This document shows positions 1 to 64,000 of a DNA stretch of 64,000 nucleotides, piece by piece. Both the position numbers and the translations under genes were made by a program. Within the stretch, counting starts at the first letter, position 1. Every line of letters starts with the position of its first letter. The notes under the pieces were generated by a model. The model did no database searches, was not told the origin of the DNA, and saw nothing but the letters and a program-made list of their open reading frames with translations. The DNA lies in the NCBI RefSeq assembly GCF_019393635.1, contig NC_057861.1, forward strand, positions 662,187,724 through 662,251,723, read 5' to 3'. The stretch comes from Dromiciops gliroides (Eukaryota; Chordata; Mammalia; Microbiotheria; Microbiotheriidae).

Positions 1-104
1 CTTAATAAACGCTTAAAAGTCTAACTCTTGCTGAAACTTATAATTTATTGGCAACCACTCATTAGATATTTTAGATAGACTAGCTAGAATTTTAGCCCTT
101 AACA
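1..104 (+). repeat. 5' LTR, type A (3' part only), of ERV copy 1
   Basis: This is the R/U5 end of an LTR cut by the window edge. It contains AATAAA at 4-9 and ends CCCTTAACA, the terminal CA expected of an LTR. Aligned to 3351-3454 it differs at 4 of 104 positions, all transitions, so the two LTRs were once identical and have since diverged by about 4 percent over this short stretch. Confidence 0.9.
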
Positions 105-238
105 GATATCTGACCACGAAGAGGAAAGCTGAACCTCACTTCTGATCTTTCGGTTGGGTAAGAAATTTCCCCTACCCTAACCCTTTAAATCCGAAGTACT
201 GCTGAATTGCCAGGTGTTTTCCCTTTAAATTTTTTCAA

Positions 239-1116
239 ATGGACCTTTTAAACTCCCTAATTACCCTATTTTTGATTTTAGTCTGTTTAACCAGACAAAT
301 GGGAGATAAGATCATGTTAATGCTTTGTTTTTCTGGATTTTCTATTTTTCTTTTTATTTTTGTTAAAAGAGCCAGCAACTTACTCACACAAGGAAATATC
401 TCTGCCTCTCCCAACCATGTTTTTCAGAGAAACCTGAAGAGATTCCTGAAGCTTTTCCCAGTTCAAATACTAATTGTTACTTTAATTTTGCATGCCTGGA
501 GGCAATGACCCACCCTCTAGAAGCTTTTAATCCCCTAGCACCTGGAGGCAAAGTGGGGGAAGAGGAATCCAGGCCAGAGTTCAAAATCAAGTCTGATTCA
601 AATTGTGCTGGTCCCTCCCCTCCTCTCCAGACCCCACCCTCTACTCCTCCCATGGCCAAGCCCATTGCTTCCCCAGCCTGAGAAGTCCAGAGATCTGATG
701 GGAATGCTCAACTTTCTCTAACTACATTTGCAGCTTCAGGCTCAGCCCTTCCCCAGACTGGCTGTGCTTCTGAGACAACCTTAGAAAACCCTTTAAATTC
801 CAGATATGCTCGTTTTGTTCATAATTTTGCTAACCTGCTTTTGTCTTTAATTAGTAATCTTATAAAGCATTTGTATGGTGAAAAGCCCGACAGACAATAT
901 AGAGGGGTTAAAGAAGAAAAACTTAAGCTGAATAAGAATGACAATCATCAACATAGTTCAAGACTCCACTTCTTTTGCCATGGAAGAGTATATATTTTAC
1001 AGAAATGTAGAAGTAAGCAGCAAGGTATTGATATGAGTATTGGGGATTTTAGATATCGGAATCAAAAGAGTTCTGAATTCACTCAGAGTATTAATGTCAG
1101 TTCAGAGGTTACATAG
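239..1116 (+). pseudogene. Broken ERV frame: membrane-anchored, proline-rich protein
   Basis: The ATG at 239 is the same start used by the intact frame on the minus strand at 51368-52000. The first 89 codons are open and hydrophobic, with two likely membrane segments (about residues 4-17 and 27-43). A frameshift near 430 then leads to an early stop at 508. The proline-rich middle (about 560-680) and the later part (841-1116) are open only in other frames. The function is unknown. A hydrophobic leader ahead of a proline-rich region in the 5' part of a provirus recalls a gag-region leader, but no capsid or nucleocapsid motif is visible, so this is only a positional guess. The copy is clearly decayed. 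Confidence 0.55.
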
Positions 1117-1812
1117 GATTTCTATGCTATTACATATACATTTTTAAATTAATGGTATGGGTCTATTTTCATAGAGATTTTCATGCTTTTGAGATTGTGT
1201 CTTATACTTAGTTTTTAAAACAAGGAGAATATTTGTAAAAGCTTTTTATAGTCATGTGATCAAGTTTATATTTTATAATAGTCTTATTAATATTAAGTTC
1301 ATATTCATTTAGATTTCCCTAGTTTGAATTTCATTGTCTTTTATTGTTCCGTGTATTTTTTTTTCTATTTATTCATCTATCTAATTTTGAAACATTGCAA
1401 GATGGTTTTGATTTCATAATACAATGTTAATTCTAGGAGTATTGTGCTCCCATATTCTGAGTTGTTTGTTTTTGTTATTTTTTCTCAACTGATTATTTGA
1501 TCAAACTCTTTGAAGCATTTCCCTGGCAAATTGGTTGCCATGGCAAGTGTAAAGAAGTATTATTTTTGATAAGCATATTCAAAAACAAAAAAAAAAGAGG
1601 GGAACATTTGTAAAAGTTTTCTTTGAGATTGTGTTGTGCTTTAACTTGTATTTAAATATGTTCAGATTTTTCAAAAAAGTAATTGTATACTAAGTTAAAA
1701 AAAGGGGTATTATTTGAAATTGTTGCATACTTATATATTGTGTTCTGAGTCAAGATGTATTCATATTTTTTGCAATCATTTATTATCCTCAATTTTTAAA
1801 TCCATATGAGAC

Positions 1813-2385
1813 TTGGATTATGGGAACTTATCATTTAAGACATTAATTGCCGTTATTCTGAGTTATCAGATGCCAGGTGGCCAAGATGCCATCCAATCAC
1901 AAGAGGAATACATGCAAGAGCAGACACTGAATTGTCACATGAGGGGAGACATGCATGAAGTCAAGGTATGGCCGAGGGAACGGCTTTTGACAAATGTTGA
2001 GGTTGGATTCTCTTGGTTTAATATTTTATTCTCTTTTTCCCCACAATATTGTACAGATGGCTGGAAGTATTCATCCCACCCATCTCATTCTACACCTGGC
2101 TTCTATGCTCCCTCCTATATGCCTAATGCCATGGACATCTCAATCCCATGCATATGATTAAGTCTGACTCATTTTCCTCCAATATGTTCGGTGGCATGGA
2201 CATATATTCCATCCACCTATTTTAAGCCTGGCATACTGTATGGGCAGTACATATTGCTCAAGTGTGGGAATGCTCATATCCCATCATTTCTCTGTTCTTT
2301 TATGGTAACCCCCATAATTATCTCAGGTGTCATGATAAATAACAGTGTTGAATTTGGCCTTGAGACCTGTTACCAATTATATTAG
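1813..2385 (+). pseudogene. Two short ERV-internal frames, function unknown
   Basis: Frames at 1813-2157 and 2191-2385 have no proper ATG at their 5' limits, but both have counterparts in the second copy of the same element (33590 down to 32850 on the minus strand). That copy shows a 12-bp length difference and scattered substitutions. A likely splice acceptor (pyrimidine tract then ACAG, about 2030-2058) lies inside the first frame. I recognise no domain. They may be exons or remnants of an ancestral gene, or simply shared non-coding sequence. Confidence 0.3.
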
Positions 2386-3083
2386 ATTTTTTAATTTCTC
2401 ATAATGGCATGAGGATAATTAGGCAGATGATACAAAAAGTAATGAAACAAAGATAAAAATTATTTTTAATAATTAATTTCACAGCAATTGTCTTCTCAAA
2501 TGCCCTCCATAAGGGGGAACTATAGTAATATTATAATTTTAAAGAATGTTTCAATTTTTGTTTTATTATATGTTTCATGTGTAACAACCAAGATTCTGAA
2601 TTCCCTTAGACATGTTTTTGAGAACTTTCATTGTTTGATTTGATTATTGACAAAGCTATTTTAAAGTTGTGTTAAGCTCAATTTTGTAGGAAATTTTCCT
2701 GGCTGATTACAAGCATCCACACATCAACCCCTGAAAAGACTTCCATTCCACGACTACACCTAGAGGACATCTGAGAAAAGACTTTCAGAGACTTTAAATG
2801 AACAGTTTTGATTTGTTGTTGTTGTTTTTTTTTCTCTTTCTGTTATAATATACACCATCTGTAACATGTATTCTCTGCAGAGGCCCTCCCTTTGCAAGAC
2901 TAATGTCAAAGCGTCGGTTCATGAGGACAAAAAAAAAATCGCCCCTCTGGACAAAACTTTCCTCTCTCCCTTTTCTATATTGTTATTAACATATTGTTAG
3001 TTAACATAGGTTATTATATTCTGTTATTTTTGACTGTTTCATCAAGGAAACGTACCGTTTCTTGAGGAAACAAAGCAGGGAAC

Positions 3084-3454
3084 TGTAACGATTGGAATGA
3101 TGCCACCTGCTGGAGACTTACTGTAGAAGAGTTCCACCCATGAAGCGAAGGTCTTTGAGGGCAAGACCAGGAGTCTTTTCTTTGGAAAAGGAAGTGACGC
3201 GGGCTAGTGGGAGGAGGAAGGAAGAGACTGGCGCTCAGTCTCGGTCTCTTTCCTTTGGACTCTGGTGGAGAGCGGAGCTAGAAATGTGCTCTTCCTTTAA
3301 TAGATAGGAATCTAGGCCTTTCTCTCTCTCTTTATCAAATTCTTATTCTCCTTAATAAACGCTTAAAAGTCTAACTCTTGCTGAAGCTTATAATTTATTG
3401 GTGACCACTCATTAGATATTTTAGACAGACTAGCTAGAATTTTAGCCCTTAACA
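3084..3454 (+). repeat. 3' LTR, type A (371 bp), of ERV copy 1
   Basis: It begins TGTAACGATTGGAATG directly after the purine tract and ends CCCTTAACA. AATAAA at about 3354 marks the polyadenylation signal. Minus-strand copies lie at 31802-32172 and 52137-52508, and a solo copy at 37819-38178. The 3' flank starts TAAC; the 5' flank is outside the window, so the target duplication cannot be checked. Confidence 0.92.
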
Positions 3455-5489
3455 TAACTGATATTCAGTTCACACCCCCATTAGGGATAATATCTATTTG
3501 TAGACTAAGGAATACAGACCCTAAGATTTCTTGCAGAATAGAATTTGAATATATGTGAAATGGAACTCTCATAGACTAGAAATTTTCCATTCAGTATCTA
3601 ATTATTGGTAGGAAATTCTAACAACTTGCCCCTAAGCAATTCTTCAAATGGCAAAGGGAAATGATTCAACAACTGGGTGGGGTATAGTCAGAAAACTTTG
3701 ATACCAATGAATTGATTTCTGTTGGGTTTGTTTATGTAGAGAAGTTTCTAAATCAGAATATTTTGGGAAGGGTATTCTAAACTTATTTTTGCTAATGTTT
3801 TATGTTATTTCAAAAAATGAATCCTGATTACTTATATAATTAACTCAATAAATAAGAACACTGCACAATGTTATGATATAAATTAGTCCAAAAAATGGCC
3901 TGCCAGTGGGGAAGTCTGGGTAATCCCTAAGGTAATATATGAAGATAAACTAAGTTTCATTAATTTTCTTCATATAATTAGGAACATGTATATCTCCAAG
4001 GGAAGATTGATTAAAGCAAACTTCCTTTAAAATAGGATTGCTTAAATAGAGTCTTAGTTAAGTGAGCTGTCTCATAGAAACAGAATTTATCTGAGATTAG
4101 ATTCAGTTGTGAGATAAGATTCACTTCCTATATTATAGAAAGTTATTCTCAATAATATACACATACTTCTGATCTCTAGATTGCAAGGAAAATATATAAA
4201 AAAATGGATGAAATATACAAGAGAAAGCATGCTAGCCTGCTACGAAAAATAAGTGTCTAATAAAGTGTTCATCTATTATAGAAGAGTATAATACAAATCA
4301 TGAAGTTGAAATTTTTATTTTTCCCAAGACTGTAAAAAAGGAAGCAGATTTGATATACTGGAAAATAAAAGACACTCAAAACTATTTTTTTCACTCTCTT
4401 TCTTTAATCCTGAGAAGACATTACACACTGAGAAAAACATATTTTCTCTCACTGTATTTTTTTAATTACAAAACTGGTTCAAGCAAGTCTCCCATATAAA
4501 CTATCATTTTGTCATAAATTCATCAATATAAAAAGCATTACTCTAAATATAACAGAGACATAACATTATAAGCCTATAAAGCCTACAGAGTGATTTTCAA
4601 TATTACCAACATATAGATTTATCTAATCATTATTAATATCTTTATCTAAATACCCATAATTCTTTTGTTTCTGGTGATATTTCAATGGAAGCTACATATC
4701 CCATATATGTTATGGTATTATCATCCGTGTTTTGTCTCAAGAAAAAAGTATTGATGTCACAGAGATAAAATACTAGATCAGGCAAAATACATTATTCAAT
4801 TAACTTCTAAGTATACTGGGATTTTCAAAATTAAAAAAAAAACATTCTTTAACAAATTACTTTTCATATTTTCCTCCTATTGCTTTAAAGAAGATATTGT
4901 TTCATTTTTTCAAATAATAAAACATGTATTTTACAAGGCTTCCTAGGTATCTCAGAGAGTTGTAAAGATCGGTATATTCAGTCCCAGCCACCATGAAAGA
5001 TAAATGCTGAATGCTTATAAATACTTTATGCTATGAAGTATTGATGTTAAATTTTTACTTAGCTTATCTCAAGGAAACTATGGAAACTACAGAAATGCAG
5101 AAGACAATTCTTTCAGTAAAAATATGGATAGTTTCTGAAACTGGAAAGGTTCTTAAAGGAGAAACTCTTAACTTCCCATTTTACCTTCCCATTTTAAAGG
5201 AAAAATGAAACTTAGAGAGTGACTTGTCCATGGTCACATTTGTAGAATTAATAACTATTGGAATTCAATTCAGGTTCTCTGTAATAAAACATTTTTCAAT
5301 GAATTACTGAAACTAAGCATAATATCAATATACTGACATTTTCTCACAGATTTGCCAAAACTATGAGATCCAATAGGTCCATTGTTTTAGAACTTTAAGG
5401 GTCCTTTGAAGTTATTGTCCTATCTCCTAACTTTACAGATGAGGAAAGTGAGGTCAAGTGAAATTAAAGGACTTTCCCAAAGTTGCATT
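3455..5489. other. AT-rich stretch without recognisable genes
   Basis: No gene or young repeat is seen. Weak MIR-like fragments appear near 5210-5280 (a GTGACTTGTCCATGGTCACA-like core) and 5400-5490 (the CAGATGAGGAAAGTGAGG type). Long runs of A and T make all open frames here short and unconvincing, including 5011-5208. Confidence 0.5.
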
Positions 5490-5690
5490 GATATAAAAAA
5501 AATGAATCAGCATTTCTAAATATCAGCAACAAAGTCGGGCAGCAAGATATAGAGAGAAATACCACTTAAAATAATTGTAGAGAATGTAAAATATTTGGGT
5601 GTTTACCTGCCAAGACAAAATCAAGAAGTATATTAAACACAATTACAAAACACTTTTCACTCAAATAAAGTCCTTTTGACCTTATTTCAG
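5490..5690 (+). mobile_element. L1 ORF2 fragment, sense on plus strand
   Basis: The plus strand reads through a decayed match to the L1 ORF2 segment downstream of the reverse-transcriptase core (reading close to KYLGVYLPRQ at about 5585-5615). The same ORF2 segment occurs in antisense at about 6400-6450, so two oppositely oriented L1 pieces abut near 5690. Stops interrupt it. Confidence 0.6.
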
Positions 5691-6970
5691 AATGCAATGT
5701 GAGACATTGGTCTATGCCTAATGTCTGCCAAACTAATTTCCAGGTTTCCCAACAATTTTTTGTCAAATAGTAATTTCTTGTTCAAAAATCTTGGATCTTT
5801 ACATTCATCAAAGATTAGATTACTGTGGTAATTTACTACTGTGTCTTGTCTACATAATCTATTCTACTGATTCATCATTCTCTTTCTTATCTAGTATCAG
5901 ATTGCTTTGATGATTACTGTTTTATAATACAGTTTGAGGTCTAGTATGGCTAGGCCACCTCCTTTTTCTTCATTAATTCCCTTGATATTTTTGCCCTTTT
6001 GTTTTTACAGATTGATTTTATTATTTTTTCCTAGCTCTATAATATGATTCTTTGGTAGTTGTTTTTTAATTTTAATTAATTAATTAATATTATTTATTTT
6101 GATTAATCTGGTACTGAATAAGTAAACTAATCTAAATAGAATTGTTATTCTTATTTTTATTTTATTTTAGGGTTAATTGACTTGCCCCAGGTCACACAAC
6201 TAGCAAGGTCAGATTTTAACTCAGGTCCTCCTGAATCCAGGGACAGTGCTTTGTCTACTCTGCCACCTAGCTGCCCCAAATTGCTACTTTTATTATAGTG
6301 GATTGGCCTAGGCATGAACAATTTATGTTTTTCCAGTTGTTTAGATCTGACTTTATTTGTGGAAAAAGTGTTTTGTAATTGTGTTCATATAGTTCCTAGG
6401 TTTGTCTTTGCAGGTAGATTCCCAGGTATTTTATATTGTTTCCAACTACTTTACAATTTCTCTTCCTATCTCTGCTCCTAGACTTTGTTAATAACATATT
6501 ACCAACAAATACTGATAATTTATATGGATTTAATTTATATCCTGACACTTTGTTAAAGTTGTTAATTATTAACTGTAGTTTTTTTAGTTGATTTTTTAGG
6601 ATTCTCATTATATCATCAGAAAAGAGTGATATTTTTTCTCATTGTCCATTTTGATTCCTTCAAATTATTTTTCCCTCTTATTGTTATAGTCACCATTTCT
6701 AATATTGTATTGAAGAGTTGTTATGATAATGAGCATCCTTGCTTCACCCTTGATCTTATTAGGAAGGCTTCTATCTTATTCCCACTACAGATAATGTTTT
6801 TTTTTTAATGGATTAAGATAGATATTACTTATCATTTCAAATAAAGCCCAGCCGATTAGCGTGCTCTGTAGTGTTTTATCCAATCAAATAAGAAATTTTA
6901 TAAGTATTTTTCTATGATTAGTTTAGAACAGTCTTTTGTCTTATTGGTAATGCTTTTTGAAGTTAAGTTA
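5691..6970 (-). mobile_element. L1 ORF2 fragment (reverse transcriptase to C-terminal part), decayed
   Basis: The minus strand carries recognisable L1 ORF2 blocks. A stretch like RQGCPLSPYLFNIVL lies at about 6700-6780. An INNFNKVSGYKLNPYK-type block followed by KYLGIYL lies in 6396-6608. The SDLNNWKN block lies near 6310-6360, and a later ORF2 block at 5700-5766. Many stops and frameshifts make it non-functional. A SINE interrupts it at about 6160-6277. The next L1 block in the 5' direction resumes at about 8570, beyond the PAICS pseudogene. Confidence 0.75.
6160..6277 (-). repeat. CORE-SINE (Mar1/WSINE type), minus strand
   Basis: It reads from the 3' core (GACTTGCCCCAGGTCACACA) to the tRNA-like head ending GCCACCTAGCTGCCCC, in reverse orientation inside the L1 ORF2 remnant. 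Imperfect flanking repeats of the form ATTGYTAYTYTTATT look like a target duplication. Confidence 0.85.
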
Positions 6971-6978
6971 GGATCTTT

Positions 6979-8388
6979 CACCCCCCCCCACTTTTAGATA
7001 TGCACTACATTCTTCTTATAAACTGCATTCTCTGTTTTTCTCACCCACGTGCTTCAAAGAAACCCATTTTTAATATTCTTCCTTGAAGTCCAGTCCATAT
7101 CAAATAGCTATTTCAAACAAATATATTGGCTCCCAATTGAACTGCTCCATCATATGAAAGTATAGCTAAACAGTCAAGATGACTAGGCAGTTGGGATGAG
7201 GACCATGTATCCTGAGTAAACCCAATCAGGTACAAGGGGAGGATTATTAATTACTGGATATGCAGTGTTGCCAGACATTGCCCCTACCAAACCAATGCTT
7301 CTGCTAGCTACTGCCACAAATACTGTAGGAATACTATTTCCTCCATATTCTGCTTAAATCTGCAGAGTTTCATCTAATCTGGCAGATAATGCTCAGAGTT
7401 CACAGGGAATTCCATTGTTTTCATAAACCCAAAGTTGAATCCATTAGTTCCAGAACTCTGCATAGAATTTCCACTTCTTGAAGCAACACCACTCTTTCTG
7501 CAATCCATTCAAAGTTGTTGTTGTTGTTGTTGTTTGCCTACCAACTGGAGGCCTTCAGGAGTCACTTCCTCAAGGTCCCAGCATGACTGCTTGTCTTTTT
7601 GTTGGGATCTATCACCAGATGGCCAGAACCTCCAGTAATCATTATCATTAACATAAGCAAGAACAGTTACTTTTGTAGTTATATCAACACCAAATTCAAT
7701 CCTCATATTACTCAGGGTACAATTCTAAGGTAATCAAGATTTTTTCAAAAGTAGACTATGTGGAATGATCCATGATATTCATTTCAGTTTGACCATTGTT
7801 AAGTCCAACAAAGCAGCATTTTGCAGTAATGCACTGTTCTTCAGGCCACTGTGGAACAGTTTGGCTTCATCCTTGAAAAAACAACTCCACTTTAGGCCAC
7901 TAGAACTTGTATCCTTCTTTGACACCAGCTTTTCTTTTCAGACAAGAACCAGCTGTATTCAATTGGAATCATTTCAAATTGAGATGCAATGAGAGCTGCC
8001 TCACCACATTTTTTTTCTTTTGGTGAAAGCAGTTTTGATATCTACTCCCTGTAACAACTCAAAAATACAGCTGGTAATTTTACTTGAGATTACACCTTTT
8101 CCTTCCAGGTGATTTTTTTTTTTTGCTGTATTTTACTTTAATCTACTTTACTCTGGTCTTTAGATGGCAAAAGGATATTTTCAGGACTACCCAACAATTC
8201 AGAGTTCTTTTTTGTTACCCTCATAGAGTTTCTTGGTGATCTTAAGCACTTCTGAGGTCACTGTTTCTCTGGCTGCAGTGGTGGTTAACTGGAGAACTTC
8301 AGGAACCTTGGCTTGGTGCTGGGGAGCAGGTGAGGGGGAGTGGTTGAGGAGAAAGCCTCTCTAGTGTTGATATGAGTAATAGATGTTA
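6979..8388 (-). pseudogene. PAICS: Processed pseudogene of PAICS (SAICAR synthetase / AIR carboxylase)
   Basis: PAICS is the bifunctional cytosolic enzyme of de novo purine synthesis: an N-terminal SAICAR synthetase and a C-terminal AIR carboxylase, about 425 residues in all. On the minus strand the coding part runs from about 8290 to a stop at 7016, about 1.27 kb, the full expected length without introns. Recognisable blocks in order are: near the start, KITKKLYEG (about 8220-8250); NHLEGK then [11 protein letters not shown] (about 8060-8110); a long open piece at 7509-7706 reading [17 protein letters not shown] and [23 protein letters not shown] then MSGNTAYPV (about 7260-7345); and a C-terminus ending near REC-SL before the stop. 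Frameshifts and stops are frequent. A run of CAA triplets (about 7512-7534) replaces the normal codons between the two domains. It is a dead retrocopy lying between two L1 ORF2 blocks. The host PAICS gene is elsewhere. Confidence 0.88.
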
Positions 8389-8543
8389 GGGGCAGCTAGG
8401 TGGTACAGTGGATAAAGCACCAGCCCTGGATTCAGGAGGATCTGAGTTCAAATCCGACCTTAGACACTTGACACTTACTAGCTGTATGACTCTGGTCAAA
8501 TCACTTAACCCTCATTGCCCCACCAAAAAAAAAAAAAAAAAAA
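8389..8543 (+). repeat. CORE-SINE (Mar1/WSINE type), plus strand
   Basis: Full-length copy: head GGGGCAGCTAGGTGGTACAG, core with ACTTACTAGCTG, 3' end ATTGCCCCACC plus poly-A. An imperfect target duplication (GAGTAATAGATGTTA before, GAGTAATGTTA after) flanks it. It sits at the 5' edge of the PAICS pseudogene. Confidence 0.93.
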
Positions 8544-8569
8544 GAGTAATGTTATAAAAGGAATTTGGT

Positions 8570-9470
8570 ATGATTCCTTATTCACAATTTTTTTTTTTGC
8601 CAAATAGTTTAAATAGTATTGGAATTATTTGTTCTTTGAATGTTTGGAAGAATTCACTTGTGGATACATATGGCCCATTTTTCCTTAAGGAGTTCATTGA
8701 TGGCTTGTTCAATTTTGTTTTCTAAGATAGTCTTATTTAAGTATTCTATTTCCTTATTGACTAATCTGTGTAATTTATACATATTTTCTAAATATGCATC
8801 CATTTTGCTTAGATTGTCAGCTATATTGGCATATTATTGTGCAAAATAACTCCTAATTTTGATTTAATTTCTTCTTTTTAAGTGGTGAATTTAGCTTTTT
8901 CATTTTTGATACTAATTTGGGTTTCTTTTTTAATTAAAATGACAAATGATGTATCTATTCTATTTTTTCATAAAATCACTTCAAATTTTATTCATTATTT
9001 CAATAGTTTTCTTACTTTCAATTTTATTACTCTCTCCATTGATTTTCAGGATTTTCAATTTGATGTTTAATTGGAGATTTTTAATTTCTTCTTTTCCTAA
9101 TTATTTTTAGTTACATGCCCAGTTCATTGATCTGTTCTTTCTCTGTTTTAATGATGTAAGAGTTTAGAGATCTAAATTTTCCCTTGAGTCCTGCTTTGGC
9201 TGCATCACATAAATTTTGGTAGGGTGTCTCATTGCTGTCATTCTTTTTAATGAAATTATTGATTCTTTTTTATGATATGTTCTTTGATCTACTCATTCTA
9301 TAGGATTATATTATTTAGTTTCCAATTAATTTTTAATCTATCTTTCCATGGCCCATTATTATATGTATTTTTTGTTGAATCATGATATGAAAAGGATGCA
9401 TTTAATATTTCTGCCTTCCTGATTTTGATTGTGAGGTTTCTATAACCTAATACATGATATGAAAACATGA
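8570..9470 (-). mobile_element. L1 ORF2 fragment (post-endonuclease linker), decayed
   Basis: The minus strand reads like the L1 ORF2 linker after the endonuclease: a block close to YQNLCDAAKAGLKGKF (about 9180-9225), an EKEQINELG-like block (about 9120-9150), and the segment before the reverse transcriptase (about 8590-8690). Frame breaks are numerous. Together with 5691-6970 it probably represents one L1 interrupted by the PAICS retrocopy, with some ORF2 sequence missing or too diverged in between. Confidence 0.7.
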
Positions 9471-9800
9471 AATACATATGTTGACATAGATAGGCATAGA
9501 TACAGACACAGATACAGATATCTATAGATGGTTACTCCTTAGTGACAAGTACTGAGTTGTAAACATGTAGAGTTAACATGTAGAGTTAACATATTAAAAG
9601 AATGCCCTATATTTAGTGTATATATGTACACATGTATGTATAAATGTTTGTATATGTATGTGTACATATGTAGATATAGATATGGATGGTATATCCTCAG
9701 ACATAAACACACATGCCTTATGCATGTACATGCATATATGTGATACACATATATAAATATATGCACACATACACATATGTACATATATAATACACATATA
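9470..9800. repeat. Degenerate ATAC/ATAT/ATGT microsatellite tract
   Basis: Imperfect tetranucleotide and dinucleotide repeats (GATACAGA, TATGTACA, CACATATA). The antisense frames at 9539-9899 are tyrosine/cysteine/histidine-rich artefacts of this repeat. Confidence 0.8.
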
Positions 9801-9934
9801 GCATGCACGAAGCAGTATATCACCAAGTAAAAATACAAGATAACTCCACAAATATGTAAAATAGTTACCTAAAGTTTGAAAGTTAAATGTTGTAAACAAA
9901 ACTAAGAATGCAAGAAAGAATTTTTAATGACCCT

Positions 9935-10740
9935 AGAAGGCTGGCCTTGAAATCAAGAAGACATAAATTAAAGTCTGGCCTATGATATATCCTGACTGTG
10001 TGCTCTGAGGTAAGTTACTCAAACTCCCGGGGTCACAAGAAACTTTCTAAGAAATTCAGTTGCAGAGAAGGTCTTGATATGGATTTGTAGAAGTTCCTCA
10101 CCTGTAGTACCCAGTCCAATGACATCACAGATCCAAAAAAGATGGAAATATAAGAAAAAAGTTAGTATAATAGTTTCAAATATTGCAAACAATCGGAAAA
10201 TTCCATTAACCATCACCTCAAACCTATCCTATTTTTAACACCTGCATTCTGTAATGACACCATAATCCTTCCATTCACTCAGGTCCACAAATTGAAAACT
10301 TGACTTGGAAATAAAACTGTCAGTCTATTCTCCATTATATTTCTTTATTCCAATTAACATAATTGCCAAGCTTATTTTTGGTTTCAAAAATTTCACACTT
10401 AGCTCCCTTTATTCATATAGATAAAAACCTATTCAAGCTATTATTGCTTCTCACCTGGACTGTTGTAATGACAATCTCTTTGGTCTCTAACTCTAATCAC
10501 TTCCCTCTCCAATCCATTTATCACACATCTGCAATATAAATCTTATCATCATGTAATTCCCTTGATTATGAAGCTCTAAGAATTTCCTATTATATCTAGA
10601 ATAAGATCCATACTCTCTTTGATTGAGAGAGCATGCAGCCAAGTGGATACTGGGCTGGCTTGAAGTCAAGAGGATCTGGATTCATGTCCTATCTGTGAGA
10701 ATTACTGGATGTGGCCACCTGAGTAAGTTTGTTATACTAG
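9935..10740. other. MIR-like and L2-like remnants, no gene
   Basis: A MIR-type SINE remnant is seen at about 9935-10025 (GAAATCAAGAAGACATAAAT then CTGTGTGCTCTGAGGTAAGT). An L2-like 3' fragment lies at about 10440-10620 (CACCTGGACTGTTGTAATGA). Another tRNA-headed SINE remnant is at about 10633-10735. The rest is not recognised. Confidence 0.45.
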
Positions 10741-10764
10741 AGAGAGAGACAGACAGACAGAGAC

Positions 10765-10801
<37 letters not shown>

Positions 10802-10804
10802 GAC

Positions 10805-10835
<31 letters not shown>

Positions 10836-10882
10836 GAAAGACAGAGACAGAGACAGAGACACAGAGAGAGAGAAAGAAAGAA
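10741..10882. repeat. (AGAC)n/(AGAG)n microsatellite
   Basis: About 140 bp of purine-rich AGAC, AGAG and GAGACA units. It explains the arginine/glutamate/threonine-rich frame at 10623-10892. Confidence 0.95.
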
Positions 10883-10889
10883 ATATTTA

Positions 10890-11930
10890 TAGAATACAGT
10901 TTAAGTCATGAAAGCACTATGGCAAACATGAAGGATACAGATTCAAAAGCAAGACATGCTCTGCTCTCAAGAATTCACATTCTAATGAAATTAGATAAAC
11001 ACATATATAAAAATTCAACTGCAAGTGAACAGCTTAGGACATATCAAAGAAGAGAATTGTCCCTCTTATTTAAAGTATTTTTTAATTAATAAAAACATCA
11101 GTTTCTGATATTGAATCATGTGATAAAACTAAAGATTTTAGTGGCAAGTACTTTTATTTTCAAAATCTTTGGGAGCTATGGCTATAAACACCTATAGGAG
11201 CAGTTGTCAGTCTGTATCTCCTGGGTAGCTTTCCAGAATGATCATAACTGGAACTGGCCAGAGAGCATTCCAACTCCAAACACTCTTGGGTTCATTCCTA
11301 GACTGTCTCCATGAGGATCTGAGTGGAGATGGTAGAGATGATGAGGGTGGTGATTTCACTTACCCAGCACATGTTGCTTCCAGTCTCTCCCTCAGGGTGC
11401 ATTCCCAGTTTTAGCTAAATTAGCTTGCATATCTCTTGTATGCCAGTCAGTTAATAATTGACAAGTTTGTTTGGGCCTTTCTCTATAGAAATTGCTGTCC
11501 CAGATTATGACTGTGTATGATGTTTTTAAAGTAGCAGTAGCAAGTCTGGGGAATGCTGTCATATCCAGGGGTTTGTGCTTAGCTGCCAGTTTGTGGCAGT
11601 TTGTCAACAGTTATTGCAGGTGGCAGCAAAGGTGGGTCCTTTCTCCACAATGATTTCTCCCTTCAGTGATGGCTGTAGGGACTGATATGGAAGCGGGGCC
11701 TATTGTTTTATTTGGTACTGATGTTCTAGACTCTTGGTTTCAGAAGCCAGGGCTGTCACCATAAGAGTCTGAACATATGTGATAATCAACATGCAGCAGT
11801 GGTAACAGTGGGCAGTGGTAATTCGATTTGTATGACCCATGATGCCTCCTCTCAGGGTGTTTCATTACTCTAGCTGACCTGTAATACTAGCAGAATTTTC
11901 CTGATTTTCTGCATATCACTGAACTCATAA
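10890..11930. other. Unrecognised stretch; GC-richer part at 11200-11880
   Basis: The 11200-11880 part has higher GC than its surroundings and a 71-codon minus-strand frame (11392-11607) that I do not recognise. It could be an old processed pseudogene or a repeat. I cannot support either. Confidence 0.35.
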
Positions 11931-12367
11931 GTCCAATTCAATTCTTACATAACCTGTTTGCTATTTAAAGTCCTCTTTATGTGTTTCTAGTCTTACATTC
12001 TAGGCCTACTGAATATTATTATATTATTTCTATTTTAATATTTTCACACACTACTTTCCAGCTGAACTAGCATACTTCCTATCCAGGGAAAAGGAATGCT
12101 ATTCCCTGTATACTGTATCCCTTCACTTTTCTCCATGCCTTTATGTAGACTAAAATGCATTACATAATTTCTTTCTTCTCCTAGAATACCAAGCTTCCTT
12201 CAAGGCTTATTTCAATTTCTACATTCTACATGAATCTTTCCCTGAGCCCTCCCTCCCCAAGCTATTAAATCTTCTCACAATATACACATATATTTTATTT
12301 TTATTCATTTTTACATGCTCATATTATTCCCCTATAATATATAACTTCTCTGAGGGCAAAGCCTGTT

Positions 12368-12427
<60 letters not shown>

Positions 12428-12610
12428 CATACATACATACATACACACATACACACATACATACATACATATACAGATAGACATATACAGACATACACAC
12501 ACACACACATATATATATATGTACATATATTCATGTATGTATGTATTTTTAAACCCAGCATATAATATTATGCCTGGAAAAGGGGTGAACACTTAATAAC
12601 TGCTTCCATA
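11930..12610 (+). mobile_element. L2-like LINE 3' end, split by a microsatellite
   Basis: The plus strand has the L2-type order: CTTTTCTCCATGCCTTTATG, then CCTTCAAGGCTTATTTCAAT, then ACTTCTCTGAGGGCAAAGCC, then a terminal AACACTTAATAACTG motif. A GATA/CATA tract (12368-12530) sits between the last two blocks. It is old and diverged. Confidence 0.55.
12368..12530. repeat. (GATA)n followed by (CATA)n/(CA)n microsatellite
   Basis: About 15 GATA units (12368-12427) pass into CATA, CACA and ATAT units. The tyrosine/isoleucine/cysteine-rich antisense frames at 12319-12592 are artefacts of it. Confidence 0.97.
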
Positions 12611-12639
12611 TTCCAATTAATGTGCAACTGAATGGATAA

Positions 12640-12715
12640 GCTTGTTCGTTCATTCGTTCGTTCGTTTGTTGTTCGTTCCTTCCTTCCTTCCTTCTTTCCT
12701 TCTTTCCTATTCCTA
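12640..12715. repeat. (TTCG)n then (TTCC)n simple repeat
   Basis: TTCGTTCATTCGTTCGTTCG passes into TTCC/TTCTTTCC units. The RSFV-type frame at 12632-12844 begins inside it. Confidence 0.9.
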
Positions 12716-12729
12716 ATGCTGATTGGCAC

Positions 12730-14235
12730 AGAAGGTTTGACCTGCTACATTTCTGACTTGGGTCACTTCACTTCTCCTATGGCAGCACAAAACTCTACTC
12801 TACATATTGATTCTGACCTTGCTACAGACACTCAATTGGCCTAACTCTATTACAGCTAAGAACAACTAAACTCAAATAAGCTACCTGCCTCAAAATGACT
12901 GGAATAAAGGATTATGACTGTGTGTTACCATGACCACCTCTCTTCCTTTTATTTTAATATAAGTCGTGAGCCAGGATTGGAATTCTTCAAATCATCATAT
13001 GTATGTGGTAAATAACAGAAGCAAAAGAGAAAGCTTGAAGTTCATCTAATACTCCTAAAACTGAAAGTAAGAGGAATTGAAAATAGTGATTTTGGTAAAA
13101 AACAAAACAAAACAAAACACACAAAAACATAGATGAAAGAAAAGATAATTGGGTTGTTCTTATGACTGGTTCAGAAACCTCAAAAGAGCTGAAAATGTAG
13201 ACAGATTTCATGTGGCCGGTACATTAAGAATGGGTTTAGCGTACCTCAAAAGAAAGAGGCTCTCTTAATGGATCTACTTTGGGTGACGTTAAGAATTGTT
13301 AGAAATCTCTACTAACGATAAGTAAAACGGTTTTATGAAAAAAAATTGTGTATGTCAATTACCATTTGTCACTCTGATGAAGCCTATGGTTTCCCTTTTC
13401 AACATAGTGTTGCTAAATGTGAAACAAACAAACAAACAAAACCCCAAGTATTACAGTGGAGGTTAATTACATTGAAATAATTATCAGAATCTATATTTTT
13501 AGAAAGAAACACAGGTGCCATGTTGGAATAATTTTTTAAGAAAAGTATATATAGAAAATAATTTATAGTGAAAAGCTATCCATTTATAGAGATGTTGAAA
13601 TCAATAGTAAAGTGAAATTTACTTGTGTATGATTTCATTTATTAAGAAAATATTCACTATTGACTTCCACTGGGTATGAAAAATACCACTGATATAGTTT
13701 TTTACCAATAATTATACTCCTGAAAAAGTTTACTTACTTATCTTTCATTTAGTTTTCTTTATGATATAAAGAAAAATGTTTTCAGCCAAACAAATCATAT
13801 TTACAGTATATAAAATGTTGATTTTGATTTTAGACTTGCTGGAAAGCTACCTGGTAGCAGTGAACACACAATTCAGTAGGAAAAAAAAATTCCCCTAGTT
13901 AAAGGAATTTTAGATCTGCAAGCTTGAAACTAATGTCAATATTAGAGATCAGGCTTAAAATCCACTTAGCATATAAAATATATTGGATTTTGAGTTTTAA
14001 GGAGCCATAAATAATAACAGTAACAACTTAGATTTGTTTAGCATTCTATCATTTCAAACATCAATTCTTCCAGTGCACCTAAATATAGGCAGCATAAGTA
14101 TTATTATTCCATTCTACCAATGAGAAAATTGAGACTCAGAATGTTTAAGTGACTAACCAAGGGTCACTTATTTTATATATTCCTGAAGCAACATTCTACA
14201 CTTGGAATTCCTTGCACCTCATCTGACATTTTTTT
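12730..14235. other. Unannotated DNA with one MIR-like remnant
   Basis: No gene is seen. An A-rich (AAAAC)n patch is at about 13098-13125 and an (AAAC)n patch at about 13425-13442. A MIR3-like remnant is at about 14030-14180 (ATTCTACCAATGAGAAAATT type core). The remainder is AT-rich and apparently single-copy. Confidence 0.45.
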
Positions 14236-14236
14236 C

Positions 14237-14310
14237 ATAGGATCATAGAAATGTTAGAGGTTGAAGAGATTGTAACTACCAATCCTGACTTCTAAAAAAG
14301 TGCTTTCCAT
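14237..14310 (-). repeat. CR1/L3 3'-end fragment
   Basis: ATAGGATCATAGAAATGTTA followed by a TTGAAGAG block resembles the reverse complement of the CR1/L3 3' terminus. It is short and diverged. Confidence 0.45.
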
Positions 14311-15583
14311 TATTCCTGTTTGTCTGTTACATGAAAGATATAGGAATAAAATACAGAAAATGAATTTGGATGTCAGCTCCAAATATTATCTGATGAAGTA
14401 AACACTGCTAAGTTATATTTGAAACAAGGTAAATGCAATATTTATATTTACTAAATAACAACATTGAAGATCAGATAATTTGAGTTGGCAGTGGTTTGAA
14501 GGATGGTGCAGTTAACTATAGAGATAGAAGATATTATCTAAGGAAATATTATCTGCAGGAACAAATTAGGGAAGCAAACTGTGATTTTAATTGAAAATGA
14601 AGTGGAAAAACAGGAAAGCACTCAGCCCTTTCCCCCTTGCATAATTGAGCAGTCTTGCAAGTGTTTTTATTTCAATCAATCCCATAATGTATCTGTGGTT
14701 TAAATATGAAATCCAAACTCAGAGGCAATTTAGATTATGAAAAATTACACATTGAAAATAACTACCTGGGTATTTTAGGAAGCAAAATTTTTCTTCACAA
14801 AGCAAAAACTCAATTTCTCAACACATATATACTTTAGAGTTTGCTTATGTAAAAAATTTGAATGCATTAAGTAGAAAACTAGTTTGTGTATTTTTAACAC
14901 AACTTTAGTTTCTTAATTATGGGGTGTTAAAACTTTAGCATCCCAAGTTCTGAAAATGCGATCATTCCAAAATTCAGGCACCGTAAGTGCTTTAAATTGC
15001 ATTTAATGTCTATGAAAACCACCCTCTTATTTTGGATTAGGAACCATTTAATGCATTGATTCTGGGTGACTCCTCACCTAAGTGTATATTCTAGTGAGTA
15101 GAAAACCTAATTCTATGTGCTGCATTGTTTGTTTCATACTATATTAGTCTACTTTCAGAGACTTTGGTGTTGGAAAGCTGTGATTTAGACTGTGGGCTAT
15201 GTCCAGGTATGGTCCTAAAACTCAATTGTCTCTAGGGTATTTTCATTTGTATTTTTCAAGGGACTTGAACATAGTTTGTATGAGTTTAAAGAATTATTTA
15301 CTTGGACGCATGGAGACAGAGTTAAGGGCTAGCTCTTCAACAACTGAACATAATTATGGAAATATAGAATAAAATGCCTGAGAATCAACTCATCATCCAA
15401 CACCAACTTGTACCTATCCCAACTTTTCTGGAGTCATCAACTTTCCTATTACCCTTCCTCATTCTTTCCCTATTTGAGAAAATAATTTATATCCTTTCAC
15501 TTTCTGAAGTATTTATTACAGAAAAAAAATAGTGAATACTAAGGTATTTAAGAAGAAAATAAATGGAGTTAATTCAAAAAGTT
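14310..15583. other. Repeat-poor AT-rich stretch; possible conserved non-coding DNA
   Basis: I see no repeat or gene. The 14600-15080 part looks like ordinary single-copy sequence with motifs such as TTAATTATGGGGTGTTAAAA and a GCATTTAATG pair. It is among the least repeat-disturbed intervals of the window. Conservation cannot be judged from one genome. Confidence 0.35.
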
Positions 15584-15600
15584 AAGAATCGAAAACTCAA

Positions 15601-15750
15601 GGGGGCAGCTAGGTAGAGCAGTGGAAAAAGCACTGGCCCTTTATTCAGGAGGACCTGAGTTCAAATCCAGCTTCAGACATTTGACACTTACTAGCTGTGT
15701 GACCCTGGGTAAGTCACTTAGCCTTCATTGCCCCCCCCCACACACAAAAA
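15601..15750 (+). repeat. CORE-SINE (Mar1/WSINE type), plus strand
   Basis: Full-length copy with a head GGGGGCAGCTAGGTAGAGCA and a 3' end ATTGCCCCCCCCCACACAC plus poly-A. It is flanked by 15-bp target duplications, AAGAATCGAAAACTC at 15584-15598 and AAGAATAGAAAACTC at 15751-15765. Confidence 0.95.
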
Positions 15751-15810
15751 AAGAATAGAAAACTCTTCTAAGTACCTAAATTGTCAGCTCTTATTTTGAT
15801 TTGTTACTAT

Positions 15811-15870
15811 ATACACACATATTTATACATATACATATACACACATACACACATACACACATACATACAT
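15811..15870. repeat. (ACAT/ACAC)n microsatellite
   Basis: Repeated ATACACACAT units. The adjoining minus-strand SINE at 15872-16118 seems to have inserted into or beside it, since similar units resume at 16119-16205. Confidence 0.85.
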
Positions 15871-15871
15871 T

Positions 15872-16118
15872 TTTGTTAGTCAGTCATTTAGTAATAACTT
15901 ACTGTTCAATGAACCACATCTTGGGTCTTCTTTGGCAAAGATATTGGAGTGGTTTGCCATTTCCTTCTACAGCTCATTTTACAAACAATGAAACTGAGGC
16001 AAACAGGGTTAAGTGATTTGCTCAGTGTCCAGAGATAGTAAGTACCTGAGAATGAATTTGAACTCAAGTTTTCCTGACTCCAGGCCTAGCGCTCTATTTA
16101 CTGTGCCACCTAACTGTC
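15872..16118 (-). repeat. CORE-SINE, long-tailed subtype, minus strand
   Basis: It reads, in reverse orientation, TTTGGCAAAGATATTGGAGT, CAGCTCATTTTACAAACAAT, a core GGGTTAAGTGATTTGC, and a head ending GCCACCTAACTGTC. It has the tRNA-like head of the other SINEs but a longer, different 3' region. Relatives lie at 54212-54461 (minus) and 37640-38220 (plus). Confidence 0.8.
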
Positions 16119-16205
16119 TACATACACTCACATGTGTGCATATATTTGCATATAAACATGCACACATACATAGATACGTACATACAGACCTATGTGTATA
16201 CACAT

Positions 16206-16699
16206 ATTTTTAATTGATGTCTTACCTTAATGCCTAGTCATGGAGCATTTTGTTTTCAAAAAGATATGCCAGAAAATTGTACGCCACACAAAGATGAGTC
16301 AGAAACAGTTGTATCCTTGACATTCAGTTAAATTCCATAAACATTGAGGACATTTGATATTGTTTCACAACATTTGGTACATTTGAAAGGCTTTTATATC
16401 ACATTTTCCTATTCTTTTGGGCATAATTATGGAAAATGTTTCATGACTTTAGTGATCTATGGTCATGGGCCCCTAATATACATGTGACCATCTTATCTGT
16501 TTTTATTCTTGTTCATATCTTTCCATAGATCTTTCCTGACAGACAATTTCAATACAAAAAAGACAAAAAAGTGTAGCCCCAATTAATTTTCATGTCTGTT
16601 GTCAGAGAATGAACCTAGTTAAGTTTGGAGAGTTTTATCACCAACTTGACAGAAAGGTGATGAATTTTTAAGCTATAGGAAATCTTAAAAATAGCCTAC
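16206..16699. other. Unannotated single-copy-like DNA
   Basis: No gene, RNA or clear repeat recognised. Confidence 0.4.
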
Positions 16700-16857
16700 G
16701 GGGCAGCTAGGTGGCACAGTGGATAGAGCACTGGCCCTGGATTCAGGAGGACCTGAGTTCAAATCTGGCCTCAGACATTTGACACTTACTAGCTGTGTGA
16801 CCCTGGGCAAGTCACTTAACGCCAATTGCATCACCAAAAAACAAAACAAAACAAAAA
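16700..16857 (+). repeat. CORE-SINE (Mar1/WSINE type), plus strand
   Basis: Full-length copy with head GGGGCAGCTAGGTGGCACAG and an A-rich tail with (AAAAC) units. Target duplications AAAAATAGCCTAC lie on both sides (ending at 16699 and 16866). Confidence 0.95.
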
Positions 16858-16924
16858 ATAGCCTACAAAGTTTGTACAGAATGATGTACTACATGGTAGG
16901 AAAATGACAACTTTTTCAACTATT

Positions 16925-16985
16925 GAAATTAGGAATATATATATACATATATATATATATACACATATATACACACATAAGAAAA
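16925..16985. repeat. (AT/AC)n microsatellite
   Basis: Alternating ATATAT, ACATAT and CACACA units. Confidence 0.85.
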
Positions 16986-16989
16986 ATAT

Positions 16990-18965
16990 ATATACATTTT
17001 TCATTTAGAGCAATAATAGTGAAACAAATGTATGTAATTTGTTGATACTTATTTTCACCCTGCCTCCTCCCCCTACTTCATAATGTCGAGAGGGATTTTG
17101 GTAGAGAATCAGTAGATTTTTCCCTTGATGTAGGAAACTTAGAAAAACCCATTTTAACCATTGAACATTTCAGTGCTAATTTTGGTCTCAATATAATCTA
17201 GGGGTATAATTATAAAAATGGAAGCATGACCCATCAGACTTATATTGTATTTTACACAAAGTAGTCCAGCAATAAATACTGAATGAATAAGTTTATTGAT
17301 AAATGATGTATAAATAATCTCTAAAGTAAAAAAAGTTTTAATTCCAAAATTTAATTTTACATCTTTTGTTTAGAATTTGTAATTTAGATTACTAAAGACA
17401 AAAATCATGGATAGCTTTTAGATTTATTAACCTCATCAAAAAAGGCTTAATTAATCCATAACATAGCAATATAAAATGGCTGAAGGGAAAAGAATAGGAA
17501 ATAATTTTGTAAAAAACAATTACATCCAAATAGAAAAACAAATAAAACATGAAACATTTTCTTTGTGCCTGAAATATTGGTACTTTTGGAGAAATAGATT
17601 TAATTTAAAAAGGACATCGAGGAAGGAAAATTTTGAAAGATCTATGAGTGATTTGGGTCATATTGAAGGGATTTTGAGTGTTACAGAATTAATGATACTT
17701 CAAGTTCTTGTTTTGTTTTGTTTTTTTGTTAGAGGAAGAGTGGTATATGTGATAAAATGGAGAAATTATTCAAATTAGTAATGAAGATTTCCTAGTTTCA
17801 ACCACTGTGAAGTTGGGCAAATCACTAAATTCATTTTGTTGACAGAGACTAGTCCAGTTTCTATAGATTGTAAAGTATATAAAGGAAAGTGGTGTCAGAT
17901 GAAACTGCAGAGTTGTTGAGAAAGAAATTCTTAGCATCAAGAAAGATGACACTGGAGAGACTGATGTTGTATTGGTGTGTCTGAAAGGCAGCCCAGCTGC
18001 CATAAATTGATAAAAGAAATACCTATTTTCATTGCAATTTGGCATTCCTCAGTTTGGAAAACAATCTTTGCTATCTTCCAAAGTTTAATACCAACCTTGG
18101 AAACTTATAAAACTACTCATAATGTTTGCCAGTCTCATGCTGGTGATGATTAATGAGAACAGAAGGAAAATAATAAAGAGGAAAATGGAATCATAAAGGC
18201 AAATCCCTAGTAAAGGATAAACATTTGGAGGTGTAGATTCTATACGGAAGACTCTATTTTCCTAGTGATAATACTGGGACTCTTGAAATGAGCACTGCAA
18301 AAATGAAAGACAGAAACAGTAAAGATACATTCTCAGATTTGAGCACAGGACTTACAAGATGGTGCTGAAATGTTTCAAGAATAGTCAGCTACCTTTCTTT
18401 TTCCCCTTTTCGTTGTGGTGAAGCATGGTGAATTTAACACTTATTCCTTTCCCTAACATATATTATTTCATTTTGGCATTATGAAATAAAAGCTGAAATT
18501 CAATTATTTACATGCATATCCTTATTACTTTTCTTCAGATATATTATGGGTTACATGATCTCTCTTCAAGAGTAACAACTATATATTGCAAAAATCTAGC
18601 AAACATTTTATGACATAAGCAATAGTCCTCTGATAGAACTGGGCTAATCATAATCTTAACAAAAATACAATTACATTTATATACCATCTTATGGTTATGA
18701 AGCATTTTAACATGCATTAAAGTGTCACTCTATACTATAGTTTGTGCTAGAGATGAGAAAATACAGAATCAGAAAGGTATGCTTGAATATGAAATATGAA
18801 AGCTTATTTCATGGGGTTCAAGAAGAGCTAAGATCATTTGGAGAAAGACTTCCAGGGGAAGTCATACTGGAAGAACTGGGAAATGATCAAGAATGGAATT
18901 CTGAAAAAAATAAAGGGCAGCACTTATAACGAGAAGGAAAAATGAGGCTTTTCTGAAGAAACAAT
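16990..18965. other. AT-rich unannotated DNA
   Basis: No gene recognised. Frames at 17476-17778 and 17770-18045 show no domain and no coding bias that I can see. A weak MIR-like piece lies at about 17790-17840 (GTGAAGTTGGGCAAATCACT). Confidence 0.4.
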
Positions 18966-18969
18966 AATG

Positions 18970-19195
18970 ATAACAGTAAAAAATTTAAGGTTTTAAAGTT
19001 CTTTGCAAATATTATTTATTATATACTCAGAACAACCACTGGAAGGATTTGCTATGGTTATTCCTGTTTTATAGATAAGGAAACTGAAGCAGATAGAGGT
19101 TGTTTGTTACTTATGTAGAGTTGAACAGTGTCTGAGGAAGAATTTGAATTCAGATTGACTTGTGGTCTACCACTGATGCAGAGATAATTCACAAA
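18970..19195 (+). repeat. MIR/MIR3-like SINE remnant
   Basis: It has the TTTATAGATAAGGAAACTGA segment after a TTAAAGTTCTTTGCAAATAT start and ends with GAATTTGAATTCAGATTGAC, the order seen in MIR3-like elements. Confidence 0.55.
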
Positions 19196-19572
19196 TCAAA
19201 TCACTTTTAAAAATCTATTAATTAGACAGGTATACGTAAGTCCATGGTTTGCTTATGATGGTGACTATGTAGAGCACAATTACCAGGCACAGTCCAGTAT
19301 TCATCCTCTCTCCCTCCTAATTTAACCTAATTTAAGTGAACTTATTTATCTTTTTATCTCACTCAGTTGAACTCACCTGTGGCCTAGCACAATCACTGGC
19401 TGTCTCGGAACCATGAGATATGGTATGATAGCTTTTCCATAACATTTTCAGGTGTCATGAACACATACTAAATTTGACTTTGATCCAGACACATGGTGGT
19501 AAAAAGTGTTACCGATTGCATAACTACCTCAATCCTTTATTAAAAGTCTAAGGATATAAAGGAGGGAATGTA

Positions 19573-19836
19573 ATGGAATTTATTAATTTGATCATTGACA
19601 ATGCTATGCTAAGGTTTAGTAAAAATACAGCAATTCAAACAGTTAAAGAAGAGAATCCAGCTTTCCAGACCAGAATCCAGACCAGAGTCCAGAATCCAGT
19701 TTCACAGACCAGAATCCAGTTTCCTCCTGATGACATCTTACCACTTCAAGAAGACAAGAGAACTCAGAGACTTTATATGAACTGTTTTGCTTTATTAGTT
19801 TTTACTATCTCCTTTCTGTTATTATATGCCATCTAA
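19573..19836 (+). pseudogene. ERV-internal frame: repeat-containing protein with C-terminal membrane segment
   Basis: An ATG-started 87-codon frame runs MEFINLIIDNAMLRF, then glutamine/threonine/arginine-rich repeats (QTRIQ, QTRVQ units, about residues 33-50), then a hydrophobic C-terminal segment (about residues 70-87, CFALLVFTISFLLL). The same start and first part occur at 35341-35520, where the frame ends earlier. It could be a remnant of a transmembrane gene end, since it lies shortly before the 3' LTR, where env ends in a provirus. I see no fusion peptide or cysteine motif to support that. Non-functional status is assumed, not shown. Confidence 0.35.
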
Positions 19837-20051
19837 CATGTACTCTATGCAGAGGCTCTCCCTTTGCAAGACTAATGTCAAAGCGTCAGTTCATGAGGAC
19901 CAAAAAAAAAAAATCGCCCCTCTGGACAAAACTTTCCTCTCTTCCTTTTCTATATTGTTGTCCACATATTATTAGTTAGCAATAGTTATTATATTCTTTT
20001 TACTGTTCCGTCAAGGAAACGTTTTGTTTCTTGAGGAACAAAAGGGGGGAC

Positions 20052-20411
20052 TGTAATGATTGGAATGATGCCACCTACTGGAGACTTGCTGTGGGAAAGC
20101 TCCACCATGAGGAAAATGCCTCAGAGACTTTGTGGCTTTTCCTTGGCATCAGGAAATGACGTTTGCTCGTGGGTGCTGTCTATCAAGGCTACCAGCCAAT
20201 CAACTTGAGGAGCCTCCTATTTTCTGGGAGGAGACAGGAAGGAGGAAAGGGAGCCTGCGCGGAGAGCTCTGGGGCTTTTTGGGTTCCTGACTTGATGGTG
20301 GTGGCGGCAGAGGACTTCACAGGAAATTTGAGGAAAGATAGGAATGCCAGGCTGTTGGAATTCTGTTCTCAATCTTTTTCTTTCTATTTTTCAATAAACC
20401 CTTAAAAACCT
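20052..20411 (+). repeat. U3-R part of a type A-like LTR within the retrocopy
   Basis: It starts TGTAATGATTGGAATGATGC after a purine tract (AACAAAAGGGGGGAC). The first 60 bases match LTR A; the middle is different and GC-richer. AATAAA is at 20393. U5 is absent, as expected for a polyadenylated transcript end. Confidence 0.85.
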
Positions 20412-20433
20412 AAAAAAAAAAAATCTATTAATT

Positions 20434-20955
20434 TCCTTCTTTTATTAACCTAATTAATTCCTATCTGCTTTAATTTTACAATTCTTTATATTTCATTTTA
20501 TCCCTCAAATCCAATATACAATGAAATGGTAAGAGAGTAATTAAGTAAACTTTGTAAGGCAGAATTTTCCACTGATCCCAACAATAGTAACTAATAATCC
20601 TCTAGATATGTAATAAAAAAATACATGTACATTTATATTCAATGTTAATATTTCTCAAATCTTCAACCTTTACTCTCTCATTTGACTTCATACATTTGTC
20701 TGAAGTTAGACAAATACTACTATTCCCATTCTATAGATGAGAAGACTGAGGAAGACAGAAGCTAAAAGAAAATACTGCCCAAGGGCACTGAGTAAGGCAA
20801 AATCAGAAGCAGGTCTAGAATCTAGATGTTTTGATCCTTAACACTGTGTTCTGTCTGTTATGCAAGGCAACTACTTCTATTATCTTCAGCCTTAGAGGAA
20901 GTCAGTAGCAATATCCCTCTGATTTTTTTTTTAATTTGTGAAAAAAAAAGGGAGG
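20434..20955. other. AT-rich unannotated DNA with a MIR-like piece
   Basis: A MIR-like piece is at about 20720-20870 (CATTCTATAGATGAGAAGAC). Otherwise nothing is recognised. Confidence 0.4.
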
Positions 20956-20959
20956 GCAG

Positions 20960-21185
20960 GGAGGGTATAAGCATTTATATAGCACCTCCTATGTGTCGGA
21001 ACACTACAAATAATATCTCATTTAATCCTTCTAACAACCCTATTAAGTTGGTTTTATTATGATCTATATTCTACTTAAAAAAAAAAAAAAAAACCTGAGG
21101 CAGAGAGAGGTTAAATTACTTGCCTATTGTCATACAGTTAGTGTCTGAATCAGCACTGGAACTCAGGACTTTCTGACTCCAGTTC
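20960..21185 (+). repeat. MIR3-like SINE remnant with internal poly-A
   Basis: It runs GCATTTATATAGCACCTCCT, ATCTCATTTAATCCTTCTAA, CCTGAGGCAGAGAGAGGTTA, then CATACAGTTAGTGTCTGAAT. A run of A (about 21077-21093) interrupts it. Confidence 0.65.
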
Positions 21186-21186
21186 C

Positions 21187-21330
21187 ATCAAGGAAGGACA
21201 GAAAGGAGGAAGGAAGAAAGGAAAGGAAAGAGGGAGAAAGGGAAGAGCGAGAAAGGGAGGGAAGGAAGAATTGGTGTAGAGGGGAAAGGAGGGAGGGAGG
21301 TAAAGAAAAAAGAAAGAAAAGAACCTAATG
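21187..21330. repeat. Purine-rich (GGAA/GGAAA)n tract
   Basis: Imperfect GGAAGGA, GAAAGGA and AAAGAAAA units; no coding content. Confidence 0.85.
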
Positions 21331-22615
21331 AGAATAATACAAGTTAACATAGACAGTGTTCATATGAGTGTATGAGTAATGATTACCTGGGGTAAGGTCG
21401 ATTTGGGTCACTGAAAGAAGCAATTAACCTCATAAAGACAAGAAATTTTATTATCAGGAGGGAGCATATTTTGCTCTCTAGTGAAAGAAAGGTGTTCATG
21501 GAGATCGCACTCTACCAGGAGGCAGTGATATGGATTAAAGTCCTTGTTATTCATTAGGGACACATTCCTGAGACTGAAACAAATAGCAAAATGATGAATA
21601 ATGGAGCCAAGTAACACACTAAACTCCTTCTATTACAAGAAAAAAAAAAGCATAAGCTCTGAGATACAGAAATAGCATAACCCACTTTTACCTACTACAC
21701 AAATTTCTGGACAGTAAAGAGCATGATAGTGAGTCACTCTCAGAATCTGTTCCTGGCTCTGCTAGTCACTAACTCTATCACCTTAAGGACATTATTTAAA
21801 TCTCTCAAGGTTTCATTTTCCTCAGTTGTAAAAAAATTAAGGTGTTGAATTCGATCTTTTCTGAAGTCCTCACCAGCTCTCAAATTATCATTCTATGACT
21901 TTGCTGATTGAAAGCCTAAAGAAAATTCGACCTTAAACTTTAGGGCATATTTCCAAACATTACTGTCCCTTCAACCCAACCTCAACCCTATGGTTGTCTT
22001 GATTAATATTCTCTTAGTCACCACCCTGGGATGTTCAGTTAGACTTTCTGCCATTCCTGATCTGCATTTCCTATCCCTAGGTGACATGTGCTATATACAT
22101 TTTTATAATCAAAATAATAACTGGCACTTGTTTGGTGATTTAGGGCTTACAACTATTTGAATACAGCATCTAATGTCATTCTCTCAACACCCTGATAAGA
22201 TACATCAGGTATAAATGTATATAATTTATAGATGAGAAAACCTGAACCTCAGAAAAGTATGTTTCCGTCATGGGATATGAATCCACTCATGTGCTGATTC
22301 CAAATTGACAATGCTATTGAACCTGGCATAAACAAAACAACCTCAAGATGCAAGTCCAACTCCCTCACTTTAGAGATATACAAAAAGAGATTTGGATAGG
22401 TAAAATAACTTATTCATGGTCATATGCCTAGCTATTAGGCAAGATGTGGAACAAATTAATATATATGATATTATGCATTACAAATGTATAATCATAGCTG
22501 GGTTTCCATGCTGTCCTTTAACTCTTCTCTATTTCTTTCAATTTTTCAATCTCTTTTCTAAGATCTGATATCCTTAAACTTCCTATCTTTTATTAAGCCC
22601 TCTACTATACTCTTT
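21331..22615. other. Unannotated DNA with MIR-like remnants
   Basis: MIR-type cores are recognisable at about 21765-21900 (TCTCTCAAGGTTTCATTTTC) and 22110-22260 (ATAGATGAGAAAACCTGAAC). No gene seen. Confidence 0.45.
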
Positions 22616-22617
22616 AG

Positions 22618-22850
22618 ATATAGAGTTGCGTCACAGTGAATACAGTTCTGAACTCGGAATTAGGAAGACTTCAGTTTCAATCCTGCCTCAGACACATTCA
22701 TTGTGTCCTTGGTCTCAGTTTCTCTTCTGTAAAATGGGCATGATCATAGAGCCTACCTCAAGGCTCTGTTGTGAGGAACAAATGAGATAATATTAAGTGC
22801 TATGCAAATCTTAAAACACTGAAATAAATATAAGCTATTACATCTACAGT
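22618..22850 (+). repeat. MIR-like SINE remnant
   Basis: It runs from a tRNA-like head (about 22620) through TGCCTCAGACACATTCATTG to TCTCTTCTGTAAAATGGGCA and GAGATAATATTAAGTGCTAT, the full MIR order. Confidence 0.7.
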
Positions 22851-22854
22851 AAGT

Positions 22855-23425
22855 GACACATTATACAGAGTCTGATGGTTTGTAGCTTTCACAAAGAATC
22901 ATAGTGGTCTCCACCCCAGATCTTATCAGCAATATGTGGATAAGAAATATCAACAGGCACCACTAAAAGGATGAAGCTTTGGGAAAACACATTAAGTGAG
23001 ATGGTCAGTTTCAGTTTGCTTTGCTTACAGACTTCATATAGGCTTCCCAGATTAACCTGATACTATGACCTATCAAGGAGAGTTCCGTTTGTCTCAGCAC
23101 CTTCCATTTTGTGTTATGTAGATGCTCTAATAGGAATATAATCTAGCTGTTTGGTGGACACTTGCTTCTCTTCCAATTATAACCTCACCTCTTCTGCCTA
23201 GAGTAGGGATTCACTCTCCTTAACTTGAAATTTGTCTACCAGACTCTCAAGGGGATGACAACAACCCCCCTTCAACATTAATAAAGACAGTAAAGTATTT
23301 TCCTATATGCCACAGGTATCTTCTTGGTTCTTTATGACTTACTAAGGAAATTTGAGAGTACAATTCCTTGATCCCTTGAGAGTACAAATAGGAACATAAT
23401 GTTCTACCTCAAAACTTGTTTGTCC
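22855..23425. other. Unannotated DNA
   Basis: No gene, RNA or repeat recognised. Confidence 0.4.
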
Positions 23426-23429
23426 TTTG

Positions 23430-23535
23430 TTCTCAAAGGGAACTATGGCATCTGGAGATGATATCATGATTTGCATTGAATTGGATTTAAGTGAGTGAGG
23501 GCTGTACAAAGTCACCAACTTCACTCTCTCCCTGT
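23430..23535 (-). repeat. RTE-type SINE-like marsupial repeat, 3' end
   Basis: GTTTGTCCTTTGTTCTCAAA then GACAAGT-type spacing and TGAATTGGATTTAAGTGAG is the reverse complement of the end of the repeat at 39500-39925 (…GAAAATGAAAGATGAAAAAC). The RTE link is my recollection of the family's GGACAAAC-type 3' end and is not certain. Confidence 0.55.
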
Positions 23536-24415
23536 AAACAACATATTGTATGATTTGGGTTTTTAATCTATTCTGGTATTCACTTCTGTTTGATTAGTGA
23601 ATTCACCCCATTTACATTTATAGTTATGATAACTGTTTATTTCCCTTCATGCTATTTTCACCTGTTTATCCTCCCACTCTTACACCCTACTCTTTCCTTC
23701 TTCACAAGTGTTTTAGTTCTGATTATCACCTTCCCCATTACCCCCTCCTCCTTCTATTATCTCTGCCTCTTTTTTTACTTCTTTATAGGGTAAGAGAGAT
23801 TTCTCTATCCAGCTGTGTATATTATTCCCTCTTTGGGCCAACTTTGATGATAGAAAGGTTTAATCTTTGCCGCTCCCCCCCCCCATTTTGTCTTCCATTA
23901 TAATAATTCATTCATGCCTCCTTTTTGTGGGACAACTTACCCCATTCAATTTTCCCCCTCCATCCATGCAATTTTTTTCCTTATCCCTTTATTTTGTTTT
24001 TTTGGGTGTCATTCCATCAATGTCACCCTATAATCACACCCTCTATCTATCTATCTACTCCTTCTTATTACTCTTATAAAAAAGTTAAGACTTACAAATA
24101 TTATTATCCTATCAATGTCATCTTATAACCACATTGTCTGTCTACATATACTCCTTCTAATTGCTGTTAAAATAAAGTTGTTGACTTAAAATTATGTTGT
24201 CATATAGAAATATAAACAATTTAACCTTATTGAATTTCCTACATTTTTTCTTTTCTTTTTTTTTAAACCCTTTTTATATTTCCCTTGAGTCTTGTATTTG
24301 GTGGTTCTTTTTTTTTTTTTTTTGACTCTGGCCTTTTAATCAGAAATGCTTGAAAGTCCTCTATTTCATGAAATATCCATTTTTTCCCCTGAAAGACTAT
24401 AGTCAACATTGCTGG

Positions 24416-25009
24416 TGTATGGGGCCAAATTCCAATTGAGGAGTGTTAGCTAGGTGGCTCGCCACAATATTGGGGCAAGGAAGGAGACCAACAGCCTTTC
24501 TCAGACACAGAACAGGGTTTATTAACAAAAATGATCTTAAAAACACAAGCAAGATCAGTAGAATTAAGGGAAAAGGGAAAAAAAATGGGGGAAGGGAAAC
24601 AATACAACCTGAATCACACCACTGCCCAGGGCTCAGCAGAACACATGGCTGCATCCTGCCTTTTTCCAGCTCCATGCCAGAATGGCAAAATTCTTCCCTT
24701 CTCCTTCCCAGCAGACCCCAGGATGTCCACACACAGCCCCAAGCTAATTGTCTGGCAGCCCTGACTGACATTACATGACCACCCTCACTGGGCTTCCAGT
24801 CATTATAATTTTGCCAAGCCTATGTAGGCGTTAGTGAGCAGTGATGATGTGAGCTGCCAGTGCCATGGAGATGGCTACAACCAGTGGGTGGAGCACCATG
24901 CTGTTGCAGAGGTTTGGTGCCTGAGCTCCAGGCCAGTGTGCACGCCAGGGTTGTTTTAATTCTAGCCAAAATATGGGGGTCTAAAAACCTAAAATCACAA
25001 TTCTTTACA
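24416..25009 (-). repeat. Solo LTR (594 bp), minus strand, inside L1 ORF1
   Basis: Read on the minus strand it starts TGTAAAGAATTGTGATTTTA and ends GGCCCCATACA. The poly-A signal AATAAA is at 24518-24523. A 4-bp target duplication CTGG lies on both sides (24412-24415 and 25010-25013). Removing the LTR and one repeat restores the L1 ORF1 sequence (GCTGG joined to GTAGGTGATTTTT), as in the uninterrupted relative at 49800-49830. It is a different LTR family from types A and B. The open frames at 24403-24778 and 24820-25104 are LTR sequence. Confidence 0.9.
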
Positions 25010-25668
25010 CTGGGTAGGTGATTTTTGGTTGTAAACCTAACTCCTTTGCTTTCTGGTATATTATATTCCAAGCCCTGTGATTCTTTAATGTGGAAGCTGC
25101 CCAATTCTGTGTAATTCTGACAGTAGCTCTACTATATTTGAACTGTTTATTTTTTGCTGGATTATAATACTTTCTCCTTGATCTGTGAGCTTTGAAATTT
25201 GGTTATAATGTTCCTGGAAGTTTTCATTTTGGGATCTCAGGTGGTAATTGGATCCTTTCTATCTCTATTTTGTCCTCTTCTAATATGTAATGGGAATTTT
25301 CTTTGATAATATCTTGAAAGATATTGTCTAGTATTTTTTTGTTTTTGTTTTTGGTTTTTTGATCATGACTTTTCAGTAGTCCAAAAATTCTTATATTATC
25401 TCTTCTGGATCTATTTTATAGGAGAGTTGTTTTTCTGATGAAAAATTTCATATTTTCTTCTATTTTTTTCTGTCTTGATTTTGTTTTATTGTATCTTGAT
25501 GTCTCATAGAGTCATTAGTTTCCATTTGTTCAATTCTATTTTTTAAAATAATTTATTTTTTTCAGTGGTCTTTTGTACTTCATTTTACATTTTGGCTAAT
25601 TCTTTCTTGGGGGAGAGTTATTTTCCTCAGCAAATTTTTGTATATCTTTTCACAGGCTATTTACTTTT

Positions 25669-25803
25669 TTGGGGGGGGGGCAGGGCAATGAGGGTTAAGT
25701 GACATTCCCAGGGTTACAAAGCCAGTAAGTGTCAATTGTCTGAGGCTGGATTTGAACTCAGGTCCTCCTCAGTGCTTTATCCACTGCTCCACCTAGCTGC
25801 CCC
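25669..25803 (-). repeat. CORE-SINE (Mar1/WSINE type), minus strand
   Basis: Target duplications CAGGCTATTTACTTTT lie at 25653-25668 and 25804-25819. A G run replaces the usual T run at the tail. Confidence 0.95.
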
Positions 25804-26012
25804 CAGGCTATTTACTTTTGTTTCATGGTTCTCTGGCATTGCTTTTATTTGTTTTCCCAATTTTTCTTCTACTTCTATAATTTACTTTTTAAAGTCTTTT
25901 AAAAATTCTTCCAGGAATTCTTTTTATGCCTGAGGCCAATTTATATTTTTCTTTGAGCTACCATGTAGCCATTTTGTTTCTTTTGTCTTCCTAAGTTTTT
26001 GCCTTGATCTTT

Positions 26013-26163
26013 TTTTTTTTCCTTTGGCGGGGCAATGAGGGTTAAGTGACTTTCCCAGGGTCACACAGCTAGTAAGTGTCAAATGTCTGAAGCTGGATTT
26101 GAACTCGGGTCTTCCTGAATCCAGGGCCAGTGCTTTTTCTACTGCTCTACCTAGCTGCCCCCA
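26013..26163 (-). repeat. CORE-SINE (Mar1/WSINE type), minus strand
   Basis: Target duplications GCCTTGATCTTT lie at 26001-26012 and 26164-26175. Full length, from poly-T tail to the head CTACCTAGCTGCCCCCA. Confidence 0.95.
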
Positions 26164-27295
26164 GCCTTGATCTTTCTTATCACTGTAGTAACTTTCAATA
26201 GTCAAGCTTTTGGGGTTTTTTGTTCATTTTATATCTTTTTTTTTTTGACTTGGCGTTTTTTATGGAGAGTTGGGCTCTATTTCTGCATGATGCCAAGGTT
26301 TTTGTGCTGAGGTTCTGGGTCTTAATGGTAGCTTTCCCTGTACATTAGGGTTTAGCTGCTTGCTTTCTCTGTAGGGTAAGCTTCTCTTCTGACTGGTACT
26401 GGGGAGTTGGTCCTCCCTTTTGGCTTCCCTGGGTGTGGGCTGGCCTTCTGCAGGGGTGGCATCCTACTGCTGCATTGATAAAGTTAACAAAGTCTTTATG
26501 GTAGCTCACCCTGGAGGAAGGATCTTGTTGCTACTCTGCCCCACTGGTAGTGCCCTGCTACTGAGTTGCTATGTTAAGAGGCTTCTCTGTTAGCAGATCA
26601 TAGAGTATAATTTTGTTCCAAATCTTCCCATGTCAGGGGGCCCAGCTGCTGGATTGGTAGAATAACAGAATCACTCTGCTACAGGCCTTGGAGGACCAAT
26701 TTTTGTTGTAACTTTGCCTGAGTGTTAGATCTCCTGTTGCTGGTTTGCTTTGGAAAAAGAGTGTCTCTGCTGGCAGGCCCCAGGGGTGGGAACTTGTTGT
26801 TGACCAATCTTGGGAAGGGCTTCACTAGTGGCCAGCAGTGGGATCAAGCCTCCCTGGTGGTCATTGCTAGGTATGGAATGCCATGTGAGGATTCCTGTTA
26901 TGTTAAAAGACTACTTACTTGCCGAGGGAGCTGCTGGTTTGCAAAAGGGTGGAACCACGCTGGTATTTTGCCCCAGGCTCAGAACCCTGTTTCAGGCCCC
27001 ATTCTATGAGTCCAGAAATTACTGCTGCTGCTAGTGCTCCTGCTGTTTTTAGATCTTACTTCCCTCCTACACAGGTAAGGAAGACCTTTCCTGCTAAGCT
27101 GGTAGGCTGCTTCCCTGTTTCTGGAACAATTCAGACTCAGCTTTCTATTTGTTTGGAGGGGAAATTTGGGAGAGCTCCAGAGGGTTCCTTCCTCACTGAA
27201 CCATCTTGGCACTGGAAGTCCCTCACTCTCTCTTCCAGAGCCATCTAAGTGGCAAAATATATCAGTATGACTAGAGGCAGTCCCAGATGTTTCAG

Positions 27296-27420
27296 GCAGT
27301 TGGGGTTAAGTGGCTTACCATGGGTCCCACATCTAGTAAGTCTCTGAGATGATATTTGAACTCAGGTCCTCCCAACTTCAGGGCCAGGGCTCTATCTCCT
27401 CTGCTAAAATACCTGTCCCT
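27296..27420 (-). repeat. Old CORE-SINE, minus strand, diverged
   Basis: GGGGTTAAGTGGCTTACCAT, ATTTGAACTCAGGTCCTCCC and GGGCTCTATCTCCTCTGC keep the SINE order but with many substitutions. Confidence 0.7.
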
Positions 27421-27810
27421 AAAATATTTTAACAAATATAAACTGTATGTAGTTATTCACATATTACATGGAACTAGGGAATGATATTTATTGCTTCTAG
27501 ACTGGTAGATGCATGGCTTGTTATAACTGTGTATTGGTTCTCTTTGTAGCTTCTTCATGAATGATATGATTATATCAGTGTTGATATATAGCAATGATAA
27601 CCCTGACCTTTGACATTAATCTGGAGTTGACAGGAGGTATGCATATTCACCAAGGTGGACTTAAAGGCAACAAGCAACTCTGCATGGCTATGAAAGGGCC
27701 ATGAATATAACCTCATTTGAGAAAGTAAGTATTTTATTCTTTCTACCCCATTTTCTTAGTATAATGCCTGGTTCATATAGGTTGATAAATATAGGTAGTT
27801 TTATTGAATG
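27421..27810. other. Unannotated DNA
   Basis: Nothing recognised. Confidence 0.4.
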
Positions 27811-27819
27811 ACATGTCCT

Positions 27820-27963
27820 TTTTTTTTTTTTTGTGGAGCAATGAGGGTTAATGATTTGCCCAGGGTCACACAGCTAAAAAGTGTTAAGGATCTGAGACCC
27901 GATTTGAACTCAGGTCCTTCTGAATCCAGGGCCAGTGCTTTATCCACTCTGCACCTTGCTGTC
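27820..27963 (-). repeat. CORE-SINE (Mar1/WSINE type), minus strand
   Basis: Poly-T then GAGCAATGAGGGTTAATGAT through GATTTGAACTCAGGTCCTTC to CACCTTGCTGTCC. Imperfect flanking repeats (AATGACATGTCCTTTT and AATGAAGTCTTTT). Confidence 0.9.
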
Positions 27964-28318
27964 CAAATGAAGTCTTTTAATTTAACAGTTTCACATAAAG
28001 ACTATTGGATTATACCATTTTGTTTGTCCAGTGCTTAATGAGTTTTTCACAACTTCTTAAATTTGTTGTTTTCAAGACTTACTGGACTGATGGATGATGC
28101 GATGATCTATCTTAATGTTTAGCTATTTCAGGGGTTGTATAACAGAATAAATAAGATGAACTAGCAATGTGGAAAGAACAAGGAATAACTGGCAAACAGA
28201 CTGTATAGTTCAATTGGTATCATCACTGATGTCAGGAGAAAGTGAGAATGTGTATAAGAGATACAGAAAGACATAAGATAGGCATGGGTAAATGAGTTAT
28301 CACATGTGCCACTACAGG

Positions 28319-28353
<35 letters not shown>

Positions 28354-28755
28354 ATTCCAAATGGATTTATATATTTGTATAATCTTTTTTTACCAACGGG
28401 ATCTTTCTCTTCATGCTAGTTGATGAGAAACTGTGTTCCAGCACCTGCACAAGAAAGAACTATTTTTCTTTCAAATTATAGAAATACTTGAGAACATTTG
28501 AGAAGGAGGAAAGAAATACTTAAGACATATAATGAGTTAGTGGAGTATTTATCTGACTCCTTTCAAGATAAGACTGAGATTTGGGGTAGAAAGAAAAGGT
28601 CACAACTTTGAGAAAGCCTGTATTGTTTCTTTGTGTAGGGAACCTCCTCTCATAGTCTATACTACATTCTTCCAAACCATGATCCTAGTTGTCTTTTAAC
28701 ATGAATGGTGGAAAAGCAAAACAAAATTATACATAAAGAAATAAAAACCCTATTT
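27964..28755. other. Unannotated DNA with an (AT)n microsatellite
   Basis: A perfect (AT)n run lies at 28324-28350. No gene or other repeat recognised. Confidence 0.45.
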
Positions 28756-28756
28756 C

Positions 28757-29530
28757 ATGGAATCACAGAGTTTCAGAGTTGGAAGGAAGCTCAGTAGACA
28801 CCTTATTAATCTACAACCAACAAAGAATTTCCATTACAATACATATATAAGTGTTCATCTGATCTTTTTATAAAGATCTCATTTAGGCCCTTTATTATCC
28901 CTTTATTGGAAAGGCATCCTTTTCCATTTTGAATAGTCATCATTTTTATTAATGTTTCTTGGATATCAAGCCCAAATTTCCTTCTTCAAAACTTTTAAAC
29001 ATTACTACTAATTCTGTACTCTGTGATTAAGCAAAATAAATCTAAAACAAAAATAAACAAACAAAAAAGTCTTTCACATGATAGCCTTTCATATATTTAG
29101 AGAGAGCTCTTATTCAGCCCAAGCCTTCTTTTCTACCTCTTTCACCATTTTGATTCCCGTTCTCTGGTTTTGGTTTAGTTTATTAAGGTCCTTCCTAAAA
29201 TGTGTTACTTCAAACTCTATATAATACAGCTTGTGTGTTGTCTGACCAGGGCGGAATACAGAGGAACTATCCAATCCTTGTCATTGGAAGCTATGCTTCT
29301 CAATGCAGCCCAATACTACATTAAGTTTTTTCAATGTCATATCACACTGTTGAACTTTTTGAGTTTACATTACACTAACCCCCCATATTCTTTTCTAAAG
29401 GCAAATTGCAGTCTAAGTATAGCTTCTCTATCTTTACATTTAAAAAGTTTATTTCTAAACTTGTGTAATATTTTAAACATGTATCCCTTTTTACTTTCAT
29501 GTTGGGAAGAATATTGCAACTTTGATCCAT
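28757..29530 (-). mobile_element. CR1/L3-type LINE 3' region, ancient
   Basis: The left end (GGAATCACAGAGTTTCAGAGTT at 28758, GTTGGAAGGAAGCTCAG) is the reverse complement of a CR1/L3 3' end. Further along the plus strand follow blocks typical of the antisense of this family: CCTCTTTCACCATTTTGATT, GTGTTGTCTGACCAGGGCGG, AATACAGAGGAACTAT, AATGCAGCCCAATACTACAT, and CATATCACACTGTTGAACTT. The frame at 29200-29607 is the antisense of this element and not a gene. Confidence 0.75.
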
Positions 29531-31800
29531 GTCTTTTTCTTCAATATAGCCTCAAACCCCAATATGTTATTGTTCTTAAATTCCTTTATGTTTTCAGTCC
29601 ATTCTGAATTTTAATATTCCTGAAACTATTCTTGTAGGGGTATGCTAATTTTTCTCTTCATCCTTCAATGTCTGCCCTTGTTTCCAACTTCTTTTACATT
29701 AAACACCATTTTTACATTTAAAAAATGCTATTATATTTTTTTGTGTATCCACAAAGGTCTTCTTAAGACAATTCATATGTTTCCTCTGGATTGTTTTTCA
29801 ATATATCAGAATGTCACAAGTTGCATCACTGTTGGCTAACTTGGATTTTGTCATTTTGTCATTGTCATCGAATTTTTATAGTCTTATTCTGTTATTCTTT
29901 CTACACCTTCATTGTAGCAGAGAATAGCAGCTACACAAAGAAACTTTCTCCCTCTCCCTTTTTATTTGATTTGAAAGATAAGAAAATGCATTTTTACCAC
30001 ATTTTGTTCATAACCCTCTATCCCTAGACAAAAGAGCCTGTCATTTCTACATTTTAAGCCTGTTCCAGAAATTCCAAACTCAGAAGTCAACTTCTTAAGA
30101 GCTGTTTACTTTACAAATCCATCTTTTCCTTCTGACAATCTTGATTTTAATTGACAGTAGTACTTCAAAAACCACCTGTATTCCTGTGGTCATTAGTCTC
30201 TTATCTATGTCTTCATAATCTTTACTAATGCTTCCTCAGTTTTTTGGGGGAGTAGCATCACTGTAAGTGTAAGTAACCAAAAGTAAGTAGTTGTCTTTTG
30301 GTTTAACAAATCCTAGAAGAAAAGTGACTGAAGAAAACAATGTAGACCATTATTTTTTTTTTCTCATCTTAACAAAGAATTGGCTCAGTACCCCTCAGGC
30401 AGGTATTCAGTAAGCACCTCTACTTACCTTTTTTGAATACGACTGTTACTGGGTGATATGTCACTTGATACCACCACCTATGGATCCAAATCCATGGATA
30501 CAAATGGTCATTTTGTCGAACTTAAATATCTGCTTCCTCTTCAGTGAGAACCAATTCCTCCCTGTAAGACAAAAGTGCCATATTAATTAGTAAGCTACCA
30601 TTGTTCATTGGTCCTTTTTTCCCCTTTCCTCTCTATGTCACTTCTACCTCACAGATTCCTGATACATGAAAGGATTCCATTTGCTTTTTTACATGCTTTC
30701 TTTTCTTTATTTTTACACTAAAATCTTCTTCCATTTTTAGAAGTGGCAACTGATTCTCTCTAAATACTAGAAAAGTCTTAGTTTTGGGGTTTATTTGTTT
30801 TCCTGAGATAATCAGTGAATTATTTCAGATGGAATTTCATTTCCTACATTCAGAAGTTTTGGGCAATTTTCTTCCATCATTTCTTCCATTATGATATTAA
30901 AGTTCTTTGTCCTGTCATGTGCTTCTTATTTTATTTTATTTTATATTTTTGGTATAAGGCATAATTTCCTTGTGGGTGTGGTTATGAAGTCTTTAGAAAA
31001 TAAAATCAAAGATGTTAATGAAAATCTGTTTTTAAATACTTAAAATAGATATATTTTCTTTCTTTGTTATGTTTTCTCTGTTGATTTATCTGCTTAGATA
31101 AATGGTCTTTGATATTTTTTCTTCCTGAGATCTTTGATTATTTTAGTCCTAGCCCCCCCAACCCTCCTTATTTTTCTTTATTCACCTTTTTACTTTGTTC
31201 CTTATGATGGTGGTATCCTTGGGGGCTGAATCTAAAAGTATCTTAACCTCCCCTCACACTGGGCAATTCATGGTTTCCCAGTCTATGTCTTTATCCTAAT
31301 TGACTTTTAGGTGGTCAAAATTGGTCCCAGCTGAATATTGTTCTCTTTTCCTCAGGCATAGTGGAATACTCCCCAGTACATTCCCACTCATAAAATATTT
31401 GTTCCCGGTACTCTATCATATCATTCTCTTCCTTATTTCTTTGAATCCACATTGACTGTTAAGATAGCTGCCAACTGGTGCTGGATATTAAAGGGTTTTA
31501 TGTCCAAGCACCAGGTCTGCCAGTATCATGGGGTTATTTTCTCATTTAAGAAAGCTGTCTATGAGTGGCAAAAGGAAGTGGCAGATTCCTTCACTACTTT
31601 TCTTCAATATTTTTGATAAAAATGTTGAAAAGACTATGGGCAAGAATCAATCACAATTGTATTCTGCCAGAGTCCTCCCTCCACATTAACAAAAAATGTT
31701 TATTTTAATTAAACCTAATTAATTTACCTTAATCTTTAATTATTTGTCTGTTTATGTCCTGATATTCAACTAATCCTGAATGCTATTAATTAGAATACTA
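29531..31800. other. Unannotated AT-rich DNA
   Basis: No gene recognised. Stretches at about 30830-31150 have the pyrimidine-rich, TTCTTCCATTATGATATTAA character of antisense L1/HAL1 ORF1, but the match is too weak to call. Confidence 0.4.
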
Positions 31801-31801
31801 T

Positions 31802-32172
31802 TGTTAAAGGGCTAAAATTCTAGCTAAACTGTCTAAAATATCTAATGAGTGGTTGTCAATAAATTATAAGCTTTAGCAAGAGTTAGACTTTTAAGCATTT
31901 ATTAAGGAGAATAAGAATTTGGTAAAGAGAGAGAGAAAGGCCTACATTCATCTATCTATTAAAGGGAGAGCACATTTCTAGCTCCCTTCTCCACCTGAGT
32001 CCTCAGGAAAAAGCCAGTAAGAGCGCCAGCCTCCCCCTTCTTCCTCCCACAAGCAAACGTCACTTCCTGAGCCAAAGAAAAGACTCATGATCTTGCCCTC
32101 AGAGACCTTCACTTCATGGTGGAGCTCTTCTACAGTAAGTCTCCAGCAGGTGGTGTCATTCCAATTGTTACA
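31802..32172 (-). repeat. LTR type A, minus strand (outer end of the 5'-to-5' locus)
   Basis: On the minus strand it starts TGTAACAATTGGAATG (32172) and ends GCCCTTTAACA (31802). It is the 3' LTR of the minus-strand half. Its outer end is U5. The flank CTAT (31798-31801) matches the flank beyond the LTR B at 36306, but not the sequence on its own inner side (GTCC). Confidence 0.92.
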
Positions 32173-34440
32173 GTCCCTGCTTTGTTTCTTCAAGAAACGG
32201 GGCATTTCCTTGATGAAACAATAAAAAAATAACAGAATATAATAACCTATGCTAACTAACAATATGTTAATAACAATATAGAAAAGGGAGAGAGGAAAGT
32301 TTTGTCCAGAGGGGCAATTTTTTGTCCTCATGAACTGGCGCTTTGACATTGGTCTTGCAAAGGGAGGACCTCTGAAGAGAATACATATAACAGATGGTGT
32401 ATATTATAACAGAAAGAGAAAAAAAAACAACAACAACAACAACAAAACTGTTCATTTAAAGTCTCTGAAAGTCTTTTCTCGGATGTCCTCTAGGTGTAGT
32501 CGTGGAATGGAAGTCTTTTCAGGGGTTGATGTGTAGATGCTGGTAATCAGCCAGGAAAATTTCCTACAAAATTGAGCTTAACACAACTTTAAAATAGTTT
32601 TGTAAATAATCAAATCAAACAATGAAAGTTCTCAAAAATATGTCTAAGGGAATTCAGAATCTTAGTTGTTACCAATGAAACATATAATAAAACAAAAATT
32701 GAAACATTCTTTAAAAATTAATATTACTATAGTCCCCCCCTTGTGGTGGGTAAATTGAGAAGACAATTGCTGCGATATTAATTTTAAAAAATAATTTTTA
32801 TCTTTGTTTCATCACTTTTTGCATCATATGCCTAATTATCCTCATGCCATTATGAGAAATTTAAAAATCTAATATAATTGGTAACAGATGTCAAGACCAA
32901 ATTTAACACTGTATTTATAATGACACCTGAGATAATTATGGGGGTTAACATGAAAGAACAGAGAAATGATGGGATATGAGCATTCCCACACTTGAGCAAT
33001 ATATACTGTCCATGTAGTATGCCAGGCTTAAAATAGGTGGATGGAATATATGTCCATGCCACCGAATGTATTGGAGGAAACTGAGTCAGACTTAATCAGA
33101 TGCATAGGATTAAGATGTTCATGGCGGGGCAGCTAGATGGCACAGTGGATAGAGCACTGGCCCTGGATTCAGGAGTACCTGAGTTCAAATCTGGCCTCAG
33201 ACACTTAACACTTACTAGCTGTGTGACCCTGGGCAAGTCACTTAACCCCAATTGCCTCACCAAAAAAAAAAAAAAAAAGATGTTCATGGCATCAGGCATA
33301 TAGGAGGGGGCATAGAAGCCAGGTGAAGAATGAGATGGGTGGGATCAAAACTTCTAGCCATCTGTGCAGTATTGTGGGGAAAAAGAAAATAAACAAGAAT
33401 TAAACCAAGAGAATCCTGCCTCAACATTTGTCAAAAGTCATTCCCTCGGCCATACCTTGACTTCATGCATGTGACAGTTCAATGTCTGCTCTTGCATGTA
33501 TTCCTTTTGTGACTGGATGGCATCTTGGCCAACTGGCATCTGATAACTCAGAATAAAGGCAATTAATTTCTTAAATGATAAGTTCCCATAATCCAAGTCT
33601 CATATGGATTTAAAAATTGAGGATAATAAATGATTGCAAAAAATGTGAATGTACCTTGACTCAGAATATAATATACAATTATGCAACAATTTCAAATAAT
33701 ACTTTTTTTATACTAAGTATACAATTACTTTTGTGAAAAAATGGAACATAATTAAATACAAGTTAAAGCACAACACAATCTCAAAGAAAACTTTTTTTTT
33801 GAAAAAAGAAAACTTTTACAAATGTTCCCCTCTTTTTTTTGAATATGCTTATCAAAAATAATACTTCTAGAATCAATTTAGACTTGCCATGGCCACCAAT
33901 TTGCCAGAGAAATGCTTTAAAGAGTTTGATCAAATAATCAGTTGAGACAACAACAATAGCAAAAACAAACAACTCAGAATATGGGAGCACAATACTCCTA
34001 GAATTAACATTGTATTATGAAATCAAAACCATCTTGCAATGTTTCAAAATTAGAGAGATGAATGAATAGAGGAAAATACACATGGAACAATAAAAGACAA
34101 TAAAATTCAAACTAGGGAAATCTAAATGAATATGAACTTAATATTAATAAGAGTATTATAAAATATAAACTTGATCACATGACTATAAAAGCTTTTACCA
34201 ATATTCTATTTATTTTTTTAAAAGCTAAGTAAAAAACACAGTCTCAAAAGCATGAAAATCTCTATGAAAATAAACCCATACCATCAATTTCAAAATGTAG
34301 ATGTAATAGCATAGAAATCCTATGTGACCTCTGAACTGATACTATTACTCTGTGTGAATTTAGAACACTTTTGATTCTGATATCTAAAATTCCCAATACT
34401 TATATCAATACCTTGCTGCTTTTCAAAGACATTTTAAGTA
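32173..34440 (-). mobile_element. ERV internal region, minus-strand half (copy 2)
   Basis: Collinear in reverse with about 1000-3083 of ERV copy 1, including the purine tract beside the LTR and the two short frames (33590 to 32850). A SINE interrupts it at 33126-33278. Homology to copy 1 fades at 34430-34465, so the 5' part (the leader and the proline-rich frame) and a 5' LTR are missing. Directly beyond lies the plus-strand half. Confidence 0.85.
33126..33278 (+). repeat. CORE-SINE (Mar1/WSINE type) inside ERV copy 2
   Basis: Target duplication AAGATGTTCATGG before (33112-33124) and after (about 33278-33290). The uninterrupted sequence is seen at about 2128-2140 in copy 1. The SINE is therefore younger than the ERV insertion. 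Confidence 0.95.
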
Positions 34441-35813
34441 TATGCTGTGGGTGGGGTCATTGGGCCTCAGAAGCTACCAGAATTCTTTTTTTTTCTCTTT
34501 CTTTTTGAGTGAACCATGAGTTCTGATGAGTTTTTTTCTCTTTTATGGGATTCTGTTTAAAAAAAAAAAAGAGGGTTATTGAACCCTATTGCTTGATCTA
34601 TCAATGAACATATTGAATATTGAATCTTGCTAATTGAAGCCTTATTCCTTTTTGATAAATTGATGACCACTTTAAGTATCTGCTACTGTTATACTAGAGA
34701 ATTTATGTATAAGATGATGTGGTTTACTTGCTAAAAGAATTTTATGTAATAATGTTTGATATAATCAGCTATTTACATTCATTTATCATTTATATGTCAT
34801 TATACTATGGGTATGGTTTGGAATTATTTTGTATATCACTAGTATATCCTTAGTTATGCAGCATAGCACACATTTTTACCGTCATCCTGTCTTTGGTGAA
34901 ATTAATATGAGATTTAGGAAGTATGGAAACTTGTCATTTCAGAGACTAACTTACTGTGAACTTTAATGCAGGCCCTAGAAAGAATATATGTGCAACAAAA
35001 GGAGAGACAGGTATACGTAAGTCCATGGTTTGCTTATGATAGCGACTATGTAGAGCACAATTACTAGACACAGTCCAGTTTCATCCTCTCTCCTTCCTAA
35101 TATAACCTAATTTAACTGAACTTGTTTTCTTTTTTGTCTCACTCAGTCTAATCACCTGTGGCCCTACATAATCACTGGCTGTCTCGAAACCATGAGATAT
35201 GGTATTATAATCTTTCCATAACATTTTTCAAGTGTCATGAACACATACTAAATTTGGCTTTGATCCAGACACATGGTGGTAAAAAGTGTTACAGATTGCA
35301 TAACTACCTCAACCCTCTGTTATATAAAGGAGGGAATGTAATGGAATTTATTAATTTGATCATTGACAATGCTATGCTAAGGTTGAGAAAAAATCCAGCA
35401 ATTCAAACAATTAAAGAAGAGAATCCAGCTTCCCAGACCAGAGTCCAGAATCCAGCTTTCCAGACCAGAGTCCAGAACCCAGAGCCCAGTTTTCCAGACC
35501 AGAATCCACCTTCCTCTTGATGACATCTTAGCACTTCAAGAAGACAAGAGAACTCAGAGACTTTATATGAACAGTTTTGTTTTGTTAGTTTTTGTTATCT
35601 CCTTCTGTTATTATATACCATCCATAACATGTACTACCTCTGCAAGACCAATGTCAAAGTGTCAAGTTCATGAGGGACTGCCCCTCTGGACAAAACTTTT
35701 CTCTCTCCCTTTTCTATATTGATATTAACATATTATTAGCTAGCATAGGATATTATTTTTGGCTGTTTCATTGAGCAAACTTATTCGTTTTTCAAATGAA
35801 ACAAAGGGGTGAA
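34441..35813 (+). mobile_element. ERV internal region, plus-strand half
   Basis: From 35005 it is nearly collinear with the retrocopy at 19224-20050. From about 34770 to 34990 it shows diverged similarity to 1690-1870 of copy 1 (GGTTTGGAATTATTTTGTAT; then GAAACTTGTCATTTCAGAGA). It ends in a purine tract (AATGAAACAAAGGGGTGAA) right before LTR B. The exact join with the minus-strand half lies somewhere in 34430-34560. Gag, pol and env motifs are absent. Confidence 0.75.
35341..35520 (+). pseudogene. Counterpart of the repeat-containing ERV frame
   Basis: Same start (MEFINLIIDNAMLR) as 19573-19836, then FQTRVQNP-type repeats, but the frame stops at 35518 before the hydrophobic C-terminal segment. 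A short tandem repeat of the unit CCAGACCAGAGTCCAGAATC, differing in number and phase between the two copies, explains the frame difference. Confidence 0.35.
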
Positions 35814-36306
35814 TGTGGTAAAAAACAGCATACTAATGAAGCAGTTTTTGAAGGACCGCCCTTTTGGGGAGGATACCATGAGGAACAGCCATGAGCCTGC
35901 TGCTGCCTGGGAGAGTGTGGCCAAGCACACCGTACTTCCGGGACGCCAACTTAAAACTGGGAGTAGAACAGAAGTTGGCTCTCAGTCTAGCACACTCTGG
36001 CTTCTAAGTTTAGAAGTGACTGCGTGTTCTGGTGATCGGCTCTGGTTCTCAGCCTGGCAGGCAGTTTGGGGATTCAGTGAGTTTTATAAAAGAATATAGA
36101 CTGAGCTTAGATCTAAGACTATTCATTTGTATTTCTACTTTCCTTTTTCCCTATTCAGTATCACCTGTTTGTTGTCTAAACAATAAAGGCTAATCCCTCA
36201 CTGATTAAAAGCTCAGAGGCTTCTTTTCTTATTGGTCTGGGAGATATACGAAGGAAAAAGTTAAAGGGGGAGTTTAATGCTCTTATAGTAAATTTTAAAT
36301 CTCGCA
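35814..36306 (+). repeat. LTR type B (493 bp), plus strand
   Basis: It starts TGTGGTAAAAAACAGCATAC and ends AAATCTCGCA. A TATA-like TTTTATAAAAG lies at about 36080 and AATAAA at about 36182, a normal promoter and poly-A layout. The flank CTAT (36307-36310) matches 31798-31801. The only other copy is the 3' LTR at 50741-51290. Confidence 0.88.
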
Positions 36307-36530
36307 CTATAATTTGACTTACATTTTTATAAGAACAAATATGTAACAAAATATATTGTCCAGTGCTAAATTGAAATGTAAATAATTTCCATGTTATTTT
36401 TCAATATACCAGTTTAATAACTGTAAGAAAAATAAAGAACTTAGTCTGCCATGTTCTTTTCTAATTAAGATTCTTTAGTGAACACTACTTTCATTTGTTA
36501 AAATAAAAAGAGAGTAATAAAACATCCCTG

Positions 36531-37083
36531 TGTAAAGTCATTTCAGAATTTTTCCACAAATTATAATGAAGCATTGTGAGGAAATGGGGATTGATCTCCT
36601 CTCAATCCAGACCTGTTTGAGGAAAAACGTCTGCTTTTCCTTCCCCCACCCCACTCCAGCAAACAAAATCACATGATTCAGGGAAACCCTGGGCTGGTGG
36701 CAATTAGATCTGCTCCTGAGTTGTGTCCATATAAGGGAGGAATTGAAGAATTGCCACTGCATCACCTCCCCCATTAGCTAAGAAATACTGCATTCTGATT
36801 AGCTCGTTTTTGCAGGCAGATTGTAACCCTTGAGTAATTGAAATAATGGTGAAAAGGGGAAGGGGCCATTCACATTAGGGACTAGGAGATAAAAAGGCTG
36901 GTGATCCTCCATTTTGTGGTCACCCACCAGATGGACAAGGGGTGGCCCATTCTCTCAAGAATGACAATAAATGAGCCTTTGACACATCACCAATGTTGAA
37001 TTCCAGAAGTTATTGGAGTGATAGTCCTCACAAGTATATTGAGTGGGAAATTGCAGACTCCATCCTCTTCCTGTCCCTCAACA
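36531..37083 (+). repeat. Candidate solo LTR, family unknown
   Basis: The segment has a TATA-like GAGATAAAAAGG (about 36885) followed about 80 bases later by AATAAA (about 36966), starts TGTAAAGTCA and ends CTCAACA. No target duplication was found at these borders, so the limits are tentative. Confidence 0.45.
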
Positions 37084-37089
37084 TTTTTA

Positions 37090-37405
37090 AAAAATGAAAT
37101 ATTTGTCATTCTTATACCCTTTAAATTTTCTCTTGTCCTTCATTTTTTTTAATGTTCCTTTACTATGGCTTAACCAGTACCATAGGAGCTAATTTGGCAA
37201 GGCTTAGTGACTTAAATTTATGGAGGACTAATGGATACTCTCATATTATCTCAGTTATCTTGGATTACAAATAAAAAAAATGTTCTCCCCTTTCTAGTCT
37301 GAAGATCATTCTCTTTGATGGCTAAAGCAGAAGAAAAATTATTGACTACTTCTGTCTTAACTCTGCTGTCTAGTGTTATTCCATTAACTGGGAACCATAG
37401 TTCTA
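37090..37405. other. Unannotated DNA
   Basis: Nothing recognised. Confidence 0.4.
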
Positions 37406-37408
37406 CCT

Positions 37409-37630
37409 ATGGCAGCTAGATGTTTCAGTGGATAGAGCTCTGGGTCTGGAGTCAGGAAGTGATCAAAGATGTTCAGTCTTTTTTCAGTCATATATACCTC
37501 TTCCTGACCCTGTTTGCACTGTTTTTAGCAAAGATAATGTACTTGTTTGTCTTTTTCTTCTCGATTGAATTTAAAGCTGGTCTCAGGCATTTCTTAGCTG
37601 TATAAGCTTGAGCAAGATGCTTAACCATGG
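37409..37630 (+). repeat. Disrupted CORE-SINE
   Basis: A SINE head (GGCAGCTAGATGTTTCAGTG) to GGTCTGGAGTCAGGAA, then about 100 bases of unrelated sequence, then the core (GGTCTCAGGCATTTCTTAGC) resumes at about 37575. Confidence 0.6.
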
Positions 37631-37639
37631 CTTGCATTC

Positions 37640-38220
37640 AAGTCAACTAGGTGGCTCACTGGATAGAGTGCTTGGCCTGGAGTCAGGAAGACCTGAGTTC
37701 AAATCCAGCCTCAGGCACTTAATAGCTCTGTGACCTATAGCAAATCACTTAAGCTTTGTTTGGAGAAAGAAATGGCAAAACATTCCAGTATCTTTACCAA
37801 GATATACCCCATAGACAGTGTAACGATTGGAATGATGCCACATGCTGAAGACTTACTGTAGGAAAGCTCCAACATGAGGAGAGGGCCTCTGAGGGAAGGA
37901 CCATACATCTTTTCTTTGGTGTCAGGAAGTGATGTTTGCTCATAGGAGTAAGAAGGGGGAGGCTGGCACACTGGCTCACTCTCTTTCATGTGGACTCTGG
38001 CAGAGAGTGGAGCTAGGCATGCTCTCTCCCTTTAATAGATAGATGAATCTAGGCCTTTACCAAATTCCTGTTCTCCTTAATAAGTGCTTAAAAGTCTAAC
38101 TCTTGCTAAAGCTTATAATTTATTGGCAACCACTCATTAGATATTTTAGACAGTATAGCTAGAATTTTAGCCCTTACAACAGTATGCTCCATGGGCCATG
38201 AAGAGGCTAATACAACTGAA
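37640..38220 (+). repeat. CORE-SINE, long-tailed subtype, split by a solo LTR
   Basis: Head and core at 37640-37760, then the long 3' tail (GAAATGGCAAAACATTCCAG, TATCTTTACCAAGATA) to 37818. It resumes after the LTR at 38179 with ATGCTCCATGGGCCATGAAG to about 38220. Confidence 0.8.
37819..38178 (+). repeat. Solo LTR type A (360 bp)
   Basis: Starts TGTAACGATTGGAATGATGC and ends TAGCCCTTACA. The 4-bp target duplication ACAG is at 37815-37818 and 38179-38182. It sits inside a SINE, so this insertion is younger than the SINE. AATAAG replaces the usual AATAAA. Confidence 0.93.
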
Positions 38221-39495
38221 GGACATAGTTCTAGCTCCTTTGATCATTCTGTTTTTCTCTCCATAGCTGATTTTGTTTTCATGTTTTTAGCATTCTGAGT
38301 CAGCCTCAGTTTATTTGGATCTCTAGCACTATTATCACATGTCACACATTTGTATTCCTCCACTATTACCTTCTTTTGTTTCCTTGCAAGTCTTGAAAAC
38401 AACAGGAAAAATTGAATTATTAATGAGGGTTCTGTCATCTCAATTGTTCTTGTTTCAATAGCTATACCTTTCTTCTTTACTGGAATTATTTCTATTTGTG
38501 TCTTCAGTATTGCATTTTTGAGAGCTTTGTATTCCTCTCTAAACCTCTTTTCCCTATGTTATTCTCATTTATGTGATGCTATAAATTCTTTCTCTGTACC
38601 ATTTGAATCATACTTTTATTTTTTTTCAAATCTAAAATTCTTATCAGTATATACCTGTATTTCCTATACTTCTCTATCATGGATTGAATGACTATTTCAC
38701 ATCCCCTTTACCCCCCACACTAAGGTTCTGAAATTTTCTATTTCAGCAATCAATACCTAATTGGTAGTGAAAATCACATCCAAAAATGTTACCTTTTTGA
38801 AATAATGCAATCACTATTCCTTCAATCCATGAATTTATTAGTTTCTTATTTTTTGGCAGAGGGGACTTCTCAACAGAATTCCATATAATGAAACTAGGTC
38901 ACTCTAAAAAGTCAGGCACATATGTTTTATTTTGCATCTATTTATTGTACTCCCAGTCTTATAAATGTTTGGGGATGATCTGGATAATTAGATCTCATGC
39001 CAAGTTTTCTGCCAAGATATTTTACCCTTAACTGATTTTAACTATTTTTGTGAAGGAATTATACCAGTACTGCTATATTTTCTTATAATATTCTAGAAAT
39101 ACACTTTTAAAATAAACTTGTATTGTCCTTGGCTAGCATGACTACTTGTGGCTTTTTTTTCTTCTAATATCAATAATTAAATTCAAGCAATGGATTTTGT
39201 AACATCAAGTGTTTTCTGGCTGAGGTGATTTCTCAACTTATTTGGACTCCTCTTTTTTGCTAGTACTTTACACTGATTAAAGTTCTATAAGACTCCATAT
39301 TAAATCAAAGTCAACATATTTACTTTTGTCCATGCTACATTTTTTCTGGATCAATAGCTTATTCAAGTAATTTGCGTTGGAGCTGTTCTAATCAGATCAC
39401 TTCTAATCTATATTCTATCTAATTTGTTGTTGATATTGATCTTTAGCGGGCCAATGGTCATATTGTACAGATACAAAAAAGACTGCCAGGTCAGT
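38221..39495. other. Unannotated AT-rich DNA
   Basis: No gene or repeat recognised. Pyrimidine-rich runs resemble antisense LINE sequence, but no specific match was found. Confidence 0.4.
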
Positions 39496-39499
39496 ACAG

Positions 39500-39925
39500 A
39501 AAATCTGTATCATATGTAGCAGCCACACTCCAGTAAAGGAATCTCAACAGAGAGGCCAAACCAGGTTGAAGGGAACCAACAGGTTTCAAACTCACTGATG
39601 AGCTAGTGGGTTGTGTACCCCAAGTATATGATGACTATTTCAGGTGGAATGGGCAGATGAGAGCAATTTGTTTCAACAACCATGAAGCAGCTGCTGTGGA
39701 ACATTTAGATCTTGGTGAGACATCAAAGGCACCAACATCATCCACTGCATACCAGGCTATCATCAGTCATCTTGACTTTTGTCTTGTCACTAGACTTCAA
39801 TGACTGTGGAAAAAAGAGTAAGGCTCGTGAATTTCTGAAGCGCTTACTTAAACTCAATTCATGTGCAAGTCAAGATATCACCCATCGATATCATTGTTTT
39901 GCTTTGAAAATGAAAGATGAAAAAC
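39500..39925 (+). repeat. RTE-type SINE-like marsupial repeat
   Basis: Ordered blocks GGGCAGATGAGAGCAATTTG, AGCAGCTGCTGTGGAACATT, ACATCATCCACTGCATACCA, GTCATCTTGACTTTTGTCTT, and TTTGAAAATGAAAGATGAAA match a repeat I recall as common in marsupials. The frames at 39606-40017 are part of it and not genes. The family name is uncertain. Confidence 0.65.
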
Positions 39926-40199
39926 AACAAATGAATTACTCATTTAGTAATGACTTCTCCCTACCATGGACTGCATGTCTGACATGTTTTTTATTTCTCT
40001 GCTGCATCATGCACTGATATGTAATATATTTATAGTAAATTTGTTCATGTCTTATCCCCCTTTTGGAATGTAAAGTCTCTGTGTCTAAATTTATATCTTA
40101 TCTATCTTTTATCTTTCCCTCAGTGTTTTGTTTTGTTTTAATGGCAAATAGGAAATACATATTTGTTTTTTTTTTATTAAATAAATGTCAACATCTTTA

Positions 40200-40450
40200 A
40201 ATTAGCATTCAAGATTTTCCACAAATTCCCCATTTTTCTCACACTATTTCTGTCTATATATTCTGCAGTTCAAAGTATGCCACAACCAACTCCTCTATCC
40301 TATGACCTAAACTTTTCTTTCTCTATTGTCATTCTTCATGTAATTTTATTTGCCTAAGATGATCTATACTCAAACTCCCCACCTAATGAACTTTTGCCCT
40401 GGTCAAATGTCACCTCCTTCATAAAAGCCTTCCCTCAATTTTTTTACTCA
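40200..40450 (+). mobile_element. L2-like 3' fragment
   Basis: CCTGGTCAAATGTCACCTCC followed by TTCATAAAAGCCTTCCCTC is a typical L2 3' block. Confidence 0.6.

Positions 40451-40451
<1 letters not shown>

Positions 40452-40525
<74 letters not shown>
40452..40525. repeat. (ATT)n microsatellite at a SINE tail
   Basis: About 25 uninterrupted units. It lies exactly where the poly-A tail of the adjoining minus-strand SINE should be, so it probably grew from that tail. Confidence 0.95.
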
Positions 40526-40526
40526 T

Positions 40527-40662
40527 TGCAGGGCAATGGGGGTTAAATGACTTCCCCGGGGTCACACACCTGGTAAGTGTCAAGTGTCTGGGGCTGGATT
40601 TGAACTCAGGTACTCCTGAATCCAGGGCCAGTGCTTTATCCATTGCACCACCTAACCGCTCC
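40527..40662 (-). repeat. CORE-SINE (Mar1/WSINE type), minus strand
   Basis: GCAGGGCAATGGGGGTTAAA through TGAACTCAGGTACTCCTGAA to CACCTAACCGCTCCC. A CTCAG repeat on both sides suggests the target duplication. Confidence 0.9.
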
Positions 40663-40793
40663 CTCAGCAATTATTTTTTACAACATTCTCATCAACAAAT
40701 TCACAAAATAGTTATTCATTTTTGTTACAAATATATGCTTACTTATTACTCTGTTACTTAAAGTGAACCTCTGTGAAGGCCCAAATCATGTTT

Positions 40794-40795
<2 letters not shown>

Positions 40796-40846
<51 letters not shown>

Positions 40847-40860
40847 CACACACATACATA
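40796..40860. repeat. (CA)n microsatellite
   Basis: About 24 CA units, then CCCACACACATACATA. Confidence 0.97.
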
Positions 40861-40949
40861 TTCGTTTATGTGTGTTCTCATTGAGAAAAGCAAACTACAT
40901 ATACAATTTCTTCTATTGCTTAATATGTTCCTATTAAGAGACAGGAGAT

Positions 40950-41118
40950 GGGGCAGCTAGTTGGTACAGTGGATAAAGCACAAGCCCTGGATTCAGGAGG
41001 ACCTGAGTTCAAATCTGGGCTCAGACACTTCACACTTACTAGCTGTTTGACCCCAGCCAAGTCACTTAGCCCTCGTTGCCCTGCAAAAAAAACAAAAACA
41101 AAAACAAAAAACCCCAAA
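40950..41118 (+). repeat. CORE-SINE (Mar1/WSINE type), plus strand
   Basis: Head GGGGCAGCTAGTTGGTACAG and an A-rich tail of AAAAAC units. Confidence 0.93.
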
Positions 41119-41213
41119 GATCCAGGATAGTTCAATGGATATGTGTTGACTTTGGAGCTCAGACAATTTGGAACTTTCAAAAAGCTACCAATTTTCTCTA
41201 GACCTCAGTTTTC

Positions 41214-41376
41214 TTTCTTTTTTTCTTTTTTTTTTTTTTGGTGAGGCAATTGGGGTTAAGTGACTTGCCCTGGGTCACACAGCTAGTAAGTGTCAAGTGT
41301 CTAAAGCTAGAGTTGAACTCAGGTCCTCCTGAATCCAAGGCCAGTGCTTTATCCACTGTGCCACCTAACGGCCCCT
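41214..41376 (-). repeat. CORE-SINE (Mar1/WSINE type), minus strand
   Basis: Target duplications TAGACCTCAGTTTTC (before 41214) and TAGACCTTAGTTTTC (41377-41391). Confidence 0.95.
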
Positions 41377-41399
41377 TAGACCTTAGTTTTCATATCTCT

Positions 41400-42020
41400 A
41401 TAATAAGCAAAAAGGACTACATGGCCTCGTAGGTTCAATCAGTATTTATCTATATGCTTATGTGTTTTGACAAATTGGGGCCACTTAAATGTTGAGTTTT
41501 CCAGTTGAATACACAATTTTCAAGTGTGGAATACTGTGACAGGAATTGATTTTACACTATTGTACAAGATCATTAGTGTCTTTAGAAAAGCTTCTTTTTA
41601 AAATTTGCCTGACACTGCTTAGAATTTAAGTAAGATGACAGATTGAAATGAAAGCCTTTTATAATGTCATCCAGCCATGGTGACACTGAATTGGTTGATA
41701 TCGTATGCTTTTTAAAAATCATGCTTTGAAAGTATGTTAAAATCTTGTCAAACCCCACAAAATGAAGTATTTCATTTTCACCTTAGCATCTTAAACACAT
41801 TCAGTGGCATAGCTTCCATAAATATTTGTTGAATAAATGAATGATTGGAGTGGACCTACCTTCTTACTTCCTATCCCATGTTTTCTAGCTTCCTTTTTTG
41901 CTTTGTCTTTCTCTATTAAAATGTAAACTTTTGGAGCCACTCTCAAGGAACCAATTATTTTCTTGTATTTTATATCCCTCTCACTTTGAATAGCATATGA
42001 CACATAGAAATTACTTAAGA

Positions 42021-42066
<46 letters not shown>

Positions 42067-42825
42067 GTTCTGTATATATTTTTTCTCAATAAGAGCATAT
42101 ATAAGCTTATACATATATGTATTTGTGTATATATACTTTGAAAACCTTAAAGTGATAACATGTTAAATATGAGTTATTAAATGAAAACTTCACTCCTCTC
42201 TTCTTTTGTCAGGACAGCTTTTTTTTTTCTCAACGCTGGCATCAGAATAATAAATCAATTTATAATTGGTGGCTTATATGTAATTTCAGGATGAAAGAAT
42301 AGAAGCCATTTTATAGAGCATTTTCTATCTCTTTTTCCAGGTCAGTGGCTTGAGTTGATCTATGCAGCAGCCTCCCTTTTTTAAATACCTGTGAATCAGC
42401 ATATTGTAATGGTAGATAAGTGTGATGAAGTCTGAATTCTTATTTCAAATCCAGCATTTTATTGTTCCTTGTTTGAATCCTTCTCAGGCAATTGCTTGGT
42501 TAGTCTTTGGCATTTTGTTAATATAGGAAATGGTTTTTCAGTGTTCATATGTATATTTGAAATCCACTTTGAAAACAATCACAAATACTATTAGAGAGCC
42601 CATCTTAAAGGCAAGACAAAGCAAATTTCACTTTTGATGCACACTGTGGCTATGTTACCTTTGGGCTAGCCCCATCTTCACCTCTAGTTCTCTAATAAAT
42701 TGTCTAAAACTATAAGTTAAAGTTTCCCTTCTTCATTGGTAGAAGTTATTTCCTCAATGAGAATGTCCAATATCAATGGAATTACAAAGTAGTACCAATA
42801 AGAATGCTCTCCCATTTTTTTTTAA
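41400..42825. other. Largely unannotated DNA with a (CT)n microsatellite
   Basis: (CT)n at 42030-42064. The interval 41440-41800 looks single-copy and repeat-poor. A weak MIR-like piece lies at about 42400-42500. Confidence 0.4.
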
Positions 42826-44200
42826 TTTTTGAAGAATATACCTATGGGTTGAAAATTGTTCTGGTCATTTGGCTGCCAGTTCAGAGCCAGCAATTCTAAA
42901 AAAACTTAACAGGTTCTTGTCTGGATGAGCTCCCCAGACCCACCAAGCAGTAGAGTACTAAAGCCAACATAATGAGGAGAGTGTATTACCTGTCCTCATA
43001 ACTCACTGAGATATATTCATAGGAAAGAAGTTCAGATATAGGTCAAGCCCAACACCAAAGATGAAAATGTCACAGCCCTGCAATAAGGTAACAAATTAAA
43101 GTTACATGGATAGCCTATGAAAACTAATCAATCTCAGCAAGAGTCTGGGGCCTGCCAATGGGATTTTTGAAGTCCAGACTATAAAAAATGTCTAACATGA
43201 TCATCATTCCCTATCTAGTGAATAGCCTTTACATTACAACCTTACTTAAAAGTCATAGAGTTAAAAGCAAGTGACTGTGAAGGTTCCATAAAACAACTGT
43301 AAGTCATGGAAAGTAGCAAATGTGACAGGGATGATACATTTTTAGATCAACAATGCTGCTGGCTTCATCTTCTCTTAACAGTTTCAGTAGAAAAAAAATA
43401 CTGCTGTAAACTTATATTGGTCAACTTGCTAGACCACTGAAATTGAAAACTACAAAACTAATTTGTATTCTATATAGTTCTATTTTTCTTCTCTGAAGCA
43501 GCTTATCTTAATTGATATAGGAAAGTGAGTTTCAATATAGAGACAGTTCGTTGTCTTCTTTAGTCTAGTTTAGTACCATTAATGGAGAGAGTGATGCCTG
43601 AAATTTGCCAAGTAAATGGATTTTCAACTGGCTATCATCAAAATTCCTGGGCATCCCTTTTAAATCAAGCACATGGGTGACATGCATTTAATACAGATGT
43701 GTAACAAAGTGATTGTTTGCATCATGTGTGCCTAGTGATGCCTGATAACTAGGACCCTGAAAATTAAGGGGGAAATTTGGCAAGGGCTATCATGGTCTCA
43801 GTATGAGATAGAATTTACACCATTCCATCATGTGATCAAATGCTGATTTGGGGGTAAATTTCCCAGAAGAGTTCATACCCCATTCAAGCTTTTCTTCACA
43901 TGCTACATCCATTGCCTCTTTCTCCAAATACTCCCTTTAACTAAGCCCAATGCATAAAAAGTGTTAACTTATGCCTAAATATTAGCTTGTGATGATAACA
44001 ATGATTAATCAGGTTTATTCATTGCCCAACACACATCAGTTATATCATTTGAAATTCTCAACAACCTCATAAGGTATGGAAACATCAAATTTTAGAATTG
44101 AAAGATTTTCAATATCACTCTAGTAAAAAAAAGTGAGGTAAAATAAACATTGTTATATGCATTTATCTATAAATATTTTGTTTATTTTTTCTTACCCCAC
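42826..44200. other. Unannotated DNA
   Basis: A somewhat GC-richer block at 42860-43250 is unassigned and could be an old LTR or DNA transposon. No gene seen. Confidence 0.35.
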
Positions 44201-44209
44201 TCAGTTATG

Positions 44210-44890
44210 CATGATCTGAGTGTCCATACTCAGCACCTCACATCTGAAATATTGCAATAACCTTTTGTTTATCCTTTTTGCTTCAACCCATCCAATCTAC
44301 ATCCTCTACTCTACTGCCAAAGTGGCTTTCCTAAAGCACAGTTCTGACCTTGTTATCTTTTTACTCAATAAACTTCAGTTGCTCACTATTGCCTCTAGGA
44401 CTAAGCAAAATGCTTAGTTTGCCTTTTAAAGTCCTTCATAACCTCTTCACCTTCCTATCTTTCCAGTTTTATATCTTACTTCTCAATGTGTATGTTATGG
44501 TCCAGTTACACAGACCTACTTGCTTCTCTTTTACATTACATTTTATCTCCCAACTCCATTCCTTTTCACTGCCTGTCATTGCTCTCCAGAATGTTCTTCC
44601 TCATTACTCAACCCCTTGGCTTCTGTGGTTTCCTTTAAGACTTAGTTCAAACACTTCTTATGCAAGGAATCTTTAATCATCCCACTTAATGCTACTGTCT
44701 TACCTCTGAAATTACCTTCCATTTACACTGTTGGTAATTTATACACAGAGTCATTTGTAGGTTGTTTCCCATCTTATAATGCAAGCTCATTGAGGGATGA
44801 GACCGCTTAAAAATTATTTGATATCCTCTTCTTAGAATGTCTGTCACAAAAGAAGTCCTTAGTAAATGTTTGCTATTTGACTGACTGATT
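44210..44890 (+). mobile_element. L2-like LINE 3' end
   Basis: In order: CTCACATCTGAAATATTGCA, TTTCCTAAAGCACAGTTCTG, TTTTAAAGTCCTTCATAACC, CATTGCTCTCCAGAATGTTC, GCAAGCTCATTGAGGGATGA, AGTAAATGTTTGCTATTTGA then a (TGAC)-like tail. This is the full order of an L2 3' end. The frames at 44220-44676 are part of it. Confidence 0.7.
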
Positions 44891-45780
44891 TGACTCCTCT
44901 TTCTCTTGAAATACTTGCAGTGTCTGTCTTCCCATTGTTTGCTCCAAATCTGTCTCCAAAGTGAAAGTGAAAACTGTCAAAACTATGACACTATCACTGT
45001 CCTGACACTTGAAATTTCTCCCTAACACAGGAAATCCAAATGGATTTCCAAAAATCATTCTAAATAATTTGATAATTTTTCGAACTACAGCTTCATTTCT
45101 GTCACAGACAAACAAAACAAAGTGAATCAAACCCTAAATAAAAGTATGAAGTATCACTGGGCAAAGGACTAAGGTGTCCATTAAATGCTACCTTTAAACA
45201 TCTAACATATTTGTAATTTACTCAACCAGATTAGGCTTCAGAGTTTCATATTTTCCTTAGATTAAGAAAAGTGACTGTCAAAAACTCTGCTTTTGACACT
45301 GTGCCTTTTGCTTTCCCCTAATAATCCAGTCAATTATTTCAGTCTTTCAAGGATCTATGATTTCATTGATGTTATTATTCCCTTCAGTGACACAAATGGC
45401 AAGCCTTCTATAGCTCAGTAGATGGTCTTTGAGAACACCCATGACCCCAAAATTCATTATCCTGCAGGCAATTTGGTGATAACATTCTCCCAACTTAGCT
45501 TGAATGGTTCTAGGAAAACAGGTATGTAGCCCATCATCAGAAATGTTCATTCCTAGCTTGGTAATATGTTCCAGAGATTGCAACTTCATGTGAGAGATTT
45601 CTGAAATATCTTGATGACAACATCACTTCTATGCCATGATAAGACAATGAAGTAACACTTTAGTGATAAAACATTAATACTTTAAAAAGAAGATAAGGGT
45701 AATCTATCGACTCATGGCAATAAATGATTATCACTTTCATTTCTGAATGCTCATAAGTAATTTCTTCAACAAACCCTTTC
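44891..45780. other. Unannotated DNA
   Basis: A minus-strand 80-codon frame (45347-45589) was examined; no domain recognised. It could be an old repeat. Confidence 0.35.
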
Positions 45781-45794
45781 AAAATTTGATTAGA

Positions 45795-45936
45795 GGGGGC
45801 AGCTAGGTGGTGCAGTGCATAGAGCACCAGCCCTGGATTCAGGAGTACCTGAGTTCAAATCCGGCCTCAGACACTTAACACTTACTGGCTGTGTGACCCT
45901 GGGCAAGTCACTTGACCCCAATTGCCTCACTTAAAA
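45795..45936 (+). repeat. CORE-SINE (Mar1/WSINE type), plus strand
   Basis: Target duplications AAAATTTGATTAGA at 45781-45794 and 45937-45950. Full length. Confidence 0.97.
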
Positions 45937-46106
45937 AAAATTTGATTAGAATTCATCATGAAGCTAATTCTACTCAATTTTCTTATTGTTAAAATCATGA
46001 AAAAAATTTTAGATTCTGATTCCATAGTATTTCTTATATTTTCCATTACTTTTGTTAGATCAGTCTCCCCAAAGTCATATTGACTATTTTTTTTTGTTTC
46101 AGTGGA

Positions 46107-46211
46107 AGGTAGAAAGGAAGGAAGGAAGGAAGGAAGGAAGGAAGGAAGGAAGGAAGGAAGGAAGGAAGGAAGGAAGGAAGGAAGGAAGGAAGGAAGGAAG
46201 GAAGGAAGGAA
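46107..46211. repeat. (GGAA)n microsatellite
   Basis: About 26 uninterrupted GGAA units with one AAAG variant near the end. The (KEGR)n frame at 46052-46348 is an artefact. Confidence 0.98.
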
Positions 46212-47365
46212 AGAAAGGAATTATATCCACTTATTTACTGCTTATTTGCTGTCAGGCACTGTGGAAACATAAAGATTTGTATGATGTAGGTGGTTGTATC
46301 CTGGTAAAAATCATACTAGTTAATCCCCTCCCCAGGAATATAAAGTAAGCTGGATACATATTATATATAGGTCTTTAAACACTAAACAAAGGAGTTTATG
46401 CTTGATCCTAGAGGTGATAGGTAGCCATGCAATTTTCTTGTTTATGGGAGTTATATGATGAGACCCACGTATTAGGAAAATTACTTTGACAGCTGAAACA
46501 AAGATGGGTTAAAGAGTAGAAAGATCCAGAGCAGCTAGATCAATTTTATTCATATTTTACATGAAGACTATTGCAATAGTACTTGCAAGTAACAAAGTTC
46601 TGAATAGAGTTGTTTTTGAATGAATAGAGAGAAGGGGAAATTCATAGAGATGTTGATAGAGAAATAAGATTTAGCCACTAGATATGTAAGTTGAGGGAAA
46701 ACAAGGAGTCAACAGTTACATGGCTTTTGGACGAATGGTGGCAAATAGGAGAATTTGGAGCAGGAATGGGTTAGGGGGAAAATGTTAAGTTGCAGATTTT
46801 TATGAGACATCTGGTTCAAAATATGAAATAGGTAATGGTATGGGACTGAAGCACTGGAGAACACAAATTCAATATTTAATAAGTTATTACAATAATACCC
46901 AGAGTGAATACATTACAGAAATGTTGTGAGGATCAAATTAAATCATACATATAAAGTGTTTTATAAACCTAAAGAGATGTCAAGTCACCATATGTGTCTA
47001 TATGGCTTGGGCAAGTTGCTCTCAGCTTACTTTTTGCATTTGGAAAATAAAGGGAATTTAAAAAATAAAATAAAACAGAATAGAATTGATGTTCTTATGT
47101 TTTCTTTTTCATTTCTGATGAGTGAAGCATCAACTTTGACTGTAAGTCTCTTATATTCATATTCATCTCATATTAGACATTTCTGATTGAGACCTTTTCT
47201 TCCTTCAAATGGATATCTGTTGTTAATGGCTAATTTTTGTGCTCTATAGTTAATCAATATTATTCTAAATTGCCCCCTTTACTATGATGCTTAGTGGGAC
47301 AAAAGCTATGTATGTGTGCAACCAGGGATGGTTAACAGGGCCAATTTTCTGCTAATGGAATGGTA
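46212..47365. other. Unannotated DNA
   Basis: Nothing recognised apart from short A-rich patches. Confidence 0.4.
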
Positions 47366-47369
47366 AAGG

Positions 47370-47770
47370 AAGGAGGACAGAATAAATATTTATATGGTAC
47401 CTATTATGTTCCAAGGACTATGCTAAATGCTTTTTATAAATATTATCTGATTTGATCCTCACAACAAGGTAGGGATTCTTTCTCCTTTTTTTTTTAAGGG
47501 CAATGAGGGTTAAGAAACTTGCCCAGGGTCACACAGCTAGCAAGTGTCAAGTGTCTGAGGCCGGATTTGAACTCAGGTCCTCCTGAATTCAGGGCCGGTG
47601 CTTTATCCACTGTGCCACCTAGTTGCCCTGTAGGGATTCTTATTATCCCCATGTGATAGTTAAAGAAACTTAGACAGTCAAAGGTTAAATGACTTGCCCC
47701 GGGTCACATAAATAAGTAAGGATTTGAAGTTAAATTTAAATCTAGATCGTCAAACTCCAGGCTCAGAACT
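47370..47770 (+). repeat. MIR3-like SINE remnant split by a younger SINE
   Basis: The left half (47370-47480, TATTATCTGATTTGATCCTC) continues after the inserted SINE (47642-47770, GGTTAAATGACTTGCCCCGG). Confidence 0.75.
47481..47629 (-). repeat. CORE-SINE (Mar1/WSINE type), minus strand
   Basis: Target duplications GTAGGGATTCTT at 47469-47480 and 47630-47641; inserted in a MIR3-like element. Confidence 0.97.
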
Positions 47771-49407
47771 CTAACTACTATCTCCCTCATTGTTTCTCCA
47801 GGTGATGAATCCTCCCCAAAAAAGGTTTAACTCAGAAGCATGACTCCCAGGGAAAGGCTCCAAGGGACTTCAGAATATCCTGATTTAGTCTGAAAAAATG
47901 ACCATCTAATGTTTGTAACATTTTGATTTATATTTGTTATCCTGGTATCAACTAAAAAAAATGGATATAATGTCATGAGCCTTGATTTTGAAATCTGGCT
48001 CTTATATTTACTGGGGTGTATGGTCAGAACCATCACTTCATCTTTCTGAGAATCAGTTTCCTGTTCATTATAATAATATAGAACTGCTTATCTCATCAGT
48101 AAATTGGAAAGAAAAATATTCAAAAAGCCTTCTTTTTTCTTTTTTTCTTTTTCTTTTTTTGCTTTGAATAGAATTATATTTTCCAAAATATATGTAAAAA
48201 CAAATTTTAACATCAATTTTTTAAAACTTTGCCTTCCAACTTGTCTTCATCCCTCAATTCCCACCCCCACCCATAAGAACTCAAGCAATTCAAAATAAGT
48301 TATACATGAGTAGTCATGGAAAAATTCCCATATCAGCTAGTTATGAGAGAAAACAATCAAAAAATCCCCAAAACTTTAGATTAAGGAATTGTCAAAGAGG
48401 AAAAGAAAAAAAATTAAATGTGTTTCCATCTGTTTTCAGATACTATCGGTTCTTTCTCTGCAGATTGGCTGCAATCTTCCTAAGTCCTTCAGGGTTATAG
48501 TGGATCATTGCCTTGCTGAAAATGACCACATGCTTCCCAGCAGATCATCCCCACTATTGCTGGTATTTTGTATACAGTACATTTCACTCTGCTTCAGTTC
48601 ATGTAGGTCTTTCCAGGTTTTTCTGATAGTATCCTGTTCTTCATAACCTGTATATAATTACTTAAGCTTAACGGAGAATTTTCTTCATAAAAGCCCAGCA
48701 AAATAGGTACCATATGTTTTGCCATTATAATCAATCATCATAACTATTTCCCTCCATCCCACTCCCTTCCAATGACATTTACTCTATCTTCTTTTTACCT
48801 ATTCTTCCTCAAAAGTGACTATCCTCTCCCCTGCTCTGTACTCACTTTTTTCACCTTTTCTTCCTTATCCTCCTCCCCTCTTCCTTTCCTGCAGGGTTCA
48901 ATAGATTACTCCTCCTAACTGGGTATGAATGCTATTCCTTCCATGAGCTCACTCCATTGAGATCAGGGTCCTGAGCTAATTCTGTGTTCTAAATTTTTCT
49001 TCCTCCCTCCTCAACCCTCCCTATGAGATCAAGCAGTTTGATATGTCATACTTGCACAGTAATGCAGAACATCTTCATCTTCCTTGAAAGTGTTTTGCTT
49101 TTTGCTGCCCTCTCCCCCAATCTGCCCTTCCCTCCTTCTCTTCCCCCCCACTCTCTGTCCCCTCCCTCAGGGCAAAAATATATTACTATACCTACTTGAG
49201 TATGTATGTTAGTCCTTCTTTGAGCCCATTCTGATAATATTAAGGTTCACTCACTCCCCAACTCTTTCCCCCTCTTCTCCTTCCCTCCATAACCATTTTT
49301 CTTGTTTCCTTCATGTGAACTACCTCTCCCCAGACCATCTCTCCTCTTATCCCCCTCCCCCAGTCTATTTCTCCTACATCTCAACCCTATTTTAATGATG
49401 TCATCAT

Positions 49408-49505
49408 GAGTTGTTGGGTGGCACAGTGGACAAAGCACCAGCCCTGGATCCAGGAGGCCCCAAGCCCGAATATGGCCCCAGACATAAGACACCCCACCCT
49501 GTCTG
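49408..49505 (+). repeat. Diverged CORE-SINE fragment
   Basis: GTTGGGTGGCACAGTGGACAA then CAGCCCTGGATCCAGGAGG keeps the SINE head; the rest is diverged or truncated. Confidence 0.65.
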
Positions 49506-49676
49506 CCCACAAAGAACAAAAGATAAATGCTTTACAGATATCATCCCTTCATATTCAATTCAGAACTGTGTCTTCTGTGACTTTCTTTCTGAGATAGTTC
49601 TTATGAGTTCAAAGTAGGAATGTAAATGGCTTGATCTTTTAATATCCCTCATGAAGTCATTTTCCTGTTTACCATT

Positions 49677-50540
49677 TTATGCTTCTCCAGACTCTTGTAT
49701 TTGAAAGTCAAATTTTCTATTCAGTTCAGGTCTTTTCATCACAAATGCCTGAAAGACCTCTTTCTCATTGAAATCCCATTTTTTCCTCTGAAAGATTATA
49801 CTAAGTTTTGCTGGGTATGTGATTTTTGCCTCTAGTCCCAGTTCCTTTGCCCTCTGGAATATCATACTCCATGCCCTCCTGCCTTTAATGTAGAAGCTGC
49901 TAGATCTTGCTTTATCCTTGCTTTATCCTCCACAGTATTTGAATTCCTTTTTTCTAGCTGCTTGCAATATTTTCTCCTTGACCTGGGAGTTCTGGAATTT
50001 GGCTATAATATTCCTGGAGGATTTCCTTTTGGGATCTCTTTCAGGAAGTGTTTGGTGGATTCTTTTGATTTCTATTTTAGCTTCTGTTTCTAGAATATCA
50101 GGGAAATTTTCCCTCACAATCTCTTGGAGGATGGTGTCTAAGCTTTTGTTTTGGTCATGGTTTCAGGTAGTCCAATGATTTTCAAATTATCTCTCCTAGA
50201 TTTATTTTCCAGGTCAGCTGTTTTTCCAAGGAGATATTTCACATTGCCCTCTATTTTCTCTTTCAATTGGATTTGCTTTACTCTGTCTTGGTTTCTCATA
50301 AGGTCACTAGGTTCCATTTGTTCAGTCCTAATTCTTAGGCAGTTATTTTCATCAGACAATTTTTTTAATCTCTTTTTCCATTTGGGCTTTTAAACTGTTG
50401 ACTTTTTTCACATGACTCTCCTGCATCGTTCTCATTTCTCTTTCCATTGTTTCCTCCCTTTCTCTACATCTTCCTTCTATTTCTCCTACTTTCTCTTTAA
50501 GTCCTTTTGAGAGCTTTCATGGCCTGAGACCAGTTCACAT
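49677..50540 (-). pseudogene. L1-type ORF1 (RNA-binding chaperone) pseudogene
   Basis: L1 ORF1 proteins form trimers, bind RNA and act as nucleic-acid chaperones in the LINE ribonucleoprotein. On the minus strand, 50359-50138 reads EGNVKYLLGKTADLENKSRR followed by NLKIIGLPE, the start of the RNA-recognition-motif domain. Then 50117-49923 continues with an RIHQTLPER...PKRKSSRNIIAKF block and KEKILQAARKK. Finally 49865-49677 has the C-terminal domain (YPAKLSIIFQRKKWDF). The coiled-coil part upstream is decayed. The three open pieces are in different frames, so the gene is dead. Confidence 0.8.
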
Positions 50541-50740
50541 TTTTCTTGGAAGCCTTGGATGTTGAAGCTTTGACCCTGTTATTACCTTCTTCTTCTGAGG
50601 TTCATGGTCTTCTGCTTTCTCTGCCTACTCATCCTGGCTTACTATTTCTTGGCTTTTAACTCCTTCTTAAAGTGTGGTTCTACTTCCAGGACACACTGTT
50701 CGAGCTACAGCATGGCCCAGGGGATGATTGGCCTTCTTCT

Positions 50741-51290
50741 TGTGAGATCTAAAATTGGATATTAGATCATAAATCTCCCCTCTTTAACCTTTCCCTTAAT
50801 TTATCTCCCAGACTAGTAAAGGGAAGAAGCTTCTGTTTTTCTAGTTAGAGCTTTTATTGTATGGTAGTTACAAGGTGATGTTGATTAGAAGGATAGGAAA
50901 GTAGAAATACAATACAAATCATCTTAAGTCTAAGCTTAGTCTCTATTACATATAAAACTCACCAAAATCCCAAGGCCACCTTTGGGGAGAGAGAGAGACC
51001 GAGTCAAGCGCATGCTGCTGCTAACCGCGAGCCGGGCCGAGTCAAACTCCAGTCAGCGTCTGTCTGTGCAGCACATTCAGGAGACCAGCGGAGCAAGAAA
51101 AAGCAAACACTTCTGTTCTCTCCTTGCCTTTTTAAGCTCGCACCCCAGAAGTCGAGTGCTTAGCAGGTAGTCTGGCATGCGTAGATCATGCCGTTGGTCT
51201 CCTCCCCAAAAGGGTGGTCCTGCAAAAACTGACGTCTTTCAGTTATCCTAACCGACTGTTAAAAAACTTTCATTTTTTTTTTTAACCACA
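50741..51290 (-). repeat. 3' LTR type B (550 bp) of the mosaic ERV
   Basis: On the minus strand it starts TGTGGTTAAAAAAAAAAATG after a purine tract and ends TTTTAGATCTCACA. It shares CCCTTTTGGGGAGGA and the U5 end with 35814-36306 but is longer and diverged. The poly-A signal region is at about 50850-50860 (TTTATTG on the plus strand). Confidence 0.88.
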
Positions 51291-51367
51291 TTTCCGCCCT
51301 TTGCTTCCTCAAGAAATGGAATGTTTCCTTGATGGAACAGTAAAAAGAATATAATAACTATTGCTAA

Positions 51368-52000
51368 CTAATAATATGTGAAAAACATTAAAGAAAAAAG
51401 CAGGTTAGCAAAATTATGAACAAAACAAGCATATCTGGAATTTAAAAGGTTTTCTAAGGTTGTCTCAGAAGCACAGCCAGGGTGGAGAAGGGCTGAGCCT
51501 GAAGCTGAAAATGTAGGTAGAGAAAGCTGAGCATGCACATCAGATCTCTGGACTTCAGGGGCAGGGGAAGCAATGGGCTTGGCCATGGGAGGAGTAGAGG
51601 GTGGGATCTGGAGAGGAGGGGAGGGACCAGCGCAATTTGAATCAGGCTTGATTTTGAACTCAGGCCTGGATTCCTCTTCCTCCACTTTGCCTCCAGGCGC
51701 TAGGAGATTAAAAGCTTCTAGAGGGTGGGTCATTGCCTCCAGGCATACAAAATTAGAGCAACAATTACTGTTAGAACTGGGAAAAGCTGCAGGAATCTCT
51801 TCAGGTTTCTCTGTAAAAACATGTTTGGGAGAGGGGGAGATATTTCCTTGTGTGAGTACATTGCTGGCTCCTCTAACAAAAATAAAAAGAAAAAGAAAAA
51901 ATCCACAAAAACAAAGCATTAACATGATCTTATCCCCCATTTGTCTGGTTGAACAGACTAAAATCAAAAATAGGGTAATTAGGGAGTTTAAAAGGTCCAT
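51368..52000 (-). CDS. Intact ERV frame: double-membrane-segment, proline-rich protein (210 aa)
   Basis: ATG at 52000, stop at 51368. Two hydrophobic segments lie near the N-terminus (about residues 4-17 and 27-43) with a short polar loop between, then a serine/proline-rich region (about 60-160, e.g. PSPPLQIPPSTPPMAKP), then a hydrophobic C-terminal tail (about 193-210) reading across the deletion join at about 51385. The same start and leader occur in the broken copy at 239-1116. The frame being kept open here but not there could mean recent insertion, selection, or chance. I recognise no retroviral domain. By position, right after the leader of the provirus, it could be a gag-region or accessory protein, but this is a guess. 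It would be transcribed from LTR A. It is not a host gene. Confidence 0.5.
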   Translation of the reverse strand: MDLLNSLITLFLILVCSTRQMGDKIMLMLCFCGFFLFLFIFVRGASNVLTQGNISPSPKHVFTEKPEEIPAAFPSSNSNCCSNFVCLEAMTHPLEAFNLLAPGGKVEEEESRPEFKIKPDSNCAGPSPPLQIPPSTPPMAKPIASPAPEVQRSDVHAQLSLPTFSASGSALLHPGCASETTLENLLNSRYACFVHNFANLLFSLMFFTYY

Positions 52001-52136
52001 TTGAAAAAATTTAATGGGAAAACACCGGTCAATTCAGCAGTACTTCGAATTTAAACAGATAGGGTAGGGGAAATTTCTTACCCAACCAGAAGATCAGAAG
52101 AGTGAGGTTTAGCTTTCCTCTTCGTGGTCAGCCATC

Positions 52137-52508
52137 TGTTAAGGGCTAAAATTCTAGCTAACCTGTCTAAAATATCTAATGAGTGATCACCAATAAATTA
52201 TAAGCTTTAGCAAGAGTTAGGCTTTTAAGCATTTAGTAAGGAGAATAAGAATTTGGTAAAGAGAGAGAGAAAGGCCTATATTTATCTATCTATTAAAGGG
52301 AGAGTGCATTTCTAGCTCCCTTCTCCACTAGAGTCCAGAGGAAAGAGAGAGACAGAGCGCTAGTCTCTTCCTTCTTCCTCCCACTAGCCCACGTCACTTC
52401 CTGACACCAAAGAAAAGACTCCTGGTCTTGCCCTCAAAGACCTTCGCTTCATGGGCGGAACTCTTCTACAGTAAGTCTCCAGCAGGTGGCATCATTCCAA
52501 TTGTTACA
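52137..52508 (-). repeat. 5' LTR type A (372 bp) of the mosaic ERV
   Basis: On the minus strand it starts TGTAACAATTGGAATGATGC and ends AGCCCTTAACA. It is followed by GATGGCTGACCACGAAGAGG, where a primer-binding site would start with TGG; I could not assign a tRNA. Confidence 0.92.
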
Positions 52509-53085
52509 TTCTCAGCCTGCCTGGCCTTGCTTTTGTTTGATTTTAAATTCTCCACTGAAAGGTAGGGAGGGGGGGTTTGGGGTAGGGGGGCTGATTCTCG
52601 GCTCCACTCCTGTTCCCAGCTTCAGAGGGTCCCAGTTGTTTTGGTTTGAGGGGGAGCAGGTTTTTTGATGAGCCTGCTTCCCTTCTCCCCTCCCCACCTG
52701 GGCCTCCAGCCACTCAGGATTTCTTCCTGGTTCCCCACTGGGGTGAAACAGTTGAATCCTTCCCCCCAGTCCACTGGTACCCCTGCACTTACCACCCCCA
52801 ACCCCCTGGCCAGCCCTTCAACCCAACTGTGAGCTTGGTTCCAGAAGACGCTGTTGCTGTAGCCGATTCAGATGTACTGGGGCAAATTCCTTGGGCGGGT
52901 GTCTGGTGTGTAAGCCTAATTGTGGGGTTAGGCTTTATTCGTGACCCAGCATGACCCACTGAAATCTATCTATAGTTGGAGAAAACTCTCACCCAATATT
53001 TTTTTGTGTTTTTCTGCTCCAAGGGTTCTTTTATTGCTATTTTTGGGGTGATTGTCTTTCCTCTGTCATCTTGGTTTGCCCCCCC

Positions 53086-54205
53086 CAAGCTTTCTTCTTA
53101 ATGCAAATATTAGCTTTTATTATATCTGCATTCAAGGATGGTATGGGTATCCTAATATTCCAACAAATTCTATAAAGAAATAACAACAATATTTTTCTTA
53201 TCTTGAGGTTGGAATATTTCATTTCTTGGCATAAAGCAGGGATTTAATAAATGCTTATTGATTGACCCAAAATAAAGAATTAGAAGGTAACTAAGAGTCA
53301 ATTTGGAACAATTTCCACTGTACAATTTGGTACAATTAGGTCTAGGAGAGATTATTGACTAGTCCAAAGTCACTAATCTAGTTACCATAAAAATGGGAGT
53401 TGGACCTACAACCTCAGATTCCAGAAAAAGATTCTTTTGTCTGTTATTCTATTTCTTTCACCTTTCCACATCATACTGCCTCAAATTTTTGGTTCCTTCA
53501 TGTACCCTTTTAAACTAAGAGGTGGGCATGTAGTGTCACAGGGACAGAGAAAGGTTATTAAAGAAACTTTTATTAAGTCAGGGTAAAATCAAAGAAAGAT
53601 GAGAGAAGAAAGGGAAATAAGACATGAATGCACTACTATTGAGGTTACTTGTCCCTGAAAGGCAGTTTGGTATATTCAAAAGATTGCTAGTTTTAAAGCT
53701 AGATGTAGCAAGTAGAAGCATTGGAGAAATTGATTTCTTTTTCTGGTACTCAATTTCTGCATTTTTACAGTGAAGGAACAAAACTACTGTATCTCAGAAA
53801 TCCAATAATCTGTGGTCTCAAGACCACATATCTTTTTCCTCCTTCTATGTACTTTCAAACCAACTTCATCTGCACGATTTCCCTTTTGGAAATATATCTA
53901 TCCCTTCAAGGGAAACTAACTAAAGTTCGGACTTCCTCCTTGGCATCGAGATACACACAATTTCTGCAAAATTCTAAAAGAAACAATGTGGGAGATCACT
54001 CAGTTAATGCTGCCTAGAACAGTAGATGAAGCAGGGTTAACTTCTCTTTTACAAGTTATCTATAACCAAATACTTCAGGAATTTCTGAAGGACAGACTTT
54101 CTCTTGAGTGTTCTAAAGAAAAAAAGGAAAAGAAAACAGAGCATGAGAGTGGGACATAAACGAAAGCATTAAGGTCAGGGATGCTAAATCCTGTTCTTTT
54201 ATATT
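53086..54205. other. Unannotated DNA with an L2-like tail
   Basis: 53215-53275 (GGGATTTAATAAATGCTTAT then TGATTGACCC) resembles an L2/MIR3 3' end. No gene seen. Confidence 0.45.
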
Positions 54206-54211
54206 TTGTCT

Positions 54212-54461
54212 TTTGTTGTTTAGTAATTTTCAGGCATGTCCAAATTTTTGTGACCCTTTTTTTAAGTTTTCTTGGCAAAGATACCAGAGTGGTTTGTTAT
54301 TTCCTTCTTCAGCTCATTTTACAGATGTGGACATTGAGGCAAACAGGATTAAGTGAATTGCCCAGGGTCAAATAGCCAGTAAGTATATGAGGCCAGACTT
54401 GAACTTAGGTCTTCATGATTCCAAGCCCAGCACTCTATCAAGTTGACCATCTAGCTGCCCA
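54212..54461 (-). repeat. CORE-SINE, long-tailed subtype, minus strand
   Basis: TTCTTGGCAAAGATACCAGA, CAGCTCATTTTACAGATGTG, GGATTAAGTGAATTGCCCAG, to GACCATCTAGCTGCCCA. Confidence 0.85.
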
Positions 54462-54464
54462 ATC

Positions 54465-56160
54465 ATGTATATAAAACAAAGCAAAAGAAGGGAAAAAATA
54501 GACAATAGCATCATAACCACACCAGGACAGCATCATAATCACACTATTCACTTTGCTGCTTACTGGACTCTTCCTTGCCACTCAAGTGTGACATAAATGT
54601 CCATAGAGCCACAGTGCGTTTCCTAAGTAGACTCTAATTATGATCTGATGAATTGAATCTAATTGAATTAAACTGAGAATATGTTTTCATTAATGACAGC
54701 AGCCTAGACTTTCTGTTTTATATATTCTCTAAGCACTTACCTTGTTTGCTTGTATTACTAATGCCTTTCCCAAAATGATTATTTCTAGTTTGATAAATTA
54801 TAGAATAAAGTTAATTAACAACAAAATGAAAATTAAATCCATAGAACAGAGAACTATTTTTTCAAGTTGACATTTTGAGTTTTACTATGATTCAAATCTG
54901 AATTCTTTGATTTCTCTATGACAGCTTGTGGTAACTGAATATTTTCTTTGGAACAGTATATATTCAATTGATCTTTCAAGCCTTTCTGAAACAATTTTTT
55001 AAATGATTTTTAGTGTGATAGACCACTAATTTGATATTAGATAGTTTATAAAATGAGTTATGATAAGAAGCCTTTTATATTATCAAATGCCAATAGTTTT
55101 AAGAGACTTTTGGAAGGAAATGGCTATTTTAATTTATGACATTTTAGGTATAGCAAGTTCTTTATCAAAACGGAATCATGACTTTTACAATAACCAGAAG
55201 AAATTTTCATTTAATTGCCATTAAATGAAGAATAAAAATTAGAAAGGGCTTAAATGTTATACCTAAATTATGAATCCTGTCTGCAATATCATCATCCTCT
55301 CCTCCTCCTCCTCATTATAATTTACATTTATATGATATTTTAAGGCTTGCATAATTATTCACAAATGTTATCTAAGTTGATTCTTGTAAAAATACTATGA
55401 GGTAGGTGTTATTATTACCCCCATTTTACAGATAAGCAAGCAAAGGCTGCTAGAATGTGTCATTTAGTCAGAGTCATGAAGCTTAGTAAGTGTTAGAGGA
55501 TGAGTGATACTCAGTTCTTCCTGAATCCAAGACCAATAATCAATTCACTGTGTCACTTATCTAATATCCCTCACAGCTGTTATTTCCAATACTGCTAGAA
55601 GACTTCAGTGGATACAATGATCCAAATCTCCCTAGAGCCAAAAACAGTTCCCTCCAAAATGTCAGATTATGACATTAATGGCAGAAGTTGACATGAATGG
55701 TGGGGTGGTTGAAGCCTTTGTGTATTAAAGCCAAATTAGATGGGCTTAGAAATAGCTAAAATTTAAACCATATAGAACTATTATTTCATCTTTAGCTCAC
55801 AGATGGCAGCCATGAAGTGGTGCTTTTGATCAGGGAAGCTGGTGGGTCGATCACTTTACCAAAGCTTCCTTCTCTTTCCTTCATCCCTCATCCTCATGGG
55901 GTTAGGAAGACTGAAATGAATAATAGAGAATTAATTCCCATAAAATCAAAAGAAAAATTATTTAAGTCTCAAAGTAAAACTCGAGAATGTCAGGCACCAT
56001 TTCAGACTCTATTCCTGGATTACTCACATTGAAAGTTACTGTGTGATCTTGTGGTCTCTCCTTCTGATTGGCTGGTATCTTCTAGAACTTCAAATTTAAG
56101 GATGAAATATAGGTAAAAATTGTTATCATTCCTTTCCTGGCTCAACTACTGATTCATCTC
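54465..56160. other. Repeat-poor AT-rich DNA with one MIR3-like remnant
   Basis: 54650-55270 looks single-copy and could be conserved non-coding DNA. A MIR3-like element is at about 55300-55560 (CCCATTTTACAGATAAGCAA). The frame at 55817-56032 shows no known domain. Confidence 0.4.
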
Positions 56161-56172
56161 CATAGGATTCTA

Positions 56173-56222
56173 CTCCCCCCACCCCCCCCCCCCCCCCACA
56201 CTCAACACACACACGCACATAT
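56173..56222. repeat. C-rich run and (CA)n
   Basis: A poly-C tract of about 25 bases broken by one A, followed by CACACACACGCACATATA. Confidence 0.9.
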
Positions 56223-56389
56223 ACCTTGTCTTCTTCTCTCATCACACCCTATTTTCAGCACCATTGAATGTGTTTTCTTTTTTCATGCAACTGTAACATC
56301 TGTGTTTTTGCAATTCATATAACCTCTACAATATCAGTTCTTCAGAGGTTGGGATTATTCTATATATTGCAGCCATACCGTATCTCTAA

Positions 56390-57365
56390 GCTTTTTTTTT
56401 CTGTTTAGAATTTTATTTTCCAAATTACATGTAAAAACAAATTTTGACATCAATTTTTGAAAACTGTGTTCCAACTTCTCTTACTCCCTCCCTTCCTACC
56501 CCCCACCCCAGGAGCTCAAGCAATTGTATATAAGTTATACATGAATAGTCATGGAAAACGTCTCCACATCAGCCAGGTTGTGAGAAAAAACAGACAAAAA
56601 CAAAACTTCAGATTAAGGAACTATCAAAAAATATACTTCAGGGGCAGCTAGGTCGTGCAGTGGATAGAGCACCGGCCCTGGAGTCAGGAGTACCTGAGTT
56701 CAAATCCGGCCTCAGATGCTTAACACTTATTAGCTGTGTGACCCTGGGCAAGTCACTTAACCCCAATTGCCTCACTAAAAATAAAAAAAAATTAAAAAAA
56801 TATATATATATACTTTAATCTGTTTTCAGATACCATCAGCTCTTTCTCTGTAGATGGACTGCAATTTCGTAAGTCTTTCAGAGTTATATTGGATCATTGC
56901 ATTGCTGAAAATAACCAAGTCCTTCACAGCAGATCATCTTAAACTATTGCTGTTCTTTTTGTATACAATAGATTTCACTCTGCTTCAGTTAATATAGGTC
57001 TTTCCAGGTTTTTCTGATAGCATCCTGTTCATCATAACTTTTATACAGTACCCTAAATTTGACAAAGAATGTTCTTCACAATAGCCCAGCAAAGTAGGTA
57101 CCATATGTTTTGCCATTGTAATCAATCATCTTAACTATTTCCCTCCTTCCTATTCCCTTCCCATGATATTTTCTCTATTTTCTATCTTCTTCTACCCTAT
57201 TCCTCTTCAAAAGTGTTGCTTCTGACTGCCCCCTCCCCTGCTCTGCCCTCCCTTCTTTCACCCTTCCCTCCTTGTCCTCTTCCCCTCCTGCTTTCCTGCA
57301 GGGTTCGATAGATTACTGTTTCCAATTAGGTGTGTATGCTATTCCTTCCTTGACCCAACTCTATA
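56390..57365 (-). mobile_element. HAL1/L1-like 3' region, minus strand
   Basis: Closely parallels 48120-48950: TTTATTTTCCAAATTACATG, GTTATACATGAATAGTCATG, TAGGTCTTTCCAGGTTTTTC, CAAAGTAGGTACCATATGTT. The plus-strand T run at 56391-56400 is the poly-A tail. A SINE is inserted at 56641-56788. Confidence 0.75.
56641..56788 (+). repeat. CORE-SINE (Mar1/WSINE type), plus strand
   Basis: Head GGGGCAGCTAGGTCGTGCAG to CAATTGCCTCACTAAAAATA. AATATACTTYA-like repeats flank it. Confidence 0.95.
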
Positions 57366-57480
57366 AGCTTTTTGAGTGCAGACACAATCATTTATTATGT
57401 TTCTATTTGCATTCCTAGTTCATAGCTCAGGGCTTTGCAGATAGTAAGTGTTTAATAACTGATTTATTTACAGACCGACT
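57366..57480 (+). mobile_element. L2/MIR3-like 3' tail
   Basis: AGCTTTTTGAGTGCAGACAC, CATAGCTCAGGGCTTTGCAG, TAGTAAGTGTTTAATAACTG. Confidence 0.6.
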
Positions 57481-57579
57481 GAACAAATTTTTCTTAAGTA
57501 AAGAATCTTTAATCATTATTCACAAGTTCTCCTTTCAGTTAAAATGAAGAAAAATAAAGAGACCATTTTCTTTCTTTCT

Positions 57580-57800
57580 TTTTGTTTTCCCCTTTTCTTT
57601 TGGTTCTTTTTTTAGAGCATGAGTAATGTGGAAATATGTTTAACATGATAGTACTATATAACCTATATCAGACTGCTTACTGTCTTGGGCAGAAGGGAGG
57701 GGGGGAAAAATCAAAACTCAAAATCTTACACAAACGAATGTTGAAAACTATCTTTACATGTAATTGGAAAAAAATAAAATACCATTAAATAAAAAAAATA
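57580..57800 (+). mobile_element. Marsupial-type L1 3' UTR, 5'-truncated
   Basis: It contains the ordered motifs AACCTATATCAGACTGCTTA, GCTTACTGTCTTGGGCAGAA, AATCTTACACAAACGAATGT, and GAAAACTATCTTTACATGTA followed by an A-rich tail (57768-57800). Confidence 0.85.
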
Positions 57801-57869
57801 AAGCTACACTGTGTATGTAGCTATAGTATGACAATAGATATCCTTGTACAGGGCTTAAAGTGCTTTACA

Positions 57870-57960
57870 CACACACATACACATATACACACATACACAC
57901 ATACATATGCACATGCATATACATACATGTCTATACATAAGTATATATACACATAAGTGT
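57870..57960. repeat. (CACATA)n/(ATAC)n microsatellite
   Basis: Imperfect ACACATACAC and ATACAT units ending next to the solo LTR. Confidence 0.85.
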
Positions 57961-57964
57961 ATGC

Positions 57965-58402
57965 TATAAGGGCCTAAAATTCTGGCTATGATGTCTAAAA
58001 TCTAATGAGTGGCTGCCTTAAATTAGAAGCTTTAAAAAAGGTTTAGATTTTAAGTATTAAAGTGCATCAGAATTTAGAGATGAGAGGTAAAAAGCAAACT
58101 TCATCTAACTATCTAAGAGAGCCCAGCATCTGTCCTCCCACCAAGCCACAGTCCTGAAACAAAAGGCCTCACTCCTCCCAGAAGCCTCCTGTGAAACAGG
58201 AAACAGGGTTGTACACACACAGCTCCAAGCTAATTGGTTGGTAGCACTGATTGACAGGACCCATGGGTTGCAAACCACTTCCTGACACCAATCTGACCTT
58301 CAAAACCCCAGAAAAGGTCACTTCCAGATGCTAACATGGTTTCTTTTCATGCCAGAGCTCACAATGTTGCTCCCAGCCAGGGGGGGTCATTCCAATCTCA
58401 CA
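57965..58402 (-). repeat. Solo LTR (438 bp), relative of type A, minus strand
   Basis: The minus strand starts TGTGAGATTGGAATGACCCC and ends with CTAATGAG... to GCCCTTATA; the U5 end resembles type A but the terminal CA has mutated to TA. Target duplication ATGC at 57961-57964 and 58403-58406. Confidence 0.85.
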
Positions 58403-58406
58403 ATGC

Positions 58407-59690
58407 ATAAGTTTAAATACACATGTATTCATAAATATTTGTAGAAAGCCAAGTGTGCATTTGTGACCTTAAAGTCTATAACATTATGCATAATTTAGGC
58501 TAGATGATACATATGTATATAACCTATAGAACATTGTATGTCTTTGAATTCATTTTCTCACTGATTTGACTGCATCATATATATGTGAGTATATAAAATC
58601 CAAGCCAGTAATACAGTATCATGGTGTTGCTAGAGGAAAAGAAAGAGGAAAATAAATCTATCCCTGTTATTATAAAAATTAATAGTTTAAGGAAAGAGAT
58701 TCTATACATCCCCACTCCCAAAAACAGGAACCAATGGAACCACTCATCTTTTCCTCGACAAGCAGAAAAATAACCCAGGCTCTATGATGTGTTATAGTAC
58801 AGTGATCTATTTTCTATCTAGTCTTTCTCTCATTCTTTCCTTATGGAAAATGGCATAATTAAACAGTATTAGAAAGAGTGTAATTTCTCCTATCAACATG
58901 ATAAATACTACTTATTTCTTGGAGGTAAATCAATATCATATAAAAATTTCAATTGTGAATATGTTGTTTCTTAGGAAGAAACTGATTGATGAGAACTCAA
59001 TTGTTTGTGCTCATGATTATGGCATAATTACTCAATTCATCAAGCATTTATTAAGAACCTACTGTGTGCAAGACACTTTGCTCAAGATCAATTAGAGAGT
59101 AAGATGATAGTACTCATCTGGGAATCCATAAAGCCAGGGTAAGAGAAAATCCTTTCTACAGACAATTAGCAGTTACAGAAAATTGGGAAGAAAATATCAA
59201 GATTGGGAGAAAGGAGTGGGATAACATCAGTCAAGCTAAATCCAGACACATTTTCCTCTCTGTGAATTTGCTTTTAGAACTCTGATAGCAAAATATTACT
59301 ACATCCCTGTGGAGAAATCCAACAGACTTTCTTCCATTACTAAGAGGACTGAGACATGGATCAATATGTGCATTGATTTAAGTGAGAGAGACAATGATGA
59401 AGACCTAGAGAAGATAAGCTCAATTCCACTGTGGGAAATGACTAGTGTAATTGGTGAGGCAAAGTCAATTTCATCTACCCCACTCCTCTCCCCACTCACT
59501 TACCAACTCTATATAGTTTATCAAAATCTTGTAAACTTAGAAGGACCTACTAGAGGCATTACTTTGCTGGCAATATTCAGGAGAAGCACATTCACCTCCA
59601 AGCCACAGTCAGGTAATTGGATAGTAAAACATTAGTGAAGGCATTTCACAGTTAAATTACATAATATAGCTAGATCACCAATAATATTAA
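58407..59690. other. Unannotated DNA
   Basis: No repeat or gene recognised. The 108-codon frame at 59309-59635 begins with ATG and has no known domain; I do not support it as a gene. Confidence 0.35.
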
Positions 59691-59694
59691 TAGC

Positions 59695-59945
59695 TAGTAT
59701 TAGAGTGGTTTAACATTTGCATAGCACTTTATAAATATTATATAATTTTATCCTCACAACAAACCTAAGATAATGATGAATTATTATTATTATTATTATT
59801 CCCATTTTATTGGTAAGAAAATGGAAGCAAATTGAGTTTCAGTGACTTGCTCAGAATTATACAACAAAGCAAACCAGTTTTGAACTGAGGTCTTCCTGAC
59901 TTCAGTTACAACATTCTACCTACTGTAACACCACCTAGCTACAAA
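59695..59945 (+). repeat. MIR3-like SINE remnant
   Basis: TTTGCATAGCACTTTATAAA, CCATTTTATTGGTAAGAAAA, GTGACTTGCTCAGAATTATA, TGAACTGAGGTCTTCCTGAC. A short (ATT)n is at 59781-59800. Confidence 0.75.
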
Positions 59946-60097
59946 GATTATGATGATTATTTTACACGCAAATTTTGAGCTATTTATTATTAAAAATCAA
60001 TAGAATTAGAATGGACCTGGTAACTTGTCTAGTTTAATTTTCTCATTTTATGAATGTGGAAACAGATTTCATGGTTAAGTAACTTGCCTATTTATAT

Positions 60098-60480
60098 ATG
60101 GATCCACATGATATTAATATCCATATCAATAGCTATTTAGATATTGATATAAACATCAATATCAATGACATATATGCACATGTAATCTATCCATCTATCC
60201 ATCCATCCATCATCTATCTAACTATAGAAATGTATGCATATATAGTTATCTATCTGCACGTTCAAAAACATATATACAAGTTTTACATAGAACATATGTA
60301 TATATCTTCTATATAGAACATATATACAGGTGCACACACATATACATATATGTATATGTGTACATAGGTGTGTGTATAACTATAAGGGGACTTAGAGCTT
60401 ATCATATATATGAATGCATATACATGTATATGCATATATGTGTATGCATGTATATGTATATATATATACATACATACAAA
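60098..60480. repeat. Complex ATAT/ATAC/ATCC microsatellite
   Basis: Imperfect (ATCC)n at about 60185-60210, then long TATATG/CATATA tracts. The short antisense frames here are artefacts. Confidence 0.85.
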
Positions 60481-60582
60481 CATACATTCTCCTTCTAGCC
60501 CTAAGTATACAATTCTATGGTTTTAATATTTAAAAACCTAAGCTCTTAAAGTGCAACAAGTCACCTTAATATTAATACATAG

Positions 60583-60680
60583 GTGACACAATTGAGAGAG
60601 TGCTGTATTTTAGGTCAAGAAGACTTCAGGTCAAATATAGTTACAGAATGTTCTTGGCTATATGATGCTGAGCAATTAGA
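60583..60680 (+). repeat. MIR-like SINE remnant
   Basis: A tRNA-like head (AGGTGACACAATTGAGAGAG) then GGTCAAGAAGACTTCAGGTC; truncated. Confidence 0.5.
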
Positions 60681-60704
60681 ACTATAGCTATAGGTATCTA
60701 TATC

Positions 60705-60866
60705 TTTTTTGTTTTTGTCTTTTTTTTTTTTTTTAGTGAGGCAATTGGGGTTAAGTGACTTGCCCAGGGTCACACAGCTAGTGTTAAGTGTCTGAGGCTG
60801 GATTTGAACTCAGGTACTCCTGACTCCAGGGCCGGTGCTCTATCCACTGTGCTATCTAGCTGCCCC
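60705..60866 (-). repeat. CORE-SINE (Mar1/WSINE type), minus strand
   Basis: Target duplications CTATAGGTATCTATATC (17 bp) at 60688-60704 and 60867-60883. Confidence 0.97.
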
Positions 60867-60883
60867 CTATAGGTATCTATATC

Positions 60884-61955
60884 AATATCTAGTTTAGTTA
60901 ACCCCCTAATTTTATAAATGAGGAAAATGAGGTCTAGGAAAGTTAGTTGCTTTGCCAAGTTCATACAGGTAATGAAGTTTTCGAGTCATTTGGCTTCAGG
61001 ACTAGCATTCTTGTCCCTGTATTTCATACCCTGATATTTTTTACAGAGGACACTTCAGTCTCTATCTTAACCCTATTCATTCCTCAAATTTTCCCATCAG
61101 GCTGACACATTCTCACCCTCAAACATATATACGATAGAATAATTTGCTGCCTGAATGACTTTTTATTCCCTGCCCTATCCAGCCCTGCAACATGACTTTT
61201 CTATAATTAACCAGTCTGTAGATGTCCATCTCCAACCTTCCTGACAAGCAAACAGTATTAGTGTATGGTGTTTCATAATACACTAAATTTTACAGCAGCT
61301 CTGATCATGGGCCTAATCTATTATATTGTTCCTTGCTGCATGGCTGTACTGCCTTGCCATTTTGAAGAATTCCAGCCTCAGCATCTACCCACTGTTCTAG
61401 TTTTAATTAATTTCATTGGGTTTTTTGTTTGTTTGTTTTCTTATTTGTTTCTAGTTGGAGTTATCAGGTTTGTATCTTTAAAGATATTAGTTCCCCTTAT
61501 GACATATTTCCAGAAAGGGAAACTGCTCTAGTCTAAAACATGCCTGCTCTGCTTCTGACTAAAGTTTTCTTGATGTTAAGATTTTGTCATCAGATATTAC
61601 ACTGGCCTATCCAAGTGGCTTAATAGCCTAATGGGAGGAAAATATAGTTCCAAAGGTGATATTTTGGTCCCTGTCAAACCCTTAAAAGTAGTTTTGAATG
61701 CAAAATGAACCCTTCTGAGGCTTGAGGAAGCCCTATGTCCCATTCTCTGAAATTCCATGGCTTAGTTTATTTTCTCCACTGGTCTTAACTGTCACTGTCT
61801 CTTATTCTGTTCTAGCTTTACCTTACCACAGCAGGAGTATGCCAAAGCAGGAGTTCCAGGCAAAACTTTACCCATGGAACAAACATAGCAGTGGATTTCT
61901 ATTTTTCTCCATGACAGTTCCTTTCCTTCAACTTAACTTCACCATCTTTACTTGT
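60884..61955. other. Unannotated DNA
   Basis: Frames at 61265-61531 and 61722-61964 show no known domain. A weak MIR-like piece (about 60905-61020) is the only repeat seen. Confidence 0.4.
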
Positions 61956-61959
61956 GCCT

Positions 61960-62645
61960 CATAACTGTTCATAAGAGCTATTGCAACAGCTTTCTAATTA
62001 GTCTCCCTGCCATCGTTTTCTCATCTAACCCATTCTCCATAGAGCTGCCAATTTGACACAATTTTATATAAATATAATTTTTTTAATAGTCTATATCACT
62101 CCCCTTTGTAAGACCTCCACTGGCTTCCCATTCTCTCTAGGATTAAACCTCAACTCCTCTGGTTACCATTTAAAGTCCTTCACAATCTTGCTCCAGACTA
62201 CTTTCCCAGGCTTATTGTACATCATCTTCCTTCATGCACACTATAATTTAATCAAACTGACAAACTTGCTGTTGCGCACACCCCACATTCTAGCTAATAC
62301 CTAAGCCTTTGTATGGACTGTCCCCTGTCTGGCCAGCTCTCCTTCATATCCACATTGTCGATTTCCTAGTTTACTTCAAGGCTCAGCTCAAGTCCTCCTG
62401 AAATAAGTCTGTCCTGACCTCCTCCACACACATACTACCTCTCCCCACAGTTCCTAGTGCCCTTTCTGTCCAAAATTATTTCCATGTATATCGTATTTTA
62501 TATCCTACAAGCACACTATTTTTCTGCTATGTAATGTAAACTCCTTGTAGGAAAATAGTACTTAATTTTTGTCTTTTATGTCAAGTATTCAGTACAGCAC
62601 CTGGAATATTATAAATGCTTAATAAATTCTTATTGATGGATGTGC
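61960..62645 (+). mobile_element. L2-like LINE 3' end
   Basis: In order: TGCAACAGCTTTCTAATTAG, GACCTCCACTGGCTTCCCAT, TTTAAAGTCCTTCACAATCT, TCAAGGCTCAGCTCAAGTCC, GCTTAATAAATTCTTATTGATGG-like tail. Well-preserved L2 order. Confidence 0.75.
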
Positions 62646-63173
62646 CCAGGTAATCCACATTCCTATGCTATGCCATGAAATCTCCATTCCTCTCTAGTCT
62701 AAAGATTAGACTAGTCCCTAGTCTCTTATCACTGGACTATTCCTTCCCTGGGGCCTTTCTTCTCCATTACTGTAGGTGAAAAAAATCACTTGAGGAGAGG
62801 GGATAAGGATACATTATTTTTTCTGTGTGCATATATGTATATGTGTATATATATATATATGTGTGTGTGTGTATCTTTTATGTACATAACTATTTACATA
62901 TTTTCCTCCCCCATTATAATGTGAGCTCCTTTAGAGCAGATGCTTTGTTTAGCCTTTCTTTGTATTAATATAGAAATTTTTAAATGAATGCTTACTAACT
63001 GCCTCTTTATCAGATAAATATTACATGTCTTACCTGTGTGAAAGATTGGTCCCAAAACTTCCCTTTAATACTGGGAATTTAATACATGGTCCAGTTTGCA
63101 CAGAGGTCCTTAGGAAATTGTGTTATGTGATATTTAGATTTATGTAAAGATACTATCCCACACCCACCAAAAT

Positions 63174-63207
<34 letters not shown>

Positions 63208-63865
63208 CAGATGAATTTGTCCCAGGCATAAGACTTCCTAGTCATGGCTCTGTCTTTAGGTTGTCCTGTCCCCTCCTCTGTTCCCTGGGAGTATCTAGAA
63301 TGAATACTCAGCCCTTCCTTAGATCCTCCAAGTAGTTTTCTGGTGAGTAGTTACAATGAAACCAGCAAGAACTTAAAATAACAAAGAAAAGTGGGAAAAA
63401 GTTACAAACTTCTAAGAAGTCTTAAAAGTATTCAGGAGTAAAGAGAGGAAATTCAAACAGGGCCATGCCTTGATCTCTCTTAGCTCCTCTATTCAGGGAA
63501 CCATTTTTACCTCTTCCCTGGGGGAAGCCCAGCACACAGGCCTGTTTCTTCTTTCATCCTTTTTCTCCCTGAATAAGAGTCCTCTAGGAATTCACCTCTC
63601 TCTTTATAAAGGAAAAAAACCCTTCAGGGCCAGAGAGAACAAGAGAGAATGTTGAACTGAGTGAATCAGCAGTTTGTACAGAACACTAAGGCAACTCCAT
63701 TTCCATTTCAAACAGAAAATCTATACTATAGATCACCTTCTCCAAACTCTCCAGATTCCCAACAGGAAGGACCTCCTAGGCCACTATCTCATAGAACCTA
63801 TAGCATCTTGTGCATGTTGGACTGCTTATCAGAAATGTAGGCCTAGATTTCATACATACTTTCAT
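62646..63865. other. Unannotated DNA with microsatellites
   Basis: An (AT)n(GT)n run at about 62840-62872 and a (CA)n run at 63175-63204. No gene recognised. Confidence 0.45.
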
Positions 63866-63867
63866 AG

Positions 63868-64000
63868 ATCCATAGATTCACAGAATCACAGTGTCATAAG
63901 GGGCCCTAGAGACCAACTGATCCAACCTAGAGCTGAAAAACAACACCCCTTTTACAAAATCCTATATAAGTGATCATTTACTTTTTGCTTAAAGATCTTT
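63868..64000 (-). repeat. CR1/L3 3'-end fragment, runs off the window
   Basis: ATTCACAGAATCACAGTGTC, CCTAGAGACCAACTGATCCA match the reverse complement of a CR1/L3 3' end, like 28757. Confidence 0.55.

Follow-up and report, generated by a model that had tools for sequence, protein, structure and literature searches.

We found in the genome of Dromiciops gliroides a provirus that carries two unrelated LTRs at a single true integration site: its left part is of one family, A, to the first base, and its right part is of a second family, B, from position 51333 to the last base. Positions are those of the window, the whole 64,000-nucleotide stretch of DNA that we analysed (contig NC_057861.1, 662,187,724 to 662,251,723). 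Both LTRs of a provirus normally derive from one template, since reverse transcription rebuilds them from a single U3-R-U5 copy, so that the hybrid requires a further step. We suggest, with a probability of about 0.7, that it arose by one integration, its ends supplied by cDNAs of two co-active families that were joined before or during that integration; this figure rests on the two outer ends and the empty site, and comparison with common A elements left it unchanged. An earlier note on this DNA had proposed one element, one integration site and two unrelated LTR families, in conflict with ordinary LTR regeneration. Alignment of the LTRs against shuffled sequences and the empty site in an L1 confirm that proposal, and the conflict is real, the LTRs being non-homologous and the site single and true.

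Read on the minus strand, the element consists of AGAA, LTR A, 2 nt, a primer binding site, about 750 nt of A interior, a join, 96 nt with a polypurine tract, LTR B, and AGAA. The target-site duplication of 4 bp reads AGAA in the direction of the element and TTCT on the plus strand; its 5' copy is at 52509-52512 and its 3' copy at 50737-50740. The 5' LTR, of family A, occupies 52137-52508 (372 nt, TGTAAC...TTAACA) and its best matches in its own genome, which was searched as 3.30 Gb in 17 contigs, are at 93-95%; the 3' LTR, of family B, occupies 50741-51290 (550 nt, TGTGGT...CTCACA), with best matches of 90-94%. All of these coordinates agree with those given in the earlier note. The primer binding site (52117-52134) begins 2 nt past LTR A and is of tRNA-Arg type with one extra T; one of the two genomic loci read holds a tRNA-Arg gene with a 3' end complementary to it. 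The A-family 5' internal part (51387-52136, about 750 nt) is continuous with LTR A. At the join (51386/51387), about 2.1 kb that is found in a related copy in the window, copy 1, is absent. The 3' internal end (51291-51386, 96 nt) is closest to family B and of B type from 51333 on, and ends in a B-type polypurine tract (51291-51302) whose ...GGAAA abuts the TGTGG of LTR B.

These features, namely TG...CA LTR ends, a 4-bp target duplication, and a primer binding site and polypurine tract adjoining the LTRs, are those of an LTR retroelement or ERV. The 4-bp duplication alone is only suggestive of a class I (gammaretrovirus-like) ERV. A Pfam scan of five open frames of the hybrid element and related copies gave no match above cut-off to gag, pro-pol or env, and from its sequence the hybrid element looks non-autonomous. 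The join lies within a minus-strand open frame of 221 aa (51368-52033); a protein search with this frame returned no relatives at E 0.001, and a Pfam scan no match above cut-off.

LTR A and LTR B are not homologous. Their local alignment scores 127 (the first 2 nt of LTR B being left out), and 8 of 200 dinucleotide shuffles (mean 98, maximum 141) score at least as high, placing the pair within the range of shuffled sequence. By eye, they have in common the TGT...ACA ends and an 8-nt word, AATTTTAG, near the end of U5. The hybrid thus does not carry the homologous LTR pair expected of a normal provirus. Patterns of LTR A and LTR B found no match in viral contigs, and a pattern search of genome contigs also gave no match.

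The element interrupts an L1-type element on the same strand, the 5' UTR of which forms the upstream flank (52513-53086, outer end approximate; 75 matches in its own genome) and the remainder of which forms the downstream flank (48155-50740, outer end approximate), with remnants of L1 ORF1 at 49677-50162 (Pfam PF02994, 4.4e-11; PF17490, 1.3e-8). We searched the genome with the 574 nt of L1 upstream of the element, scored 40 of 4150 first-look candidates and fetched 29 paralogues, in 28 of which both flanks could be placed. The empty L1 site that the earlier note had proposed to look for is present among them: in 27 of the 28 the flanks abut with zero gap around a single AGAA or a mutated equivalent. 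The exception, L025, has 3 nt of a short AGAAGAAG run missing; L019, in which the downstream match begins 18 nt in, was left out of the count. Because the empty site is contiguous with one AGAA, the TTCT/AGAA repeat is a genuine target duplication of 4 bp, and the L1 lost nothing at insertion. The chance that two random flank 4-mers match is 0.0065. Neither LTR has a target repeat of its own, since the primer binding site lies 2 nt past LTR A and the polypurine tract directly before LTR B; the earlier note had named such a repeat as evidence against its proposal, and we looked for it. The element therefore lacks the separate repeats of nested or adjacent solo LTRs, and it has neither the unmatched repeats nor the flanks of two places that mark an inter-locus recombinant provirus. 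Comparison with a second L1 copy in the window had weakly suggested that L1 sequence was missing; this was dropped after dinucleotide shuffles, which scored at least as high in 180 of 200 cases for the whole upstream flank, 39 of 200 for the downstream piece and a marginal 6 of 200 for the 250 nt nearest the site.

Four bp is the normal duplication size for both families. A 4-bp duplication flanks 6 of 9 full-ended copies of LTR A, two of the six (L005 and L006) lying in simple repeats and hence being weak, and 18 of 23 full-ended copies of LTR B. Seven of the remaining eight full-ended copies are LTRs still joined to proviral interior, and one matches at three of four positions; copies with incomplete ends, including 6 of the 29 B loci, were excluded from this count. 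Two solo LTRs in the window carry such repeats, ACAG around 37819-38178 and ATGC around 57965-58402.

The interior is composite, and its 5' part is copy-1-like, as the earlier note had held: it is identical to copy 1 at 684 of 736 positions over 51398-52136, and all 39 other genome copies scored, of 1675 candidates, match it to exactly 51387 at 96-97%. The join, which had been put at about 51385, exists, and we refine its position to 51386/51387. The search for other copies with the same join, also proposed in that note, found none among the 39 scored copies of 1675 candidates. A join pattern allowing up to 3 mismatches gave 4674 matches; among those listed, only the hybrid element has 1 mismatch, and none of the nine with 2 mismatches has the A side. 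The parental sequences resemble each other at the join over 1 nt perfectly and at 8 of 13 imperfectly, the latter being reached by 1.0% of random registers of copy 1 against copy 3.

The 3' part had been described as retrocopy-like, but it is closer to ordinary LTR-B proviruses. The 96 nt match four B proviruses at 94/96, 93/96, 93/96 and 87/92, whereas the retrocopy in the window (copy 3, 19-20 kb) matches at 84 of 95, and our assignment of this part as copy-3-like (88.6%) was replaced by the closer B-family matches. Four copy-1-type A copies match at 78-83 of 94-95 (Fisher p 0.0004-0.0054 against B), and a B-related copy in the window, copy 4, matches poorly, at 69 of 90. Twenty common A elements match at 84-88 of 94, one of them at 87 of 90, and over the 96 nt the difference between B and common A has p < 0.05 in only 7 of the 20. 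These elements were picked by eye, all from contig 1, among the matches to the A LTR-end-plus-primer-site pattern and the join pattern, as having a motif 2.7-2.9 kb from an A-type primer site. Each of the 20 has an A-type LTR at its end, matching the first 270-290 nt of LTR A at 84-91%; at the 5' side, the comparison covered only the U5 end of the LTR and the primer site. The motif, which lies past the join, is therefore not specific to B.

By eye, the first 53 nt past the join (51386-51334) are shared by B and common A copies, and from 51333 to LTR B the element has the B letter at every site that separates B from common A. Because the first 53 nt are uninformative and the sequence is of B type from 51333, the family switch falls between 51387 and 51333, and the comparison with common A elements weakens the claim that the family changes exactly at the join. 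On these letters the switch likely falls at the join itself, which is its simplest placement; it could also have occurred between 51387 and 51333 in a step apart from the deletion.

Both families occur elsewhere in the genome, and A is a large one. The end of the A LTR with its primer site has 4094 exact matches (reversed control, 3), and the B-type U5 end with the tRNA-Arg-type primer site has 129 matches (control, 2). Three of the latter places were fetched; LTR B is present in L072 and L073, and L074 gave no LTR B match. A young A x B recombinant, L075/L076, has an A-type primer site and 5' interior and a B-type 3' end, its last 96 interior nt matching three B copies at 91-92 of 96 and three A copies at 80-85 of 94-96. 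Both of its LTRs are of B type, identical over 531 nt and flanked by GGTT repeats. This element is the ordinary reverse-transcription product of an A x B cross, and as a control it marks the hybrid as odd. L072 (1021-1635) contains LTR B and a primer site, after which come the final 40 nt of LTR A and, next to them, 70 nt of A interior that open with a second primer site; we read this arrangement as a putative recombinant joint at the primer site. Since A x B recombinants such as L075/L076 and L072 exist, A and B templates met. L073 (1017-1985) has LTR B and a primer site followed by an inverted LTR B with a fragment of 3' interior.

The 29 other LTR B loci have no same-direction LTR A within 1.5 kb upstream; only four of them (L043, L046, L047 and L056) keep upstream B interior, so that these loci say little on A-B pairing. 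A-type LTR sequence lies within 1.5 kb of five of the 29 (L045, L048, L052, L053 and L061), which looks like clustering. At L047 (L069), an inverted A element lies upstream of the B interior.

Without CpG sites, the pairwise own-branch length of the hybrid's LTRs is 0.025 +- 0.009 for LTR A and 0.035 +- 0.008 for LTR B, with no significant difference; with all sites the values are 0.032 for LTR A and 0.043 for LTR B. Branches of the sampled copies average much the same in A (0.021) and B (0.019); copy 2 of the window and L006 were excluded from the A set. These values fit an arrival of both LTRs together, at a time when A and B were active. In a maximum-likelihood tree the terminal branches are 0.027 for LTR A and 0.059 for LTR B, and private substitutions number 5 of 370 and 12 of 548, respectively. 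This difference is the main result against joint arrival and could be read as different ages; because the tree samples are unequal (29 and 11 copies) and were chosen by likeness to the query, we do not take it as an age difference.

We propose that cDNAs of families A and B were together in one cell, probably from one particle, and that an end-to-end joint formed between them, in which the 3' part of A and the 5' part of B were lost. Joining may have preceded integration, by host end joining of broken cDNAs, or may have occurred during it, if one intasome took up an end from either cDNA and the free ends were afterwards joined by the host. The retroviral integrase would have used the left (U3) end of the A cDNA and the right (U5) end of the B cDNA, in an otherwise normal integration. 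Double-donor concerted integration in the germline, with the A U3 end and the B U5 end inserted across one 4-bp stagger, the free arms joined and the interior lost, is a possible form of this event that we offer tentatively. We favour cDNA joining because a single event then accounts for both outer ends being intact, for the true target repeat and for a non-homologous join with a deletion. The joining step itself we infer; the similarity at the join is slight. A transcript of the hybrid would run from the R of A to the R of B, which are unlike, so that the first strand transfer could not be completed; the hybrid provirus is therefore probably a dead end.

The earlier note had offered two origins, the first being template switching between co-packaged transcripts. 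This is insufficient alone, as the L075/L076 cross has two identical B-type LTRs; because its LTRs were homogenised, the hybrid calls either for two DNA products to be joined before integration or in its course, or for an additional strand transfer of an unusual kind. An additional transfer would make reverse transcription alone sufficient: the minus strand would switch from B to A at the join and continue beyond the A primer site to copy U5 and R of A, which needs that end of the A RNA still to be present; it would then jump to the 3' R of an A transcript and copy U3 of A, and a plus strand primed at the A polypurine tract would fix the left end, the usual second transfer being skipped. Such a route asks only for template switches, which A and B evidently made, and the structure of L072 looks as if A copying ran beyond its primer site; against it, a long single-strand overhang past U3 of A would have to be trimmed before integrase could use the end, and the LTRs of the A x B recombinant L075/L076 did become alike. 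We consider it unlikely, and gene conversion equally so, in which sequence from another locus would later have replaced one LTR and part of the interior of a normal A-A or B-B provirus integrated here. Other ERVs are reported to show both LTR conversion and LTR pairs that are discordant, as far as the accessible text of the reports goes (PMC6407205, PMC11379458, PMC1779541). Here, LTR B is of B type to the last base and LTR A of A type to the first, so a conversion tract must end exactly at the host edge, at a provirus/host border where A and B share only TGT/ACA and the 8-nt word.

Exact tandem integration, of B into the AGAA beside a resident A or the reverse, followed by a deletion from A interior to B interior, predicts the AGAA on both sides and the contiguous L1 just as well. 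It demands two independent hits on the same 4 bp, and about 0.01 A/B coincidences are expected genome-wide even before the deletion, using rough copy numbers of 4094 for A (pattern matches) and 4880 for B (first-look candidates); we judge it somewhat less likely again than the two preceding explanations. Recombination between two proviruses was the other origin suggested in the earlier note. A crossover between two loci, by which the available part of one report explains a gibbon provirus whose LTRs are discordant and whose target repeats do not match (PMC11379458), or the fusion by deletion of proviruses at different L1 points, predicts unmatched repeats or lost L1 sequence, and neither is seen in the 27 of 28 paralogues with both flanks. 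An intact L1 with a true duplication rules out both, as far as the paralogues go, leaving them a negligible probability, and the contiguous L1 paralogues contradict what had been our leading rival, two neighbouring proviruses followed by a deletion. An assembly error is very improbable too: repeats are abundant and the hybrid is known from assembled sequence alone, but such an error would not be expected to produce a correct 4-bp repeat at a point where other L1 copies are contiguous, with both elements exact to the last base at either end.

Pairs of discordant LTRs have been described before and, in the accessible portions of the papers concerned, are attributed to conversion or inter-element recombination (PMC1779541, PMC6407205, PMC11379458, PMC6298018). 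These portions describe discordant gibbon SERV-K LTRs of one group, in one case with mismatched target repeats (PMC11379458), and an LTR7/LTR7Y pair in HERV-H whose annotation is, according to its authors, possibly erroneous (PMC6298018). The HERV-K/SERV-K and HERV-H cases resemble ours in that two LTRs of one provirus have different histories; as described there, their LTRs belong to one virus group, whereas those of the hybrid are non-homologous and its target repeat is real. L075/L076 is alike in combining an A-type 5' interior with a B-type 3' end, but it has two identical B-type LTRs and GGTT repeats where the window element has A on the left and B on the right.

The cDNA joining that we propose has precedents for its parts. 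Non-homologous end joining acts on linear retroviral cDNA, as established for circles in the part of the source available (PMC3148978); two-LTR circles and end-joined unintegrated DNA remain circles or dead ends in such accounts, whereas here a linear joint molecule apparently integrated. In vitro, purified integrase can insert two short viral DNA ends concertedly, and the target duplication is then regular (5 bp with Rev-A), according to the available text (PMC3790719). The donors in that reaction are identical and short, whereas those proposed here are of two different families, in the germline. The literature that we searched, partly in abridged form and with most subscription journals outside it, yielded no germline counterpart of two-donor integration with different families and no report of unrelated LTRs on one provirus at a verified site. 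LTR dating depends on the textbook rule that the two LTRs are identical at integration. One provirus departing from this rule, at a site verified as single, suggests that the ends of one insertion can come from two different viral DNAs. LTRs of different families with one common true target repeat are a genome signature by which the rate of such events in nature could be assessed; pipelines that pair LTRs by similarity would overlook such hybrids.

Three further structures were observed in the course of these searches. At C3:394276837-394276870, a B-type primer-site match overlaps a match to a longer tRNA-Arg 3' pattern, so that the tRNA-like sequence there extends beyond the usual 18 nt. In the window, at 31802-36306, an A-type element (minus strand, 34421 to 31802) lies head to head with a B-related element (plus strand, to 36306), neither having a 5' LTR beside the meeting point. 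Copy 3 (19221-20424) has a poly(A) after AATAAA and the repeat AAAAATCTATTAATT at both sides, and looks like an L1-made retrocopy of the 3' part of an A2-type transcript.
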